Below, one piece after another: positions 1-64,000 of a stretch of 64,000 nucleotides of DNA. The first letter of the stretch is position 1, and every line of letters starts with the position of its first letter. A program made the translations under genes and the position numbers. The notes under the pieces were generated by a model. That model was given only the letters and a program-made list of their open reading frames with translations, searched no databases and had not been told where the DNA came from. The DNA is from Tatumella morbirosei (lineage in GTDB: Bacteria > Pseudomonadota > Gammaproteobacteria > Enterobacterales > Enterobacteriaceae), in contig NZ_JPKR02000003.1 in assembly GCF_000757425.2 (NCBI RefSeq), positions 186,001-250,000 on the forward strand, written 5' to 3'.

Positions 1-1439
1 TGCTCACTGAAGAGTTTTTCGATAACATTCAGCGTGATCGGCGCTGCGGTAGAGGCTCCCGGAGAGGCTCCCAGTAATGCCGCGATGGTTTTTTGCTGGT
101 CGGTCACCACTTCGGTCCCCAGTTTCAGAACGCCACCTTTCTGCGGATCTTTTTTGACGATCTGTACGCGCTGTCCGGCCTGCCACAGATGCCAGTCTGC
201 TTGTTGGGCTTGCGGATAATACTCTTTTAATGCCGCAAACCTGTCTTCATCAGACAGCATCACCTGACCTATCAGATATTTCACCAGGTCAAAATTATCG
301 ATACCCACATGGGCCATCGGCAGGAAGTTATGGGTGGTGGTGGCACTCAGCAGATCAAACAAAGAGCCATTTTTCAGGTATTTGGTCGAGAAGGTCGCGA
401 AGGGGCCAAACAGCACCACTTTCTTTCCGTCAAGGTGACGAATATCAATATGCGGAACTGACATCGGAGGCGCACCGACCGATGCCTGTCCATAGACTTT
501 CACGGCATGGTGTTCGGTAACCTCTGGGTTTTCCGTGACCAGGAAAGAGCCCCCCACCGGGAAACCCCCATAGTTTTCTGCTTCCGGAATACCGGTTTCC
601 TGTAGCAGCTTCAGCGCCGCACCGCCGGCTCCGATAAAGACATAACGGGCATCGATTTCATGACTGGTGTGATTTTTCAAATCATTCACCGTCACATGCC
701 AGCTGTTATCCGGATTACGGCTGAATGCAGTTACTTCGGTGGACAGTTCAAGACGGAATCCTGGTCGGGTTTTCAGCGAGGAGACCAGCTGACGGGTAAT
801 TTCACCGTAATTCACATCCGTACCCAGTGGTGTCCAGGTAGCCGCGACTTTTTGCGACGGAGAGCGGCCTTCAATCACCAGCGGGGCCCACTGTTTGATC
901 TGATTCTGATCGGTCGAAAATTTCATGCCCTGGAACAGGGTGCTGGTTTGCAGTGCCTGATAGCGTTTGGTCAGGTATTCCACATTCGCATCACCCCAGA
1001 CAAAACTCATGTGGGGTGCAGAATTGATAAAAGAGTGGGGGTTGTTCAGCGTTCCTTGTCTGACCAGTGAAGACCAGAACTGGCGAGAGATCATAAATGA
1101 TTCATTGATCTCCAGGGCTTTACTGATATCAATAGAACCATCGGCACGCTGCGGCGTATAGTTAAGCTCCATATTCGCAGAGTGGCCCGTACCGGCGTTG
1201 TTCCAGCCATTTGATGACTCTTCGGCAACACCGTCCAGCCTTTCCACCATGATCTGTTTCCAGTCTGGCTGGAGTTCATTCAGCCATGTGCCCAGAGAGG
1301 CACTCATAATTCCTCCACCAATCAGTAACACATCGGTTTTTTCGCTGGCCGCGCTGACACTCTGGCTAACAGTGGTCAGGGTAAGCAGGGAGAGGCTGAA
1401 AGCTATTTTTTTTGAAAAAGTCATATTACGCCTGGTCAT
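1..1439 (-). CDS. mqo: Malate:quinone oxidoreductase (3' end outside window)
   Basis: Peripheral membrane FAD enzyme oxidising malate to oxaloacetate with electrons to quinone. Reading the minus strand, an N-terminal hydrophobic leader of about 25 residues is followed by a dinucleotide-binding motif ([10 protein letters not shown]) and by the Mqo-typical stretches [20 protein letters not shown] and [12 protein letters not shown]. About 479 codons are visible and the frame is open at base 1, so roughly 60-70 residues are missing against the E. coli length of about 548. The start is either the ATG at 1439 or the in-frame ATG at 1424; neither has a good Shine-Dalgarno sequence and I chose the longer. 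Identity is firm from the motif run; the start is not. Confidence 0.93.
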
Positions 1440-1796
1440 TGTGAAAAACTGGCCGGAAGTGTAACGGAAATTGTGTCTATATGTGAATTAATTTATCTGT
1501 TTATTTTAATTTATATATGTACATAAATTGAATGATTTCTTTTCATGTTGTTGATTTTAATGTTTTTAATTAATGTTGATTATAAGGGGGCATATTGATA
1601 TTGCGAACCAGTCGCGGAATTAATGACCAAATGTTACAAACATCCTGATGGGATTTTCATGGTAATCTCGCGGATGTGAAAGTGAAACTGAGCAGGGGAC
1701 AGGGAAATTTTAGCCTGGTCAGATGGGCTGTTTGCGCCTAATCACATCAGATTTATTGTATAATCCTCAAGATTATATACCTGACACAAAATCATC
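1440..1796. promoter_or_regulatory. Divergent mqo/yneE intergenic region
   Basis: This 357-base AT-rich stretch separates divergently transcribed mqo and yneE, so it must hold both promoters. A perfect TATAAT lies at 1759-1764, about 32 bases ahead of the yneE start, but I find no well-spaced -35 hexamer. The block 1485-1575 is nearly pure A/T and could serve the mqo promoter. No ORF or clear hairpin is seen. Confidence 0.35.
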
Positions 1797-2714
1797 ATGA
1801 TTATCCGTAAACCTCAGCACTGGTTTCTTCGCCTGTTCGACTGGCATGGTTCAGTCCTGCCTAAAATTTCTTTTCAACTGACACTAAATATCATGATGTC
1901 AGTGATAGCACTGCTCAGCCTGCCCTGGTACGAAACCCTGAATGTCAGGCTGACGACCGCGCCTTTTAGCCTGCTCGGGGTATCGATTGCGGTATTTCTT
2001 GGCTTCCGGAATAACGCCAGCTATTCACGCTTCCTGGAGGCCCGGCTGTTATGGGGAACCTTACTGATTCATAACAGAATTTTACTTCGCCAGTTGCACT
2101 CTGTACTGCCAAAAAATTCTCCGGAATTGATGACCTTTGCCAGATTACTTACCGCATTTGCCTATGCCTTAAAACATCAGTTAAGAGAAAGCGGTTCTGA
2201 TGAGGATTTACTGCGTTTACTTCCGGAAGAATATCGCCAGCAGGTGATGACCAGTCCGTTTCGCGCTAACCGCATATTGCTGGTGATCGGGATGTTTCTT
2301 GGCGACTTACGTCGCCAGGGCGCTATCTCAGATATTGTTTTTAGCGAAATAGATCAGGCTTTTCGTCAGTTAGAAATTATTCTCGGCGGCTGCGAACGGT
2401 TGGCAAACACCCCCATACCTTTTGCCTATACCCTGATCCTGCACCGGACGGTATACCTGTTTTGTTCTCTGCTTCCGTTTGCGCTGATTACCGAATTACA
2501 CTATCTGACTATCCTGGTCTCGGCATTTATTTCTTATACCTTCCTGTCGCTGGAAGCGTTAGCAGAAGAGCTTGAGCATCCGTTTGGTACTGAATCTAAC
2601 CAGTTGCCGCTGGACGCGATGTGTATTGTCATTGAACGACATATGCTGGAGATGAATAATCAGTCGCCGTTGCCAGAACTGTGGTTGCCAGACAGTAAAT
2701 TTAATCTCACCTGA
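1797..2714 (+). CDS. yneE: Bestrophin-like (UPF0187) membrane protein, YneE family
   Basis: Predicted inner-membrane protein of the bestrophin/UPF0187 family, whose members form pentameric ion channels in bacteria. The 305 residues match the E. coli YneE length, and family landmarks are present: LGVSIAVFLGFRNNASYSRF near residue 60, WGTLL near 86, TPIPFAYTLILHRTVYLF around 215-235, and EELEHPFGTESNQLPLDAM near 260-280. Hydrophobic segments lie near residues 25-45, 55-70 and 225-265. It stands alone, divergent from mqo and convergent with the MFS gene; a hairpin at 2773-2792 separates it from the latter. No Shine-Dalgarno is obvious before the ATG. Ion selectivity cannot be read from the sequence. 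Confidence 0.88.
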   Translation: MIIRKPQHWFLRLFDWHGSVLPKISFQLTLNIMMSVIALLSLPWYETLNVRLTTAPFSLLGVSIAVFLGFRNNASYSRFLEARLLWGTLLIHNRILLRQLHSVLPKNSPELMTFARLLTAFAYALKHQLRESGSDEDLLRLLPEEYRQQVMTSPFRANRILLVIGMFLGDLRRQGAISDIVFSEIDQAFRQLEIILGGCERLANTPIPFAYTLILHRTVYLFCSLLPFALITELHYLTILVSAFISYTFLSLEALAEELEHPFGTESNQLPLDAMCIVIERHMLEMNNQSPLPELWLPDSKFNLT

Positions 2715-2772
2715 GGGTACGAAATTAACGGAGATTGCAGAGCGGGCAATTCAGCCTGAGAGATTCAGTCAA

Positions 2773-2792
2773 TGGCGGCCTTCTGGCCGCCA
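2773..2792. terminator. Hairpin between convergent genes
   Basis: A perfect 8-bp stem (TGGCGGCC with GGCCGCCA) closes a 4-base TTCT loop between the convergent yneE and MFS genes. There is no T-run on either side, so it is a weak intrinsic terminator at best. Confidence 0.45.
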
Positions 2793-2807
2793 GCAAACGG
2801 ATGCCAT

Positions 2808-4022
2808 TTACTCCGGTGAAATCAATTTACCGGCCTGCTGAGCAGAACGAAACGTGATGCTCAGATAAATCAGGTTGATCAATATGACCACTGCCGAAGC
2901 CAGGAACACCCAGCGCATCCCCAGGGCTGCGGAGGTGACCGACCCCAGCAAGGGGCCGGTGACATTCCCCAGATTCATAAACGACTGGTTGTAACCAAAA
3001 ACCCGCCCAGAGACTTCCCGCGATGAGTAGGTCAGCAGCAGTGACTGAATCGCCGGGAACATAGCCCCGTCAGCAAATCCCAGCAAAAAGCGCAGTATCG
3101 AGAACTGCGGTACGCTGCTCACCAGTGACATTAGCGTCAGTAAAATAATAAACATCACAAAGGCGACCGAAATAATACGTTTCGGTCCGATTCTGTCACT
3201 CATTCTGCCCCAGACGGGGGCGGATATCAGGGCAGACATGCCGGGTAGCGCGGCAATAAAACCACTGATAAAGGCAATATTATTGCTGTCAGGGGAAAGT
3301 TGATGAACATATAAATAGAGGATAGGGTTGACCGAGCCATTACATAACTGAACCACCAGGGTACAGAATAACAGACACAGGATAATCCTTGCGGAAGGGA
3401 CTGTTTTCCAGACCGAGACCGGTTTGCTGCGTTGTGCATTTTGTGTAACGACGCGCGGCTCTTCTTTAATAAAAGCGATAGTGACCAGGGTTGCCAGCAC
3501 CAGTAACGAGGTTGTCACGTGAAATACCGGCCGTAATCCGACGTGATCCGCCAGGTACCCGCCCAGCAAGGGGCCACCCAGAAATCCACTGATTTGCGCG
3601 GTAGACAAAATACTTAGCGCCCAGCCACTTTTTCCTTTGGGGACCTGAGTGGCAATCAGCGCCATGGCGTTAGGAATATACCCTGAAGCCAGTCCCATCA
3701 GCCCACGTAATACCAGTAACTGCCAGGCATGAGTGACCATTCCCTGGAAAAAAATCGCAATCGCCATTCCGACAGCGGCCCGAATCAGCATCAGTTTCCG
3801 ACCTTTACTGTCTGCCAGGCGGCCCCACATGGGCGACACAATGGCAGAGACCAGGAAAGTAATACTAAACGTCATCCCGGACCAGAGTGTCAGACTGGCA
3901 GTATCATAACTTCCTAACTGAGAAATATAGAGCGGAAGGAAAGGTAAAATCTGGCTGGTACCCAGACCTGTAATAAAACATCCCAGCCAGAGGGAAAACA
4001 GGTTCTTTTTCCAGGAAATCAT
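2808..4022 (-). CDS. MFS drug efflux transporter, MdtG-like
   Basis: Proton-driven major facilitator superfamily efflux pump of the inner membrane, predicted to carry twelve helices. From the ATG at 4022 it has 404 residues, close to the 408 of E. coli MdtG. It shares with that family FLPLYISQLG near residue 30, the loop 2-3 motif GRLADSKGRKLML, the ALIATQVPKGKSGWALSILST region, and GRVFGYNQSFMNLGNVTGPL near the C-terminus. The frame can be opened to a TTG at 4079, but a TATACT -10-like element (4060-4065) lies inside that extension and the alignment with MdtG begins at the 4022 Met. Substrate is not predictable, and the family's usual link is to multidrug resistance. Confidence 0.82.
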   Translation of the reverse strand: MISWKKNLFSLWLGCFITGLGTSQILPFLPLYISQLGSYDTASLTLWSGMTFSITFLVSAIVSPMWGRLADSKGRKLMLIRAAVGMAIAIFFQGMVTHAWQLLVLRGLMGLASGYIPNAMALIATQVPKGKSGWALSILSTAQISGFLGGPLLGGYLADHVGLRPVFHVTTSLLVLATLVTIAFIKEEPRVVTQNAQRSKPVSVWKTVPSARIILCLLFCTLVVQLCNGSVNPILYLYVHQLSPDSNNIAFISGFIAALPGMSALISAPVWGRMSDRIGPKRIISVAFVMFIILLTLMSLVSSVPQFSILRFLLGFADGAMFPAIQSLLLTYSSREVSGRVFGYNQSFMNLGNVTGPLLGSVTSAALGMRWVFLASAVVILINLIYLSITFRSAQQAGKLISPE

Positions 4023-4643
4023 AAGCAACAAAGGCGTCTGTTCAGCTGTCGGAGGCGAAAGTATACGCCAGCTATGCAATAATTGGCAGTGAGAAGCCCG
4101 ACTAAGCTATTGAAATTCAGAGACTGAGAGACAAATTAGCATTTTTTAGCCGTGACCTGTATGGCAACGGTTATCCTTTTCCCTGAATAACCCCATATTC
4201 TCTGATAATCATCAGTGTTATTACGCGGTGATGTTATTGCCGGACCTGCCGAATAACTGTTGTGGTTAAACACCCTGTTATCCCACAACAACACAGAATT
4301 AAAATCCCTGAGAGAGATTATCCTGAAATACTCTGATTTATATTCCGAAGGGATATGACCCTCGTCACAATAATAATTTACACCTTGAAAATCAGGTTTT
4401 CAGCGGCCGGTCGGATGGTAAAGTGACAGGGAAGTTTCCGGCAGGTTATTCCGGAGAATCAGCAAGATATCAGTGAAACAGATGAGTTTTATTGTCGATG
4501 AGGCATCGACGAAGACATCCTCTGCTGTTCTTGCTATGAGAAGGCAGCGAGGTTCTGATAAATGAAACCATTAATTGACTGTTGCTGATTTATTTATTCC
4601 GCACTCGCGGAGTTAAGGACTCTGTTAATTTCAGGATGAGATT
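4023..4643. promoter_or_regulatory. Intergenic region upstream of the porin
   Basis: About 620 bases without a credible gene, holding the divergent promoters of the MdtG-like pump and the porin. Two local structures stand out: a TATACT hexamer on the minus strand at 4060-4065, and a perfect 7-3-7 inverted repeat at 4494-4510 (GTCGATG, AGG, CATCGAC) about 130 bases ahead of the porin start. The length and hairpin suggest a regulated leader, but no known operator is recognised. Confidence 0.3.
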
Positions 4644-5999
4644 ATGAATATCATTAATAAGCAAGGATACCTCCGGCCATTATCAGCCGCGATGATATTA
4701 TGTATGTATACTGCTACGGGGTATGCTGAGGAGTGGGATGGTACCGCGCTGGGGTTTGAAGCCCCTCAGCAGGGGCTGATGGGCAATATGCTGGGGCTGC
4801 GCCCCGATTTAAAAGACGCCGGGTTTAACTTCAACCTTGGCTATCTTAGCCAGGCGGCGACCAATATTGGCGGAGGATATAACCACGATAGCAAAGTGGC
4901 CTATATTGACCAGTTCGCACTGACCTTTTCACAGGATCTGCAACAGCTCACCGGCATTCCCGATGCCATGATTGAAGGAAATATTGTTAACCGTAACCAT
5001 AACAGTAATCTGACGGTAGATCGGTTACAAAATCCCGGCTTACCAATTAATGATCTGGCGCAGGAGAGCTGGGGAGGGCAATCAATCACCCGCCTGGGCT
5101 GGCTGACATTCTCACGAAGCTTCTTCGACCAGCAATTGTACTGGCGGGTAGGGATGATGAATAAGGTTCAGACCTTTGATCAGTCCATTCCCTGTGATTT
5201 TCAGATGCTGACACAGTGTGGCGGAAAGTCAGCGAATGCGATGTTATGGAACAACTGGAATGTGCACAGTTGGGGAACTACCCTGGCATGGCGCGTCAAC
5301 CCGGAACTGACACTCAAAGGGGGGGTGATGGAGCAGAATCCCCAGGTCGCTGAGCGTAACCATGCCTGGAGTTGGTCTACACGTGGCAGCCGTGGCGCAC
5401 TGTTTCCACTGGAAGCTGAACTGAAGACTACGCTTAACCAGTTACCAGGTGTCTATAATGTCGGTGTGTTGCTGACCAATGCCAGTCAGCAGCATTTATC
5501 ACGCGGAAAATCACAACCGGATGGCAGCACCGATCCCGCGGGTTACCGTCGCTACTCCTCAACCGGATTTATCTGGGCTTCAGCCAATCAGCAGGTCACG
5601 CGGCATCAGGACGATGCACAGCGCGGCATGAGTCTCTCCTGGAGTGGCAGCCTCTCTGATCACCGTAGTAACCGTGTACAACTGAGTACCGCGGTATCAA
5701 TGCGCTATCGGGGGATGTTTGACGCACGTCCGGAAGACTGGCTCGGGATAGGGGTGAGCTACATTAAAATGAGCCGTTATGCCAGTGAACAGTTGCAGTT
5801 TGCCGCACCGCAGGGCGGAATGTCAGGGCAGCCAATTGCCGATCTGAGCCATTCGGTGAACGCCGAAATCTATTACCGGATTCGCGCGGCATCCTGGCTG
5901 GAACTGCAACCGGACCTGCAGTACTGGCATAATCCTGGTGGAGATCGTAATACTCAGGATGGCTGGGTAGCGGGTTTGAAAACCGTGGTAACCTTCTGA
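4644..5999 (+). CDS. Carbohydrate-selective porin, OprB family
   Basis: Outer-membrane beta-barrel porin of the OprB family, used for passive sugar uptake. The 451-residue precursor starts with a signal peptide ending near residue 28 (AATGYAEE), then shows the OprB pattern GLRPDLKDAGFNFNLGYLSQ, the RLGWLTFSRSFF and WRVGMMNK strands, and GVYNVGVLLTNAS in the second half. It ends on phenylalanine (VVTF), the usual signal for barrel assembly. An AGGA sits 8 bases before the ATG. It is monocistronic, ending in a good terminator at 6007-6030. Given the two periplasmic sugar-acid dehydrogenases in this window, a role in letting their substrates through is plausible but inferred. Confidence 0.85.
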   Translation: MNIINKQGYLRPLSAAMILCMYTATGYAEEWDGTALGFEAPQQGLMGNMLGLRPDLKDAGFNFNLGYLSQAATNIGGGYNHDSKVAYIDQFALTFSQDLQQLTGIPDAMIEGNIVNRNHNSNLTVDRLQNPGLPINDLAQESWGGQSITRLGWLTFSRSFFDQQLYWRVGMMNKVQTFDQSIPCDFQMLTQCGGKSANAMLWNNWNVHSWGTTLAWRVNPELTLKGGVMEQNPQVAERNHAWSWSTRGSRGALFPLEAELKTTLNQLPGVYNVGVLLTNASQQHLSRGKSQPDGSTDPAGYRRYSSTGFIWASANQQVTRHQDDAQRGMSLSWSGSLSDHRSNRVQLSTAVSMRYRGMFDARPEDWLGIGVSYIKMSRYASEQLQFAAPQGGMSGQPIADLSHSVNAEIYYRIRAASWLELQPDLQYWHNPGGDRNTQDGWVAGLKTVVTF

Positions 6000-6006
6000 A
6001 CAATCA

Positions 6007-6030
6007 CCGCCCGTGGGTAACGGGCGGTTT
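6007..6030 (+). terminator. Rho-independent terminator of the porin gene
   Basis: Stem CCGCCCGT (6007-6014) pairs perfectly with ACGGGCGG (6020-6027) around a GGGTA loop and is followed by TTT. It lies 8 bases after the porin stop and ahead of convergent fhuB, so it may also serve the other strand. Confidence 0.75.
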
Positions 6031-6045
6031 ACCCTCAACTACTTT

Positions 6046-8007
6046 TTACGATACTTTTTTCCGACACAACAACCAGACAAATACCGGTGTTCCCAACAGC
6101 ACCGCCATGACCCCCGCGGGAATCTGAAACGGCCAGATAATCAGCCTTCCCAGCGTATCTGCCGTCATCATCAATACCGCGCCTGTCAAGGCGGTCACGG
6201 GTAATGCTACCGCAACATGCCTGACCCCCATCTGACGTGTCACCTGAGGCGCCAGTAAACCAATAAAGCTCATCGGTCCCAACAACAGAGTGGCACAGGC
6301 GCTCAATACTGCACAGAATACCAACAGCACGCCGGTGACCGGGCGCATTGCCAACCCGAGGGAAGACGCCACCTGGCTTCCCAGAGGCAGCAGCGTCAGC
6401 CAACGACTAAACAGCAGGGACAGTGGCAGGGTGATAAGGGTGATCAACAGCCCACTCATCGCCATCACCGGAGTCGCTCCCCACGCAGAACCCGACAGCC
6501 AGCTGATAATCTGGCTGGCATTGGGCGCGCCACTGGCCAGTAACAGGCTAATGACTGCGGCCGCCAGTGCGCTCAGGGCCGTTCCGGCCAACAGAATACG
6601 CGAAGATGAGGAGTAACCTCCGAAGGCAAAAAAGATGATGATGATGAGGCTCAGCAAAGCCCCCGCCAACGCTGCCGGGAAAATCCCAATACTGCCGGTA
6701 GCCGGGAAAAAAATCAGCATTAATACTACCCCACAAGCCGCACCACTATTGACTCCCAGAACTTCGGGGCTGGCCAGCGGGTTGGCGGTCAAACGCTGCA
6801 AAATAACGCCACCCATCGCCAGCAAGGCGCCACAACTACCGGCGACGACAGCGCGCGGCCAGCGGAATGCCAAAGGATCATGCCAGTTCAGTAGCAGGCC
6901 ATCAGCATTGCGGGTGATGCTAACAGCCAGCAAGGTCGTGAGAACTAATAACAGCCCGGTCAGAGCGTACTTTTTCCCTGTCATCATGACGGTATGGCGA
7001 AGCGCGGGCCGTAAGTCCGGAGCGTAAATAAACCGGGCTTTAGCAATAATAAACAACATCAGTGGAATACCGCCGATAGCTGTAATATTACCGGCGGTAA
7101 ACTGATAACCCGCGTACTGGCTGAGTACCGATAGCTGATCGCAGGCCAGCAGGACCATTGCCCCAAACAGCATCACCAGCAGCATATGGCTGATAAAACG
7201 TTGGTGTGGCAGCAGTCGACAAATTTGCGGTGCAAACAGCCCGATAAAACCAATAATTCCCACCTGACTGACCGTCCAGCCTGAGACCAGAGTAACCAGC
7301 AATAGCCCTGCCAGCCGGATACGCTGGCTGCGCCCCCCCAGGCTATTAACCATGGTATCGGACAGTCGCAACAGATTAAGCGATCTGGAAAACAGCAGGG
7401 TCAGTAGTACAACCAGCAGCAATACAGGCGCCAGTAACCGGGCAACTGACCAGTCATTCTGGGACAGATTTCCGCTACTCCAGATAAACAGGTTCTGCAA
7501 TTGTTCATGCCGGAATAAGGCAATGCCATTCTGCAGAGCGGAACAGAACAAGCCGATAATCAGCCCTGTCAGCAGCAAGGTCAGCGGCGATAAGCGCCGT
7601 TGGCTGCTCAACACAAAAATAATTAAAGCGCTGACCATCGCTCCCGTCAGGGATAACCCTTGGCTCAGCATAACACTGCTGCCCGACAGTGTGGCGAGGG
7701 TCAAGCCTAACTGCGCCCCGGACGCAATGCCCAGTGTGGCAGGTTCTGCCAGTGGGTTTTTTAACAGCAACTGACATAGCCAGCCTGCCAGACCGAGGGC
7801 GGCTCCGGCCAGCAACGCGACAGCAATACGAGGCAGAAAACTGTAGTGGAACAACAGCATACTTTGCAGAGAAAGGTTATGCGCCTCAGCCGGTGTCAGA
7901 GACTGTCCGTGGCCCGGGAAAAAGTAGTGCAGGGTGTTAACACCCAGTAACAGGCTGATCATGACAATCAGCAACATAATAATCGGGACTACCGTAGATT
8001 TACGCAT
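6046..8007 (-). CDS. fhuB: Fe3+-hydroxamate ABC transporter permease, FhuB-like double permease
   Basis: Inner-membrane permease for ferric hydroxamate siderophores. The 653 residues are a tandem duplication of the BtuC/FecCD permease fold, as in E. coli FhuB (about 660): repeat one (residues about 1-330) carries GAALGLAGWLCQLLLKNPLAEPATLGI and GIIGFIGLFAPQICR, and repeat two (about 340-653) carries GGVILQRLTANPLASPEVLGVNSG-type sequence and MSFIGLLAPQVTRQ. About twenty membrane segments are expected. Its start overlaps the end of the FhuD-like gene by 8 bases, implying translational coupling within the fhuF-C-D-B operon. It pairs with the FhuC-like ATPase just upstream in the operon. Confidence 0.92.
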   Translation of the reverse strand: MRKSTVVPIIMLLIVMISLLLGVNTLHYFFPGHGQSLTPAEAHNLSLQSMLLFHYSFLPRIAVALLAGAALGLAGWLCQLLLKNPLAEPATLGIASGAQLGLTLATLSGSSVMLSQGLSLTGAMVSALIIFVLSSQRRLSPLTLLLTGLIIGLFCSALQNGIALFRHEQLQNLFIWSSGNLSQNDWSVARLLAPVLLLVVLLTLLFSRSLNLLRLSDTMVNSLGGRSQRIRLAGLLLVTLVSGWTVSQVGIIGFIGLFAPQICRLLPHQRFISHMLLVMLFGAMVLLACDQLSVLSQYAGYQFTAGNITAIGGIPLMLFIIAKARFIYAPDLRPALRHTVMMTGKKYALTGLLLVLTTLLAVSITRNADGLLLNWHDPLAFRWPRAVVAGSCGALLAMGGVILQRLTANPLASPEVLGVNSGAACGVVLMLIFFPATGSIGIFPAALAGALLSLIIIIFFAFGGYSSSSRILLAGTALSALAAAVISLLLASGAPNASQIISWLSGSAWGATPVMAMSGLLITLITLPLSLLFSRWLTLLPLGSQVASSLGLAMRPVTGVLLVFCAVLSACATLLLGPMSFIGLLAPQVTRQMGVRHVAVALPVTALTGAVLMMTADTLGRLIIWPFQIPAGVMAVLLGTPVFVWLLCRKKVS

Positions 8008-8929
8008 GCCACTCCCTGGATACCTGTGTCAGTATTCCGGCAAAGCGCTGTGCTGAGTAGAGGCTGCCATACAGCCATACCGGCTCAACCAGCCAGCGTC
8101 GGTGATTCTGATTAAACGGCATTTGTTGCCAGAGAGGTGACCCGGACAAGCTATCCAGCAATGGCTGATCATTATGTGAGAACTGCAGAACATAATCAGC
8201 ATCGCAGGTCAGTAACTGTTCTATCCCGATAATCACGCTGCCCCAGATACTGGTGGCTCCCTGCCAGGCACAGTGCAGACCCAACTGTTGCAGCACTTCG
8301 CCAAACAGACTGTCCGGAGTTAACACCAGGGCCTGACGTGACGACATCAGAGTAAACATCAGTATTTTTTTACCGGCAAAAGGTTGCAGTTGCTGGCGGT
8401 ACCCTGCCTGCTGTTGTGCATAATCTGACAAATATTGCCGGGCCTCGGTGTCACGACCCAGCCGGGACGCCAGTTGCAGTATATTGTCGGTAGCAACACT
8501 CAGTAGTGATTTCCCCGGCACGGCAAACGAGTATTGCCATACCGGCGCAATCTGTTCTAAGCGCGACACAGACAGTGGCGAGTGTTCAGGAAGGATCAGT
8601 AAATCCGGTGCCAGGCTGGCCAGTAGCTCAAGGTTAGGCTCGGTACGCAGACCCAGTTCAGTCACCGCCGGCGGAATGGCCGGTTTGGAAACCCAGTTGT
8701 TGTAACCGGTAATATCGCTGACCGCGACAGGAGTCAGACCCAGCGCATACAGCGTTTCCACGGCAGACCACTCCAGAGCCACTGCGCGTGGCAGGCGTTG
8801 TTCGCCTGACTGACCGGCACGGGCGAATTCGGGCAGACCCGCTGCGGCCAGCAACAGGGCGGATTTGGCAAGGATCTCCCGGCGGCTGTATTCACCTGAC
8901 AACAGAGAGTGATTAAGACTATCGGACAT
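8000..8929 (-). CDS. fhuD: Periplasmic ferric siderophore-binding protein, FhuD-like
   Basis: Periplasmic receptor that hands ferric hydroxamates to FhuB. The 309-residue precursor has a Tat-type leader: a twin-arginine SRREIL motif at about residues 15-20 followed by a hydrophobic stretch and an AxA-like cleavage region (FARAG). The mature part has the class III binding-protein layout, with VALEWSAVETLYALGLTPVAVSDITGYN near the start and LELLASLAPDLLILPEHS at about 100-120. Two lobes are joined by a long helix near QYLSDYAQQQAGYRQQL. It overlaps fhuC by 11 bases and fhuB by 8. E. coli FhuD is also a Tat substrate, which supports reading the leader this way. The exact siderophore is unknown. 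Confidence 0.88.
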   Translation of the reverse strand: MSDSLNHSLLSGEYSRREILAKSALLLAAAGLPEFARAGQSGEQRLPRAVALEWSAVETLYALGLTPVAVSDITGYNNWVSKPAIPPAVTELGLRTEPNLELLASLAPDLLILPEHSPLSVSRLEQIAPVWQYSFAVPGKSLLSVATDNILQLASRLGRDTEARQYLSDYAQQQAGYRQQLQPFAGKKILMFTLMSSRQALVLTPDSLFGEVLQQLGLHCAWQGATSIWGSVIIGIEQLLTCDADYVLQFSHNDQPLLDSLSGSPLWQQMPFNQNHRRWLVEPVWLYGSLYSAQRFAGILTQVSREWHA

Positions 8930-9731
8930 AACTTAACAGATCTCCGCTGTCCGGATGATGAATCACACCCATCGGCACACTATAAATCTGTTCCAGCCGT
9001 TGTTCGGTCATCAGTTCGGCCGCACTACCCTGGAAGATCTTTTCACCCTGTTTCAGGGCCACAAACTCGTCACAAAACCGCGCCGCCATATTGATATCAT
9101 GCAGTACCATAATCACGGTTAACTGCCGTTGGCGGCACAACTGCTGAATCACCGACAACACCTCTTTTTGATGAGCGATATCCAGAGCAGAGGTCGGTTC
9201 ATCCAGTAATAAGCAATGGCTGCCCTGAACCACGCACATCGCAATCCATGCCCTCTGACGTTCCCCGCCAGAGAGGTTCTCCACCAGATGATCGGCGGCC
9301 CAACTCAGATCAACACTGGCAATCGCCTGGTCAACAGATTGCCGGTCATGGTCACTCATTTTGCCGAGTGCACCATGCCAGGCGTAACGGCCCAACGCCA
9401 CCAGTTCTGTCACTGTCATTCCTTCGGCAACGGGCAGGGTTTGTGGCAGGTAAGCTACCTGGCGGGCAAATTCTCTGGAACCCCACTCAGAAAGTGGTTT
9501 GCCGTTCCATTGTACGGTACCGGAAAACCCCGGGTTTTGCCGGCTCAGAAGCTTTATCAGTGTGGATTTTCCGGAACCGTTATGACCTATTAATCCGGTT
9601 ATTCTGTGCGGGGTAAACTCTATGGACAAGGGTTTGAGCAACTGGCGGTTATCAATACTCACCTGCGCCTGCCTCAGGCTAAAGGTTGCTGCCGCAGCAG
9701 CAGTTTGCTGGTTATTCACGTGATGTCTCAT
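8919..9731 (-). CDS. fhuC: Ferric siderophore ABC transporter ATPase, FhuC-like
   Basis: Cytoplasmic ATPase that powers the FhuB-like permease. From the ATG at 9731 it has 270 residues, with Walker A GHNGSGKST, Q-loop YLPQTLPVAEGMT, signature LSGGERQRA, Walker B CLLLDEP and the H-loop VLHDINMA, all spaced as in E. coli FhuC. A TTG at 9782 would lengthen the N-terminus, but it lies inside fhuF. The 9731 ATG comes 4 bases after the fhuF stop, which fits a tight operon, and family proteins begin there. The 3' end overlaps fhuD by 11 bases. Confidence 0.92.
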   Translation of the reverse strand: MRHHVNNQQTAAAAATFSLRQAQVSIDNRQLLKPLSIEFTPHRITGLIGHNGSGKSTLIKLLSRQNPGFSGTVQWNGKPLSEWGSREFARQVAYLPQTLPVAEGMTVTELVALGRYAWHGALGKMSDHDRQSVDQAIASVDLSWAADHLVENLSGGERQRAWIAMCVVQGSHCLLLDEPTSALDIAHQKEVLSVIQQLCRQRQLTVIMVLHDINMAARFCDEFVALKQGEKIFQGSAAELMTEQRLEQIYSVPMGVIHHPDSGDLLSYVR

Positions 9732-9735
9732 GGGA

Positions 9736-10407
9736 TTAATTTTTGCTGCATTTTTGCAACGGACAGGAGGGGCATTTCTCAAATTCGTCCAGCCGGAAGA
9801 TCAGGCAGCAATGACGGCGCTGCATCTGTTCGCTACCGTCTTCTTTTATCACCCTGCGTAGCGGAGAATATAACCGGTTAACCTGATCATCTGCCAGACG
9901 CGGGGCAGAGAACATCTCCTGCAGCACCCGCACGTCAGCCTGTTTTTCAATCGCACGTTGCATTCCTTGCCATAACCGGACCGCGGCATTGCTCCAGAAT
10001 ACGGTGAGGTTATTGGCGGCAAAAACCGCCAGGGTCTGGCAGACGGGCGCAATAAAACGGTGAATCAGGAGATCCAGCTGTTGTTGTTTCTGGCTTTCGC
10101 TCAGTGACCCACTGAGATTGCCACGGTTCAGCCAGTGTTCCGGACAGCCACGGTCATTGATTTGCAGTTGTCCTCTGAATTCCCAGAGTGGGCAGGACTG
10201 ATGTTCACTGCATAACTGATCGGCCCAGCCCAACAGGGTGCCGGCAAAATACCACTGTGACCATAACGATATCCAGGCGGTTTTTCCGGCGGAAGAGAGC
10301 GTCTGCCAGTGGGCTGGCAGCAGGCTGCTAAAGGTTTCCGGCTGGCAAACGATACTGGCAGGCACCCCGGTAAATACCGGTTCGGCTGTCATCAGCATTT
10401 GTGACAT
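9736..10407 (-). CDS. fhuF: Ferric siderophore reductase, FhuF-like [2Fe-2S] protein
   Basis: Cytoplasmic reductase that frees iron from imported ferric siderophores. From the ATG at 10407 it has 223 residues. The diagnostic C-terminus is present: a CC pair followed by ten residues and a CxxC (HCC, then KCPSCP), the four-cysteine [2Fe-2S] site of FhuF. The longer frame to 10464 begins with GTG and would run through the likely operator. GGA eight bases before the 10407 ATG supports the shorter form, and a further Met at 10428 cannot be excluded. It is first in an operon with fhuC, fhuD and fhuB. E. coli keeps fhuF elsewhere, so this joined order is a difference. Confidence 0.85.
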   Translation of the reverse strand: MSQMLMTAEPVFTGVPASIVCQPETFSSLLPAHWQTLSSAGKTAWISLWSQWYFAGTLLGWADQLCSEHQSCPLWEFRGQLQINDRGCPEHWLNRGNLSGSLSESQKQQQLDLLIHRFIAPVCQTLAVFAANNLTVFWSNAAVRLWQGMQRAIEKQADVRVLQEMFSAPRLADDQVNRLYSPLRRVIKEDGSEQMQRRHCCLIFRLDEFEKCPSCPLQKCSKN

Positions 10408-10450
10408 GGCTATTTCCGTTATGCACATTAAAATCCGAGGAATAATAATG

Positions 10451-10478
10451 CAAATGATAAACACTTACATTATTATCT
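10451..10478. promoter_or_regulatory. Fur-box-like element between fhuF operon and receptor gene
   Basis: The divergent region contains GATAA (10456-10460) and TTATC (10473-10477) in inverted orientation within an AT-rich block with repeated hexamers of the ATGATA/ATTATT kind, resembling degenerate Fur boxes. Placement between two iron-uptake arms makes Fur control likely. The match to the 19-bp consensus is only partial. Confidence 0.45.
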
Positions 10479-10575
10479 TACGTTTTGTACCATTTTTCAC
10501 CCGCTCTGTTAGAAAATTTACCTGCAGAAAGCATTGTTCTTGCGATTGATTAACAATTTTAAACCAGGCAAACAA

Positions 10576-12783
10576 ATGAAAAAACGTGGCAGTAGCTTTA
10601 CCCCAACCCGACTCAATCAGGCAATGCTGATGGCATTGTTACCCTTCAGTGCTTATGCCCTGGCGGCTGATAACGCCAGTACCAGTTCCTCCGACAATAC
10701 GCTGGTGGTGCGGGCCAAACCGAATGTGGATACCACCAATAACGGACAAGACCCGGTACCTGCCTTCCTCGATGGCGGTATCGCTAATGGTGCAAGGCTT
10801 GGGGTATTAGGCGAGCAGAAAGCGCTGGATGTACCGTTTAATGTGATCAGCTATACCTCGAAACTGATTGACAACCAGCAGGCCAGAACGCTGCAGGATG
10901 TGGTGAAGAATGATTCTTCCATCCAGAACGTGCGGGGTTATGGCAACTTTTCGCAAGGATTCCGTATCCGTGGCTTTGACTTATACGGCGATGATATCTC
11001 ACTGAATGGCCTGTATGGCGTTCTGCCTCGCCAGATCCTGCCACTGGAAGATGTGGAACGCGTGGAAGTGATAAAAGGATCCAGCGCCTTTCTTAACGGA
11101 GTCCCCGCGGGAGGAACAGGGGTAGGCGGGAATATCAACATCGAATCCAAACATGCCACCAGCGTGCCGACCCGTCGGGTATCGGTGGACTATACCTCAC
11201 GCAAACAACCCGGTATTAGTGCCGACATCGGCCAGCGATTTGGGGATAACGACCAGTTTGGTGTGCGGTTTAACGTGGTTCATCGCGAAGGTGAAACTGA
11301 GGTTCATAACGAAAAAGATCGTACCACCGGCGCCTTTCTGGGGCTGGATTATCACGGCGATAAACTGCAAAGTTCCCTGGATCTGGGTTATGTGAAAACC
11401 ACCATTCATAACGGCCGACAGGGCATTCGTTTAGCCAGTGGAATGACAGAAATTCCAGCCGTACCCGACCCTCGTACCAATTACGCTCAACCCTGGAACT
11501 ATGCTGATCAGACGTCCCGTTATGCGATGATGAAAAATGACTATCATCTTAATGATGACTGGGTTTTTTACAGCGCCGTCGGGGCTAACCACACCAATGA
11601 ATGGTCGGCCAGTGCTTCCCCGGTGGTTTCTGATTTACAGGGCGATTCGACTATGACCAGGATGGATACTCATCATACCGAAGACAGAATCAGTGGTATG
11701 GCAGGCATTCGCGGTAAGTTCTATATCGGTGAGGTTAGCCACCAGGTTAATATCGGATATTCTGGGCTTTATAATCGTTCCGCCAGTGCTTATGTGATGT
11801 CTAAACCATTTACCGGACCGAATATTTATCATCCTTCTGACGTTTACGCCGGAGATATGGTTTATCCCGGTAGCCATATGCAGGCACCCACAGTCGTTGC
11901 CCGTACGGCTAATAATGGGGTTTCGCTCTCTGACACTTTGGGAATACTTAACGATAAACTACTATTTACCGCCGGCGCTCGTTTCCAGAATATCCGTGTT
12001 ATTAACTATGCTTACAAAGCTGCGATTGATAATGAGACATCTCAACACCGTTGGTCCCCGGTTTACGGTGTAGTCTGGAAAGCGCAAGACTGGCTTTCTT
12101 TGTATGCTAACCATATCGAGGGATTACAAGCCGCTACCGCAGCACCTAAAGATACCGTCAACCAGGGTCAAATCCCCGGAATCATGCGCACCAGGCAGAA
12201 TGAAGTTGGACTGAAGGTGGAGCGTGAACGTTTTGGTGGGAACCTGGCCGTATTTGATATACGTAAAATGGCAGCGGTCACCCGACAGTTAACCGCCAAT
12301 CCTGATACTTATATTTACACCCTGAATGGTGAACAACGGAATCAGGGGATTGAAGTTAATGTCTTTGGTGAGCCGATCCTTGGCTGGCGGGTGAATGCGG
12401 GCAGCACCTGGCTAAGACCTGTTATGCATAACACCACAGATGGCTCTAGTGGCAACGATGCAGTAGGTGTTCCACGTAACCAGTGGGTCCTCGGCTCAGA
12501 ATGGGATCTGCCGGGTCTGCAGGGAGTGACGGTTTCCGGGACGCTGATCCACACCAGCCACCAGTATTATAATGTGCAAAATACCATGAAGTTGCCCTCC
12601 TGGACGCGCTTAGACCTCGGAGTCCAGTATGCCATGTCACTGCAGAACACTCGTATGACCTGGCGTGCAGGTATCGAAAACGTGACCAATAAGAAATACT
12701 GGGCTCAGGTTAATCAGGCCGATGGTTATCTGGTCCAGGGCGATCCACGTACCCTGAAGCTGTCAATGAGTGTCGATTTCTAA
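10576..12783 (+). CDS. TonB-dependent siderophore receptor
   Basis: Outer-membrane gated receptor for a ferric siderophore. From the ATG at 10576 (AGG seven bases upstream) it has 735 residues. A signal peptide ends near ALAAD, a TonB-box-like NTLVV follows, then a plug domain (DVPFNVISYTSKLIDNQQARTL, RGFDLYGDDISLNGLYG, LEDVERVEVIKGSSAFLNG, GGNINIESK) and a 22-strand barrel ending in VDF. The C-terminal GIENVTNKKYW and VQGDPRTLKLS stretches are typical of siderophore receptors such as FhuE, FcuA and FoxA. A TTG-initiated extension to 10534 lacks support. It is divergent from fhuF-C-D-B, so it probably supplies the substrate for that transporter. I cannot name the siderophore; hydroxamate is the best guess. 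Confidence 0.9.
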   Translation: MKKRGSSFTPTRLNQAMLMALLPFSAYALAADNASTSSSDNTLVVRAKPNVDTTNNGQDPVPAFLDGGIANGARLGVLGEQKALDVPFNVISYTSKLIDNQQARTLQDVVKNDSSIQNVRGYGNFSQGFRIRGFDLYGDDISLNGLYGVLPRQILPLEDVERVEVIKGSSAFLNGVPAGGTGVGGNINIESKHATSVPTRRVSVDYTSRKQPGISADIGQRFGDNDQFGVRFNVVHREGETEVHNEKDRTTGAFLGLDYHGDKLQSSLDLGYVKTTIHNGRQGIRLASGMTEIPAVPDPRTNYAQPWNYADQTSRYAMMKNDYHLNDDWVFYSAVGANHTNEWSASASPVVSDLQGDSTMTRMDTHHTEDRISGMAGIRGKFYIGEVSHQVNIGYSGLYNRSASAYVMSKPFTGPNIYHPSDVYAGDMVYPGSHMQAPTVVARTANNGVSLSDTLGILNDKLLFTAGARFQNIRVINYAYKAAIDNETSQHRWSPVYGVVWKAQDWLSLYANHIEGLQAATAAPKDTVNQGQIPGIMRTRQNEVGLKVERERFGGNLAVFDIRKMAAVTRQLTANPDTYIYTLNGEQRNQGIEVNVFGEPILGWRVNAGSTWLRPVMHNTTDGSSGNDAVGVPRNQWVLGSEWDLPGLQGVTVSGTLIHTSHQYYNVQNTMKLPSWTRLDLGVQYAMSLQNTRMTWRAGIENVTNKKYWAQVNQADGYLVQGDPRTLKLSMSVDF

Positions 12784-12807
12784 ATCGCTTGTTGATATTC
12801 CTGTTAA

Positions 12808-12836
12808 CCCGCCGGGATAGCTGGCGGGATTTTTTT
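12808..12836 (+). terminator. Rho-independent terminator after the receptor gene
   Basis: Stem CCCGCC (12808-12813) with GGCGGG (12823-12828) and a 9-base loop is followed by A and seven Ts. It is a strong terminator for the receptor gene but ends only about 10 bases before the ATG of the exporter gene. Confidence 0.8.
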
Positions 12837-12846
12837 ACTGTGAATT

Positions 12847-14499
12847 ATGTCGCTACTTAAATCGATTCTTAAACAACATTTCCTGGCGATCAGTGGCATC
12901 ATTGTGCTGAATCTGATCAGTGCCTGTCTTGGTATCTTCACCATTTCTTATATCAATCAGACGCTTTCTCATGAAAGCTCGCTGTATGGCGGGTTGGCCA
13001 GGCTGGCAGGGCTGCTGATTCTGCTGTTATTAATCACTCTGGCGGCGCAATGGACACTGACGGCACTTGGTCACCATTTTATCTGGCAAAAACGCAGCCG
13101 GATGATCTTACAGATGATGGCCACTCCGCTGGATAAACTGGAACAGCAGGGCAATGGTGAGTTGTTGTCGTTGCTGGGACCCGATATTCGCAATATCACG
13201 CTGGCGTTTGTCCGGCTGCCGGAACTGATTCAGGGCGTCGTGCTCGGCGGGGTGGCCATAGTGTATCTTGGCTATCTGTCATTACCGGTACTGGCGATCG
13301 TGGTTATCTGGATGGGGTTAACTTTCTACCTGGGTTACCGGATGGTGTCTAAGGTCTATGAGCATATCCGGAAGGTTCGTGAGTATGAGAGTGATTTACA
13401 GGATGTGTTTCAGGTAGTAATCCACGGCAAAAAGGAACTGGGGCTCAATCCGGCCCGGGCCCGGCATTTCTATGACAACGACTATCAGCAGGCGGCCCTG
13501 GGATACCGGCAACATATTATCCGTGCTGACAGTTTTCATCTGTCGGCGATTAACTGGTCGAATATCATGATGCTGGGGCTGATTGGTCTGATTTTTTTGG
13601 CCTCTCAGGCGCTGGGGTGGATTTCAGAAACTATCGCTACCTCTTTTTCTCTCACCGTGTTGTTTATGCGTTCACCCTTATTACAGGCCATCGGGGCCTG
13701 GCCAACCTTACTCACCGGTGAGCTGGCGTTTAAAAAAATTAATGAGATATTTCCGCCGCAGCCGTCAGAACAGCAACCGGATGCTGCTCCGGTCCCTGTG
13801 GGCTGGAAAACCCTGCACTGGGAGAATCTGAGCTGGCACTACCCGAAAACCGGATTTCAGGTGGGCCCGGTAAATGTAACCCTGCAACGCGGTGAAATCG
13901 TGTTTATTATCGGGGCTAACGGCTCCGGTAAATCAACGGTCAGTCAGATGCTGGCTGGGTTGTATCATGATCCACAGGCGCGGGTCTGGCTGGACGGCGA
14001 ACCCCTCGATAATGCCCGGCTCAAATCACTGTTTTCGGTAGTATTTACTCAGCCTTATCTGTTTAAAACCCTGTTCGTGAACCCGCAGGCAGGGGATCAG
14101 GCGCTGACTGAACAGTGGCTGGAAAAAATGGGTATGCAGGGCAAAATCAGCGTTGAAAACCATCAGCTGAGTACTCTGGAACTGTCTCAGGGACAGAAAA
14201 AACGTGTAGCTTTGCTGCTGGCGTTAGCAGAGAAACGCGACATTTTGTTTCTCGATGAATGGGCAGCAGAGCAGGACCCGCAGTTCCGGCGCTATTTTTA
14301 CCGGGAATTACTACCCTGGTTCAGGGCTCAAGGGAAAACATTAATCATTATCAGCCATGATGATGATTATTTTGATGTTGCAGACCGGATTCTGGAAATG
14401 CATCAGGGGCAGTTGACTGAATTAACCGCTGAGCAGCGGCACCATGTCTCCAGGGATGTGATTGCCCGACTGGGGAGTCGACAGGCAGAGCAGGGATAA
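12847..14499 (+). CDS. yojI: ABC exporter with fused permease and ATPase, YojI-like
   Basis: Inner-membrane cyclic-peptide/siderophore-type exporter half-transporter. The 550 residues match E. coli YojI (547), which exports microcin J25, and related PvdE/SyrD proteins. The N-terminal six-helix domain includes GHHFIWQKRSRMI, DIRNITLAFVRLPELIQGVVLGG and RADSFHLSAINWSNIMMLGLIGL. The ATPase domain carries Walker A GANGSGKST near residue 360, an unusual signature LSQGQKKRVAL, Walker B DILFLDEWAAEQDP and the H-loop IISHDDDYF. There is no clear Shine-Dalgarno, and a terminator lies immediately upstream. Its place after a siderophore receptor suggests a role in siderophore or peptide traffic; no biosynthetic genes are seen. 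Confidence 0.85.
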   Translation: MSLLKSILKQHFLAISGIIVLNLISACLGIFTISYINQTLSHESSLYGGLARLAGLLILLLLITLAAQWTLTALGHHFIWQKRSRMILQMMATPLDKLEQQGNGELLSLLGPDIRNITLAFVRLPELIQGVVLGGVAIVYLGYLSLPVLAIVVIWMGLTFYLGYRMVSKVYEHIRKVREYESDLQDVFQVVIHGKKELGLNPARARHFYDNDYQQAALGYRQHIIRADSFHLSAINWSNIMMLGLIGLIFLASQALGWISETIATSFSLTVLFMRSPLLQAIGAWPTLLTGELAFKKINEIFPPQPSEQQPDAAPVPVGWKTLHWENLSWHYPKTGFQVGPVNVTLQRGEIVFIIGANGSGKSTVSQMLAGLYHDPQARVWLDGEPLDNARLKSLFSVVFTQPYLFKTLFVNPQAGDQALTEQWLEKMGMQGKISVENHQLSTLELSQGQKKRVALLLALAEKRDILFLDEWAAEQDPQFRRYFYRELLPWFRAQGKTLIIISHDDDYFDVADRILEMHQGQLTELTAEQRHHVSRDVIARLGSRQAEQG

Positions 14500-14502
14500 A
14501 AA

Positions 14503-14534
14503 AACAGGCGTCCAGGGTGAACCGGGCGCCTGTT
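14503..14534 (-). terminator. Terminator between yojI-like gene and dehydrogenase set A
   Basis: AACAGGCG (14503-14510) pairs perfectly with CGCCTGTT (14527-14534). On the minus strand the stem runs straight into a T-run, making it a good terminator for the cytochrome gene. It lies just after the exporter stop and may work for both strands. Confidence 0.7.
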
Positions 14535-14557
14535 CTGGCAGGTTAAATCAGCGGTAG

Positions 14558-15913
14558 TTAACCACGTTTACGCCTGGATCTCATCATCACTCCGCCCACT
14601 ATCAGCAGCAAGACTACGATCACGGCCGCTATCATCCCGCCTTTAGCAATCGCCAGTAACGGAGAGGGTGCGCCACCTTCCCGCAGAACTTTAACGCGAT
14701 CTGCGGTTGTCTGGACACCGGCATCTCCAAAGGTTTTGAACAGATAATTGGTCAGTGTTGCGACCTGTTGATCGTTCATCACATTTTTGAATGACGGCAT
14801 CGCCTGACCCTGGGTCGGAGTCAGACCGTCCAGGATCGCCATGACGGCATTATCTGCCACCGGGCGGTGTAATGCGGCATTACCATACAGTGCCGGTAAG
14901 CCATGGCTGCCCTGACCTGAGGCCTGATGACAGGTTGAGCAGTGAGCTTCATACAGTTTAGCGCCATCAGAAGCACTGCCATCCATCAACGCAAAATCGT
15001 TTACCACCGGTGCGCTGGCCGGTAGCTGGCCCGGGGCTGCGTTAGCAGACTGAGGCTTCACCGAGCGGACATAAGTCACGATGGCGTTAATGTCTGACGG
15101 TGACAGCTTACTGAAGCTCTTATCAATGGCCTCCAGCATTGGGCCGCCTGCCTGGGAACCGTTCGGTGAACGACCGGTTGACAGATAGGTCGCTAAATCA
15201 CTGGCTGACCATTTACCGATACCTGCATGGCTATCCGGCGTAATATTCGGTGCAAACCAGGTTCCGAGTGAGGCACCGGCCAGCTCCTGACCCGATTTTT
15301 CGGCCATCAGAGCATTACGCGGGGTATGGCAGGTCGAACAGTGAGTTAGCCCCTGTACCAGGTAGGCACCCCGGTTCCATTCAGCAGACTGACTACTGTC
15401 TGGTGTAAAGGGTTTGTCACCGGCAAAAATCAGGTTCCAGCCCGCCATCGACAGACGAATATTGAATGGGAACGGCAGGGCTGTCTGCGGGCCTTTCTCA
15501 TCCACCGGCGCGACACCATGCATGAAATAAGCATACAGAGCCTGCATATCCTGATCAGATATTTTGGCATACGAGGTATAAGGCATGGCCGGATAGAGAT
15601 TGGCACCGTCTTTTCTTACCCCCTGACGCACTGCTTTTTCAAAATCCTGCAGCGAGTAATCGCCAATACCTGAGGTTTTTGACGGCGTAATATTGGTCGA
15701 AAAGATTTTGCCAATCGGTGTGGCTATCGCCAGGCCACCGGCGAAAGGTTTACCGCCGCTGGTGGTATGACAGGCGGCACAGTCACCGGCCACAGACAGA
15801 TACTGACCTTTCTCGATCAGGCTCTGAGCGTTGCTGTCTTCTGCCTGAGCTGCACTATTCAGCATGAACCCGGTCAGGGCACCGGCGATACACAGGGAAA
15901 GCAATTTTTTCAT
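14558..15913 (-). CDS. Dehydrogenase set A: tri-haem cytochrome c subunit
   Basis: Membrane-anchored periplasmic cytochrome c that takes electrons from the flavoprotein subunit and passes them to ubiquinone, as in gluconate 2-dehydrogenase, sorbitol dehydrogenase and alcohol dehydrogenase complexes. The 451-residue precursor has a signal peptide ending near AAQAED, three haem-attachment motifs (CAACH at 45-49, CSTCH at 192-196, CSTCH at 325-329), and a C-terminal membrane helix (about 423-443) followed by RSRRKRG. It is the last gene of a three-gene operon, 11 bases after the flavoprotein stop. Its paralogue lies at 50406-51833. The real substrate of the complex cannot be read from this subunit. 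Confidence 0.9.
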   Translation of the reverse strand: MKKLLSLCIAGALTGFMLNSAAQAEDSNAQSLIEKGQYLSVAGDCAACHTTSGGKPFAGGLAIATPIGKIFSTNITPSKTSGIGDYSLQDFEKAVRQGVRKDGANLYPAMPYTSYAKISDQDMQALYAYFMHGVAPVDEKGPQTALPFPFNIRLSMAGWNLIFAGDKPFTPDSSQSAEWNRGAYLVQGLTHCSTCHTPRNALMAEKSGQELAGASLGTWFAPNITPDSHAGIGKWSASDLATYLSTGRSPNGSQAGGPMLEAIDKSFSKLSPSDINAIVTYVRSVKPQSANAAPGQLPASAPVVNDFALMDGSASDGAKLYEAHCSTCHQASGQGSHGLPALYGNAALHRPVADNAVMAILDGLTPTQGQAMPSFKNVMNDQQVATLTNYLFKTFGDAGVQTTADRVKVLREGGAPSPLLAIAKGGMIAAVIVVLLLIVGGVMMRSRRKRG

Positions 15914-15924
15914 GGTGGCTCTCC

Positions 15925-17529
15925 TCAGATTTTGCCAAGAATGGCATCAGCGGTACGTAAGCCCAGGGCGCAGGCGGTCAGCGTGGAGTTAGCCGTGGCG
16001 ACCGTTGGCATCACCCCGGTAGACACCATATACAGGTTGTCGTATTCCCAGGCTTTTCCCACGTGGTCGGTCACTGAGGTTTTCTCATCGGTACCCATTG
16101 CCAGTGTTCCGGTAATGTGTTGGTTGTTGCTGTAGACGCCCGGAGTCGAATAACGGACATTGGTCGCACCCAGCATTTTGGCAATATCGGCATAGACTTC
16201 CAGTGAGTGCTGCATCCCTTTCTCGATGTAGTCATCGTAAGAGTAAGAGAATGCGGGAACTGGCAGTCCGAGAGCATCTTTTTTACGGGTACTCAGCATG
16301 GTGCGGTTTTTCGGGTCCGGTAACTGTTCCAGAACATTTTTAATACTCAGTTCATGTGACGCACGGTACAGAATTGCGCTGTCAAGGTCAGCACCGGTCA
16401 GGCCTTCTTTAATGGCTCCGGCAGTGACTCCGGCAACCCGTGAAGAGTTAGAGATATCAATACGGAATGCGGCTGACTCTGAACGGAAGGCACCATCACG
16501 TAACTGCTGGATAGACGAAGGGCTCATCGGACCACGGCCTGGCCACAAAGGTTCGTCAACATAGAAAGTGGCGGAATTCGACGGGTGATCCATCAGATTA
16601 CGGCCCAGTTGATCGTAGTTGTTGCACAGCCCGTGTGGGTTTTTATCATCGGCAGAGAGCATCAGAATACGGGGGATTTCGATAGCATTCGCGGCCATCA
16701 CGAAGACTTCGGCTTCGACGCGATGCGACTCTTTATTCCAGTCATAGTAATGCAGCGCTGTGATTTTCCCGTGACTATTGTGTTCGAGTTTATAGACCAC
16801 GGCTTGTGGGATCAGTTTTACCCCGGCCATTTCCGCGGCAGCAGCAGCGATACCACCATGGTACTGCGCATCGATAGGGCAGATAGGCATACAGTTGTTA
16901 TTGCCACAACACTGTGGGCGTCCGTCATAAGGGACAGAGTTACGGCCAGTGGTGTTAGTCAGAACTTCATATTTTGGTGCCAGACGTGCCGTTACCCGTT
17001 GTTCCAGGTAAGACATTTTGACGCCTTCCATCGGATAAGGATGTTTACGTGGCGAGTATTTCGCCATCTCAGCGGGACCGGAGACCCCCCACAGAATTTC
17101 GGCTTCATAGTAATAGGGTTCCAGATCTTCATAACTGATCGGCCAGTCACGGCCCACGCCGTACTGTGATTTCAGACGAAAATCATTGGGCACCAGACGC
17201 CAGGCCTGGGCAGCCCAGTGCCAACTTGTGCCACCCACCACCCGCAGATATTCGGGTTTATAATCTTTAGGACCGGTTTGATCTAAATAGCCATTATCTT
17301 CCGGTTTATAGTCAGGGAAGGGGGCGATTTTTGAGTTCGGGTATGGGGCGATAAAATCGTCTTTGCGCGCCGAGTGGCGAAAATTGCTGACAATCTGGTC
17401 ACGCTGGATACGCGGGCCAGCTTCCAACATCAGAACTTTTCGTCCTGCCAATGCCAGTTTTCTGGCAGCTAACGAACCTACAACGCCGGAACCGATCACG
17501 ACGATGTCAGTAGAAATAGTCTCAGACAT
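15925..17529 (-). CDS. Dehydrogenase set A: GMC-family FAD catalytic subunit
   Basis: Periplasmic flavoprotein subunit oxidising a sugar acid, ketoaldonate or polyol. From the ATG at 17529 (AGAAGTGAAG upstream) it has 534 residues. Seen: FAD motif GSGVVGSLAARKL, VVGGTSWHWAAQAWR, a cysteine cluster CCGNNNCMPIC matching the C-x5-C-x3-C ligand spacing of the [3Fe-4S] cluster in related FAD glucose dehydrogenases, and the C-terminal GMC His (NQHITGT) and Asn (TANSTLT). A GTG at 17544 is an alternative start. It has no signal peptide of its own and presumably travels with the Tat-exported small subunit. Homology is to Erwinia/Pantoea gluconate and 2-ketogluconate dehydrogenases; which one is undecided. 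Confidence 0.88.
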   Translation of the reverse strand: MSETISTDIVVIGSGVVGSLAARKLALAGRKVLMLEAGPRIQRDQIVSNFRHSARKDDFIAPYPNSKIAPFPDYKPEDNGYLDQTGPKDYKPEYLRVVGGTSWHWAAQAWRLVPNDFRLKSQYGVGRDWPISYEDLEPYYYEAEILWGVSGPAEMAKYSPRKHPYPMEGVKMSYLEQRVTARLAPKYEVLTNTTGRNSVPYDGRPQCCGNNNCMPICPIDAQYHGGIAAAAAEMAGVKLIPQAVVYKLEHNSHGKITALHYYDWNKESHRVEAEVFVMAANAIEIPRILMLSADDKNPHGLCNNYDQLGRNLMDHPSNSATFYVDEPLWPGRGPMSPSSIQQLRDGAFRSESAAFRIDISNSSRVAGVTAGAIKEGLTGADLDSAILYRASHELSIKNVLEQLPDPKNRTMLSTRKKDALGLPVPAFSYSYDDYIEKGMQHSLEVYADIAKMLGATNVRYSTPGVYSNNQHITGTLAMGTDEKTSVTDHVGKAWEYDNLYMVSTGVMPTVATANSTLTACALGLRTADAILGKI

Positions 17530-17581
17530 TTCTTCACTTCTCACAGTTTATTAATTTGTACACACTGACTGAGTACCGGGG

Positions 17582-18085
17582 TTAAAACGGTTTCGTGGCC
17601 CAGCTTCCATAGGCGCCATAGGCGTAAGTAGGCGGGTTCAACACCGCTGCAACTTCCTGATTTGCCAGAGCATCAACGTAGGCGACACAAATCGCCTTAT
17701 CGCCGCTGCCGGCAATACCCAGATACCATCCGGTCAGGATCAGCGCGGGTAATGAAGCAAGATCGGCGACAGAACTGTCGGCAGACAAACGCTTTTGCAG
17801 CGAGGCAGCCGGGACAGAATTGGCAGTGATCCACTGCTTCAGTCGTGCCAGTTTCTGTGGGAAGTGGTTATCAATTTTCGTGAAGGCAGAAAAAAGCGCA
17901 GTACTAAATTCAGGCGACAAAGTAGTGCGGCCGGTTAATAACCTGGAAATATCGTTAAAGTCGCTGTTTGCAGGCGTATCCGCGAATGCTGGCAAAATAC
18001 CAGACGGAAGTAATGTGGTAGCGGCCAGCGCCCCCATTCCCTGCAATATGCGCCTGCGCGATATCATATTTAACATATCAATCAT
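17582..18085 (-). CDS. Dehydrogenase set A: Tat-exported small subunit
   Basis: Small (gamma) subunit of the membrane-bound FAD dehydrogenase, needed for export and folding of the flavoprotein in related complexes. The 167 residues begin with a twin-arginine leader (SRRRILQG at about 9-16, hydrophobic core, AFAD cleavage region). The mature part shows the gluconate-2-dehydrogenase subunit 3/sorbitol-dehydrogenase small-subunit pattern: LTGWYLGIAG near 125 and a conserved C-terminus ending in YGSWATKPF. It is the promoter-proximal gene of the operon. It is divergent from the amidohydrolase gene across about 650 bases of non-coding DNA. Confidence 0.82.
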   Translation of the reverse strand: MIDMLNMISRRRILQGMGALAATTLLPSGILPAFADTPANSDFNDISRLLTGRTTLSPEFSTALFSAFTKIDNHFPQKLARLKQWITANSVPAASLQKRLSADSSVADLASLPALILTGWYLGIAGSGDKAICVAYVDALANQEVAAVLNPPTYAYGAYGSWATKPF

Positions 18086-18731
18086 TCAGGCTTCCTGATG
18101 TTATTTAATTTGCTCACAAAAAAGAGTGTAAATAAAGACACGTTGCATGTTTAAAGCTAACAGTTTTTATCAGTTAACTAATAACGGCCGTTAGTATAAT
18201 CATTTGCGTAACGCCGAAACACACAGATTTTAACAGGCACGCTAAACATGACTGACAAAGGACTGCCGCAAGCTGGTTTTGTGGAAGCGTTTACACCTAC
18301 TGATATCCGGTGGTTTTTGAAAATGGACCGATAAATCAGGTTGTTGGAGGTGAGTGAACAAATTTCTGTGATTGTTCAGTGAATGTTAAAACCACCCTCA
18401 AAACCCCACAGACTGTAATGTAACAAAATGATTCAAAAGTCATTGCTACCGGGTGCATTTTTTTCGCTACCGGGTGCAAAAATTTTTAGCAATCGGGTGC
18501 AAAAAATATCATCACCAACGACAGGAAAGGTAACTGCTGGTGATTTCCCGGAGTTTATTTCAGAAGATATATTTTACCCCAGGTAAAACGCTATATTTTA
18601 TTCAGCACAATAAGCTTCAAAAGCGCCGGGGAATAAAAAATGAAAGGATAAATTTTGCTTATTTTTTAGAGAATGCCTGATATTCTGAGAGTGAAAATGC
18701 AAACACAATAAACAGAACAAGAGAGATCACT
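18086..18731. promoter_or_regulatory. Long divergent regulatory region of dehydrogenase set A and amidohydrolase
   Basis: This 646-base stretch has no credible ORF. It holds an AACGGCCGTT palindrome (18183-18192) about 100 bases ahead of the dehydrogenase operon, three phased copies of a 13-base element (18445-18501, listed separately), and an AT-rich segment before the amidohydrolase. GAGAG lies 6 bases ahead of the amidohydrolase ATG. The size of the region and the repeats suggest complex regulation. Confidence 0.45.
18445..18501 (+). repeat. Three phased direct repeats GCTACCGGGTGCA
   Basis: GCTACCGGGTGCA occurs at 18445-18457 and 18466-18478, with a variant GCAATCGGGTGCA at 18489-18501. 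Start-to-start distances are 21 and 23 bases, about two helical turns, and each copy is followed by a run of A or T. This layout fits a cooperative DNA-binding protein, but I do not recognise the motif. Confidence 0.6.
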
Positions 18732-19907
18732 ATGTCAGACTTTGTTATTCCGGGCGTTAAACGTCATGAACCTGAGATGATTGCTATTCGCCGTCATTTA
18801 CATGCACACCCGGAACTGAGCCTCGAAGAATATGAAACCAGCCAGTTTGTCGCAGAAAAGCTGACTGAGTGGGGCTATCAGGTCACCCGTGAACTGGGTA
18901 AAACCGGGCTGGTAGGGTCACTTAAAAAAGGGAATTCTGACAAATCTATTGGCCTGCGGGCGGATATGGACGCACTGCCTGTTCATGAAACAACGGGTCT
19001 GAGCTATGCCAGCACACGCCCGGGTAAGATGCATGCCTGCGGCCACGATGGTCATACCACCATTTTACTGGCTGCGGCCCGATATCTGGCGGAGGATGAA
19101 TGTCAGTTTGACGGAACTGTGCATCTGATTTTTCAGCCGGCGGAAGAGGCGATTGGCGGCGCAGACCTGATGATTAAGGACGGTTTATTTGAGCGATTTC
19201 CCTGTGATGCAGTCTATGCACTGCATAACCGACCAGGATTGCCTGCCGGTAAATTTGGTTTTTATGCCGGACATTTTATGGCCTCTGCGGACACAGTGAA
19301 AATTACGGTGCAGGGTAAAGGAGGGCATGGGGCTCATCCGGAGGCCACGGTAGACCCTATCCTGGTGGCTTCGGCTCTGGTGATGTCACTGCAAACCATT
19401 GTTTCCCGTAATGTCACCCCTGGCGAAACTGCGATTGTGACCGTTGGAACATTTCATGCCGGATTTGCGTCGAACGTCATTCCACAAAGCGCGGAGATGG
19501 AGCTGACTGTCAGAGCCATGAAACCGGAAATCCGCGAATTACTGATCCGCCGGATTCATGAAATCAGTGAACTGACTGCACAAAGCTATGGTGCCAGCGC
19601 CAGTTTGCAGGTTTATGAGTCTTATCCTGTACTGACCAACAGCGATAAACATACGGCAGAGGCTAAAGCCCTGGCTATCGACGTTTTTGGACGCGATGCG
19701 GTGGAAGACCATATTATTCCGTCCACCGGCAGCGAAGACTTTTCGTTCATGCTGGAAAAACGGCCGGGAACTTACTTTTTGTTAGGCAATGACGGAGAGG
19801 GGAAACAGGGGTGTTCACTGCATAACCCGGGTTATGACTTTAACGACCAGATTATCTCGTCAGGTGCCTCGTTTTTTGTGAAACTGGTTCAGCAACATTG
19901 CCGTTAA
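18732..19907 (+). CDS. M20 family amidohydrolase (HipO/peptidase M20D type)
   Basis: Cytoplasmic metal-dependent hydrolase of amide bonds, the family of hippurate hydrolase, N-acyl-amino-acid hydrolases and IAA-amino-acid hydrolases. The 391 residues show RRHLHAHPELSLEE near residue 20, the metal-site GLRADMDALPV near 79 and HACGHDGHTT near 104. The dimerisation lid has GKGGHGAHPEATVDP near 200, and the C-terminal PSTGSEDFSFM carries conserved acidic residues. It is followed by a terminator and a convergent, frameshifted amino-acid-binding protein gene. Substrate is unknown. Confidence 0.87.
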   Translation: MSDFVIPGVKRHEPEMIAIRRHLHAHPELSLEEYETSQFVAEKLTEWGYQVTRELGKTGLVGSLKKGNSDKSIGLRADMDALPVHETTGLSYASTRPGKMHACGHDGHTTILLAAARYLAEDECQFDGTVHLIFQPAEEAIGGADLMIKDGLFERFPCDAVYALHNRPGLPAGKFGFYAGHFMASADTVKITVQGKGGHGAHPEATVDPILVASALVMSLQTIVSRNVTPGETAIVTVGTFHAGFASNVIPQSAEMELTVRAMKPEIRELLIRRIHEISELTAQSYGASASLQVYESYPVLTNSDKHTAEAKALAIDVFGRDAVEDHIIPSTGSEDFSFMLEKRPGTYFLLGNDGEGKQGCSLHNPGYDFNDQIISSGASFFVKLVQQHCR

Positions 19908-19945
19908 CCGCAAAAAGCGTGGCTGTGCCGCCTTCTGCGGAAAAT

Positions 19946-19965
19946 CCCCGGCCGGATGGCCGGGG
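19946..19965 (-). terminator. Terminator between convergent amidohydrolase and binding-protein genes
   Basis: CCCCGGCC (19946-19953) pairs perfectly with GGCCGGGG (19958-19965) around GGAT. On the minus strand the stem is followed by ATTTT. Confidence 0.7.
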
Positions 19966-19972
19966 AGAGAGG

Positions 19973-20750
19973 TTACATCTTAGGATACACACTGAAAGTA
20001 AAGTATTTCTTTTCAATACGATCGTATTCACCGCTTTTATGAATCGCAGCAATCGCATTGTTAATTAATGTCAGACGCGCGGTATCGCCCTTACGCAGAC
20101 CAATTCCCGATCCCTGACCAAAGAAGGTTTTATCTTCAGGCTTCGCGCTGATAAAAAAACCTTTGCCCTGCGGAGTTTTCAGGAAGCCATTATCGGCGGT
20201 GACTGCATCAGTCAGCGTGCCGTCCAGACGACCCGCCACTAAGTCAGGATAGACCTGGTCCTGGTTGGCATAAGAGATCACCTGAACACCGGCCGGAGCC
20301 CATTTAGCTTTAGCCCAGGCTTCCTGGGTCGTGCCCTGAGCGACTCCGATAGTTTTACCTTTCATGGTGGCGACATCATCGGTGATTTTGCTGCCGTCTG
20401 GCACCACCAGCGCATTCGGGGTGTGATAAATCATGTCCGAGAAGGCAATCTGTTGTTCGCGCTTTTCGGTACGGGACATTGAAGAGAGGATGGCATCAAA
20501 TTTTTTTGGCCTTCAGCGCAGGAATCAACGCATCGAAACCCAGCTCGGTCCATTCACATTTGACCTGTGCCTGCTGACAAATCGCATTACCGATATCAAT
20601 ATCAAATCCCTGTAGCGAACCGTCGGCGCCTTTGAATTCGAACGGAGGAAACGTAGGGTCGACGGCAAAACGTAACACTTCCTGGGCGCTGGCAGAAGCA
20701 CTGGCACAAAATAAGCCGGCCAGAAAAACGGCAGATACGATTTTTTTCAC
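19973..20750 (-). pseudogene. Lysine/arginine/ornithine-type periplasmic binding protein, frameshifted
   Basis: Two minus-strand frames together make one ArgT/HisJ-like binding protein of about 258 residues. The first (20750-20496) has a signal peptide and FAVDPTFPPFEFKGADG, LQGFDIDIGNAICQQAQVKC and ALIPALKAKK, then meets a stop. The second, read from about 20495 onward, continues with DAILSSMSRTEKREQQIAFSD, VISYANQDQVYPDLVAGRLD, GIGLRKGD and YFTFSVYPKM. The break is one extra base at 20498-20507, where the minus strand reads seven As then three Ts. Removing one T restores KKIDA and removing one A gives KKFDA; relatives have KKIDA. It is a pseudogene if the base is real, and intact if it is a homopolymer error. 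No partner permease is nearby. Confidence 0.85.
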
Positions 20751-21048
20751 TAAATTATTACCTTACTGAGTTATGAATACCCTGAACTGTGAGATTCCGC
20801 CTGCTGAGAAGCAGACCCCAAATCACGCATATCCAACAAGAGTCTGTCCACCCACGCCGGAGTTTTGATAGTAAATCAATCGTACAGGGTGAACAATCAT
20901 TAATAGATGTTTACATCTTACGGGCGGCAGAGCCGGTTTTATCCCGTCTGCCGGTCAGTAAGTTTATTTACCCCGCACGATTAAGCGCTTATGCTGAAGC
21001 TCAGCTTATGTTCTGGCTGAGTCAATGATGATGGTTTCAGGAGTCCGA

Positions 21049-21894
21049 ATGAGTTTTGTGTTGCGCCGTATGCAGCCGGAGGATTTGCCGGCAGGATACC
21101 GGCTTACCCAAATGATGCACTGGCCACACCGGCCGGAAGACTGGCAACAGGCATTTTCTCTGGGAGAAGGCGTGGTTGCTGTTGTACAACAACAGATTGT
21201 CGGATGTGCTCTGGTCTGGCGTTGGGGAGTGCAGCGCAGTACCCTGGGGTTGGTTATCGTCGACCCTGCACACCAGGGGACGGGGATGGGTAAAGCAATG
21301 ATCGGTGCATTGCTGGAGCAGGTCTCCGGGACCAGTGTTCGGTTGCATGCCACCGAAGCCGGTCAGGGACTGTATCAGAAGTTTGGTTTCACAGCGCACG
21401 GCACCGTGCACCAGCACCAGTGCGCGCGGTTGCCGGTATTTTCACCGCCAGTGTTGGGTGCAAGAGAGCAGATTCGCCCCTTGCAGGCGGGTGAACTGGC
21501 ACAGATTATAGAATTTGACCAGCAGGCCCACGGGCTTTACCGTCCGACATTGTATCAGCAGTTATTGACCACAGAGGGGTTGTGGGTGCTGGAACAACAA
21601 GGGCAGATCGAGGGCTTTGTCTGTCTGCGTAAATTTGGTCATGGCTACCAGGCAGGCCCCTTAATCGCCCGTAATGAACGGGGTGCCAGGCAGTTGTTCA
21701 GCCATTGTGCCGCCTCGCTGGCGGGTGAGTTTCTGCGTATTGACACGCATGGAGACAGCTTATTTTCTGAGTGGCTGACCGCTTGCGGGCTGGCGATAGT
21801 GGATACCCCGTTACTGATGATTCGTGGTGTGCCGCCGGAAAAAACGCGTGGCGGTATGCTGGACTTTGGGTTTATGACACAAGCGATGGGCTAA
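21049..21894 (+). CDS. GNAT family N-acetyltransferase, two-domain
   Basis: Predicted acyl-CoA-dependent N-acetyltransferase of unknown substrate. From the ATG at 21049, preceded by AGGAG at 21039-21043, it has 281 residues. The N-terminal GNAT domain (about 1-125) contains LGLVIVDPAHQGTGMGKAM, the Q/R-x-x-G-x-G/A acetyl-CoA loop, and LHATEAGQGLYQKFGF. A second domain (about 130-280: IRPLQAGELAQIIEFDQQAHG, GFVCLRKFGHGYQAGPLIA) resembles the C-terminal domain of YitH-type acetyltransferases. Its stop codon overlaps the start of the ghrA-like gene by one base (TAATG), so the two are probably co-translated. Confidence 0.8.
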   Translation: MSFVLRRMQPEDLPAGYRLTQMMHWPHRPEDWQQAFSLGEGVVAVVQQQIVGCALVWRWGVQRSTLGLVIVDPAHQGTGMGKAMIGALLEQVSGTSVRLHATEAGQGLYQKFGFTAHGTVHQHQCARLPVFSPPVLGAREQIRPLQAGELAQIIEFDQQAHGLYRPTLYQQLLTTEGLWVLEQQGQIEGFVCLRKFGHGYQAGPLIARNERGARQLFSHCAASLAGEFLRIDTHGDSLFSEWLTACGLAIVDTPLLMIRGVPPEKTRGGMLDFGFMTQAMG

Positions 21895-22823
21895 TGAGTA
21901 TTGTTTATTATCATTCGAACGCAGAACGTGGGCACATCTGGAAAACATGGCTGGCAGAACATGCGCCGGAACAGCAATTTTTCATCTGGCCGGAGGCCGG
22001 AGACCCGCAGGTAGTCAGATATCTGGTGTGCTGGGAAATTCCGCCTAATCTTCAGGAGTTGTTCCCTGGTTTGCAGGTGATTTTTTCAGTCGGAGCCGGT
22101 GCCGACCAGTTTAATTATTCATTGTTGCCGGAAGGCGTTGCCGTGGTGAGAATGATTGAGCCCGGACTGAAACAGGATATGGTGGGTTATATTACTTTTT
22201 CGGTACTTGCCTTACAGCGTGGTATGCCTCGTTACCTGCAACAGCAGCAACAACAACTGTGGCAGAAACATCCGGCCCCTCAGGCAGAGCATTGCCGGGT
22301 CGGGATATTGGGGCTGGGAACGCTGGGCCAGGCAGCAGCCCGCCAGTTATTGTCTTTGGGATTCAGTTGTGCCGGCTGGAGCCGGACGGAGAAAACAGTG
22401 CCGGGGGTTCGTTGCTGGCATGGTGATGATCAGCTGGCGGCGTTTTTGGCCGATACCGATATTCTGGTTTGCCTGTTACCCCTGACCGGCTTAACCCGTG
22501 GAATTTTATGTCGTTCTTTGTTTGACCAGTTGCCGGCCGGGGCGTCGCTGGTTCATGCCGGACGAGGGCAGCAACTGAATCATGATGATCTGTTGCGGGC
22601 ACTGGAGAGTGGACAGTTAAACCATGCCATCGTCGATGTGACCGACCCGGAACCCCTGCCCAAAGGCCATCCATTCTGGTCGCATCCCGCTATCTGGCTG
22701 ACGCCCCATATGGCCAGTGAAACCCGCCCGGAGTCTTCGGTAAAAGTATTACTGGAAAATATTCGTCGCCATGAAGGTGGAGAAGAGATGAGTGGGGTGA
22801 TTGATCCACTTCGCGGCTACTAA
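21894..22823 (+). CDS. ghrA: Glyoxylate/hydroxypyruvate reductase, GhrA-like
   Basis: NAD(P)H-dependent D-2-hydroxyacid dehydrogenase reducing glyoxylate and hydroxypyruvate in the cytosol. Starting at the ATG that overlaps the upstream TAA, it has 309 residues (E. coli GhrA: 312). The Rossmann motif GILGLGTLGQAAA lies near residue 140, followed by WSRTEKTVPGV. The catalytic Arg region is SLVHAGRGQQL, the Glu region DVTDPEPLPKGHPFW and the His region TPHMASETRP; it ends in RGY as GhrA does. The frame can be extended upstream, but that would lie within the acetyltransferase gene. Coupling to a GNAT enzyme is unusual as far as I know. Confidence 0.88.
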   Translation: MSIVYYHSNAERGHIWKTWLAEHAPEQQFFIWPEAGDPQVVRYLVCWEIPPNLQELFPGLQVIFSVGAGADQFNYSLLPEGVAVVRMIEPGLKQDMVGYITFSVLALQRGMPRYLQQQQQQLWQKHPAPQAEHCRVGILGLGTLGQAAARQLLSLGFSCAGWSRTEKTVPGVRCWHGDDQLAAFLADTDILVCLLPLTGLTRGILCRSLFDQLPAGASLVHAGRGQQLNHDDLLRALESGQLNHAIVDVTDPEPLPKGHPFWSHPAIWLTPHMASETRPESSVKVLLENIRRHEGGEEMSGVIDPLRGY

Positions 22824-22883
22824 ATCACCCCCCGCACAATCGTACTCAGGTCGCTGCCAGTGGTAGATGGCAGCGACCCGGGA

Positions 22884-23174
22884 TTACGCGATACCCTCGG
22901 TCAGTACGACGCGATACTTCGCGCCTTTCAGACGATGCTGCTTCGCTTCCTGGTAAGCTGGGCTGAAATACCACGCTTTAGCCGCTTCCATATCCGGGAA
23001 TTTCAGTAGTACTACTCCTTCAGTCCCCGGACCTTCAAGGGCTTCAGCCGGGCCGTAAAAAGCCAGCGGAGTCATCGGATGGTCACCGCGTGCCGCAGAG
23101 GCTTTTTCGCTGTAAACCTGCATTTCATCCTGATCCACGGTTTCATCGCGGATAAAGATCACATAAGCAGTCAT
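22884..23174 (-). CDS. DUF1330 family protein
   Basis: Small cytosolic protein of 96 residues with a dimeric alpha-beta-barrel (ferredoxin-like) fold, family DUF1330, whose biochemical role is not established. Seen: AYVIFIRDETVDQ at the N-terminus, the central FYGPAEALEGPGTEGVVLLKFPDMEAAKAWY core and the C-terminal SPAYQEAKQHRLKGAKYRVVLTEG. It lies between the ghrA-like gene (convergent) and the curA-like gene (same strand, about 115 bases away), and may be transcribed after the latter. Confidence 0.83.
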   Translation of the reverse strand: MTAYVIFIRDETVDQDEMQVYSEKASAARGDHPMTPLAFYGPAEALEGPGTEGVVLLKFPDMEAAKAWYFSPAYQEAKQHRLKGAKYRVVLTEGIA

Positions 23175-23289
23175 GGTATAGTCCTTTTGTTAAACAGATA
23201 AAATTTTAACGTTATTGCTCAACCCGCCATCCGGGTTTGGTTTTCATTGCAAGGTGACCGGTGAGGCAGAGCAGAAGCCCCTGCGTCCG

Positions 23290-24324
23290 TTAATCATCGG
23301 CAACACGGACCACCAGCTTGCCATGATTGTGACCCTGTAACATTCCGCCAAATGCCTGAGGCGCCTGTTCCAGACCATCAACGATATCTTCACGGTAATA
23401 GATTTTATTCTGACGTAACCAGTCGCCCATCATGCTGCGAAATGCCGGGAAATGTGAAGCATAATCATCAAAGATAATAAATCCCTGAACGCGGATGCGT
23501 TTTTTCAACAGAATACCGATAAATGCCGGTAGCCTGTCCGGGCCTTCCGGGGTATCAGTATCGTTATAACGCGCAGCAAGACCGCAGACCGGAATCCGGG
23601 CTTTAGGGTTGAGTAGCGGTACTACCGCATCGAATACGGCTCCGCCAACATTTTCAAAATAAATATCAATACCTTGCGGGCAGGCTTTGCTCAGTTGTTC
23701 AGCAAAGTCTGGGGCACGATGATTGAGACAGAGGTCAAAACCGGCATTTTCTGTGGCATCCCGGCATTTTTCATCACTGCCGGCAACACCGATGACCCGG
23801 CACCCTTTCATTTTTCCTATCTGGCCAACCGTACTGCCCACCGGCCCGGTGGCAGCAGCGACGACCAGGGTTTCTCCCTGCTTGGGCTGGCCGATATCGG
23901 TCAGTCCCATCCAGGCGGTAAAGCCAGGCATACCCGCCACACCCAGTGACAGCGAAGGGTGTTCAGGGTTGTCGCCGAGACTGATCACTGAGGCAGCATC
24001 CGCCACTGCATAATCCTGCCAGCCGGTATAGGCCAGGATCCATTCACCTTGTTTAAAGTCAGAATGCCGGGAGCTGACCACGCGACTGATTGTGCCGCCG
24101 ACCATCACTTCATCAATTTCAACAGGGGCGGCATAAGAAGGGGCGTCGCTCATCCTGCCCCGCATATAGGGGTCAAGGGACAGATAGACGGTTCTCAGTA
24201 ACAATTGCCCCTCTTCGGGCTGAGGAATGTCGCGGGTTTCCAGACGAAAATTTTCAGCAGATGGGCGTCCGACAGGGCGGGAAGCCAGTACCCAGCGGCG
24301 GTTGATCGAGGTTGTCTGTGGCAT
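23290..24324 (-). CDS. curA: NADPH-dependent curcumin/alkenal reductase, CurA-like
   Basis: Cytosolic MDR-superfamily (zinc-independent) reductase of alkenal/enone double bonds, similar to E. coli CurA (YncB) and leukotriene B4 dehydrogenases. The 344 residues match the 345 of CurA. Matching stretches are NRRWVLASRPVGRP-like sequence at the start, LLRTVYLSLDPYMRGRMSD, LGVAGMPGFTAWMGL near 130, the nucleotide loop VVAAATGPVGSTVGQIGK near 155, GIDIYFENVGGAVFDAV near 215 and KKRIRVQGFI near 275. Upstream on the same strand is a TetR regulator gene, separated by about 230 bases; regulation by it is possible but unproven. Confidence 0.9.
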   Translation of the reverse strand: MPQTTSINRRWVLASRPVGRPSAENFRLETRDIPQPEEGQLLLRTVYLSLDPYMRGRMSDAPSYAAPVEIDEVMVGGTISRVVSSRHSDFKQGEWILAYTGWQDYAVADAASVISLGDNPEHPSLSLGVAGMPGFTAWMGLTDIGQPKQGETLVVAAATGPVGSTVGQIGKMKGCRVIGVAGSDEKCRDATENAGFDLCLNHRAPDFAEQLSKACPQGIDIYFENVGGAVFDAVVPLLNPKARIPVCGLAARYNDTDTPEGPDRLPAFIGILLKKRIRVQGFIIFDDYASHFPAFRSMMGDWLRQNKIYYREDIVDGLEQAPQAFGGMLQGHNHGKLVVRVADD

Positions 24325-24552
24325 GAATACTCCTGCTTTCAGTGAGACCCTTCGTCCCGATGGTAAGCAAAAAGCTGCCCGGGGGTAAGAGATTACATTG
24401 ATATCCGCACTAAATGGCTAGCGGGCTCAGTTTTCCGGCAAGCGTCGGGTTAATATCTTGCCGGGATATCAGGGCGAAATATTATTCTTAGTCTCAGCCT
24501 GTCTGACGCTGGCCATTTATCACCGATCAATAAGGCGGTACTCAGCCGTATT

Positions 24553-25167
24553 TCAGGGCAGGGTGAGTTTCAGTATTGACTGACGAATGTCATCGGCCTG
24601 TTGCAGAGAAAATCCGGATTTACCCAGAACCCGCAGCCCCTGAGAAACCGCCAGCAGTAGCGAGGCAGTAGCCTGTGGGTCAAGGTCGGCTCTGACCGAA
24701 CCGTCCTCAATGCCTTGTTGCAGATAGCGCACAAAACGCTGATGGTAGCGTTTCATCAGCCGGGCTATTTGTGCGGCAATTTCCGGATCTCCTGAGGCCA
24801 GTTCGCTGGCGCTGGTCACTACCAGGCAACCGAGCCTGCCGGTTTCACCGTTGCTGTTCGCCAGATAGTGGTCGAGTAAAATCCGGATATGTTGCATGCC
24901 ATCACCGGCCGCAGAGAGTGAGGATTCCAGGCGCTGATTATTGATATCTACATAACGGGTCAATGCCGCCAGAAACAGGTCACGCTTATCATTAAACGCT
25001 TTATACAGGCTGCCGGCGGTCAGCCCGGTCGCCTGACTCAGCAGGCTAATGGACGAACCGTGGTATCCGTTGAGAGTGAACTGGCGGATAGCAGCGTCCA
25101 TGACCTGGTCATAATCGAATTCACGGGGACGCCCGACAGCACGTTGAGTATCAGAAGGAGTTTTCAT
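24553..25167 (-). CDS. TetR/AcrR family transcriptional regulator
   Basis: DNA-binding repressor of 204 residues. The N-terminal helix-turn-helix is clear: GRPREFDYDQVMDAAIRQFTLNGYHG followed by SISLLSQATGLTAGSLYKAFNDKRDLFLAAL. The C-terminal ligand and dimer domain is less conserved but has the pattern RLGCLVVTSASELA found in TetR members controlling oxidoreductases. It lies between a CurA-like reductase gene (downstream, same strand) and a LysR gene. Its likely target is the reductase or itself; no operator was identified. Confidence 0.85.
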   Translation of the reverse strand: MKTPSDTQRAVGRPREFDYDQVMDAAIRQFTLNGYHGSSISLLSQATGLTAGSLYKAFNDKRDLFLAALTRYVDINNQRLESSLSAAGDGMQHIRILLDHYLANSNGETGRLGCLVVTSASELASGDPEIAAQIARLMKRYHQRFVRYLQQGIEDGSVRADLDPQATASLLLAVSQGLRVLGKSGFSLQQADDIRQSILKLTLP

Positions 25168-25226
25168 CCGGACATATTAGGAACCGACCGGATCCTAATC
25201 AAGTCGTATTTGCGGTGGCGGGAAAA

Positions 25227-26144
25227 TTATTCAACAGCCGGCAGTTGGTGGATAATTTTTTGCAGATGGTCACTCAGACCACGATATAACAGGCGAACAG
25301 CGGGTGAAAGCTGCTGGCGATGAGGACATATCAGATACAGTGGGGCGGCTTCTCCGGTAATCTCCGGCAGTACAATCTCCAGCCGGCCTGACTGCACATC
25401 GCTGCTGAGATCCAGCCAGGATTTGTAAACGATACCACGTCCATCCACCGCCCAGCGGCGAACAATATCTGCATCATCACACTGCCAGCGGCTGGTCAGA
25501 GATAACTGTCGTAGCTGATGTTGGTGTGGAAACTGCCATTTATCATAGACATGACCGTTCAGGCTGTAGACCAGGCACTGATGATGAAGCAGGTCATCCA
25601 GCGACTGTGGATAGCCATGTTTTTTCAGATATTCCGGCGATGCCGCAAGAACCCGTCGGTTGCGGTCAGCCAACACTCTGGCAACATAACTGCGGTTATC
25701 CGGTACGCCATAGCGTATGGCAACATCAATCGGATCACGGAAAACATCACTGACCTGATCTGACACCGATAATTGCAGTGTTAACCCCTGATGCTGCTGA
25801 CAGAAATCGCTAATCCAGGGTAACAGCAAGTTACGACCGCAATCGGAAGGCAGGGCAATGCGCAGTGTCCCCTGCAGCTCATCTGTGCCTTTTTTCAGGC
25901 TTTGCTGGCCAGCCTGCATAACCGATAACATTTCGCTGGCAAACGGCAGATACTTTTCGCCTTCCGCTGTCAGCCTCAGATTACGGGTAGAGCGGGCAAA
26001 CAGACGTGTATCCAGACGTTGTTCCAGTCTGGCGATAGCTGCACTGACCTGGCCTGGCAGCAGGCCGGCTTCACGCGCCGCATTAGAAAAACTGCCCAGT
26101 GCCGCCACCCGGGTAAATAACCAGATATCTTCAAGACGTACCAT
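25227..26144 (-). CDS. LysR family transcriptional regulator
   Basis: LysR-type regulator, 305 residues. The N-terminal winged HTH is MVRLEDIWLFTRVAALGSFSNAAREAGLLPGQVS, with the following ERLDTRLFARSTRNLRLT helix. The effector domain begins near residue 90 (LRIALPSDCGRNLLLPWISDF). GGAG lies upstream of the ATG. The gene is divergent from the quinone-oxidoreductase-like gene at 26332, the classic arrangement of a LysR protein with its target, so it probably controls that gene. The inducer is unknown. Confidence 0.88.
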   Translation of the reverse strand: MVRLEDIWLFTRVAALGSFSNAAREAGLLPGQVSAAIARLEQRLDTRLFARSTRNLRLTAEGEKYLPFASEMLSVMQAGQQSLKKGTDELQGTLRIALPSDCGRNLLLPWISDFCQQHQGLTLQLSVSDQVSDVFRDPIDVAIRYGVPDNRSYVARVLADRNRRVLAASPEYLKKHGYPQSLDDLLHHQCLVYSLNGHVYDKWQFPHQHQLRQLSLTSRWQCDDADIVRRWAVDGRGIVYKSWLDLSSDVQSGRLEIVLPEITGEAAPLYLICPHRQQLSPAVRLLYRGLSDHLQKIIHQLPAVE

Positions 26145-26331
26145 TTCAGCTCCGTAATCTTTCTCGTCAGTGCGTTAATTACAATATTTTACGCGGGAAT
26201 GCATCGATATTTTCACAATAAAAGAGAAAGTGTTACCCGGTAAAACGGCTGTTTCTTTAGCCCCGGGATGAACAGAATGGGGCCAGCAGCCAAAAGTGCT
26301 AACCCGATGTTAACAATATCCGGAGAAAATT

Positions 26332-27333
26332 ATGAAAGCCATTGTTTACCAGAAAGCCGGTTTACCTCTGACCGATCCACAGTCACTGTATGAAACAGAA
26401 ACCACTAAACCACAACCTACCGGTCATGACCTGCTGGTGAAAATCAACGCGATTTCCGTAAATCCGGTAGATACCAAAGTGCGAAATGGCGGGGATCCTG
26501 AGCAACCCCGGATCCTGGGCTGGGACGCCAGCGGCGTGGTCGAAGCGGTAGGTGACAGTGTCACGCTATTCGCGCCGGGTGATGAAGTTTTTTACGCCGG
26601 ATCACTGATTCGCCCGGGAACCTATGCCGAATATCATTTGGTCGATGAACGTATTACGGGTCGTAAGCCCGCCAGCCTGAATAACGCTGAAGCGGCAGCC
26701 TTACCGCTGACCTCTCTGACCGCCTGGGAACTGCTGTTTGACCGCCTGCAGGTGGGTGATGGACAGGGGAAATCGTTACTGATTGTCGGAGCCGGTGGTG
26801 GTGTGGGTTCGATTATGACGCAACTGGCGGCCAGCCTGACCGGACTGACGGTGATTGGCACGGCTTCGCGGGAAGAAACGTCTGAATGGGTTAAATCACT
26901 GGGCGCACATCATGTGATTGATCATCGTCAACCGATGAAACAGCAGCTGCTGGACGCGGGCATCGAATCGGTTGATTATATCGCCAGCCTGACTCATACC
27001 GATCTGCACTATCCGCAACTGGTAGATATTGTTGCCCCGCAGGGCCGTATCGGGCTTATTGATGATCCGGAAACACTCGACGCGTTACCACTGAAACGTA
27101 AGGCAGTTTCGCTGCACTGGGAACTGATGTTTACCCGTTCACTTTACACTACCCCGGATATTCAGCGGCAGCATGAGATTCTGAATGAAGTCGCCCGGCT
27201 GGTGGACGACGGAACGCTGAAAACGACGCTCGGAGAACATTACGGGAAAATCAGTGCCGACAATTTACGTAAGGCACATCAACTGATCGAAAGTGGCCGT
27301 GCCCGCGGTAAAATTGTACTGGAAGGTTTTTAA
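26332..27333 (+). CDS. MDR-type zinc-binding-family alcohol dehydrogenase/quinone oxidoreductase
   Basis: Medium-chain NAD(P)H oxidoreductase of the quinone-oxidoreductase branch. The 333 residues have the GroES-like half (VKINAISVNPVDTKVRNG, LGWDASGVVEAVGDSV, GDEVFYAG) and a Rossmann half with the nucleotide loop LLIVGAGGGVGSIMTQLA near residue 150 and ending RAHQLIESGRARGKIVL-like. The structural-zinc cysteines are absent, as usual in this branch. GAGAAAATT precedes the ATG. It is divergent from a LysR gene and is followed by another LysR gene on the same strand. Physiological substrate is unknown. Confidence 0.86.
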   Translation: MKAIVYQKAGLPLTDPQSLYETETTKPQPTGHDLLVKINAISVNPVDTKVRNGGDPEQPRILGWDASGVVEAVGDSVTLFAPGDEVFYAGSLIRPGTYAEYHLVDERITGRKPASLNNAEAAALPLTSLTAWELLFDRLQVGDGQGKSLLIVGAGGGVGSIMTQLAASLTGLTVIGTASREETSEWVKSLGAHHVIDHRQPMKQQLLDAGIESVDYIASLTHTDLHYPQLVDIVAPQGRIGLIDDPETLDALPLKRKAVSLHWELMFTRSLYTTPDIQRQHEILNEVARLVDDGTLKTTLGEHYGKISADNLRKAHQLIESGRARGKIVLEGF

Positions 27334-27461
27334 CCGGTTATCCGTCACCGACTTTTTCCGCCACTATTTTTCTGTATGATGATTCCGGCGCGGCAAGTCT
27401 GCCTGCGCCGGACTGGCTCCTCTGAACCGAAGCCGTGAAAAATTGTACCGGAGAACAGCGC

Positions 27462-28373
27462 ATGGAAAGACTGGATTGCGATCGGATGTTTATTGCGGTG
27501 GTGGAGTCGGGCAGTTTTACCGCCGCCGCCCAGCGTCTGCATACCAGCCACGGTCAGGCTTCAAAATTAATTTCCAGGCTGGAACAAATTCTTGGCGTGC
27601 AGTTATTTCGCCGTAGTACCCGCTCTCTGACGGTTACTGAGGTCGGTGTAGCCTACTACGAAAGGATACGTACACTGATCGGTGAGTACGATGCTCTGAA
27701 TGATGCTATCCGTAATACTTCAGATTCTCCTGCCGGTCGGTTGCGCATTTCGGCGCCGGTCACCTTTGGTACCACTCAACTGACCCCCCATCTGATTGAT
27801 TTTGCGCAACGCTTTCCGGACATTGAGCTGGATGTTAGCTATGCAGACCGGCTGGTGAATATCATTGATGAAGGTTTTGATCTTGCGCTGCGCATTGGTG
27901 CGCTGGCAGACAGCAGCCTGATGGCGAGAAAGCTGTGTAATATCCGAATACTGCTGGTGGCTTCACCGGAATATCTGGCCCGCAGGGGCACTCCGCAACA
28001 CTGGACAGAACTGGCAGAGCATGACTGCATAGTGGATACCAATTTTCGTGACCCTTATCGCTGGCCATTTGTCGGTCCGGAGAAGCAACTGCAGGAGCAG
28101 GCTATCCATGGCCGGCTCAAATTTTCAAACGCCGAAGTGTGTCTGCAGGCGGTGACAGCGGGGCTGGGGATAGGCCGTTTACCGACCTTTATTGCCGGCG
28201 ATGCGCTGAAAAATCACCGGATAGTGCCCCTGCTGGAGGAGTACGCGCCGGCCCCGTTGGGGTTATTTGCCCTCTATCCACCGGCCCGATATCTGGCACA
28301 TAAATCCAGGGCGATGATTGATTATCTGGCCAGTGCTTTCGCCGGCCAGCCCGTCTGGGAGCAGGGCTGGTAA
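27462..28373 (+). CDS. LysR family transcriptional regulator
   Basis: LysR-type regulator of 303 residues from the ATG at 27462, chosen because GGAG lies 8 bases upstream; a GTG at 27435 is the alternative. HTH: DRMFIAVVESGSFTAAAQRLHTSHGQASKLISRLEQ. The effector domain includes GRLRISAPVTFGTTQLTPHL and ALRIGALADSSLMARKL, as in the large CrgA/DsdC-like subgroup that controls oxidoreductase and stress genes. It is just upstream of and co-oriented with the yqjF-yqjG-ypfH-like group and may control it. Confidence 0.87.
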   Translation: MERLDCDRMFIAVVESGSFTAAAQRLHTSHGQASKLISRLEQILGVQLFRRSTRSLTVTEVGVAYYERIRTLIGEYDALNDAIRNTSDSPAGRLRISAPVTFGTTQLTPHLIDFAQRFPDIELDVSYADRLVNIIDEGFDLALRIGALADSSLMARKLCNIRILLVASPEYLARRGTPQHWTELAEHDCIVDTNFRDPYRWPFVGPEKQLQEQAIHGRLKFSNAEVCLQAVTAGLGIGRLPTFIAGDALKNHRIVPLLEEYAPAPLGLFALYPPARYLAHKSRAMIDYLASAFAGQPVWEQGW

Positions 28374-28404
28374 TTATTTCCAAAATGGAAACTAACATGC
28401 GCTC

Positions 28405-28423
28405 TCAGGACGGCTAATCCTGA
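28405..28423. promoter_or_regulatory. Inverted repeat between LysR gene and doxX-like gene
   Basis: TCAGGA (28405-28410) and TCCTGA (28418-28423) form a perfect 6-7-6 dyad about 55 bases before the yqjF-like start. Its size fits a LysR half-site pair, but a weak terminator of the LysR gene is equally possible. Confidence 0.35.
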
Positions 28424-28476
28424 CTCTGTAATTCGGGTAGTCTTTTCCTCAACAACACTTTACTGAGGAAATAATC

Positions 28477-28881
28477 ATGAACGATACCCGTACTACCCCC
28501 TATGCTGCTCTGCTGTTACGTATTGCACTCGGCATTCTGTTCCTGGCTCATCTCGGGCTGAAATTATTCGTATTCACCCCGGCCGGCACGGCGAAATTTT
28601 TTGAATCGCTGGGACTGCCCGGAGGCCTGGCCTACCTGGTGATGGTGGTTGAATTTGTCGGCGCACTGGCGCTTATTCTGGGTGTTTATGCACGTATTGC
28701 GGCTGTTGCCTTAATTCCGTTACTGTTAGGCACTATTATTACCGTACACGGCCATGCCGGCTTTTTCTTTACCGATCCTAATGGTGGCTGGGAATTCCCG
28801 GGTTTCTGGATTATCGGTCTGCTGGTGCTGGCGTTAACCGGTGACGGAAAATACGCGTTAAAACCAACCTTTAGCCACTGA
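28477..28881 (+). CDS. yqjF: DoxX family membrane protein, YqjF-like
   Basis: Small four-helix inner-membrane protein of the DoxX family, 134 residues. Hydrophobic segments are at about 10-30 (LLLRIALGILFLAHLGLKLF), 50-70 (GGLAYLVMVVEFVGALALIL), 75-95 and 110-125. GGWEFPGFW is near residue 106. In E. coli the homologue yqjF sits directly ahead of yqjG, exactly as here, and the pair is linked to quinone/electrophile detoxification. Only 13 bases separate it from the yqjG-like gene, with an AGGAGG-type ribosome-binding site between, so they form an operon. Confidence 0.82.
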   Translation: MNDTRTTPYAALLLRIALGILFLAHLGLKLFVFTPAGTAKFFESLGLPGGLAYLVMVVEFVGALALILGVYARIAAVALIPLLLGTIITVHGHAGFFFTDPNGGWEFPGFWIIGLLVLALTGDGKYALKPTFSH

Positions 28882-28894
28882 TTCAGGAGGGGAC

Positions 28895-29836
28895 ATGCTG
28901 GTAAATGGTCAATGGAGCGCTGACTGGCATCCGGTACAGGCAGTGGATAAAAAAGGCGGATTCGTCCGCCAGACTTCGGGATTCCGTCATCAGATTACCC
29001 CCGGGGGTGAAACCGGTTTTGCGGCAGAAGCAGGGCGATACCATTTATATGTCGCTTACATCTGCCCCTGGGCTTCCCGTACGTTAATGGCGCGTAAGCT
29101 CAAAGGGCTGGAACAGGTGATCACGGTATCCGTAGTAGAACCCTGGCTACTGGATCAGGGCTGGCATTTTGGTGATTACCCCGGTGCTGTGGCCGATAAC
29201 GTGAATCATTGCCAGTGGATCCACCAGATTTACACTATGGCCGATCCGCACTACACCGGGCGGGCGACGGTGCCGGTTTTATGGGACAAGAAGACCGGCA
29301 CCATCGTGAATAATGAATCGGCCGATATCGTGCGAATAATGAACCAGGGCTTCGGCAGCCTGGCTCGCCACGATATCGATCTCTATCCGGCTCCCTTGCA
29401 GACCGAAATTGATGCGCTGAATGAACAGATCTATCCCAAACTTAACAACGGCGTCTACCGGGCCGGATTTGCTACCACGCAACTGAGTTATCAGGAAGCC
29501 TTCAGTGACGTATTTGCTATGCTGAGCAGCCTGGAACAACGGATGAGTGACGGGCGTGAGTATCTGGTCGGCGGGCGGTTAACCGAGGCAGATATCCGGT
29601 TGTTTGTCACTCTGATTCGTTTTGATGCGGCTTACTACGGGTTGTTTAAATGTAACCTGCAGCATCTCAGTGACTATCCGGCGCTCAGCCGCTACACCCG
29701 ACGGATTCTGGATATTCCGGGTATTCGTGAGACGGTAAATATTGATCATATAAAACAGGGCTACTATTCTATTAAGGCATTGAATCCAAACGGCATTGTC
29801 CCTGAAGGTCCTTCACTTGCGGATCTGGGGCTGTAA
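28895..29836 (+). CDS. yqjG: Glutathionyl-hydroquinone reductase (xi-class GST), YqjG-like
   Basis: Cytosolic enzyme that removes glutathione from S-glutathionyl-hydroquinones. The 313 residues carry the xi-class GST active-site motif YICPWASRTLMAR (CPWA, catalytic Cys near residue 56) and VVEPWLLDQGWHF. Also seen are the GSH-binding region GRATVPVLWDKKTGTIVNNESADI and the C-terminal helical domain with LTEADIRLFVTLIRFDAAY and YGLFKCN. Strong GGAGG precedes the ATG. It is followed 9 bases later by the esterase gene in a probable three-gene operon. Confidence 0.92.
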   Translation: MLVNGQWSADWHPVQAVDKKGGFVRQTSGFRHQITPGGETGFAAEAGRYHLYVAYICPWASRTLMARKLKGLEQVITVSVVEPWLLDQGWHFGDYPGAVADNVNHCQWIHQIYTMADPHYTGRATVPVLWDKKTGTIVNNESADIVRIMNQGFGSLARHDIDLYPAPLQTEIDALNEQIYPKLNNGVYRAGFATTQLSYQEAFSDVFAMLSSLEQRMSDGREYLVGGRLTEADIRLFVTLIRFDAAYYGLFKCNLQHLSDYPALSRYTRRILDIPGIRETVNIDHIKQGYYSIKALNPNGIVPEGPSLADLGL

Positions 29837-29845
29837 GAGGCAAAG

Positions 29846-30448
29846 ATGAGTAAAAAAATAGTTATACTGTTACACGGTGTCGGCAGTAATGGTGCGGATC
29901 TCCGGGGATTGGGTGATTTCTGGGAAGCCGCTATGCCTGACGTGACTTTTGTTTCGCCGGATGCACCGCATCGTTGTGATATGGGATCCGGCTACCAGTG
30001 GTTCAGCGTGAACGGTGTGACAGATGAAAATCGTGTATCACGTATCGCTGAGGCGCGGGAATCTTTTGATGCCACTCTGCAAAAGATTCTGCGTGAAAAC
30101 CAGGTGACTGCCGGGGACCAGTTGATTCTGGTAGGATTTTCACAGGGCAGCATTATGTCTCTGGATGCACTGGTGCGTAATGCATTACCGTTGGCCGGGG
30201 TCGTGGCGTTTTCCGGACGTTTAGCCTCGCCTGAGCCTTTTCACCCGGCAGCGGGTGTGGCAGCACTGCTGATTCATGGCCAGTCAGATCCGGTGATCCC
30301 CTGGACTGAGAGTCAGCACGCGCAGCAGGTACTGGAAGGGCTTGGGGTCGAGGTGACTGCGGTATTTGAGCCCGGAGTTCCACACACCATCTCTGCGGAG
30401 GGCGTCACCCTGGCCGCGGACTTTATTCAGCAGCGATTCTCTTTGTAA
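29846..30448 (+). CDS. Phospholipase/carboxylesterase family hydrolase, YpfH-like
   Basis: Cytosolic alpha/beta-hydrolase of 200 residues, similar to E. coli YpfH though shorter. It starts with IVILLHGVGSNGADL, has the QWFSVNGVTDENR stretch shared with YpfH, the nucleophile elbow GFSQGS near residue 94-99, the acid region HGQSDPVI near 150 and the catalytic His in PHTIS near 182. Esterase activity on small acyl esters is the family's usual function. It follows the yqjG-like gene by 9 bases (GAGGCAAAG as ribosome-binding site) and is the last gene of that group. Confidence 0.85.
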   Translation: MSKKIVILLHGVGSNGADLRGLGDFWEAAMPDVTFVSPDAPHRCDMGSGYQWFSVNGVTDENRVSRIAEARESFDATLQKILRENQVTAGDQLILVGFSQGSIMSLDALVRNALPLAGVVAFSGRLASPEPFHPAAGVAALLIHGQSDPVIPWTESQHAQQVLEGLGVEVTAVFEPGVPHTISAEGVTLAADFIQQRFSL

Positions 30449-30532
30449 TCAGGCTGCCTGAGTTAAGATAACCGATCACAATATCGGCTCCCTGGCCGGC
30501 CATGCTTTGCAGAACGGTCAGGGACCTGCGGT

Positions 30533-31015
30533 TCAATCAATCAGTTCTGCGCTGACTTCCGCTCCCTGGTTCCACTGGAATAATACCAGGTGCCACAGTC
30601 CGGGCGCTTTACGGGAAGGGTCAATCAGCCCGGCAGCCCCTAACGCTTCCAACCGCCGCCTTACCCGCCATGAACGAGGAATACCGCCGGCAGCGACAAT
30701 TTCCTGCCACGGAGCAATCGCATCATTGATATCGATTCCGGCGTATCGCAAAGCGTGCGTATCACGCAAATCGAAAATATTGTTTGCAGCCACCCGAATA
30801 CAGAGGATTTCAGAAGCCGGCGCCCGTTGAGTACGATGTGCCATCATGGCAGCCTCTACACCTTCAGGTGATGAACTCAGGTAAAGTGTTGGCTGGCTGA
30901 CAGCCGAATAGCGGCCTGCGGTGACTGACCCGGACAGGGCATATTCCCGGAAGGCAGGGTCTGTCGCGCGATAAAACAGGCCATCAATCCGGGTCAAAAA
31001 TTCATGATTCGTCAT
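30533..31015 (-). CDS. RES-domain protein (solo)
   Basis: The 160 residues fit the RES domain, whose toxin members degrade NAD+ by phosphorolysis in Res-Xre toxin-antitoxin systems. Seen: FYRATDP with Arg16, a second Arg in GRYS (35), the strand TLYLSSSPEGVEAAM with Tyr45 and Glu51/Glu54, and the C-terminal DPSRKAPGLWHLVLFQWN with Ser134. GGAG precedes the ATG. Unlike the toxin pairs, no Xre/DUF2384 antitoxin gene is on either side: downstream is the convergent esterase, and upstream is about 200 bases of non-coding DNA before ulaR. It may be a domesticated enzyme or an orphan toxin. Assignment is from motif pattern, so moderate. Confidence 0.68.
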   Translation of the reverse strand: MTNHEFLTRIDGLFYRATDPAFREYALSGSVTAGRYSAVSQPTLYLSSSPEGVEAAMMAHRTQRAPASEILCIRVAANNIFDLRDTHALRYAGIDINDAIAPWQEIVAAGGIPRSWRVRRRLEALGAAGLIDPSRKAPGLWHLVLFQWNQGAEVSAELID

Positions 31016-31222
31016 ATCACTCCGGGATAATTGTCGGTGACAGGGAATTGGCTGTGGTCAGGGTGCGGCACTGATTTAACGTTGATGAATATTGTCCCGG
31101 GGAGCCCAGGACTATTTAATAACCTGTTTGCTGGCCAGAGGTAAGATGAGACTGTTCGGTTGACCGTCGTCACTTATGACGCGCTTTACCTTCAGTAATC
31201 ACTTTAGCCTCCCGCTCCGGTT

Positions 31223-31978
31223 TTATACCAGCACGACTTCGATACCTTGTGCCCGGAGTTGTTTCACAATTTCCTCATCAGCCTGTTGTCCGGTAATGAC
31301 CAGGTCAATATTTTCAGCTTTGCTAAACAGCATACCGGCCCGCTGACCCAGTTTACTGCTGTCCACCAGCACTGCCAGCTTTCCCACCATCCCGAGCATT
31401 CGTTGCTCGGAAACAGCCGTCAACATGTCCGTCTTGTAAAGTCCATCGGCGGTCAGGCCTTTACCGCTGGTAAACATCCAGTGCCCGGCATAAAGGGAAT
31501 TGCTGCTTTCCTGAGAAGGTAGGATGATTGACTGTTTTTTATTATATTGTCCGCCAATAATCACCACATTTTCATGATCGTGTTCAATCAGAAAGTTAGC
31601 TAACGGCAGATAATTAGTGATGATTTGTACGGGTTTATTGCAGATCTCCTGGCCGAGTAAGAAAGCGGTGGAACCACAGTTAATCACCACACTGTCCTCA
31701 GGACGAATAAAAGTCGCCGCGGCTCTGGCAATCCGGACTTTCTCGTCATGGTTAGAGGCCTGATGTGGGTTAAGTGGGGCCCAGCGCTCACGTTCCGGAA
31801 TGACCGCTTCAGCACCATTACGGATTTTCCGGACTTTCCCTTCTTTGTCCAGCCGTGCGATATCCCGCCGGGCGGTAGCCGGTGAAGTCCCCAGTAATTC
31901 TGTAATCTGGCTGACACTGAGAACATTGTGTTCACGTAGTAGATCCAGTAAAAGATAATGTCTCTGTGTTTCCGTCAT
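31223..31978 (-). CDS. ulaR: Ascorbate utilisation repressor UlaR (DeoR family)
   Basis: DeoR-family repressor of the ula regulon; in E. coli L-ascorbate-6-phosphate lifts repression. The 251 residues match E. coli UlaR in length and closely in sequence: [39 protein letters not shown], then [44 protein letters not shown]-type core and [27 protein letters not shown]. It is downstream of ulaG on the same strand, with a strong hairpin in the 63-base gap, the E. coli order. The 200 bases between it and the RES gene show no other feature. Confidence 0.95.
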
Positions 31979-32014
31979 TCTGGCACCGGCTCACTGTTAT
32001 CGGCCATGATGGCC

Positions 32015-32035
32015 GGGGCCGGACTATCCGGCCCC
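32015..32035 (-). terminator. Hairpin in the ulaG-ulaR gap
   Basis: GGGGCCGG (32015-32022) pairs perfectly with CCGGCCCC (32028-32035) around ACTAT. No T-run follows on the minus strand, so it may slow or stabilise message ends rather than terminate fully, which would set the ulaR level relative to ulaG. Confidence 0.45.
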
Positions 32036-32041
32036 TTGGTA

Positions 32042-33106
32042 TTAAAGAAAAGACTTAAAGGGTAAATCGGGTTCGAGAGTAAAACAATCATCAAAACCAC
32101 GAGGATAATGATATTCAAGATTGTCTTTATCCAAAGGCCAGATGAATTTTCCGCCGACCTGCCAGATAAAGGGTTTGAAGCCATAGTTAAGTCGGTCTTT
32201 TTTCATCTCCCAGAGCACCCGAATCTCCTGCGGATCCGCCTGGAAGTTTGACCAGATATCATGGTGGAAAGGTATCACGACTTTGGTGTTCAACGATTCT
32301 GCCATACGCAGCATATCGGCGCTGGTCATTTTATCTGTCACGCCACGCGGGTTTTCCCCGTAAGAACCCAGTGCAACATCAATCTGATGGTCGTTACCGT
32401 GCCTGGCGTAGTAATTTGAATAATGAGAATCACCACTGTGATAGAGGTTTCCACCTGGCGTTTTAAACAAATAGTTTACTGCACGTTCATCCATACCCTC
32501 CGGTAGCGTACCCGCGGCGGTTTGTTCCACCGGTAAGGTAATTAATGCAGTACGGTCAAAGGCGTCGAGAGCGTGTATTTCGACATCTTTAATTTTGACC
32601 ACCTCACCTGGCTTAATCACGATACAGCGCTCTCTGGGCACCCCCCAGTCTACCCACATATTGACACAGGTTTGAGGGCCGATAAACGGTACATCACTGG
32701 CACAATTTTGCATCACTGCGGCAGCGACGTTGACATCGATATGGTCGTTATGATCATGGGTGGCAAGTACTGCGTCAATCTGGCGGATAGCAAACGGATC
32801 CAGGACAAAAGGGGTAGTGCGCAGATTGGGCTGGAGTTTTTTCACCCCCGCCATACGTTGCATCTGATGCCCTTGCTTCATCAGTAAATTCCCGTGGCTC
32901 TGCTTACCGGTACCGCACCAGAAGTCGATGCAAATATTGGCTCCTCCTTCCGATTTCAGCCAGATCCCTGTGCATCCCAGCCACCACATGGCAAAAGTCC
33001 CCGGAGCGACCCGTTCCTGCTCAATCTCTTCATTCAGCCAGCAACCCCATTCCGGGAAGGTACTCAGGATCCATGACTCGCGGGTTATGGTCTTCACTTT
33101 ACTCAT
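32042..33106 (-). CDS. ulaG: L-ascorbate-6-phosphate lactonase
   Basis: Cytosolic metallo-beta-lactamase-fold lactonase hydrolysing L-ascorbate-6-phosphate to 3-keto-L-gulonate-6-phosphate, the first step after uptake. From the ATG at 33106 (AAGGAG 7 bases upstream) it has 354 residues, the E. coli length, and is nearly collinear with it: [20 protein letters not shown] at the start, the metal-binding [12 protein letters not shown] motif, [13 protein letters not shown] and [12 protein letters not shown]. The frame opens 7 codons earlier, but without support. It is divergent from ulaA and shares the regulatory region with it. Confidence 0.96.
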
Positions 33107-33340
33107 CAAATATCTCCTTGTGGTCATAATAAATCATTTAATGATCACTAATGATTGTATTTTTCTCTGGTTATTACTGTTCATCTTCAGCGAAACAGAG
33201 GTAAACGGCTTTAATATTTACTTCTAACCGTTTGTTTCTCTGTCGCCAAACGAATAAATTTATTTTATATAACTGTATTTTATGTGTTTTTGTTAAGGGC
33301 TCAATTGAAGCAGCATAACCATACAATATCTGAGGAAATA

Positions 33341-33362
33341 ATTTGTGGGTCTTGTCACAAAT
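33341..33362. promoter_or_regulatory. CRP binding site in the ulaG-ulaA divergent region
   Basis: ATT-TGTGG-GTCTTG-TCACA-AAT matches the CRP consensus TGTGA-N6-TCACA at nine of ten core positions with symmetric AT flanks. On the minus strand a TATGCT hexamer (33312-33317) lies at about the distance expected for class II activation of ulaG. The E. coli ula regulon is CRP-dependent, which supports the call. A dyad AATCATT/AATGATT at 33132-33156 near the ulaG start could be a UlaR site, but the operator consensus is not known to me. Confidence 0.72.
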
Positions 33363-33384
33363 AATCATATCAGATCTTTTTTGA

Positions 33385-34860
<1,476 letters not shown>

Positions 34861-34872
34861 GGAGTATCCAAT

Positions 34873-35178
34873 ATGACCGTACGTATCCTGGCTGTGTGTG
34901 GTAATGGGCAAGGTAGCTCTATGATTATGAAAATGAAAGTTGACCAGTTTCTGACCCAGTCAAATATTGACCATACAGTGAACAGCTGTGCAGTGGGTGA
35001 ATACAAAAGTGAACTTAACGGCGCGGATATCATTATCGCCTCTACCCATATCGCCGGTGAAATCACGGTGACAGGTAATAAATATGTCGTGGGGGTCCGC
35101 AATATGTTATCGCCAGCGGATTTTGGCCCCAAATTACTGGAAGTCATCAAAACGCATTTTCCGCAAGATGTCATGTGA
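34873..35178 (+). CDS. ulaB: Ascorbate-specific PTS enzyme IIB
   Basis: Soluble phosphocarrier passing phosphate from UlaC to ascorbate in UlaA. The 101 residues carry the phosphorylation site Cys9 in [11 protein letters not shown], the P-loop typical of lactose/ascorbate-type IIB domains, and [16 protein letters not shown]. It starts 12 bases after the ulaA stop with GGGAG as ribosome-binding site and ends 9 bases before the next gene. Confidence 0.95.
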
Positions 35179-35187
35179 GGACACGAA

Positions 35188-36318
35188 ATGAAATTACGTG
35201 ATTCCCTGACAGAAAATAATTCCATTCTTTTACAGGCCGAAGCCAGCAACTGGCAGGAAGCGGTAAAGCTGGGGGTCGATTTGCTGGTTAAGGCCGATGT
35301 CGTTGAACCCCGGTACTACCAGTCAATCCTTGACGGGGTTGTGCAGCACGGGCCTTATTTTGTTATTGCGCCAGGGCTGGCGATGCCCCATGGACGTCCG
35401 GAAGAGGGCGTCAGGAAGACGGGGTTTTCGCTGGTTACCTTAAAAACACCGCTCATCTTTAATCACGAAGACAATGACCCAGTCGACATTATTATCACTA
35501 TGGCCGCAGTGGATGCTACGACTCACCAGGAAGTAGGCATTATGCAGATTGTCAGCTTATTTGAAGATGAAGCCAACTTTGACCGCTTACGCGCCTGTCG
35601 CACAGAACAGGAGGTCATTGATTTAATAGATAATGCTACGCAGGCAGAGACACAGAAGGAATTGAATATGCCATTACCTATGTTGCAGGTCGCACTGGAT
35701 AATCACACGCTGTCAGACGCTTATGAAACCACCCGACTAATTGCTGAAGAGGTGGATATTATTGAAGTCGGTACCATCCTCTGTGTCGGCGAGGGTGTAC
35801 GCGCAGTACGAGACCTGAAGGCACTCTATCCGCATAAAATTGTACTGGCCGACGCCAAAATAGCGGACGCAGGAAAAATCCTCGCCCGGATGTGCTTTGA
35901 AGCCCATGCCGACTGGATCACCGTGATCTGTTGTGCAGACATAAATACGGCAGGCGGAGCGCTGGAAGTGGCAAAAGAGTTCGGTGGAGATGTTCAGATT
36001 GAACTGACGGGCCACTGGACCTGGGAGCAGGCTCAGGCATGGCATGATGCGGGGATTCAGCAGGTGGTTTATCACCGTAGTCGGGATGCACAGGCGGCAG
36101 GAGTGTCCTGGGGAGAACAGGATATCCGGGCTGTCAGGCGTCTGAACAATATGGGTTTTAAAGTGACAGTCACCGGAGGACTGGCACTGGAAGACCTGCC
36201 CCTGTTTAAGGATATACCGATCCATGTGTTTATCGCGGGACGGAGTATTCGCGATGCGGCATCGCCGGTGGAGGCAGCCCGCCAGTTCAGACGCTCAATC
36301 GCTGATATCTGGGAGTAA
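35188..36318 (+). CDS. ulaC-ulaD: Fused UlaC (PTS IIA) - UlaD (3-keto-L-gulonate-6-P decarboxylase)
   Basis: One uninterrupted 376-codon frame covers two enzymes that are separate in E. coli. Residues 1-154 are UlaC, the PTS IIA domain with phosphoacceptor His68 in [14 protein letters not shown] short linker (about 150-160, ending ETQKELN) replaces the usual UlaC stop. Residues 161-376 are UlaD, which decarboxylates 3-keto-L-gulonate-6-phosphate to L-xylulose-5-phosphate; its family core [40 protein letters not shown] and [10 protein letters not shown] is intact. The UlaD part begins at a Met with its own AAGGA site, so free UlaD of 216 residues, exactly the E. coli length, could still be made. 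Both halves look functional. Fusion could be natural or a single-base sequence error removing the ulaC stop. Confidence 0.9.
35656..35670 (+). promoter_or_regulatory. Internal ribosome-binding site and start of the ulaD part
   Basis: AAGGA at 35656-35660 is followed 7 bases later by ATG (35668-35670) in frame with the fused gene, exactly where E. coli UlaD begins ([12 protein letters not shown] here, [12 protein letters not shown] there). This suggests that ulaD translation can start independently inside the fused frame. Confidence 0.65.
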
Positions 36319-36327
36319 GGAGCAACT

Positions 36328-37179
36328 ATGTTGTCACAACAGGTTCCACTGGGTATCTATGAAAAAGCACTCCCTGCGGGGGAGTGCTGGCTTGAACGCC
36401 TGCAACTGGCGAAACAGTTGGGCTTTGATTTTGTTGAAATGTCAGTGGACGAGTCTGACGCACGTCTTGCCCGACTTAGCTGGAACCGGCAACAGCGCCT
36501 GCAACTGGTGAATGCCGTGGCGGAAACCGGGGTACGGGTTCCTTCGATGTGTCTCAGTGCTCACCGCCGGTTTCCGCTGGGGAGTGAAGATGATGCGGTA
36601 CGTGAAAAAGCACTGGAGATCATGCGAAAGGCGATCGGTTTCGCACAGGATGTCGGTATCCGTGTCATCCAGCTTGCCGGCTATGATGTTTATTACCAGC
36701 AGGCTAATGATGAGACCCGCCGCCGTTTTCGTGAAGGGCTGAAGCAGAGCATCGTTATGGCAAGTCGTGCTCAGGTCACACTGGCAATGGAGATTATGGA
36801 CTATCCGTTAATGAACTCCATCAGTAAGGCGTTGGGATATACCCATTATCTGAATAATCCATGGTTCCAGATCTATCCTGATCTGGGCAATCTGTCGGCA
36901 TGGGATAACGATGTGCAATTGGAGCTGGAAGCCGGAAAAGGACATATCGTTGCGGTGCACGTTAAAGATACCCGTCCCGGGGAGTTCAAAAATGTCCCCT
37001 TCGGCAGTGGCGTTGTGGATTTCGAGCGCTGCTTCCGCACCCTGAAACAGACAGGCTATTCGGGACCCTATCTGATTGAAATGTGGAGCGAAACAGCGGA
37101 GGACCCGGCGGCTGAAGTGATAAAAGCCCGGGCCTGGGTCCGTGAACGCATGGTGAAAGCAGGATTGCTGGAGGCTTAA
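36328..37179 (+). CDS. ulaE: L-xylulose-5-phosphate 3-epimerase
   Basis: TIM-barrel epimerase converting L-xylulose-5-phosphate to L-ribulose-5-phosphate in ascorbate catabolism. The 283 residues match E. coli UlaE (284), with [52 protein letters not shown], metal-site [16 protein letters not shown] and [22 protein letters not shown] precedes the ATG. It starts 9 bases after the ulaD stop. Confidence 0.95.
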
Positions 37180-37180
37180 G

Positions 37181-37867
37181 GTGCTAACACTGAAACAGCA
37201 GGTTTTTGAGGCTAATAAGGATCTTCCACGCTATGGACTGGTCACTTTCACATGGGGAAACGTAAGTGCGATTGATCGCCGTCAGGGGCTGATAGCGATT
37301 AAGCCGAGTGGTATTGCGTATGATGCGATGACCGCCGACGATATGGTGGTAATGGATACAGACGGGAATATCATTGAGGGTAAATGGCGGCCTTCCTCAG
37401 ATACTGCCACCCATCTGGAATTATACCGGCGTTATCCCTCTCTTGGGGGGATTGTCCATACCCATTCGACACATGCCACCGCCTGGGCACAGGCAGGATT
37501 GTCAGTTCCGGCGCTGGGTACCACGCATGCTGACTATTTTCTCGGTGATATTCCCTGTACCAGGGCATTGACACAACAGGAAGTTGAGGGGGAGTACGAA
37601 CTGAATACCGGGAAGGTGATTATCGAAACGCTGGGAGAGCGAAATCCTCTGCATACCCCGGGGGTCGTGGTTTGTCAGCATGGCCCGTTTGCCTGGGGGA
37701 AAGATGCTCACGACGCCGTGCATAATGCGGTCGTTCTTGAAGAGGTTGCCCGCATCGCCTGGATTGCCTGCGCGATTAACCCCGGACTTCGCTACATTGA
37801 CTCCTATCTGATGAAAAAACATTTTATGCGCAAACATGGGCCGGATGCTTATTACGGGCAGAAATAA
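37181..37867 (+). CDS. ulaF: L-ribulose-5-phosphate 4-epimerase
   Basis: Class II-aldolase-fold zinc epimerase making D-xylulose-5-phosphate, which enters the pentose phosphate pathway; the last step of the ula pathway. The 228 residues have the substrate loop [19 protein letters not shown], the zinc-binding [12 protein letters not shown] and the C-terminal [15 protein letters not shown]. The start is GTG at 37181, only 1 base after the ulaE stop; family N-termini (LKQQVFEAN) agree with it. Confidence 0.94.
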
Positions 37868-38214
37868 CCTGAGTGGAGATATTCAGTCGATGTTGACTCT
37901 CCAAATGTCAGTTGCCAGATGACAGCATTCAGAGGTGAGATGGCTTATTTCAGAAGCTGTGCAACAGAGAGCAGGTCATGCAGGGTAACTCCGGCAGTGG
38001 TGATGATTAACGATGATTTCGGCAAATCGTCAGTCACTGACTCTTGTCAACCTGCCAGATAACATTGCAGATTGAGTGTTTTTTCCGGCCAGAGTGTTGT
38101 CTCCCTGACAGTTTGTTTTCCTGGTGATTGATGAATAACCGCCGGAACGATTGTGACGCAGTATGCAGATAATAGTGCTGGCTACCTGAGGTAGCCAGCC
38201 AATATCTGGGTCGG
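37868..38214. other. Non-coding gap between ulaF and rutG
   Basis: This 347-base space between two convergent operons has no ORF with coding character. Its one clear element is the perfect hairpin at 38177-38199 just after rutG. I see no terminator with a T-run directly after ulaF. Confidence 0.5.
38177..38199 (-). terminator. Hairpin terminator after rutG
   Basis: GCTGGCTACC (38177-38186) pairs perfectly over 10 bp with GGTAGCCAGC (38190-38199) around a TGA loop, 15 bases beyond the rutG stop. The T-run is weak. Confidence 0.6.
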
Positions 38215-39546
38215 TTACTTACCGGAAGGAGTCACCAGTGTTGCAGGATTATCTGCTGTCGGTGAGTTTCTGCGACTTAGGAAGGCATTGAGTAAAATCG
38301 CGCCAAAGGTCGCGGTGCCAATACCACCCAGAGTGAAACTGCCGATTTTTAGCGCAAAATCACCGGCCCCCAGTACCAGAGTAACCGCCACCATGATCAG
38401 ATTACCGTTGCGGTTCAGGTCTACATTATTCTGGACCCATATTCTCGCACCTGCGACAGCAATCAGGCCAAACACGACTATGGAGGCCCCCCCAATCACC
38501 GGGCCCGGGATGGTATGGATCAGCGCCCCAAACTTTGGTGAAAAACCAAGTAACAGGGCGATGACTGAGGCTGCGACAAATGCCAGGGTTGAATAGACCT
38601 TGGTGACCGCCATCACGCCGATATTCTCTGCATAGGTCGTTACGCCACTGCCGCCAACACTGCCCGACAACATGGTAGCCAGTCCGTCAGCAAAGAATGC
38701 ACGGCCCACATACGGGTCAAGATTCCGTCCGGTCATGCCTGCCACCGCTTTCATATGCCCCAGGTTTTCTGCCACCAGAATAATCGCCACTGGCGCTATC
38801 ATTACAATCGCTTGCCAGTCAAACACCGGAGCGGTGGTCGCAGGGAGCCCAAACCATGGCGCTGACACCAGTGGTGAAAAGTCCACAGGTTTGCCCAGTC
38901 CCAGGCCATTGGTCAGCACAGCATAGACACCCCATGCCAGACACAGCCCGACCAGCAGTAACAGTTTTTGGATCATACCGCGGGTAAACACAGCCACGAT
39001 TCCGATGCAAACCACGGTAATCACCGCCATCCAACTGTCAAACATTGAGCCTGAAACACTATGAATGGCGATAGGTGCCAGGTTGAGACCTATCGCCATA
39101 ACGACCGCACCTGTGACGACCGGAGGCATCAGTTTTTCAATCCAGCGAGCACCGGATTTCATCACCACCAACCCAATCACTGCGTACACAGCCCCGCAGG
39201 CGATAATACCGCCGAGCGCCAGCCCAAGATGAGGATTCATACCTTGCCCGGTAAACCCCGTTACTGCAATCACTACACCGACAAATGAAGCACTGGAACC
39301 TAAGTAACTGGGAACACGACCTCCTGTTATCAGGAAGAATAGCAGGGTACCTATCCCTGACATCAGAATACTGAGATTAGGATCTAGTCCCATCAGCAAC
39401 GGCATTAAAACCGTGGCGCCAAACATGGCCACCGCATGCTGTAACCCCATTACCAGGGTTGGGCCAAAGGGCAGTGTTTCATCAGGAGCGATGACACCGT
39501 CTCCACTGAGGGTTGTTTTTTTACGCCATACAGGAAACCAGCTCAT
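38215..39546 (-). CDS. rutG: Pyrimidine permease RutG (NCS2 family)
   Basis: Inner-membrane uracil/thymine:proton symporter of the nucleobase-ascorbate transporter (NCS2) family. The 443 residues match E. coli RutG (442). Seen: the QH motif in LVMGLQHAVAMFGATVLMP, AENLGHMKAVAGMTGRNL with the conserved Glu, and SGSVGGSGVTTYAENIGVMAVTKVYS with the NAT signature region. About 12-14 membrane spans are expected. It is the last gene of the rut operon, 57 bases after rutF, and ends in a hairpin. A generic UraA role cannot be separated by sequence alone, but the context settles it. Confidence 0.92.
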   Translation of the reverse strand: MSWFPVWRKKTTLSGDGVIAPDETLPFGPTLVMGLQHAVAMFGATVLMPLLMGLDPNLSILMSGIGTLLFFLITGGRVPSYLGSSASFVGVVIAVTGFTGQGMNPHLGLALGGIIACGAVYAVIGLVVMKSGARWIEKLMPPVVTGAVVMAIGLNLAPIAIHSVSGSMFDSWMAVITVVCIGIVAVFTRGMIQKLLLLVGLCLAWGVYAVLTNGLGLGKPVDFSPLVSAPWFGLPATTAPVFDWQAIVMIAPVAIILVAENLGHMKAVAGMTGRNLDPYVGRAFFADGLATMLSGSVGGSGVTTYAENIGVMAVTKVYSTLAFVAASVIALLLGFSPKFGALIHTIPGPVIGGASIVVFGLIAVAGARIWVQNNVDLNRNGNLIMVAVTLVLGAGDFALKIGSFTLGGIGTATFGAILLNAFLSRRNSPTADNPATLVTPSGK

Positions 39547-39603
39547 AAACTTTGTACTCCGGTAAAGTGGAAAAGCAATGAATGCCAGCGACTGGCTTCG
39601 TAA

Positions 39604-40125
39604 TCAGGCTTCCTGCCGGGTCAGAGAATGATAGCGCCGGTCGAACCACATCAGGCCATGTGGTGTGTGGTCACAGACCAGAGCCCTTACCTGACAAAAC
39701 AAAATGTCGTGGGTGCCGACACTGACACTTTGGGTAATTTCACAATCAAAGGAGGCGACAGCTCCTGTCAGCACCGGGCAGCCGGTGGTCAGTTCAGACC
39801 ATTGAGCTGCCGCAAAGCGATCGGGCATTGGGGTTTTACCGCCAAATAATCCCGATAATGTCTGATGATCGCCGGACAATGTATTAACACATAACCGGCC
39901 ATTGGCCTGGAAAACCGGCCACACGGACGCTGAACGATTCAGACAAACCAGCAGTGTCGGCGGTGTATCCGTCACACTGCACACCGCAGATGCCGTAAAT
40001 CCGGCCTGGCCGGCGGGGCCGTCGGTGGTAATTATATTGACGGCTGCTCCGAGGCGCGACATGGCATTACGGAACTGCTGTTTATCCACCCCGTCCGTTA
40101 GCGGGGCCAACTCAGAAACATTCAT
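39604..40125 (-). CDS. rutF: FMN reductase RutF
   Basis: NADH-dependent flavin reductase that supplies reduced FMN to the RutA oxygenase. The 173 residues (E. coli 164) show the flavin-reductase-domain pattern [46 protein letters not shown] with [15 protein letters not shown]-type [19 protein letters not shown] and the C-terminal [17 protein letters not shown]. In E. coli rutE lies between rutD and rutF. Here only 29 bases separate rutD from rutF and rutE is elsewhere. Confidence 0.93.
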
Positions 40126-40154
40126 CTGCGGTCCTTATTTAAATTCACTGCCTT

Positions 40155-40943
40155 TCAGGCAGCGTGTTGTTCAAGCCAGGGCAGTAACAACTGGTTGAAT
40201 TCTTCCGGATAAGTAACACTCATCGCATGACCTCCGCGGGCCATTGCCGCCACACTGGACTGTGGCAGCGCATCTGCCAGTACCACCGAACAGGTCCAGG
40301 GCACCAGCAAATCGTCCTGGCTATAGATAACCAGTACCGGCAGGTTAAGAGTGGGGGCAATCCGGGTAAAATCGCAGGCCATCAAGGCATTCAGGCGGCG
40401 CAACAGGTTGTCTGTGCCCTGGAAATGTTCTGCATGACTGATATCCTCTGCCTCCATGCGCTGTTGATTGTCAGCCATCCAGTCAGCCGGGTAGAGAAAC
40501 AGTGGCTGAGCACGAACAAAAGCCTCCACGCCAACATTCAGCAACAGTTCCTGGCGGACGCGGAAACAGCGACGGGTATGAGCATTCAGTGACAACCAGC
40601 CATTAATCACCACCACACCGGTCACCCGTTGCGGATAGCTGGCCGCCAGTTGCAGGCCAATCAGCCCGCCCAGCGCATGTCCCGCTATGCAATAGCGGTC
40701 GATTCCCCGGGCATCGAGTGCCGCGGCCAGCTCATCCGCCATCTGTTGCATCGAGTAATTTTCGGGAAGCTGATCCGGGTTATTGCCGGTTCCGCGTTGG
40801 TCATAAGTGACGACCTTGTATTTTTCTTTGAGTGCAGCCATCTGGGGTTTCCAGAAGGCGGCAGCGCCTCCCAGCCCGGCGGATAACACCACCACCGGAG
40901 CATTAGCGGAATCAACGCCGGAAATCTGTATCTGCATAATCAA
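40155..40943 (-). CDS. rutD: RutD, alpha/beta-hydrolase-fold aminoacrylate hydrolase
   Basis: Cytosolic protein that speeds breakdown of aminoacrylate in uracil degradation. The 262 residues (E. coli 266) have [39 protein letters not shown] and [15 protein letters not shown]. As I recall for E. coli RutD, the nucleophile elbow reads GHALGG, with Ala in place of the usual Ser, so the common serine mechanism is not available. Its ATG overlaps the rutC stop by 4 bases. Confidence 0.93.
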
Positions 40944-41332
40944 GCCTGCTTACCGACATGGGCGACAGTGGCAATCTCAACTAATGCGTCTGGTTTCACC
41001 AGACCACACTGAATACAGAAACGGGCCGGTTTTTCTCCGGGGAAAAATTCGGCATACACCTGGTTTATTGCGGCATAGTTTTGCCAGTCAGTAATAAAAA
41101 TGGAATTGAATGTGACGTCATCCATGGTTCCGCCGGCAGTTTCAATTACGTTTTTAATCATGGTCAGCACATGGCGGGTTTGTGCTGCAGCATCCCCCAC
41201 ATGAACTACATTATTGTTTTCATCAAAGGGTAACGTCCCTGACACGTAGACAACCCCATCCGCCAGTGTTCCGGGAACGAACGGGGCGATGGGCGTACTG
41301 GTACCGGCAGGGATAATCACAGATTTTGGCAT
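40940..41332 (-). CDS. rutC: RutC, Rid-family aminoacrylate deaminase
   Basis: Trimeric YjgF/RidA-fold protein acting on 3-aminoacrylate in the Rut pathway. The 130 residues match E. coli Rut[38 protein letters not shown]-type start, then [26 protein letters not shown] and the C-terminal [24 protein letters not shown] with the conserved Arg of the active site. It lies 47 bases after rutB and overlaps rutD by 4 bases. Confidence 0.94.
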
Positions 41333-41379
41333 ATTAATTTTCCTTTTTTTCTCAGTGGCAGGTGATGAAAATCCGGTGC

Positions 41380-42117
41380 TCAGGCTGCCGGACGTTCCTG
41401 TTCAGAAACCGGCGCAATGGCGCTACAAAAACTGCTGACATCGGAGACCCAGCCGAAAAAAGTCTCTATATTAAACAGTGCTGCCTCATGGGCAGAAGGA
41501 GGTCCGGCCTGATAGGTGGCGTCTTCCAGTACGATGCCAAAATATTCAAGGAAAAAGCCGTCACGCAGGGTGGATTCCACACAGACATTCGTAGCGATGC
41601 CGGTAAAAATCAGATGACGAATCCCCCGGCTACGCAGCATGCTGTCCAGTGGGGTGTTGTAGAAGCCGCTGTACCTGATTTTCGGAATAATGATGTCCTC
41701 CGGCTGCGGGACCAGTTCATCCACCAGCTGATAGTCCCAGCCACCTTTGGATAATAATTTGCCCTGCAGATCAGGATTTTTACGCATAGTTTTTAGCGCA
41801 TTCGACTTATGAAAATTGGGTGAACCTGCGTCTCCGGCCTCTACATACTGGTCATCCCAGCCATTCTGAAACCAGATAATCTGAATGCCGGCAGCACGGG
41901 CAGCATCAACAGCTTTTTTAATATTGGCAATCACCGGTTTGGTGGCCGAGACATCGAAGCCCGCCAGATCCAGATAGCCCCCGATAGTGGCGTAGGCATT
42001 CTGCATATCCACGACGATCAATGCCGTTTGCTGCGGCGGAAATGCGATGGATTCAGGTTTCGCAGTGACAACCACATTATTTAACTGACTGGCAGTCGAA
42101 CAGATTACAGTACTCAT
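41380..42117 (-). CDS. rutB: RutB, ureidoacrylate amidohydrolase
   Basis: Isochorismatase-fold hydrolase releasing carbamate and aminoacrylate from ureidoacrylate. The 245 residues are a little longer than the E. coli protein (about 230) at both ends. Catalytic triad positions are visible: Asp in [11 protein letters not shown], Lys in [11 protein letters not shown] and Cys in [17 protein letters not shown]. Start ATG and the rutA stop overlap as TGATG, so the two are translationally coupled. Confidence 0.94.
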
Positions 42118-43208
42118 CAGGCCACCTCTTTCATTGCTTCAGTCACGGCGCTCCGGCTGCTCATTAACGGCTGGATACGCTGTCCAAAATTCTCAATACC
42201 CTGAACAAAATCATCAAAGGTCAGCAAAATACCTTCTGCACCCTCCACGGTCGCCACCTCATCCAGCATTTTTGCCACTGTGGCATAAGAACCCACCAGG
42301 GTGCCCATATTGATATTTACCGCGGAGGTCGGGTCGGCCATTTGCCGCACGTTGGTATCGCTTCCTGAGCGGGTATCCTGCTGGCTTTGGGTAGTCAGCC
42401 AGGCGAGAGCCTCCTGGTCTGCACCGGCTTTGTAGTGTTCCCACTTAGCGCGTGCCGCTTCATCGGTTTCGTCGGCGATAATCATAAACAGCACATAGGA
42501 ACCGACATCGCGACCGGCTTTTTCTGCCGCTTTTTTCATCCGTTCAGCCGTTGGAGCAAAGGCAGTTGGGGTGTTTACTCCCTTACCAAAGCAGAAGTTG
42601 TAATCGGCATATTGTGCAGAGAAGGCCATCCCGGCATCACTTTGTCCGGCACAGATCACCTTCATAGGTTTTTGCGGCTGAGGACTGAGACGGCAATCAT
42701 TCATGGTCAGGAAATCGCCTTTGAAATCAGATTTTCCGGTGCCCCATAAATCACGCAGGACAGTGACATATTCGGTCAGATAGTCATAGCGACGGGAGAA
42801 ATACTCTTCGCCAGGCCAGAGACCCATCTGGTCGTATTCCGGTTTTTGCCAGCCGGTGACCAGATTGACGCCGAAACGTCCACCAGAGATGCTGTCAACG
42901 GTGCTAGCCATTCGCGCGACAATGGCCGGTGGCAGAGTCAGGGTGGCTGCCGTGGCATATATCTCGATGCGTGAGGTCACCGCAGCCAGACCGGCCATCA
43001 GCGTGAATGACTCCAGGTTGTGGTCCCAGAATTCAGTTTTACCGCCAAAACCGCGTAATTTGATCATTGAGAGTGCGAAATCGAAATGGTAATGCTCGGC
43101 CCGTTGAACGATGGTTTTATTCAGTTCAAAACTCGGCATATATTGCGGAGCATTTTCAGAAATCAGCCAGCCGTTATTACCAATTGGGATAAAGACGCCT
43201 ATTTTCAT
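42117..43208 (-). CDS. rutA: RutA, pyrimidine monooxygenase
   Basis: FMN-dependent luciferase-family monooxygenase that opens the uracil or thymine ring using O2 and FMNH2 from RutF. From the ATG at 43208, preceded by GAGG at 7 bases, it has 363 residues. The family core is intact: [61 protein letters not shown] and [21 protein letters not shown] longer form from 43274 (385 residues, MEMQDAPPP) aligns with the E. coli annotated start (382), but has no Shine-Dalgarno. The sigma-54 promoter transcript start near 43299 permits either. Confidence 0.94.
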
Positions 43209-43309
43209 GTCAAACCTCGTCTGATGAATGATTAAAGTTTCACCTGTCGGCGGCGGTGCATCCTGCATCTCCATGGGTCGTCGCTGAGTCGTGTGTACCT
43301 GTTAAATTA

Positions 43310-43325
43310 AGCAAAGGCTGTGCCA
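43310..43325 (-). promoter_or_regulatory. Sigma-54 promoter of the rut operon
   Basis: On the minus strand TGGCAC (43325-43320), then a 4-base spacer and TTTGCT (43315-43310), gives GG and GC exactly 10 bases apart, the strict -24/-12 spacing of RpoN promoters. Transcription should begin near 43299, about 90 bases ahead of the rutA ATG chosen here. The E. coli rut operon is activated by NtrC under nitrogen limitation, consistent with this. Confidence 0.8.
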
Positions 43326-43399
43326 CATTTAGATATCACTTTAAAAACAACAAATTAATAAAATTCCTGCAATCACAAACCAGAATAAATGGTCCAAAA

Positions 43400-43415
43400 C
43401 AGACCATTTGGTAAA
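43400..43415. promoter_or_regulatory. RutR-box-like operator
   Basis: The sequence CAGACCA-TT-TGGTAAA agrees with the RutR consensus TTGACCA-NN-TGGTCAA at eleven of fourteen positions. It overlaps a perfect 8-7-8 inverted repeat AAATGGTC/GACCATTT (43387-43409), so three TGGTC-type half-sites lie in a row. It is 75-90 bases upstream of the sigma-54 promoter and about 110 bases ahead of rutR, placing it to control both genes. Confidence 0.65.
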
Positions 43416-43526
43416 AATAAGTGCATCACATGACGGGGATTGCTCAGGAAAAGGGCAACTCTGTGCAGTGGTGCATTCAGGGCAGTCTGTTATGATGCTG
43501 CAAAAGGACAGAGATGAGGTTAGTCA

Positions 43527-44162
43527 GTGAAAGTCAGTGAGAAAAAACCGGGACGTCGCTCCCGGGCGGTTGCTGCTAAACGTTCGGCGATTGTGAACGC
43601 GGCATTGTCACTCTTTTCGCAGTTTGGTCTGCACGGCACCCGGGTGGAGCAGGTGGCTGCACTGGCGGATGTCTCTAAAACTAATCTGTTATATTATTTC
43701 CCTTCGAAAGAGCAGCTCTATCTGGCCGTACTGCAGGAAATACTTGCGGTCTGGCTGGCTCCGCTCAGGGCATTGCAGGCCGATCAGCAACCTCTGGAAG
43801 CCATTAACCATTATATCCGCCTGAAACTGGAAGTATCGCGGGATCATCCCCAGGCATCACGTCTGTTTTGTCTTGAAATTTTGCAGGGTGCGCCGGTGTT
43901 ACAGCAGGAACTGGAAGGTGGATTGCGTGAGCTGGTGAATGAAAAAGCCGAACTGATTCGTTTATGGATTAGTCGTGGGCAACTGGCAGAAACCGATCCT
44001 TGTCAGCTGATTTTTATGCTGTGGTCTGTCACCCAGCATTACGCAGACTTTGCTATTCAGGTGCAGGCGATCACCGGAAAAAGTTTGCAGGATGAAGCAT
44101 TCTTTACCCAAACGCTGAATAATATTCAGAGTGTTATTACGGAAGGCCTTCGACCGCGCTGA
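43527..44162 (+). CDS. rutR: TetR-family uracil-responsive regulator RutR
   Basis: Repressor of the rut operon released by uracil or thymine. The 211 residues (E. coli 212) keep the RutR HTH KRSAIVNAALSLFSQFGLHGTRVEQVAALADVSKTNLLYYFPSKEQLY and ligand-domain stretches YIRLKLEVSRDHPQASRLFCLEI and VTQHYADFAIQVQAITG. It ends in EGLRPR as the E. coli protein does (EGIRPR). It is divergent from rutA, and the box at 43400-43415 lies between the two. Confidence 0.95.
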   Translation: MKVSEKKPGRRSRAVAAKRSAIVNAALSLFSQFGLHGTRVEQVAALADVSKTNLLYYFPSKEQLYLAVLQEILAVWLAPLRALQADQQPLEAINHYIRLKLEVSRDHPQASRLFCLEILQGAPVLQQELEGGLRELVNEKAELIRLWISRGQLAETDPCQLIFMLWSVTQHYADFAIQVQAITGKSLQDEAFFTQTLNNIQSVITEGLRPR

Positions 44163-44281
44163 ACTATCTGTCAGCTAAGCGCCATTGCCGTTTTTGTAAA
44201 ATGCAGTACCGGAATTGATATTTCCCTTTAGTCACTATTTAGGCTGAACTGTAGTTATCGACACTTCAGTGGGGACATATT

Positions 44282-44455
44282 ATGGCACTGCATATCTGGA
44301 AAAAAATTATCAGGTTTACCGGACTCCCGGAGCGCAGTCCGGCGGCAGAACGGGCAAAAGACAGCCATCTGTTACTCGAGTCTATGATTCCAATTCTCGG
44401 ATTATACGGCATTGGTCCCGGTTATCTTGATCCTCAGTGGTTGCAGGATGAATAA
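44282..44455 (+). CDS. Small protein of unknown function (57 residues)
   Basis: An ATG at 44282, preceded by GGGGA at a spacing of 6, opens a 57-codon frame ending in TAA at 44453-44455. The product is MALHIWKKIIRFTGLPERSP at the start, a charged middle (AAERAKDSHLLLE) and a glycine-rich hydrophobic stretch MIPILGLYGIGPGYLD, ending PQWLQDE. There is no signal peptide or complete membrane helix. It lies between rutR (119 bases upstream, same strand) and the relocated rutE (convergent). I do not recognise it. The good ribosome-binding site and non-random composition argue that it is expressed. Confidence 0.5.
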   Translation: MALHIWKKIIRFTGLPERSPAAERAKDSHLLLESMIPILGLYGIGPGYLDPQWLQDE

Positions 44456-44534
44456 AAATAAACAACACCGTTTACTGCGGGTAACTTACTGGAATGAGCT
44501 GTGCTTTAACACTATTCACCGTTATCATCCATTC

Positions 44535-44563
44535 CACTGACTGCGGCAATGCCACAGTCAGTG
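44535..44563 (-). terminator. Hairpin after rutE
   Basis: CACTGACTG (44535-44543) pairs perfectly with CAGTCAGTG (44555-44563), and the loop itself holds a GGC/GCC pairing. It lies 8 bases after the rutE stop and about 80 bases after the 57-residue ORF. There is no T-run, so termination may be partial. Confidence 0.5.
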
Positions 44564-44570
44564 TGGCTCA

Positions 44571-45161
44571 TCAGGCAAACCGGCAGGCATCATCAAAATC
44601 AAGCCGCGGCAGACGCCCATGAAGTTTCTCACTGTCGCCATAACCCAGGTTGATCAGTAAATTGACCCGCCAGTCAGTACCGTGAAAAAACTCTGCATTA
44701 ATTTTATCAGCATCGAACCCAGACATCGGGCCGACATCCAGTCCCAAAGCCCGCGCGGCGACCACCAGATAACCTGCCTGCAGGCTGCTGTTACGAAATG
44801 CTGTTTCCTGAGCCAGAGATTCACTGCTGGTGAACCAGCTTCGGGCGTCTGCATAGGGGAACAATCCCGGAAGCTTTTCATAAAAAGTCATATCTGAGGC
44901 GACAATTACCGTCACTGGAGCAGACATCGTTTTATCGATATTGCCTGAAGAGAGTGCCGGTTTAAGCTTCTGTTTGCCCGCATTGCTGGTCACAAACACA
45001 AAGCGGCCCGGCGAACAGTTAGCCGAGGTCGGGCCAAGCCGGGTCAACTCATACAGGGTTTGCAGAGTACTTTCGGTGACCGGTTTATCCAGCCAGTAAC
45101 TGTGGGTACGAGCCTGATTAAATAATGAATCGAGTGCAGACTGCTCAACCGGAATAGTCAT
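44571..45161 (-). CDS. rutE: RutE, malonic semialdehyde reductase (nitroreductase fold)
   Basis: FMN nitroreductase-fold enzyme reducing toxic malonic semialdehyde, the end product of uracil degradation, to 3-hydroxypropionate. The 196 residues equal the E. coli length and share its signature: [16 protein letters not shown]-like flavin loop, [50 protein letters not shown] and [21 protein letters not shown]. In E. coli it is inside rutABCDEFG. Here it is its own transcription unit on the same strand, beyond rutR and the small ORF, so it has its own promoter upstream of 45161 and need not follow NtrC control. Confidence 0.93.
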
Positions 45162-45310
45162 AATGTTCTCCAGATTCCCTTAACTGTCATGTCGTTGTAC
45201 CTTAAACCGGCACCGTTGTGAAAGTCTTATTTTACGCAATATGAAGCATCATACTGTCAGCCGGAGTGATCCGCGGGGTTTACCAGTGGCAGGCTGATAA
45301 TATGTTGTCT

Positions 45311-45808
45311 TCAGAGAGAAAAGGTGCCCAGCAAACTCCCGCCCTGGCACTGGATAACCAACTGATAACCCGCAGCACTGTTTTTCCACTGTTTAAGTTG
45401 TGGTTCCTGTATCGTTGCCGGTCCGAAACTGCTTATCAACTGGCTATACTCTTTTTGCAACGTACTCTGGCATTGCGTGGGAGTATCGAAATCATCAGAG
45501 CCCATGACCTGTACCACCCGGCCATCACTCAGTAACACGTGTGGCTGCTTAAAGGGACTGCCAGGCAAGCGGGGTTTAACAAACACTACCCCGTTATAAT
45601 GACCCAGGCTTTCATCAGTGAGCAGGGTATTACTGTTGCTGTTCATCACAGTGTCAGTATCCGCCAGAGTGAGCCGACTGTTCAGCGAATAGCCGAGAAA
45701 GGAAGGACTGTCGGACCGTGCAGCAGAAGCGGCTAACGGCGTGATACCCAAACATATCGTCATCAGCAGAGGGGTAAGTTTTACGAACTTCTCAGTAATA
45801 ACGTGCAT
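45311..45808 (-). CDS. Exported protein of unknown function
   Basis: The 165 residues begin with a classical signal peptide: basic start, hydrophobic core LLMTICLGITPLAASA, cleavage after ASAA near residue 30. The mature part has YSLNSRLTLADTDTVMNSN, a VVFVKPRLPGSPFKQPHVLL strand region and two cysteines (CQSTLQKEY near 113 and VIQCQGGS near 153) that could form one disulfide in the periplasm. No lipobox or membrane anchor is seen. I do not recognise the family. It is monocistronic, between rutE and the carbonic anhydrase gene, with the signal peptide as the main evidence that the frame is real. Confidence 0.62.
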   Translation of the reverse strand: MHVITEKFVKLTPLLMTICLGITPLAASAARSDSPSFLGYSLNSRLTLADTDTVMNSNSNTLLTDESLGHYNGVVFVKPRLPGSPFKQPHVLLSDGRVVQVMGSDDFDTPTQCQSTLQKEYSQLISSFGPATIQEPQLKQWKNSAAGYQLVIQCQGGSLLGTFSL

Positions 45809-46156
45809 AATTTTCCTTAACCAGAGTGCAACAAAACGTTATCCCGCAGATTTACTCCTGGGGTAGTCTCTTCCAGCGGTAAATCTATGTGACAGGCTAT
45901 TCCGCCGTGAAGGAGTGTTCAGCCCGGCGTAACACATTGTTTAATATTAGCCGTCAGGGCTTCGCTGGCCATCCCGGGGTGTTTGCCTGAATGGTAAAAA
46001 ATCTCAGTTGAATACTGTGCAGGCGCTGTTGCTGGTACTGTCTGTAATACCCCTATAGCTGAATAGCAGGGAAAGAGAGGGTGCCGGTGCAGGCAGGGTT
46101 TTAGACCTGCGGGAAGCCCCACAGGTCACCGGGTCTCAGAGGACCGGAGGCGTTTG
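45809..46156. other. Non-coding gap before the carbonic anhydrase gene
   Basis: 348 bases with no convincing gene. A 67-codon minus-strand frame at 45919-46122 lacks a ribosome-binding site and family features and was not accepted. A weak hairpin at about 46129-46147 may end the carbonic anhydrase transcript. Confidence 0.4.
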
Positions 46157-46792
46157 TTACTCGAAACAAACGTCCGGATTGGCCGCCAGAGGAACAAATT
46201 TGTTGCCACCTTTATCCAGCGCCTGAACCTCTCCGCTTTCGATGTCATAAACCCAGCCATGCAGATGGATGGCATTGTTACGTAAGGCAACGGCAACCGA
46301 CGGGTGAGTTTTGATATTATTCAACTGTGCAATCACGTTTTCACGCACCATGGCACTAACTTTCTGGTCTTCATCCGCGTAGCTGTTTTTCTCTACCACG
46401 GCTTTTGCTGCATCGGCATAACGTAGCCAGTGAGCCACCGCAGGCATGGTATCCATACACTGACACTTAGCAATAGCTCCCATCGCTCCGCAATTGGAGT
46501 GACCGCAAATGATAATATCTTTCACGCCCAAAGCGACCACGGCATACTCAATGGTAGCAGAGACACCGCCAGGTTCAGGACCGAAAGAAGGAACGATGTT
46601 GCCCGCGTTACGGATGACAAATAACTGGCCGGGTTCTTGCTGTGTTACCAGCTCAGGGACCAGACGGCTGTCTGAACAGGAAATAAACAAGGCCTTAGGA
46701 TTCTGACTGCCTGCCAGGCTACGGAATAACTCTTTTCGCTCAGGAAAAACTTCTTTCTGAAAATTCAGAAACCCTTGAATAATCGTTTTCAT
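46157..46792 (-). CDS. cynT: Beta-carbonic anhydrase, CynT type
   Basis: Zinc enzyme interconverting CO2 and bicarbonate in the cytosol. The 211 residues carry the beta-class zinc site: CSDSRLVPE near residue 39 and the HSNCGAM motif near 98-104. The family stretches [52 protein letters not shown] and [17 protein letters not shown] follow. Sequence is closer to E. coli CynT than to Can, but no cyanase gene (cynS) or cyanate permease is in the window. So it may serve housekeeping bicarbonate supply, and the symbol reflects sequence type only. Confidence 0.85.
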
Positions 46793-46912
46793 AACTCGCC
46801 CAAATAATAAAAAATCGGGTTAATCATAGAACGAATATCCGAAGGGGGAAAGTCCCGGCAACCAAAAGCGGCGGCCCCGGGGACGACAATAAAACTCGCC
46901 GGCAGGATGATG

Positions 46913-46927
46913 AGTGACATTGTCACT
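46913..46927. promoter_or_regulatory. Palindrome AGTGACA-T-TGTCACT
   Basis: A perfect 7-1-7 dyad in the 276-base gap between the divergent carbonic anhydrase and glutamine amidotransferase genes. Its size and position fit an operator, but I do not recognise the binding protein. Confidence 0.4.
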
Positions 46928-47068
46928 TGTTACCGGTTATCTGGCAGCAGTGTTTCTAACGCAAAAAACGGTATTAAGCGACATCTTGTTTCATTGTTAA
47001 ATTTCCGCTATGACTATCTTTTCACTACTTCATCCGGCCTGTAAGCCGTATCAGCGGGAATCTAAATT

Positions 47069-47815
47069 ATGAGTCAAACGTCGTTCATTATCATTCAAAC
47101 CGGAACCCCGCCAGAGGACATACGACAGAAATATGGAGACCTGCCGGACTGGTTCAGCCAGGCAATGGGAATTCCTCTGCAGGAAATTGAAGTGGTCAGA
47201 GTGTTTGAGGGCCAGCCATTACCGGCACCGGATCCTTCCCGTCTGGCAGTGATCACCGGTTCCTGGGCGATGGTGACAGAGAAACTGTCCTGGAGTGAAC
47301 TGACCGCAGAATGGATTCGCCAGGCGATGGCGATAAATATGCCGCTGTTTGGGGTATGTTACGGCCACCAACTAATGGCTTATGCACTGGGCGGTGAAGT
47401 CCGCTATCTGGATTGTATTCGTGAAACCGGTTGCCTGCAGGTATCACTGAAAGAGGCAGCCCGCCAGGATCCGCTGACAGGGCAACTGCCGGAGCATTTC
47501 CCCGCGCACCTGACCCATATGCAGACGGTGAGCCGTCTTCCTGATGGTGCCATCGCCCTGGCCAGCTCGGCGGTGGACAGTCATCAGATTGTGCGTTACG
47601 GACCGAATGCGGTTTCAACGCAGTTTCATCCGGAGTTTTCTGTAGCAGCCGCCAAAGCCATGATTGAACGACGCAGCACTGAATTAGATAACGAAGGGCG
47701 CGATAGTCAGTCGCTGATAGCCGGAGTAACACAGACACCCGATGCCAGTGGCTTGCTGACCCGATTTATTTCCATGCAACTGAAAAATAATGCGCCGATC
47801 GCGCTAAGTGCATAA
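47069..47815 (+). CDS. Class I glutamine amidotransferase
   Basis: Cytosolic stand-alone amidotransferase of the GuaA/YfeJ-type family, 248 residues. Catalytic Cys is in FGVCYGHQLMAYALGG near residue 97, and the His-Glu pair is in STQFHPEFSVAAAKAM near residue 190. An oxyanion-like Gly is in VITGSWAMVTE. Such proteins usually hydrolyse glutamine or gamma-glutamyl compounds, with targets often unknown. No partner synthetase is adjacent. It ends 5 bases before a hairpin and is convergent with the MFS gene. Confidence 0.85.
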   Translation: MSQTSFIIIQTGTPPEDIRQKYGDLPDWFSQAMGIPLQEIEVVRVFEGQPLPAPDPSRLAVITGSWAMVTEKLSWSELTAEWIRQAMAINMPLFGVCYGHQLMAYALGGEVRYLDCIRETGCLQVSLKEAARQDPLTGQLPEHFPAHLTHMQTVSRLPDGAIALASSAVDSHQIVRYGPNAVSTQFHPEFSVAAAKAMIERRSTELDNEGRDSQSLIAGVTQTPDASGLLTRFISMQLKNNAPIALSA

Positions 47816-47820
47816 TCTCC

Positions 47821-47842
47821 CCCGCCGGCTATAACCGGCGGG
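47821..47842. terminator. Hairpin between convergent amidotransferase and MFS genes
   Basis: CCCGCCGG (47821-47828) pairs perfectly with CCGGCGGG (47835-47842) around CTATAA. It is placed 6 bases after one stop and 9 before the other, and probably serves both strands; T-runs are short. Confidence 0.6.
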
Positions 47843-47850
47843 TTCACCGG

Positions 47851-49281
47851 CTACTTTTTACGTAACCGGCTGATACTCAGGATAATCGCCAGCACACTGG
47901 AAACGACCGCCAGCCACAGCCCCGTCTGCACACCGTGATACTCATTTAACAGGTTTTTCTGGCCAAATAAGGCCAGAATTACACCGACAATCGCTGTCCC
48001 CATACACTGACCAAACATCCGCATGATGGCCAGAATGCCGGAAGCATAGCTGCTATTCTCGCGGGCTACATTTGACAACATTTCACGGTTATTCGGACTC
48101 TGGAAGCAACCAAAACCGATACCACATACCAGGCTACGTATACAGATATCCCAGGCGGCCGCGTTTTCCGGTAATAATGCCAACAGAATCAGACCGACCA
48201 CGAAAATTGCCAACCCGACCGTCGAAATAATCGCCGGCGGAAAACGATCTGAAAGCCGCCCTGAATGTGGCGCCGCCAGAATTATGCCCACCGGCCACGG
48301 GGTAAACAGCAATGCTGAGACAAAAGCACTGTAGCCATACACGTTCTGAAACAGGAATGGCAGGGCAATAAAGGTGATCCCCTGGCTGACGAAGGAAGCC
48401 ATCGAGGTCATTGCTGCCAGTGAAAAACGGGATGAGGCGAAAATAGAGAGTGGCAGTAGCGGTTTACTGGCCCGGCGCTCACACCAGACAAAAGCGATAC
48501 CGGCCAACAGTGCCAGCACGGCATAGCCTGCGGCCATCAGTAATGTATGCGCCGTGAACCCCTGACCGTGAGTGTTGGCAAAGCTGTCTGCGGCCATAAT
48601 CAGCGCCCCGGGAATAATGGCTGATAACACAGCTCCCGCGATATCAAAGCGTTCGGTGACTTTTTGTACACGGCCTGGCAATACCCGGACAGTCAGTAGC
48701 ACGGCGATAATTCCCGGCGGCAGATTAATGGCGAATAACCACTGCCAGCTCATGGCCGACAACAAGGAGCCACCCAGCATTGGCGCGATGGCGGTGCTGG
48801 AAGCCACCAGCAGCGCATTCATGCCCAGGATGCGGCCCAGTAGCCGGTTAGGAAATACTGAACGCAAAATGGCCGGGCCGATACTCAGGGTGGCGGCACC
48901 ACCAATACCCTGGATAATACGCATAATGATCAGTGTATTGGGATCAGATGACAGTGCACAGCCCAGCGAGGCCAGGGTGAAAATGACCTGGCCGGTGGCA
49001 AACAAATTTTTGAATCCCATCCGTGTTGCCAGAGCGGCAAAAATCGCCAGCGTCATGGCGGCTGCCAGCAGATAGCCGTTAGATACCCAGACAATTTCTG
49101 CGGCTGGCACCTGCATCGCTTTGGCTATTTGCGGCAGAGCGATGTTCACCATTGAACCATCAAACACTGACATGGCGGTGGTCATCATTACCGCTATCAT
49201 TGCCAGACGGCGCTGGCGGCCGGGTAAACCTTCATCTCCCGGGAGATCTGAAAATAACATCCTTTGCTTCTCCGCAATCAT
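47851..49281 (-). CDS. MFS drug:proton antiporter, DHA2 (14-helix) family
   Basis: Inner-membrane efflux pump of the EmrB/QacA-like DHA2 family, 476 residues with about 14 hydrophobic segments. Seen: motif MSVFDGSMVNIALPQIAKAMQVPAAEIVWVSNGYLL (the DHA2 D1 motif near helix 1), RIIQGIGGAATLSIGPAIL, AIAPMLGGSLLSAMSWQWLFAINLP and GFGCFQSPNNREML near the C-terminus. An internal ATG at 49260 with GGAG upstream may be the true start. It is divergent from a LysR gene at 49444, which probably controls it. Substrate is unknown. Confidence 0.86.
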   Translation of the reverse strand: MIAEKQRMLFSDLPGDEGLPGRQRRLAMIAVMMTTAMSVFDGSMVNIALPQIAKAMQVPAAEIVWVSNGYLLAAAMTLAIFAALATRMGFKNLFATGQVIFTLASLGCALSSDPNTLIIMRIIQGIGGAATLSIGPAILRSVFPNRLLGRILGMNALLVASSTAIAPMLGGSLLSAMSWQWLFAINLPPGIIAVLLTVRVLPGRVQKVTERFDIAGAVLSAIIPGALIMAADSFANTHGQGFTAHTLLMAAGYAVLALLAGIAFVWCERRASKPLLPLSIFASSRFSLAAMTSMASFVSQGITFIALPFLFQNVYGYSAFVSALLFTPWPVGIILAAPHSGRLSDRFPPAIISTVGLAIFVVGLILLALLPENAAAWDICIRSLVCGIGFGCFQSPNNREMLSNVARENSSYASGILAIMRMFGQCMGTAIVGVILALFGQKNLLNEYHGVQTGLWLAVVSSVLAIILSISRLRKK

Positions 49282-49443
49282 CAGAAACTATTTTGCTGAG
49301 GCCTGTCAAGGTTGCCCGTCGGCAGGTCGTTGATTTGCCTGAGACAGAAATATACTCTGTCAGGATATAAGGCGGAAGGCGCAGCATCTGCAGTTATAAC
49401 CTGCACCAAACGCCTGCTCACAGAATCATCAGGAATAACCGCT

Positions 49444-50361
49444 ATGAAAGAGGCTGACTTAAATTTGTTAACCGCACTGGATGTCCTGCTGGCTACCCGT
49501 TCTGTCGTCGCGGCTGCCAGGCGTCTTGGGTTGAGTGCTTCCGCGATGAGCCGGACGCTAAGCCGGTTGCGTAAGGTCACGGGAGACCCTTTGCTGGTGC
49601 GCGCGGGCCGGGAGATGGTGCTGACACCCTATGCCGGGGCGATCCGCGAGCGTACCCGCGATACCGTTTTAGCTGCCAGGGATTTATTGCGTCCTGATGT
49701 TTCCGGGGTTAACCTGGCCACCCTTGAAAGGACATTCGTCCTGCGGGCTAACGATGGATTTATTAATGCCTTCGGGGCCATGTTGATTGCTGAAGTCGCA
49801 GCACAAGCCCCCGGAGTGCGGCTACGCTTTGCGCCAAAGCCGGACAAAACTGCCCGTTATCTGCGGGAAGGTCTGGTGGATATCGAAATTGGTGTGGTGG
49901 GGGACTCAGGTCCGGAAATCCGACTGCAGGCGCTGTTTCGTGACCGGTTTGTCGGAGTGGTCAGTAGCCGCCATCCGCTGGCTTTACTGCCGGAGGTGAC
50001 ATTACAGGATTATGTCCGCTGGCAACATATCGCGTCTTCCCGGCAAGGAAAATATCAGGGCCCGGTGGATAATGCACTGGCTGAACTGGGATTAACCCGC
50101 AATGTGGTCGCGGTGGTGCCAGGCTTTACTGCTGCATTGGCAGTGGTCAGAGAATCCGAACTGATTGCTCTGGTGCCGGCGTCATTTATGAAAAACCAGC
50201 CAGGTGTGGCTGACAGTGGCGGGATTTCTGCACTCCATATGTTCGAGTTACCTGTGGCGACCGGGACCATAACCATTTCACAGATGTGGCATCCAAGGTC
50301 AGAAAATGATCCTGCACACCGCTGGTTACGCCAGCAGTTATTAACGGTTTGCCAGCAGTAA
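49444..50361 (+). CDS. LysR family transcriptional regulator
   Basis: Regulator of 305 residues from the ATG at 49444, preceded by AGGA; a longer in-frame extension to 49312 lacks HTH homology and overlaps the promoter. HTH: LNLLTALDVLLATRSVVAAARRLGLSASAMSRTLSRLRKVTGDPLLVR, of the NodD/YbeF-like subgroup with a DxLLVRAG hallmark. The effector domain contains FVLRANDGFINAFG and LVDIEIGVVG. Divergent from the DHA2 pump gene, the usual set-up for regulator and target. Confidence 0.88.
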   Translation: MKEADLNLLTALDVLLATRSVVAAARRLGLSASAMSRTLSRLRKVTGDPLLVRAGREMVLTPYAGAIRERTRDTVLAARDLLRPDVSGVNLATLERTFVLRANDGFINAFGAMLIAEVAAQAPGVRLRFAPKPDKTARYLREGLVDIEIGVVGDSGPEIRLQALFRDRFVGVVSSRHPLALLPEVTLQDYVRWQHIASSRQGKYQGPVDNALAELGLTRNVVAVVPGFTAALAVVRESELIALVPASFMKNQPGVADSGGISALHMFELPVATGTITISQMWHPRSENDPAHRWLRQQLLTVCQQ

Positions 50362-50405
50362 TCCGGGAAATTCCCGGCGGTGAAATTCCCGCCGGGATCG
50401 CTCAG

Positions 50406-51833
50406 TTAACGGCGTCTTTTCCGGTTACGGGTCGCCAGTAACGCAATAATGATAACGACAATCACTATCCCGCCAATGGTCAAACCGGCTGCATTTTTAA
50501 TCAGAAACGGAACATTGCTGTTGCCGCTACGGATTTTCTCTACATCGGCGCCGGTCAGCCCTGCATTTCCGTGCCCAAATTTTTCGGTGACATAGTTGGC
50601 CACTGCCGCAATCTGGTCATTATTCAACCAGGAGTGAATGGCCTGAGTGTCTGAGGAGAATGCTGGCATAACCGCTTCGCCCTGCGGAGTTTTGCGGTGT
50701 ATACCATCGACAATCGCCATCACCAGATTTGACGGGTCAGCTGCGCCAACGGCACTGTTATGGGTCAGCGACGGAAAGTAATGGTCATCTGAACCCTGAC
50801 CACTCTCCTGGTGGCAGGCAGCACAACTGCTGTCATACAGCACGGCACCGTCAGTGGTTGACGAATCGCGGTAAGCAGGGGAGTTGTTTTTACCGCCACC
50901 GGTCTGATAGCGGGTCCAGTCCACCTTGCTGTCCGGAGCGGCATCCCACGACGGTTGTTTCTGTCCCGGTGTTTGGATGGCAGGCACTGTTTTCAGCCAC
51001 GCGGCGATACTGGCTAAATCACTGTCTGACAGGTGACTGAAACTGTGTTCGATGGCATCTGCCATCGGACCACCGGCCTGAGCTTTACCTTTCACACTGC
51101 CTGTTTTCAGGTATTCGGTCAGTTCCTGCTGGCTCCAGCCACCAATACCGCTGACGGCATCAGAGGTGATATTAGGTGCCAGCCAGCCATCGACATGATT
51201 TCCGGCAAGGAACTGATGACTATCCTCAGCCATCATCTGATTACGTGGGCTGTGGCAGGTTGAACAATGAGCCAGTCCTTCTGCCAGATATTTCCCCCGG
51301 TTTTGCTCAGCGGTCAGTGCCGGATCTGATTTAAACGGAGCGTCACTGGTAAACAGCGCATTCCAGATCCCCATCAGGCCAGGCAGGTTGAACGGAAATT
51401 TCAGGTCGTTTTTGGCAGCCGGTGCTTTATCGACCGCCGGAACGGTACGGAAGTAGGCATACAACGCCTGCATATCTTCATCGGTTACAGTGGCGTAAGA
51501 TGTATAAGGCATCGCAGGATAGAGATGGGAACCATCCGGGCGAACCCCCTGACGCACCGCTTTGGCAAAATCGGCTTCAGACCAGTTTCCGATACCGTAT
51601 TTTGTCGATGAGGTAATATTCGGTGCTACGATAGTCCCCATGGGCATATTGAATTTATACCCGCCGGCATATTCGGCCCCGCCGGCGGCCGTATGGCAGG
51701 CAGTACAGTCACCGGCCCGTGCCAGATATTCACCACGACTGACCAAATCACTGTTGGTGCTTCCGGCCGCCAGGGCCAGAGGGGAAAACAGGACCGCGGC
51801 TGACAGAGTCAGAAGAGCAGAGTATTTTTTCAT
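50406..51833 (-). CDS. Dehydrogenase set B: tri-haem cytochrome c subunit
   Basis: Membrane-anchored periplasmic cytochrome c, paralogue of the subunit at 14558-15913. From the ATG at 51833, with GGAGG six bases upstream, the precursor has 475 residues. It has a signal peptide ending near LALAAG, three CxxCH sites (CTACH at 43-47, CSTCH in GLAHCSTCH near 190, CAACH in YDSSCAACHQESGQG near 340), and a C-terminal membrane helix (GLTIGGIVIVVIIIALLA) followed by a basic tail. It is longer than the set A subunit by an insert before the third haem (about 290-325). Last gene of the set B operon; its start lies against the flavoprotein stop. Confidence 0.9.
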   Translation of the reverse strand: MKKYSALLTLSAAVLFSPLALAAGSTNSDLVSRGEYLARAGDCTACHTAAGGAEYAGGYKFNMPMGTIVAPNITSSTKYGIGNWSEADFAKAVRQGVRPDGSHLYPAMPYTSYATVTDEDMQALYAYFRTVPAVDKAPAAKNDLKFPFNLPGLMGIWNALFTSDAPFKSDPALTAEQNRGKYLAEGLAHCSTCHSPRNQMMAEDSHQFLAGNHVDGWLAPNITSDAVSGIGGWSQQELTEYLKTGSVKGKAQAGGPMADAIEHSFSHLSDSDLASIAAWLKTVPAIQTPGQKQPSWDAAPDSKVDWTRYQTGGGKNNSPAYRDSSTTDGAVLYDSSCAACHQESGQGSDDHYFPSLTHNSAVGAADPSNLVMAIVDGIHRKTPQGEAVMPAFSSDTQAIHSWLNNDQIAAVANYVTEKFGHGNAGLTGADVEKIRSGNSNVPFLIKNAAGLTIGGIVIVVIIIALLATRNRKRRR

Positions 51834-51834
51834 C

Positions 51835-53427
51835 TCATACCTCCTTTGCAATGATGTCAGCTGAACGGATAGCCAGTGCCACGCCGGTCAGTGTCGGGTT
51901 GACGACACCGGCCGCAGGGATCACCCCAACAGAGGCAATAAACAGATTCGGGTGATCGTGGCTGCGACATTCATGGTTCACCACCGAGTCCTTAGGATTG
52001 TCACCCATAATCATGGTACCCATCAGGTGGTCATGGTTTTCGAAAGCAGTATTTAAATCAATGATCTGACCATTCATCAGTCCTGCAATCTGCTTGTACT
52101 GTTCAACCATGTGTTGTGCACCCAGCTTGGTGTAATCATCTACATCAAAATTCACTTTGATGCCCGGTAACCCGAGGCTGTCTTTCCATGCCGGGTTTGG
52201 CTGTACCCGGTTGGCCGGGTTTGGCAGGGGTTCCAGGAAGCTGTAGATTGACATCCAGCGCGAGGACCAGTCGAGAATACGCGCGTCCAGTTCCTTACCC
52301 ATCAATCCCTCGTTGATTGCCCGTTGAGCAATATCGATTTGCGGGTTGTTATTGGCTAAAGAGTGTTTGTTGGCGGAATATCTGGAACGAAAATCACCAT
52401 CACGCCAGGTCATAATAGTGGCCTGCTGAACCGGACCGCGTCCTGCCCACATCGGTTCATCCGCCAGGAAGTTCATACTCAGACCGATATGGTCCATCAG
52501 ATTACGGCCGACCATGTCAGAAGAATTGCCGATATCGTTCATCAGCATCAGCTTCGAGGTCTCGAAACTGTGTGCTGCCAGGACAAAATATTTAGCCGTC
52601 AGTGTATGTTCTTCACCGGCTGGAGTCAGATAACTGACGGAGGTGATTTTACCTTGTTCCCCTTTGGTAATTTTGTGTACCACGGCATCGGTGATCAGTT
52701 TTGCACCGTTACGCACGGCTTTATCTGCATGAACGGAACCGTTATACAGGGTGCCAATCGGGCAGACCTGGTCACAGTTATTATTTCCCTGACACCCCGG
52801 ACGTCCGTCATAAGGACGGTGAATACGCACGGTTGGTTCATGGACAACACTATGACCATGCGGTAACAGGGCAGCCTTCAGCTTGGCATTGCTGTAGATA
52901 TCTTCTTCCGGATCCACCGGGTAGGTTTTAGAACGTGGCGGGAAGGCTATCCCCGGGTTCTGGCCTGACTGATCTTCTGTGTCTGAACCTGCCACTCCGA
53001 TAGCATATTCGGCACGGGTATAGAAGGGCTCCAGATCGCTGTAACTGATGGGCCAGTCGCGGCCCACACCATACAACGTCTTCAGTTTAAAATCGTTAGG
53101 GATATACCGCCAGGTGGCGCCACCCCAGTGCCAGGTCGTACCACCTACCAGTTTTAGCATGCCGGGTTGCTCACGAAACTCACCATCATTTTCGATATAT
53201 CCCGGGGTATTACTGGTCGGCGACCAGGGATTATTCGGGTAGGCATTATTGCGGTCATAATGGCGGCCGGAATTACGGAAGTTTTCGAGAATTTTCCAGC
53301 GCGGCACATTGGCACCGGCTTCCAGTAAAATCACCGATTTTCCTTTTACCGCCAGTTCATTTGCCAGGTTAGAACCACAGGCCCCTGACCCTACGACAAT
53401 CACATCTGCATCAAATTCTGTAGCCAA
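51835..53427 (-). CDS. Dehydrogenase set B: GMC-family FAD catalytic subunit
   Basis: Periplasmic FAD dehydrogenase of 530 residues. FAD motif VVGSGACGSNLANEL, VGGTTWHWGGATWR, then cysteines 212, 218 and 222 in CQGNNNCDQVC with the [3Fe-4S] spacing seen in set A, and the C-terminal His (NHDHLMGT) and Asn (VVNPTLTG) of the GMC active site. The start is TTG at 53427 (AAGG nine bases upstream); no early ATG exists and the FAD motif begins at residue 9, so a non-ATG start is needed. The set A and B proteins are clearly related but diverged in substrate-side regions, which suggests different substrates, for instance gluconate versus 2-ketogluconate or a polyol. Confidence 0.87.
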   Translation of the reverse strand: MATEFDADVIVVGSGACGSNLANELAVKGKSVILLEAGANVPRWKILENFRNSGRHYDRNNAYPNNPWSPTSNTPGYIENDGEFREQPGMLKLVGGTTWHWGGATWRYIPNDFKLKTLYGVGRDWPISYSDLEPFYTRAEYAIGVAGSDTEDQSGQNPGIAFPPRSKTYPVDPEEDIYSNAKLKAALLPHGHSVVHEPTVRIHRPYDGRPGCQGNNNCDQVCPIGTLYNGSVHADKAVRNGAKLITDAVVHKITKGEQGKITSVSYLTPAGEEHTLTAKYFVLAAHSFETSKLMLMNDIGNSSDMVGRNLMDHIGLSMNFLADEPMWAGRGPVQQATIMTWRDGDFRSRYSANKHSLANNNPQIDIAQRAINEGLMGKELDARILDWSSRWMSIYSFLEPLPNPANRVQPNPAWKDSLGLPGIKVNFDVDDYTKLGAQHMVEQYKQIAGLMNGQIIDLNTAFENHDHLMGTMIMGDNPKDSVVNHECRSHDHPNLFIASVGVIPAAGVVNPTLTGVALAIRSADIIAKEV

Positions 53428-53477
53428 AGTAGTAACCCTTTATATTCATTAAAAGTTTTTGAATTTTCTGTTATCAG

Positions 53478-54026
53478 TTAAACGCCTGCCGGCAAATGGG
53501 CCCAATAGCCACTTTTCCAGCGGGAATAACTGGGAACCGGGGTGAAATCTTTGGTGAGCTGATAGGTCAATGCCTGTGCATAGGCCACAAACACCACGTT
53601 ATCTTCTGATGACAACATTACTGGCGTACCTGCATAACCCAGGTATAAGGCAGACAGAATATCTTTGGCAGTTTGTTGTGGCTTGCCCTCAAACATTTCT
53701 GAGGTTTTGAGTTCATTGACGTTGTTTATCTTATTATCTTCAATCAGCTTAGAGAGCTGTTGCAGATCAGCGGCGAAATTACTGTTAACTTTCAACAGGG
53801 CATTGGCTGCACGGCTAATCAGCTGCGGATCCTGTTGGCTTTCGGTTAAAAACTGAGCGGTTTTCTGTAATTGCGATATCAGTGACGTGCCAGCAGGAGC
53901 GGTAATGACTGCGTGTGCCGGAATCAAGGTGAATGAGGCTAATAACGCTGTTGTTTTTATCAGGAAACTACGACGTGATGCAGAAATTTCTCCTGCATCA
54001 GTTTCCTGATCTATAACAAATTTCAT
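53478..54026 (-). CDS. Dehydrogenase set B: Tat-exported small subunit
   Basis: Small subunit of 182 residues with a Tat leader (SASRRSFLIKTTALLASFTLIPAHA, twin Arg at about residues 18-19). The mature domain resembles gluconate 2-dehydrogenase subunit 3: LISRAANALLKVNSNFAADL, AKDILSALYLGYAGTPVML, YAQALTYQLTKDFTPVPSYSRWKSGYWAHLP. First gene of the operon, 50 bases ahead of the flavoprotein. It aligns only loosely with the set A small subunit outside the C-terminal third. Confidence 0.8.
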   Translation of the reverse strand: MKFVIDQETDAGEISASRRSFLIKTTALLASFTLIPAHAVITAPAGTSLISQLQKTAQFLTESQQDPQLISRAANALLKVNSNFAADLQQLSKLIEDNKINNVNELKTSEMFEGKPQQTAKDILSALYLGYAGTPVMLSSEDNVVFVAYAQALTYQLTKDFTPVPSYSRWKSGYWAHLPAGV

Positions 54027-54403
54027 TGCTGTTGATCCTTTATTGGGAAGGGTGGTTTATCTTTCCGGAGACGCGTAATAGAATTATCTGTTACCCGGCG
54101 TGAACCCTGACGTCATTGTTAGTCAGAACCTCTGGTTCTGAGGTCATCAGCAATGAAAACCATCAAAACAGCAGGGCGCTTTCTGTTTCAGACGTCACGC
54201 CTGTGTTAACGAAAGTGAAATATGTTAACGCAGGATTGGCAAGATTTTAGAATTGTTAAATTTAAAGGTCTATTATCATTAGTTTGTTAGTGGATGAATT
54301 AATTGTTTTAAAATCATTATGTTATGTTAATTGCATTATTATGTTACAACTTTGAGAGGTGTTTTGATGTAAATACCTCAAAAAATAATGAGGTTAAATT
54401 GAA
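54027..54403. promoter_or_regulatory. Divergent region of dehydrogenase set B and LacI regulator
   Basis: 377 bases without an ORF. Two elements stand out: a perfect inverted repeat TCAGAACC-TCT-GGTTCTGA (54123-54141) about 100 bases ahead of the dehydrogenase operon, and two TGTTAACG copies at 54204-54211 and 54223-54230, 19 bases apart. The 54240-54400 half is very AT-rich. These are candidate operators for the adjacent LacI protein or another factor. Confidence 0.4.
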
Positions 54404-55450
54404 ATGTCTGAACGAAAGAACAAACTCGCCAGAAAAGTCACGCTAAAAGATATTGCCAGGGAAGCAGGCGTAGGGGCAGCGACGGTTGACCGTTACCTGA
54501 ACAGCCGCAGTCAGGTAAAGCAAACCACTGCCGATAAAATTCAGACGGCGATGACAACGCTTAACTTCCAGGGGACTTCTCAGTTCAGGCCTCCCGCAAT
54601 GGTGGCCGCTAAAACGATCCGCATCGGGATGATCGTGCCGCGGGTCGCAGGAAGTATTTATGAAATGCTGACCACGCAGATTAGCCAGCGCCTGAGCCAA
54701 CACTATCAGCAGGAAGTGGTACCTGTGATGGTGGACTGTGATATCCGTGATCTCAACACAGTGAGTGCCACCATTATCAGGCTGGCAAAAGAGGTGGATG
54801 TGCTGGGAATGGTGGTACTGGATGATCCTCAGGTCAAACTGGCCATCAGTAAAGCGGCCGAAACAGGTGCGCGGATATTTACCCTGTTTTCACCGCTGTC
54901 TCATTCCGGGCAGATGGCTCATATCGGGCTGGATGACCGTAAAGCAGGGCGAGCAGCCGCCTGGCTGGCCCAACGGTTGACCGGTAATCAACTCAATGTG
55001 GCGATATTTCAGGGAAATAACCGTTTTCTTTGTCAGGAAGATTGTGAAAGTAGTTTCAGGTCCTGGTTCAGAGAACAAAATCTGCGACCGCAAATTACCG
55101 GCCCATTACATACGTTGGAAGATGTTCGCTATGCGGAAATCCAGACCAATAAATTGTTGCTGGAGCATCCGGAGCTTAATCTGATTTATGCCCCATGTGG
55201 TGGCGTCGGTGGCATTATTGATTCTCTGCGTAATCATCCGCGTAAGGATGAAATATTCATGATATGCCACGGTCCTTTTGTTGGCTGGGAACAGGCATTA
55301 GTCGACGGCACGGTGGATGTGATTATTTATCAGGATCTGACAACGATCTGCGATCTGATTGCCCGGCTACTGGATGAGCCTGCAGCGCAGCCAGGAGTGG
55401 TCCGGTACTTGCCGTTAGATTTCTCAATAAAGATCAGAGAAAGTCTGTAA
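54404..55450 (+). CDS. LacI family transcriptional regulator
   Basis: Regulator of 348 residues. N-terminal LacI HTH: VTLKDIAREAGVGAATVDRYLNSRSQVKQTTADKIQTAM. The ligand-binding domain is of the type with periplasmic-binding-protein fold (IRIGMIVPRVAGSIYEMLTTQISQRL, IGLDDRKAGRAAAWLAQRL, LIYAPCGGVGGIIDSLRN). The sequence ATVDRYLN departs from the usual ATVSRVLN and puts it in the subgroup that senses sugars or sugar acids via PBP4-like domains. It is divergent from dehydrogenase set B and followed by no co-oriented gene, so set B is its most likely target. Confidence 0.87.
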   Translation: MSERKNKLARKVTLKDIAREAGVGAATVDRYLNSRSQVKQTTADKIQTAMTTLNFQGTSQFRPPAMVAAKTIRIGMIVPRVAGSIYEMLTTQISQRLSQHYQQEVVPVMVDCDIRDLNTVSATIIRLAKEVDVLGMVVLDDPQVKLAISKAAETGARIFTLFSPLSHSGQMAHIGLDDRKAGRAAAWLAQRLTGNQLNVAIFQGNNRFLCQEDCESSFRSWFREQNLRPQITGPLHTLEDVRYAEIQTNKLLLEHPELNLIYAPCGGVGGIIDSLRNHPRKDEIFMICHGPFVGWEQALVDGTVDVIIYQDLTTICDLIARLLDEPAAQPGVVRYLPLDFSIKIRESL

Positions 55451-55615
55451 TTTTCCCTGCCAGAGTTTATAGCCTTGTTCGGTTCAATTCCCGATGTTAC
55501 CAGGGTGGGTGTAAACAAAACCGCGCCGTAAATTAACAACAAAGCACCGCATCTGGTCAAATTCGAAATATTACATCCCGATAAGCAGAATGATACGACG
55601 GCGTCAGAATCCAGA

Positions 55616-55767
55616 TTAACCGCAATCATTGTCAGAGCCACGGTTTTTTGCCATATCGCTCGCGGAACTCAGAGCTTCAGTAATAGCAGTAATTTCCTTA
55701 ATCCGTTTACCATGGGACGATAATGAATGAGTTTTTTTCCTTCATAAATGACCTGAGCAATGGCCAT
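55616..55767 (-). pseudogene. Possible remnant of a small gene
   Basis: On the minus strand an ATG at 55767 begins MAIAQVIYEGKK and then runs into a seven-A tract. Shifting one frame there continues as HSLSSHGKRIKEITAITEAL, then SSASDMAKNRGSDND and a stop at 55616-55618. Together this would be about 50 residues with coding-like composition. It could be a decayed gene, a chance frame or an assembly slip. I do not recognise a family. Confidence 0.25.
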
Positions 55768-55893
55768 CGCTACCAGAACCGATAATCAGTGGTTCTTTGC
55801 TACCATTTCGGGCTGATGTGCTGTCGTAATCGTCGCACCTTATGTCACATAACCGACCCACAGGGATTTGGCATCATTGCACAGACATGGCAT

Positions 55894-55919
55894 TATATAA
55901 AACATATACGTTTTATATA
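55894..55919. promoter_or_regulatory. Perfect 10-6-10 palindrome before the parD-like gene
   Basis: TATATAAAAC (55894-55903) and GTTTTATATA (55910-55919) are perfect inverted repeats around ATATAC, ending 8 bases before the parD-like ATG, where the core promoter and ribosome-binding site must be. Ribbon-helix-helix antitoxins bind such palindromes to repress their own operon, so this is a likely autoregulatory operator. The AT-rich arms could also supply the -10 element. Confidence 0.6.
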
Positions 55920-55927
55920 GGCTGTTT

Positions 55928-56179
55928 ATGGGTATTGTTAAAATCAATGAGTTAATGCATAGCAATCTGCGGATCGCCAGTAACGCAATGAGTCGTTCCA
56001 TAAATGCTCAGGCAGAGCATTGGATGAAAATTGGTATGCTGGCAGAAATGTACCCTCAGTTAACCTACCCACAGCTGACCCGCGAATTAGTGCGTATCGA
56101 ATTAGAAAATGGTGAGGCTGCGATCGGTATGCTGGTCGGACAACCCTCGCCATTGTCAACGACTACAGAGAGTGCTTAA
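55928..56179 (+). CDS. ParD-like antitoxin-family protein
   Basis: Small protein of 83 residues that fits the ParD-like (PF11903-type) family of ribbon-helix-helix antitoxin relatives. It has the INELMHSNLRIASNAMSRSINAQAEHWMKIGMLAEMYPQLTY core, with N-terminal strand and two helices expected to bind DNA, followed by a short acidic tail. Its stop codon overlaps the ATG of the methionine aminopeptidase gene (TAATG), so the two are one translational unit. No ParE or other classical toxin is adjacent; the aminopeptidase stands in the toxin's place. Confidence 0.75.
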   Translation: MGIVKINELMHSNLRIASNAMSRSINAQAEHWMKIGMLAEMYPQLTYPQLTRELVRIELENGEAAIGMLVGQPSPLSTTTESA

Positions 56180-56964
56180 TGTCAGAGATAAAACTACATA
56201 CTCAGGACGAAATAGAGCTGGCCCGCGCAGCGGGCCATGCGGCCGCCAAAGTTCTTGAAATGATCACCCCGTTTGTGGTGCCGGGCGTCACAACAGAAGA
56301 GCTGGACAAACGTTGCCATGATTACATCGTCAATGTTCAGGGGCTGATTCCGGCCAATATTGGCTATCACGGTTATACCAAAACGGTCTGTACCTCCGTT
56401 AACCATGTCGTATGTCACGGGATACCGGCACCAAAAGTTCTGAAAAAGGGCGATATCGTGAATATTGATGTGGCCGTGATCAAAGAGGGCTGGTACGGCG
56501 ATACCAGTCGCATGTATTACGTCGGTGAGCCATCGATTCGTGCTAAACGGCTGGTGGAGACGACTTACGATTCGATGGTTGCCGGTATCCGGGCTGTCCG
56601 GCCAGGCGCCACGCTGGGTGATATTGGTGCAGCGATTCAGTCTGTCGCCGAAAATGCCGGTTTCTCGGTCGTAAGAGAGTATTGCGGTCACGGGGTGGGC
56701 GAGATCTATCATACCGAACCTCAGGTGTTACATTACGGCACTCCGGGTACCGGGACCGTGCTGGAAGAGGGGATGATTTTTACCATTGAACCGATGATTA
56801 ATGCCGGCAAAGCGGCGACCAGTGTGTTGTCTGATGGCTGGACGGTAGTGACTAAAGACCGTTCGTTGTCTGCTCAGTGGGAACATACGATTGCGGTGAC
56901 CTCAGAAGGTTATGATCTTTTGACACCCTGGCCGGAAGGGACCGGCGGATACGCTGAACTGTGA
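56179..56964 (+). CDS. map: Type I methionine aminopeptidase
   Basis: Metal-dependent enzyme removing the N-terminal Met of new proteins. The 261 residues carry the five metal ligands of the pita-bread fold: Asp in VNIDVAVIKEG, Asp in GWYGDTSRMYYVG, His in YCGHGVGEIYHTEP, Glu in FTIEPMINAG and Glu in AQWEHTIAVT, plus the substrate His in TKTVCTSVNHVVCHGIP. All catalytic residues look intact. E. coli map sits beside rpsB, whereas this copy is behind a ParD-like gene far from ribosomal genes, so it is probably a second, accessory MetAP. Confidence 0.9.
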   Translation: MSEIKLHTQDEIELARAAGHAAAKVLEMITPFVVPGVTTEELDKRCHDYIVNVQGLIPANIGYHGYTKTVCTSVNHVVCHGIPAPKVLKKGDIVNIDVAVIKEGWYGDTSRMYYVGEPSIRAKRLVETTYDSMVAGIRAVRPGATLGDIGAAIQSVAENAGFSVVREYCGHGVGEIYHTEPQVLHYGTPGTGTVLEEGMIFTIEPMINAGKAATSVLSDGWTVVTKDRSLSAQWEHTIAVTSEGYDLLTPWPEGTGGYAEL

Positions 56965-56971
56965 CCGACCT

Positions 56972-56989
56972 GCCCGGCGAGCGCCGGGC
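56972..56989 (+). terminator. Terminator after the parD-like/map operon
   Basis: GCCCGGCG (56972-56979) pairs with CGCCGGGC (56982-56989), followed by CACCTTATTT; it starts 8 bases after the map stop. Confidence 0.65.
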
Positions 56990-57287
56990 CACCTTATTTC
57001 CCGTTATTCACGCATCATCAAAATTTCGGACAAATTTCGCGACACTTCCAGTCTGTTTGCCTGCATAAATCAGGATTTTCACTGAATTAACGCAGTTTTT
57101 TGCATAAAATTGCCTTGCAAAAGTTTAGATTTAAAATCCTTATATTTCATTTGGTTGCAGAAAATTGTGATATTTATCGCAAGCTTAATGTTAATATGTT
57201 TACTGAACAGCATTTTCCTGCTGGATCGGTGGTTGTTAAACCGTAATAATATCCCTCACCTTACGAAGATAAGAATAGTTATTTAAT
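56990..57287. other. AT-rich gap before the FAH-family gene
   Basis: About 300 bases of AT-rich DNA with no ORF; it should contain the promoter of the fumarylacetoacetase-family gene, but no well-matched -35/-10 pair is seen. Confidence 0.4.
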
Positions 57288-58118
57288 ATGCAGTTATGTA
57301 GTTTTAAAATTAAAGCCACGGGTCACCACAGTTTTGGGATTCTCAGGGACAATGGTGTCACAGACGCCGCTAAATATACCGACTATGCAGACCTGAAAGC
57401 GGTACTTATGGCTCAGGCCGTCGATGAACTGAAAGTACTCGCTGATTATCCTGCCGATTACTCACTGGATGAGATTTCATTTTTGCCGGTGATCGAATCT
57501 CCTGGAAAAATTCTGTGTGTCGGAATGAATTATTCCGAAAAGCGCAAAGAGTTCGGTGAAACCAATCCGGCCCCGACCTTGTTTATCCGGTTTGCCGATA
57601 CTCTGTCTGCACATCAGACACCTTTACAAAAACCGGCCAGTAGTGAACAGTTCGACTACGAAGGTGAACTGGCGGTGATTATTGGTAAACCGGCTCATCA
57701 GGTTCCGGCTGAAGAGGCGTTGCAGTACGTGGCCGGATACAGCTGCTTTATGGACGCGACGGTGCGTGATATGCAGTTTACCTGGTTTACGGCCGGCAAA
57801 AACTGGCCCCAGACGGGCGGGTTTGGGCCCTCGATGACGACCAGTGATGAGATTCCTGATCCACAACAACTTGATATCCGGACTTTTCTGAACGGTCAGC
57901 AAGTACAGCAGGATTCAACGGCTAACATGATCCATACCGTGGCCAATATCATTGCTTATGTCACCTGTTTTACTCCGCTGGCGCCCGGAGATGTGATTAT
58001 CACCGGATCTCCCGGAGGTGTAGGTAAATCACGCACTCCTCAGTTATTTATGTTCCCTGGCGATAACATTTCTGTAGAAATTAGTCAGATTGGCAAACTA
58101 TCTCATATGATTGCCTGA
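57288..58118 (+). CDS. Fumarylacetoacetate hydrolase (FAH) family protein
   Basis: Cytosolic metal-dependent hydrolase or decarboxylase of the FAH fold, 276 residues. After a variable N-terminal domain (about 1-65) comes ILCVGMNYSEKRKEFG. The metal-binding Glu pair in FDYEGELAVIIG near residue 125, the Asp in CFMDATVRDMQ near 157, the Lys in WFTAGKNWPQTGGFGPS and the loop GDVIITGSPGGVGKSRTPQLFMFPGD follow. Such enzymes act on acylpyruvates, 2-keto-3-deoxy acids or aromatic-degradation products; the substrate here is unknown. It is monocistronic, convergent with the MerR gene. Confidence 0.86.
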   Translation: MQLCSFKIKATGHHSFGILRDNGVTDAAKYTDYADLKAVLMAQAVDELKVLADYPADYSLDEISFLPVIESPGKILCVGMNYSEKRKEFGETNPAPTLFIRFADTLSAHQTPLQKPASSEQFDYEGELAVIIGKPAHQVPAEEALQYVAGYSCFMDATVRDMQFTWFTAGKNWPQTGGFGPSMTTSDEIPDPQQLDIRTFLNGQQVQQDSTANMIHTVANIIAYVTCFTPLAPGDVIITGSPGGVGKSRTPQLFMFPGDNISVEISQIGKLSHMIA

Positions 58119-58218
58119 GTGACATATGACAGCTGGCCGTCACAGGCATTTTGCTTCTGACAGCCAGTCTATCCTGATACTTTCCCGTGACTGACCGGAG
58201 CCTGGAATATAGTTTCTC

Positions 58219-58611
58219 TCAGGGACTCATTCTGTAGCAGGCTTCGAACGGTGGAATATCCCCTTTGTTCAGTCCGTCTTCCAACACCTTTTGTAAATTG
58301 ATCAACTCAGTCCGTTGTGCTTTGAGACTTGACTCGATACGTTCCAGTTCCAGCAGACGCAGTCTTATTTGTTCCAAAGTCAGTGACATGGAGCAACTTC
58401 CATCGTTAAGAAACAGGCTGCGGATAGTTTCCAGTGTAAATCCCAGACGTTGAGCATCCCTAATCAGCAGCAGTTTTGCTACTTCGCCCGGGGTATAACT
58501 CCTATAGCCGTTACCTTCACGCCCGGGAGCCTGAATAATTCCCTGTGTTTCATAATAACGGATTGCTGATGCAGGTATTCCTGTCAGTCTGACCACTTCA
58601 CCTATTTTCAT
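58219..58611 (-). CDS. MerR family transcriptional regulator
   Basis: DNA-binding regulator of 130 residues from the ATG at 58611; family proteins begin MKIGEVVRLTGIPASAIRYYE as here, and the TTG-started extension overlaps the divergent promoter. HTH (1-70) includes IRYYETQGIIQAPGREGNGYRSYTPGEVAKLLLIRDAQRLGFTL, then a dimerising coiled coil (about 80-118) and a short C-terminal segment with one Cys (EACYRMS). Divergent from the nitroreductase gene, whose promoter has the elongated spacer that MerR proteins untwist, so this is the likely target. The signal may be an electrophile or quinone, by analogy. Confidence 0.88.
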   Translation of the reverse strand: MKIGEVVRLTGIPASAIRYYETQGIIQAPGREGNGYRSYTPGEVAKLLLIRDAQRLGFTLETIRSLFLNDGSCSMSLTLEQIRLRLLELERIESSLKAQRTELINLQKVLEDGLNKGDIPPFEACYRMSP

Positions 58612-58618
58612 AATCTGC

Positions 58619-58650
58619 TTGACCTTCAACTTACCTTTAAACTTTATAAT
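58619..58650 (+). promoter_or_regulatory. MerR-type promoter of the nitroreductase gene
   Basis: TTGACC (58619-58624) and a perfect TATAAT (58645-58650) are 20 bases apart, longer than the normal 17, as in MerR-controlled promoters. It begins 8 bases beyond the merR-like ATG and lies about 70 bases ahead of the nitroreductase ATG. Confidence 0.7.
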
Positions 58651-58722
58651 TCGCCCGGAACAGAGTAATGGGGTTGCAGTTTAAGTGTAATAAATACTGT
58701 GTCTGATAATGAGGATATTTTA

Positions 58723-59361
58723 ATGAGTCAGTTAATTGAAGCCCTGAAATGGCGTTATGCGACGAAAAAATACGACCCGGATCTAAAAGTAGACGATGCA
58801 AAACTTGACCGTATCCTTGAAGCAATAAGGCTGACAGCAACCAGTAGCGGACTTCAGCCCTTTGAAGTCATAGTGATCACAAACCCGGAGCTTAGAAAAA
58901 AAATCAGGCAGGTGAGTTGGGATCAATCACAGATAACGGATTGTTCTCATCTGCTGGTTTTTGCTGCATGGCACGATATAACCCCTGAACGGGTGAATAT
59001 GATGTTTGATTTGACTAATGATATTCGTGGCACCAGTCACCCGGCATGGGAAAACTACCGACAGTTACTGCTCACTATTGTCAACCAACGTGGACAGGAA
59101 AATAATTATCAAGCGGCTGCCCGGCAGGCATACATCGGTCTTGGCTCAGCACTTATTGCGGCCGCGATGGAACAAGTGGATGCCACCCCGATGGAAGGAT
59201 TTGATCCTCAGGCGATTGACCTTATTCTTGGTTTGCCAGAACGAAATCTGCGTAGTGTGGTTATATTACCTCTGGGCTATCGGGCAAAGGAGGGGGACTG
59301 GCTGGTTAATCTTCAGAAAGTCCGTCGTCCCGTGGAGCAATTTATCACAAGGATAGATTAA
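58723..59361 (+). CDS. NAD(P)H-dependent nitroreductase family oxidoreductase
   Basis: FMN enzyme of the nitroreductase fold (NfsB-type), 212 residues from the ATG at 58723, with GAGGA upstream. Start LIEALKWRYATKKYDPDLKV is the family's N-terminal FMN-binding helix. Then come LTATSSGLQPFEVIVITNPELRKKI, LVFAAWHDITPERV and the C-terminal GLGSALIAAAMEQVDATPMEGFDPQAIDLILGLP and VVILPLGYRA. Natural substrate is unknown; quinones or nitroaromatics are typical. The divergent MerR gene probably controls it. Confidence 0.86.
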   Translation: MSQLIEALKWRYATKKYDPDLKVDDAKLDRILEAIRLTATSSGLQPFEVIVITNPELRKKIRQVSWDQSQITDCSHLLVFAAWHDITPERVNMMFDLTNDIRGTSHPAWENYRQLLLTIVNQRGQENNYQAAARQAYIGLGSALIAAAMEQVDATPMEGFDPQAIDLILGLPERNLRSVVILPLGYRAKEGDWLVNLQKVRRPVEQFITRID

Positions 59362-59407
59362 CGACATGCCGGCAGTCACTGCGGTTGCTGTCGGCACCGT
59401 TTAAGGC

Positions 59408-59851
59408 TCAGACTGGCAGGGAGTTGCTGACGCGAAACAGGCGCCGGCAGAAATCGAGAAAATAACCATAGGCAGCGCCCATTACCATCGAGACCAGAAT
59501 ATTAGAACTGACCGCCGCAGTAATCTGGTGCCAGTCAGCGCCGACAAACAGCAGAATCGCCACATACACTGGCGACTGAAACGTCACATAACTCACAATA
59601 TCCGCCACGCTTTTTACCCATCCTGCGGGACTGAAATATTTTGCCTTGCGCATCAGTAAATCGCGGTACACACCATAAGGTACCGCAATCAAAATATTAA
59701 CCGGAATACCCACCAGTCGTGATGACAGCGATTGCTGAAATGTCATACCTGATAAAAATATCTCGATCATCATATTAACAATGGTGCAGTAAATGACCAT
59801 CGCAAAAGTATCTGCAACCGCATGACGCAGGCGGGATTGCGCAGAGAACAT
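59408..59851 (-). CDS. alaE: L-alanine exporter AlaE
   Basis: Inner-membrane exporter of L-alanine, 147 residues (E. coli 149). Strong collinearity with E. coli Ala[77 protein letters not shown] and [24 protein letters not shown]. Four membrane helices are expected. It is convergent with the nitroreductase gene and alone in its transcription unit. Confidence 0.94.
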
Positions 59852-59881
59852 GGTGGTATTCCTCGGGTTATAAGGTCTGAT

Positions 59882-60058
59882 ATGTTGGATAAATCGCCTG
59901 GAGGCAGCGATATCATCTGGTATATTAAATTGCGTGTAGAATATATCTCTCCATCGAAACAGGCAACTAGCTTAAAATTTTTATTTAATGACTTTTTGTC
60001 GATAATATTCTCTGTGGTTGGTTATTTTTTGGCTACGGCGCTATTTTCGTTGTCTTAA
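59882..60058 (+). CDS. Possible small membrane protein (58 residues)
   Basis: An ATG at 59882 with AAGG six bases upstream opens a 58-codon frame. It begins [20 protein letters not shown], has a basic middle ([11 protein letters not shown]) and ends with one hydrophobic segment, [18 protein letters not shown], long enough to span the membrane. It is divergent from alaE, with its start 31 bases beyond the alaE ATG, so it overlaps the alaE promoter. AT-rich codon use may produce hydrophobic runs by chance, so the call is weak. About 340 further bases up to 60399 hold nothing I can name. Confidence 0.33.
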
Positions 60059-60399
60059 TATAAATATTTCATATATATCAGTAAGTAAGAAATTTAATCT
60101 CTCCGATGGATATCGTAAAGTATCCGGATAACCTGAGGGTTTTAAAGTAATATTCTGATTAGTAACCTTTGGCATGATAATCTGGTGATCTGACTCATTA
60201 ATGAAATAATCGTCGGCAGGATGTGGCAAGGGGAGCGGTGGGAAGCAGTGTCGGTGGCTAGTCAACTGCGGGCAGGAGTTACATTAATGGCACTGGAAAT
60301 CCACTTCAACCTTATTCAGGTCTATACTGCGAATACCTGCTTGCTGACTACTCAGATGTCATTTCATATGACGCAAATCTACTATCAGGCGCTTATGCT

Positions 60400-61422
60400 A
60401 TGAAAAAAATAGGATTTTTATCTTTTGGTCACTGGACACCTTCGTCCCATTCAGCTACTGCCAGTGCCGCAGATGCACTGACCCAGTCCATCGATTTGGC
60501 GGTTGCCGCCGAAGAAATCGGTGTGGATGGCGCGTACTTTCGTGTTCACCATTTTGCGCGGCAACTGAGCGCACCTTTCCCGTTGCTGGCGGCTGCCGGT
60601 GCCCGTACCCGGAAAATTGAAATTGGTACCGGGGTGATTGATATGCGTTATGAAAATCCACTCTATATGGCCGAGGAGGCTTCGGCTGCGGATTTGATCA
60701 GTGGTGGCCGGTTACAACTGGGCATCAGTCGCGGTTCAGGTGAGCAGGTGATTGATGGCTGGAGCTACTTTGGCTACCGCCCTCAGGAAGGTGAATCCGA
60801 TGCTGATATGGGCCGCCGCCATACCGAGGTTTTCCTCGATGCACTTCGCGGAGAGGGATTTGCCAAACCCAATCCCCGGCCGATGTTCCCGAATCCACCG
60901 GGGTTACTGCGTACGGAACCCTTTTCTGAAGGACTGAGAAGCCGTATCTGGTGGGGGTCTGGTTCGAATGCCACGGCGCGCTGGGCAGCGGAGCAGGGCA
61001 TGAATCTGCAAAGCTCAACTCTGAAAGACGACGAAACCGGCGAACCCTTCCATGTGCAACAGGCTCAGCAAATCCGTATCTACCAGGATGCCTGGAAGCA
61101 GGCCGGTCATAGCCATACTCCGAGAGTGTCGGTGAGCCGGAGTATATTTGCACTGACCAACCAGCAGGATAAAGCCTACTTCGGCGGTATGTCTCAGGGC
61201 GGCGATCAGATTGGCTATCTGGACGAAAACACCCGTGCGATTTTCGGGCGCAGTTATGCCGCAGAACCGGATAAACTGATTGAACAGTTAAGAGCAGATG
61301 AAGCCATTGCTCTGGCGGATACTTTGCTACTCACCATCCCTAATCAGTTGGGTGTTGATTATTGTGTACATGTGATGGACTCCATTCTTAAACATGTTGC
61401 ACCGGCCCTGGGTTGGCGTTAA
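60400..61422 (+). CDS. LLM-class flavin-dependent oxidoreductase
   Basis: Luciferase-like monooxygenase-family protein of 340 residues, cytosolic, using FMNH2 or F420-like flavin. Seen: IGFLSFGHWTPS, AVAAEEIGVDGAYFRVHHFARQLSAPFPLLAAAGARTRKIEIGTGVIDMRYENPLYMAEEAS, the typical beta-strand/flavin loop. SGGRLQLGISRGSGEQV, IWWGSGSNATARWAAEQGMNL and ADTLLLTIPNQLGVDYCVHVMDSI follow. No reductase partner is adjacent. Substrate is unknown. It lies downstream of a 340-base non-coding stretch. Confidence 0.85.
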   Translation: MKKIGFLSFGHWTPSSHSATASAADALTQSIDLAVAAEEIGVDGAYFRVHHFARQLSAPFPLLAAAGARTRKIEIGTGVIDMRYENPLYMAEEASAADLISGGRLQLGISRGSGEQVIDGWSYFGYRPQEGESDADMGRRHTEVFLDALRGEGFAKPNPRPMFPNPPGLLRTEPFSEGLRSRIWWGSGSNATARWAAEQGMNLQSSTLKDDETGEPFHVQQAQQIRIYQDAWKQAGHSHTPRVSVSRSIFALTNQQDKAYFGGMSQGGDQIGYLDENTRAIFGRSYAAEPDKLIEQLRADEAIALADTLLLTIPNQLGVDYCVHVMDSILKHVAPALGWR

Positions 61423-61780
61423 TTCTCCCCGGAGTTATTTACCGCAACATTGCGTTCATGTTCAGTGTTGCGGAATTGATTTCTGCTTGCAGCTGAAAGG
61501 GATGGCATGATAAATCGATACTGATATAGCCTGAATGCCTGGAGTATTGCCCACGATTAACAAGGATTACTGTTCCGGAATATAGAACAGGGTGACGTTA
61601 AACGATTATATATCTTTTTGCAATCCCACTCTGCTTATAAACATTATATCCCCTCTTGTTTCTTCTAATGTTCACTAATTGTGAAATATGACCATTAATA
61701 AAAATTAACTGACTAAGTTGAGCTATGAACTATACTTCATCAGGTAGTACTGGTATTTACCCTACTTTATGGAGAATTTT
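61423..61780. other. Gap between the LLM and ABM genes
   Basis: This 358-base stretch has no gene. A hairpin CCGCAACA (61442-61449) with TGTTGCGG (61466-61473) follows the LLM stop and may end its transcript. The 3' half is AT-rich and should contain the promoter of the small monooxygenase gene. Confidence 0.45.
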
Positions 61781-62071
61781 ATGATTACTTTGAATGTATT
61801 CTTTAAGGTTAATCCACAGAAGAAAAGTGAATTTCTGAAAGAGCTCACACATATGGTGACTGAATCAAACAAAGAATCAGGCTGTGAGTTTTATAAATTA
61901 TGGCAGGATAATGCTAATCCTGATTTCTATGTCCTGATCGAGCACTGGAAAGATAAAGAATCACTGGGTGGACACCAGAAAACGCCACACTGGCAACACT
62001 TTGATGATGTGGTGAATAGTTACCTCACCGAACCTTATGAAGAACATCATTACAAAGAGATTGAACAGTAA
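61781..62071 (+). CDS. Antibiotic biosynthesis monooxygenase (ABM)-domain protein
   Basis: Small ferredoxin-fold protein of 96 residues, family ABM/YgiN-like quinol monooxygenases. From the ATG at 61781 (GGAG six bases upstream; another ATG at 61769 overlaps that site) it reads ITLNVFFKVNPQKKSEFLKELTHMVTESNKESGCEFYKLWQDNANPDFYVLIEHWKDKESLGGHQKTPHWQHF. This contains the usual E-x-G-C and HxxxxH features. Function could be quinol oxidation or a dimeric partner protein. It is monocistronic and followed by a strong hairpin. Confidence 0.82.
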   Translation: MITLNVFFKVNPQKKSEFLKELTHMVTESNKESGCEFYKLWQDNANPDFYVLIEHWKDKESLGGHQKTPHWQHFDDVVNSYLTEPYEEHHYKEIEQ

Positions 62072-62076
62072 TTTTT

Positions 62077-62100
62077 TGCAGGGAGCTCTGGCTCCCTGCA
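62077..62100 (+). terminator. Terminator after the ABM gene
   Basis: TGCAGGGAGC (62077-62086) and GCTCCCTGCA (62091-62100) form a perfect 10-bp stem around TCTG, followed by a T-rich stretch (GTTATTCTCTTATTTTC). Confidence 0.75.
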
Positions 62101-62127
62101 GTTATTCTCTTATTTTCTGTACAACGG

Positions 62128-63402
62128 TTAATTTCTGAATCTGATAAATTGTGAGCAAACCAGATACACTGCGGCACAGACGGCATAATAAACTAACATA
62201 GCTTGATAGCCGTAATGTTGCACAATGATTCCTGAGGCAATACCTACTGTCGCTCCACCTATTTGTCCTGCAAAATTCAGAACGCCACCTACAAAACCAA
62301 GGTTCTTATGTGAAGTTATCATTCCCGGTATCAACCAGTAAAGTCCGCCAAACATTTCAAAATAAAATCCCAGGCAGATTATAGCTACGGCCAGGGTTAC
62401 ACTGTGTATATAACCGATAGAGGCCAGAGAGGCGAGGGAGACAACGCCCGATACCAGAAATAAGATTCTAAGTACCCGCGGGAAGATTAATTTTCCCCGA
62501 AATTTATCGGAAATAAATCCACCGCTTATTTCTCCCAGAGTGCCAGCCAGGAAAATGCAGAAGGTTGCTAGTCCGGAATACTGCAGACTCAGTCCTCTTT
62601 CATGTACCAGGTAACTCGGTCCCCATGTTACCAGGCCAAAGAAAACCATAGCGAAACCTATGCGGCCAAAAAACATAAATACCAATGAAACAGTATCCAG
62701 TTTTCTGTCAGTATCTGCCTGTTGATTCACTGAAACACTCACAGGGCTTAGCGGGGCGGAGATAACATGCAGCTCATGTTCCGTAATATTAGGGTGCTGA
62801 TAAGGGAACTCTTTGACTTTGCGAAAGACGATATAGGCAACAATCATACTGACTATGCCAGTAACAAGGAATGCGGCACGCCATGAGCCAAACCAGACGA
62901 TTAATGAAGACACTATGATTGCGCCGACAGCGGACCCGAGTGCAGCACCGCTATCTATTAAAGTGATACCCCGGCTTTTCTCCTTATCGGGTAACCATTG
63001 GCTAACAATCTTGTTGGCGGCGGGCATAAACGGGGCTTCAAAAGCCCCCAGTCCAAGCCGGCTTAAGATAAGTGTAAATCCTCCCATGGCCAGACCCCCA
63101 ATAGCTGCAAATACTCCCCAAAATATAGAGGTCACTCCCAGAACTTTTTTGGCTCCAATCTTATCAACCAGATAGCCGCCAGGTAACTGAAATGCACAAT
63201 ATGCCCAAAAAAATGAGCTTAATATGATCCCCTGAACCTCCGGAGATAAATTAAATTCTTTAGTGACATCCGGCATTGCAAGAGACAGAGAGATCCTGTC
63301 AATACAGTTAATAGTGTACAGGATGAAAATTAATGAAATCATTCTCCAGCGGATACTGTACTTTAGGGCACTCCTGGTGCTGCTTTCATAAGTTAGTGAC
63401 AT
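62128..63402 (-). CDS. MFS carboxylate/sugar-acid transporter, ACS family
   Basis: Inner-membrane symporter of the anion:cation symporter family (relatives import glucarate, galactonate, phthalate or hexuronates), 424 residues with about 12 helices. Seen: LYTINCIDRISLSLAMPDVTKEFNLSPEVQGIILSSFFWAYCAFQLPGGYLVDKIGAKKVLG at the N-terminus, the family's helix 1-2 signature. LSRLGLGAFEAPFMPAANKIVSQWLPDKEKSRGI and GGFISDKFRGKLI follow. Upstream on the same strand are a RidA gene and an oxidoreductase tail, so it probably imports the substrate for that pathway. A sugar acid or aromatic acid is the best guess. Confidence 0.87.
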   Translation of the reverse strand: MSLTYESSTRSALKYSIRWRMISLIFILYTINCIDRISLSLAMPDVTKEFNLSPEVQGIILSSFFWAYCAFQLPGGYLVDKIGAKKVLGVTSIFWGVFAAIGGLAMGGFTLILSRLGLGAFEAPFMPAANKIVSQWLPDKEKSRGITLIDSGAALGSAVGAIIVSSLIVWFGSWRAAFLVTGIVSMIVAYIVFRKVKEFPYQHPNITEHELHVISAPLSPVSVSVNQQADTDRKLDTVSLVFMFFGRIGFAMVFFGLVTWGPSYLVHERGLSLQYSGLATFCIFLAGTLGEISGGFISDKFRGKLIFPRVLRILFLVSGVVSLASLASIGYIHSVTLAVAIICLGFYFEMFGGLYWLIPGMITSHKNLGFVGGVLNFAGQIGGATVGIASGIIVQHYGYQAMLVYYAVCAAVYLVCSQFIRFRN

Positions 63403-63461
63403 AATTCAGGCCTCACATTAATGAATTACCTGGTAGAGAGGTTTGATTTGTTATAATTTAT

Positions 63462-63863
63462 TTAAAGATCGATTAAGGCGAAGGCTTCTGCTTCAAATAA
63501 TAAATCAGGATGCGCAAGAGCAGAAACCTCGACGAATGTATTTGATGCTCTCATTGTTGGTGGCATAATTTCTTCGCGAATCCTTCTCATTAGTGGAAGT
63601 GCGATTGTAATATCAGTTGCGTAATACGTTATTTTAGCCACATGCTGCCAGTCAGTATTAAGATATTTGAGGCAAAGCTCAAGGTTGTGATAGACCTGGC
63701 GAATTTGTGCTTCCATATCACCAATGCCAATAACTGAGCCTTGCTGATCGACAGATACCTGACCCGATATAAATGCTGGTATGCCATTTCCTGAAACAAT
63801 ATGAGACCAGCCATTTCCTGCAACCAGTCCATCCGGTTGAATAATATGGTTAATGTTTTTCAA
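63462..63863 (-). CDS. RidA/YjgF family protein
   Basis: Trimeric Rid-fold protein of 133 residues, possibly an enamine/imine deaminase or a pathway-specific hydrolase. Seen: SHIVSGNGIPAFISGQVSVDQQGSVIGIGDMEAQIRQVYHNLELCLKYL and RASNTFVEVSALAHPDLLFEAEAFALI; the Arg found at the RidA active site (usually in the RxxVxVxxLP region) is present as RASNTFVEVSAL. The start is TTG at 63863: GGAGG lies 5 bases upstream and no ATG is available, so the non-ATG start is well supported. Same strand as the MFS gene, 59 bases upstream of it. Confidence 0.85.
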   Translation of the reverse strand: MKNINHIIQPDGLVAGNGWSHIVSGNGIPAFISGQVSVDQQGSVIGIGDMEAQIRQVYHNLELCLKYLNTDWQHVAKITYYATDITIALPLMRRIREEIMPPTMRASNTFVEVSALAHPDLLFEAEAFALIDL

Positions 63864-63892
63864 GTTTCCTCCACGGTAGTTAACGTAATTAA

Positions 63893-64000
63893 TCAGAGTG
63901 AGTTTATAACTATTATCCCTTTACCACGTGAGACGCAGGGAGTCATTAATGTTTTCCTTTCTTCTTCTGTCAGACAATGATCCTTGTGCTGAATTTCTCC
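63893..64000 (-). CDS. C-terminal tail of a phthalate-dioxygenase-reductase-type oxidoreductase (partial)
   Basis: The last 108 bases on the minus strand are an open frame ending in TGA at 63893-63895, giving GEIQHKDHCLTEEERKTLMT followed by PCVSRGKGIIVINSL. This resembles the C-terminal [2Fe-2S] ferredoxin end of VanB-like proteins (HRDVFLTDEEK then PCCSRA and a hydrophobic end), including one of the cluster cysteines (Cys22 of the fragment). Such reductases feed electrons to Rieske oxygenases such as vanillate demethylase. It sits 29 bases before the RidA gene and is presumably the same operon. The length is short, so this is a family-level inference. Confidence 0.65.
   Translation of the reverse strand, partial: GEIQHKDHCLTEEERKTLMTPCVSRGKGIIVINSL

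Follow-up and report, generated by a model that had tools for sequence, protein, structure and literature searches.

The window, a stretch of 64,000 nucleotides from Tatumella morbirosei, carries on its + strand a compact two-gene locus flanked by candidate control signals. The first gene (55928-56179, + strand) codes for a protein of 83 residues beginning MGIVKI, which matches the ParD_like family of the Pfam database (PF11903; e-value 1.2e-24, 86.5 bits against a curated cut-off of 23) and belongs to a branch of this family linked to methionine aminopeptidase (MetAP); we propose that it is an autorepressor. The second (56179-56964, + strand) codes for a type I MetAP of 261 residues with intact metal ligands, which we assign to group B of the two groups defined below (TIGR00500; e-value 1.2e-91, 306.7 bits against a curated cut-off of 171.35) and regard as an accessory enzyme. 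The stop codon of the former and the start codon of the latter overlap as TAATG. Upstream of both lies a palindrome (55894-55919), TATATAAAAC-atatac-GTTTTATATA, whose arms are exactly complementary (10-6-10); it is enclosed by a predicted operator of three RTATAY-like boxes at 11-bp pitch (55892-55921, + strand). A promoter-like site, TTGGCA-17-CATTAT with TG before the second hexamer (55868-55896, + strand), runs into this operator, and a terminator-like hairpin (56972-56989, + strand) begins 8 bases past the MetAP stop codon; promoter-like sites occur at shuffle level (4 seen versus 4.6 expected) and terminator-like hairpins near it (4 seen versus 2.8 expected). A sequence-only reading of this stretch had pointed out the perfect inverted repeat at the presumed promoter and the TAATG overlap of a ParD-like gene with a complete type I MetAP gene, and both hold, the latter with the profile matches just given. 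It had also suggested looking for a second map gene beside rpsB, and one is indeed found at G000:C4:1580933-1581685, adjoining an rpsB-like start and coding for a MetAP 54% identical to that of the window; the three other MetAP matches in the genome are weak (25-28% identity), and no further PF11903 gene is seen in it. PADLOC gave no match to a defence system. Between the gene for a LacI-type regulator and the operator there are about 440 bases without a convincing gene (55451-55890), and at 50406-54026 the minus strand carries genes for a cytochrome c, a GMC oxidoreductase and a subunit of the FAD-SLDH type, which together resemble an operon for a membrane dehydrogenase of polyols or sugar acids.

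We searched for PF11903 in the window's phylum, in 14 well-known control genomes and in a scan of genome contigs, and found it in none of the 14 controls; the window's family has it in 78 of 295 genomes, and a sample of 398 genomes from the phylum in 109. These searches yielded 197 loci, the count of which leaves out five matches that are fragments or near the cut-off (G462:C72:17472, G489:C70:3, G522:C1:1744640, G642:C1:3721302 and G564:C3:2047). A MetAP is the next gene on the same strand in 96 of the 197 loci, spread over 95 genomes and 19 families, and is not in the remaining 101. The genome-contig scan provided a second set of named loci drawn by the ParD_like sequence alone, with a MetAP in 80/80; it comprises the best 80 of at least 588 genome-contig places, favours near relatives of the query and may share species with the first set. 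Its members come from Pantoea, Erwinia, Kosakonia, Yersinia, Pseudomonas, Variovorax, Acidovorax, Achromobacter, Methylomonas and others; close relatives are many in both sets, so that the counts of 96 and 80 do not stand for independent events. The co-occurrence of PF11903-like and MetAP genes, which the sequence-only reading had proposed to check across genomes, is thus conserved, being confined within the 197 loci to one branch of the family. Its statement that such pairs exist in enterobacterial genomes was right as to their presence there, but they are also spread beyond the enterobacteria. As no other neighbor family recurs in more than 13 of the 119 loci with long flanks (ORFs overlapping the pair being left out), the conserved unit consists of two genes. 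Plasmid records with a ParD_like match number 162, of which 95 are from Pantoea, and, among the matches listed, most plasmid MetAP matches also touch a gene annotated as 'ParD-like family protein'. DNA similarity searches recovered no such pair in E. coli, only the ordinary map gene (5374 of 5426 genomes). A phage origin was considered and rejected: phage records gave no match, and four relatives in IMG/VR may be host DNA. One exception to the usual layout is L335 (IMGVR_UViG_2579778904_000002, 43-1200), where a ParD_like gene of the MetAP type with a good operator is not followed by a MetAP, the sole MetAP found being of the ordinary type and divergent across the operator.

To the unpaired members of PF11903 a different gene is joined. 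In 79 of these 101 loci the next gene belongs to a single family of about 90 residues, and the four members of it that we scanned match the ParE-like toxin family PF15781 with e-values of 6e-29 to 2e-35; the other 22 loci have no ParE-like neighbor in the stretch examined, some of them lying at contig ends. According to a source seen in excerpt (PMC11980606), PF15781 is without known function and probably acts by mRNA cleavage. PF11903 therefore splits by neighbor into two branches, one linked to a toxin and the other to MetAP. In a tree of 96 paired and 91 clear unpaired proteins, from which ten weak unpaired rows (L145 and L194-L202) were left out, one split suffices to separate the two kinds, with an SH-aLRT of 100 from only 75 columns. 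The operons of the two branches share the family of the first gene, the gene order and the overlapping or adjacent arrangement of the genes; they differ in the second gene, a ParE-like toxin in one and a MetAP in the other, in the ParD_like protein, which next to MetAP forms the separate branch with Gly2 and the motif RS[IVM]N[AS]QA, and in the RTATAY operator at 11-bp pitch, which precedes only the MetAP-linked branch. On the evidence of gene order, the MetAP occupies the slot held by the toxin in the sister-branch operons, and the toxin-antitoxin-like layout of operator, antitoxin-like gene and enzyme gene, to which the sequence-only reading had drawn attention, accordingly has a real basis. 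The toxin-linked state may have come first, with MetAP replacing the toxin. Among the unpaired PF11903 loci (L072-L202), several weak matches bear longer C-terminal parts and may constitute a further branch.

Examination of the conservation pattern of the paired ParD_like proteins revealed an absolutely conserved glycine at residue 2 (96/96, and 80/80 in the second set), followed by isoleucine in 94 and leucine in 2 of the 96, and a core, RS[IVM]N[AS]QA, that is common to the set; at the start codon 86 of the 96 have M, 8 have V and 2 have L. In the unpaired branch the residue after the methionine is A in 59, P in 18, S in 11 and T in 3 of 101. The C-terminal part of the paired proteins varies in both length and sequence. 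An AlphaFold2 monomer model (pLDDT 80.9, pTM 0.56; L302 omitted from the folding alignment for its length) has one long helix spanning residues 8-41, and neither a fold search with the predicted monomer nor a sequence search recovered a PDB match of any weight. Among 36 members scanned against Pfam, weak matches to ribbon-helix-helix families were obtained for FitA-like (4), omega (1) and RHH_10 (1), and these are no better than the matches of the unrelated CUE domain, seen in 7 of the 36. The assignment of ParD_like to the ribbon-helix-helix fold goes back to its Pfam clan, as given in a table of PMC7354421, a source seen in excerpt; for the MetAP-linked branch the fold is a tentative assignment, drawn from this clan and the above weak matches. 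In some loci long stop-to-stop frames span the ParD_like gene, and a natural ParD-MetAP fusion was considered for these.

The palindrome in the window is best read as three RTATAY-like boxes with a spacing of 11 bp, namely TTATAT at 55893, ATATAC at 55904 and ATATAG at 55915. This corresponds to a motif that recurs upstream of the pairs, in which RTATAY boxes are separated by five bases, often GNWWC. Pairs of RTATAY boxes at exactly 11 bp number 94 in the 96 paired upstream regions versus 3 in 1920 dinucleotide shuffles, and there are none in the 100 upstream regions counted for the unpaired ParD_like branch (one of the 101 being too short). Two boxes 10-12 bp apart are found in 64 of the 96 paired regions versus 10 of the 1920 shuffles, in 3 of the 100 unpaired ParD_like regions, all three at 10 bp, and in none of 39 regions upstream of MetAP genes without a ParD_like gene, which include that of L237, a group B enzyme. 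Moreover, the sites preceding the two MetAP groups are mutually recognizable: with a threshold passed by 1% of shuffles, a model trained on group A detects 41/41 group B sites, and one trained on group B detects 50/55 group A sites and misses 5. The operator model is 30 bp in length with 28.4 bits, and scores above 8 in all 80 loci of the second set. The window operator scores 34.0 bits, the best non-overlapping score within the 64-kb window being 0.2. A search of the 4.41 Mb genome that tolerated as many as 3 mismatches finds the operator pattern at one place, with 0 mismatches there; the reversed pattern, used as a control, gave 2 chance matches. An operator upstream of the pair is thus a conserved feature, and its restriction to one place in the genome points to a regulator with a single target. 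The protein that binds it would presumably be the ParD_like protein itself.

We then examined the MetAPs, numbering residues after the E. coli enzyme from a typed reference. Phylogenetic analysis, prior to which six MetAP rows identical to paired ones were dropped, divides the paired enzymes into group A (55) and group B (41, including that of the window), and these groups recur in the tree of the ParD_like proteins (SH-aLRT 92). That the paired MetAPs arose twice, as indicated by a first tree that carried two stray M24 rows with branches of length 10, was discarded; without these rows one origin for A and B is not rejected, the grouped tree being 7.4 lnL units better (p-AU 0.62). Neither the second tree nor the residue counts include L003, L004, L178 or the duplicate L222. 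In the resulting 140 rows, which comprise 96 paired MetAPs, 6 unpaired ones of group B and 38 others, H79, D97, D108, H171, H178, E204 and E235 are invariant, bearing out the earlier remark that the metal ligands of the window enzyme are intact.

Conspicuous changes are seen at positions 59, 62, 70 and 177, which we take to line the methionine pocket in E. coli MAP. The window MetAP has N59, Y62, C70 and Y177. C59 is replaced by S in 55/55 group A enzymes and by N in 41/41 of group B; F177 is replaced by M in 55/55 of group A and by Y in 41/41 of group B; and the whole of group A (55/55) also shows Q for Y62 and N for C70. At position 70, group B has C in 37/41, the window included, and L in 4/41. 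The 38 other MetAPs have C in 20, P in 10, T in 5 and N in 3 at position 59, C at position 70 in 38/38, and F in 35 and Y in 3 at position 177. Of the MetAPs from the 80 named loci, one of which has gaps at several columns, 77 carry N at position 59, 2 carry S and 1 has a gap there; at position 70, 48 carry C, 29 carry L and 2 carry N, and one has a gap. The paired MetAPs have thus retained every metal ligand, and their methionine pocket is altered. Compared with type I MetAPs of the housekeeping kind (those encoded by map next to rpsB, such as E. coli MAP; PDB: 1mat and others), the window enzyme is alike in possessing all metal ligands and catalytic histidines and in matching TIGR00500 far above its cut-off; it is unlike them in being an extra copy, in an operon with a regulator and 54% identical to the genome's own, and in the changes shared by paired MetAPs at 59 and 177, to which group A adds 62 and 70. 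In the PDB, the chains closest in sequence to a group A enzyme are those of two ordinary MetAP entries, 4fo7 and 4juq. In L014, L024, L025 and L028 (G180, G253, G169 and G024) one stop codon falls inside the paired-MetAP match.

MetAP1 enzymes of a subtype with an active-site asparagine (MetAP1n) reportedly also release leucine. The excerpt of a review seen here (PMC11773813) describes this proteobacterial subtype as having Asn at an active-site cysteine, citing Bala et al. 2019, and links Cys70 to specificity. Group A resembles the subtype so described in its Asn at Cys70 (55/55), whereas the window enzyme, as a member of group B, keeps Cys70 and has its Asn at position 59; going by this excerpt, the window MetAP would fall outside a subtype defined by Asn at Cys70, and inside it if the asparagine meant is that at position 59.

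The paired copy is normally an extra one, as the genomes with a pair have another type I MetAP: this is so in 33/33 such genomes tested outside the window's family, and all 52 genomes with a pair within the family have 2 or 3 MetAP matches at an e-value of 1e-70 or better, among the matches listed. At least six group B MetAPs are found without a ParD_like partner, five with no such gene upstream and the sixth, L237 (G604), placed in group B by the tree, in a genome whose only PF11903 match among those listed lies on another contig. The operator is kept at none of the five of these unpaired genes that were tested for it. Three of the six belong to one genus and occur alongside another MetAP above the cut-off. 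Two others come from reduced genomes, G095 (1.2 Mb) and G058 (0.8 Mb), in which no other type I MetAP passes the cut-off; their proteins are identical to those of the map genes on the plasmids pBMSBPS3 of Candidatus Pantoea carbekii and pAst of Candidatus Ishikawaella capsulata, both of them stinkbug symbionts (L203/L347 and L204/L346). These symbiont copies have diverged, with 73% and 62% identity to the window MetAP, and the gene on the Ca. Pantoea carbekii plasmid sits among genes annotated as stress proteins. Since it is the sole type I MetAP above the cut-off in two symbionts, an enzyme of this type can probably fulfil the essential function, without necessarily being toxic by itself; the two reduced genomes thereby lend indirect support to the removal of N-terminal methionine by the paired type.

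Taking together the conserved linkage, the operator, the retained catalytic residues, the pocket changes and the existence of the enzyme without ParD_like, all of them read from sequence, we consider it probable that the locus is an autorepressed operon for an accessory MetAP, with a repressor drawn from an antitoxin family, and not an addiction pair, because MetAPs of the paired type persist without ParD_like. In this two-gene operon of a dedicated autorepressor and an accessory MetAP, dimers of the ParD_like protein would sit on the RTATAY boxes (55892-55921), which overlap the presumed promoter, and hold down expression of the two genes; on some signal the repression would cease, giving the cell a second MetAP with a methionine pocket unlike that of the housekeeping enzyme. 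We infer that the protein binds DNA and represses rather than activates, that the window MetAP is active and that there is an inducing signal; the regulator could instead be an activator. The earlier suggestion that extra MetAP activity might be restrained by the ParD-like partner would accordingly stand at the level of transcription, where the conserved operator speaks for it, and not beyond. MetJ, Arc and omega are ribbon-helix-helix autorepressors with repeated operators, and the present protein is like them in being short, with a conserved N-terminus and repeated operator boxes; it is unlike them in that the fold of its branch is attributed through the Pfam clan (the excerpted table of PMC7354421) and weak matches.

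Options for the signal include MetAP acting as a co-repressor, proteolysis of the repressor, and the sensing of N-terminal processing through the Met-Gly end of the repressor. Glycine at residue 2 makes an ideal MetAP substrate, and in ribbon-helix-helix proteins the strand that contacts DNA lies near the N-terminus. The invariance of Gly2 in the paired proteins of both sets raises the idea that the first residue of the repressor serves it as a gauge of MetAP activity: once Met1 has been removed it would bind, and when MetAP is blocked Met1 would stay, binding would weaken and the backup MetAP would be made. We view this as quite improbable; as the unpaired branch also has mostly small residues after the methionine, a cleavable N-terminus is not special to the paired proteins, only the strict glycine is. 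If true, the excision of N-terminal methionine would be governed by a feedback circuit derived from an antitoxin.

Control might instead be exerted at the protein level, with ParD_like binding MetAP as an antitoxin binds its toxin, and holding it inactive or using it as a co-repressor, such that free MetAP sets both expression and activity. The protein does belong to an antitoxin family whose sister branch adjoins a toxin family, the stop and start codons overlap in a TAATG, TGATG or ATGA fashion in 46 of the 96 pairs, and groups A and B match in the ParD_like and MetAP trees. However, the paired ParD_like proteins agree neither in the length nor in the sequence of their C-terminal part, and group B MetAPs occur without a partner, and we hold such control to be unlikely. 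A variant of the preferred reading, an autorepressed operon, would make the second MetAP a stand-in that withstands oxidants or thiol-reactive compounds, metal shortage or MetAP inhibitors by virtue of its replaced active-site cysteines, and that is switched on under those circumstances. The universal loss of C59 from both groups would fit this, as would the replacement of C70 by N throughout group A and by L in 4/41 of group B and 29/80 of the named loci, and the company of stress-protein annotations around the Ca. Pantoea carbekii gene; yet C70 is kept in the window and in 37/41 of group B, and position 59 is not C in 18/38 of the other MetAPs, which makes the link to cysteines weak and the stand-in role, to our minds, a doubtful one.

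A classical type II toxin-antitoxin system, in which MetAP is the toxin, harmful in excess and neutralized by ParD_like, appears very improbable. The locus has the bicistronic layout of such systems, with the gene from an antitoxin family first, overlapping genes and a conserved site as predicted operator at the presumed promoter, but the MetAP matches no toxin family, PADLOC reports none, and the second gene is kept without the first, group B MetAPs lacking ParD_like in six cases and being the sole type I MetAP above the cut-off in two. Chance adjacency of unrelated genes, to which the presence of the pair at the same place in only 2 of 6 genomes of the genus (the window's and G675; the other 4 have the downstream gene without it) might lend color, is rejected as extremely improbable, given a pairing conserved in 96/96 of the branch and 80/80 of the second set, across at least 19 families and with no other conserved neighbor.

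Our search of the open-licence literature recovered no description of the ParD_like-MetAP pair, which is not proof of its absence; among sources seen in excerpt, PMC3948609 has MetAP and toxin-antitoxin genes on one fosmid, not as a pair, and PMC7354421 and PMC13129497 merely list the family name. The class of MetAPs with an altered pocket has already been published (Bala et al. 2019, by way of the excerpted review PMC11773813). The present analysis brings to light an antitoxin-family protein whose partner, in the position of the sister branch's toxin, is an enzyme of an essential type; the arrangement comes with a conserved operator and extends over at least 19 families within a single phylum. 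The label 'antitoxin', given automatically to the MetAP-linked branch, may mislead. For the altered-pocket MetAPs, in turn, a dedicated regulator now seems likely, and this suggests that certain conditions call for the second MetAP; such conditional use would be relevant to the question why two MetAPs are maintained in many bacteria, and to MetAP as a target for drugs.
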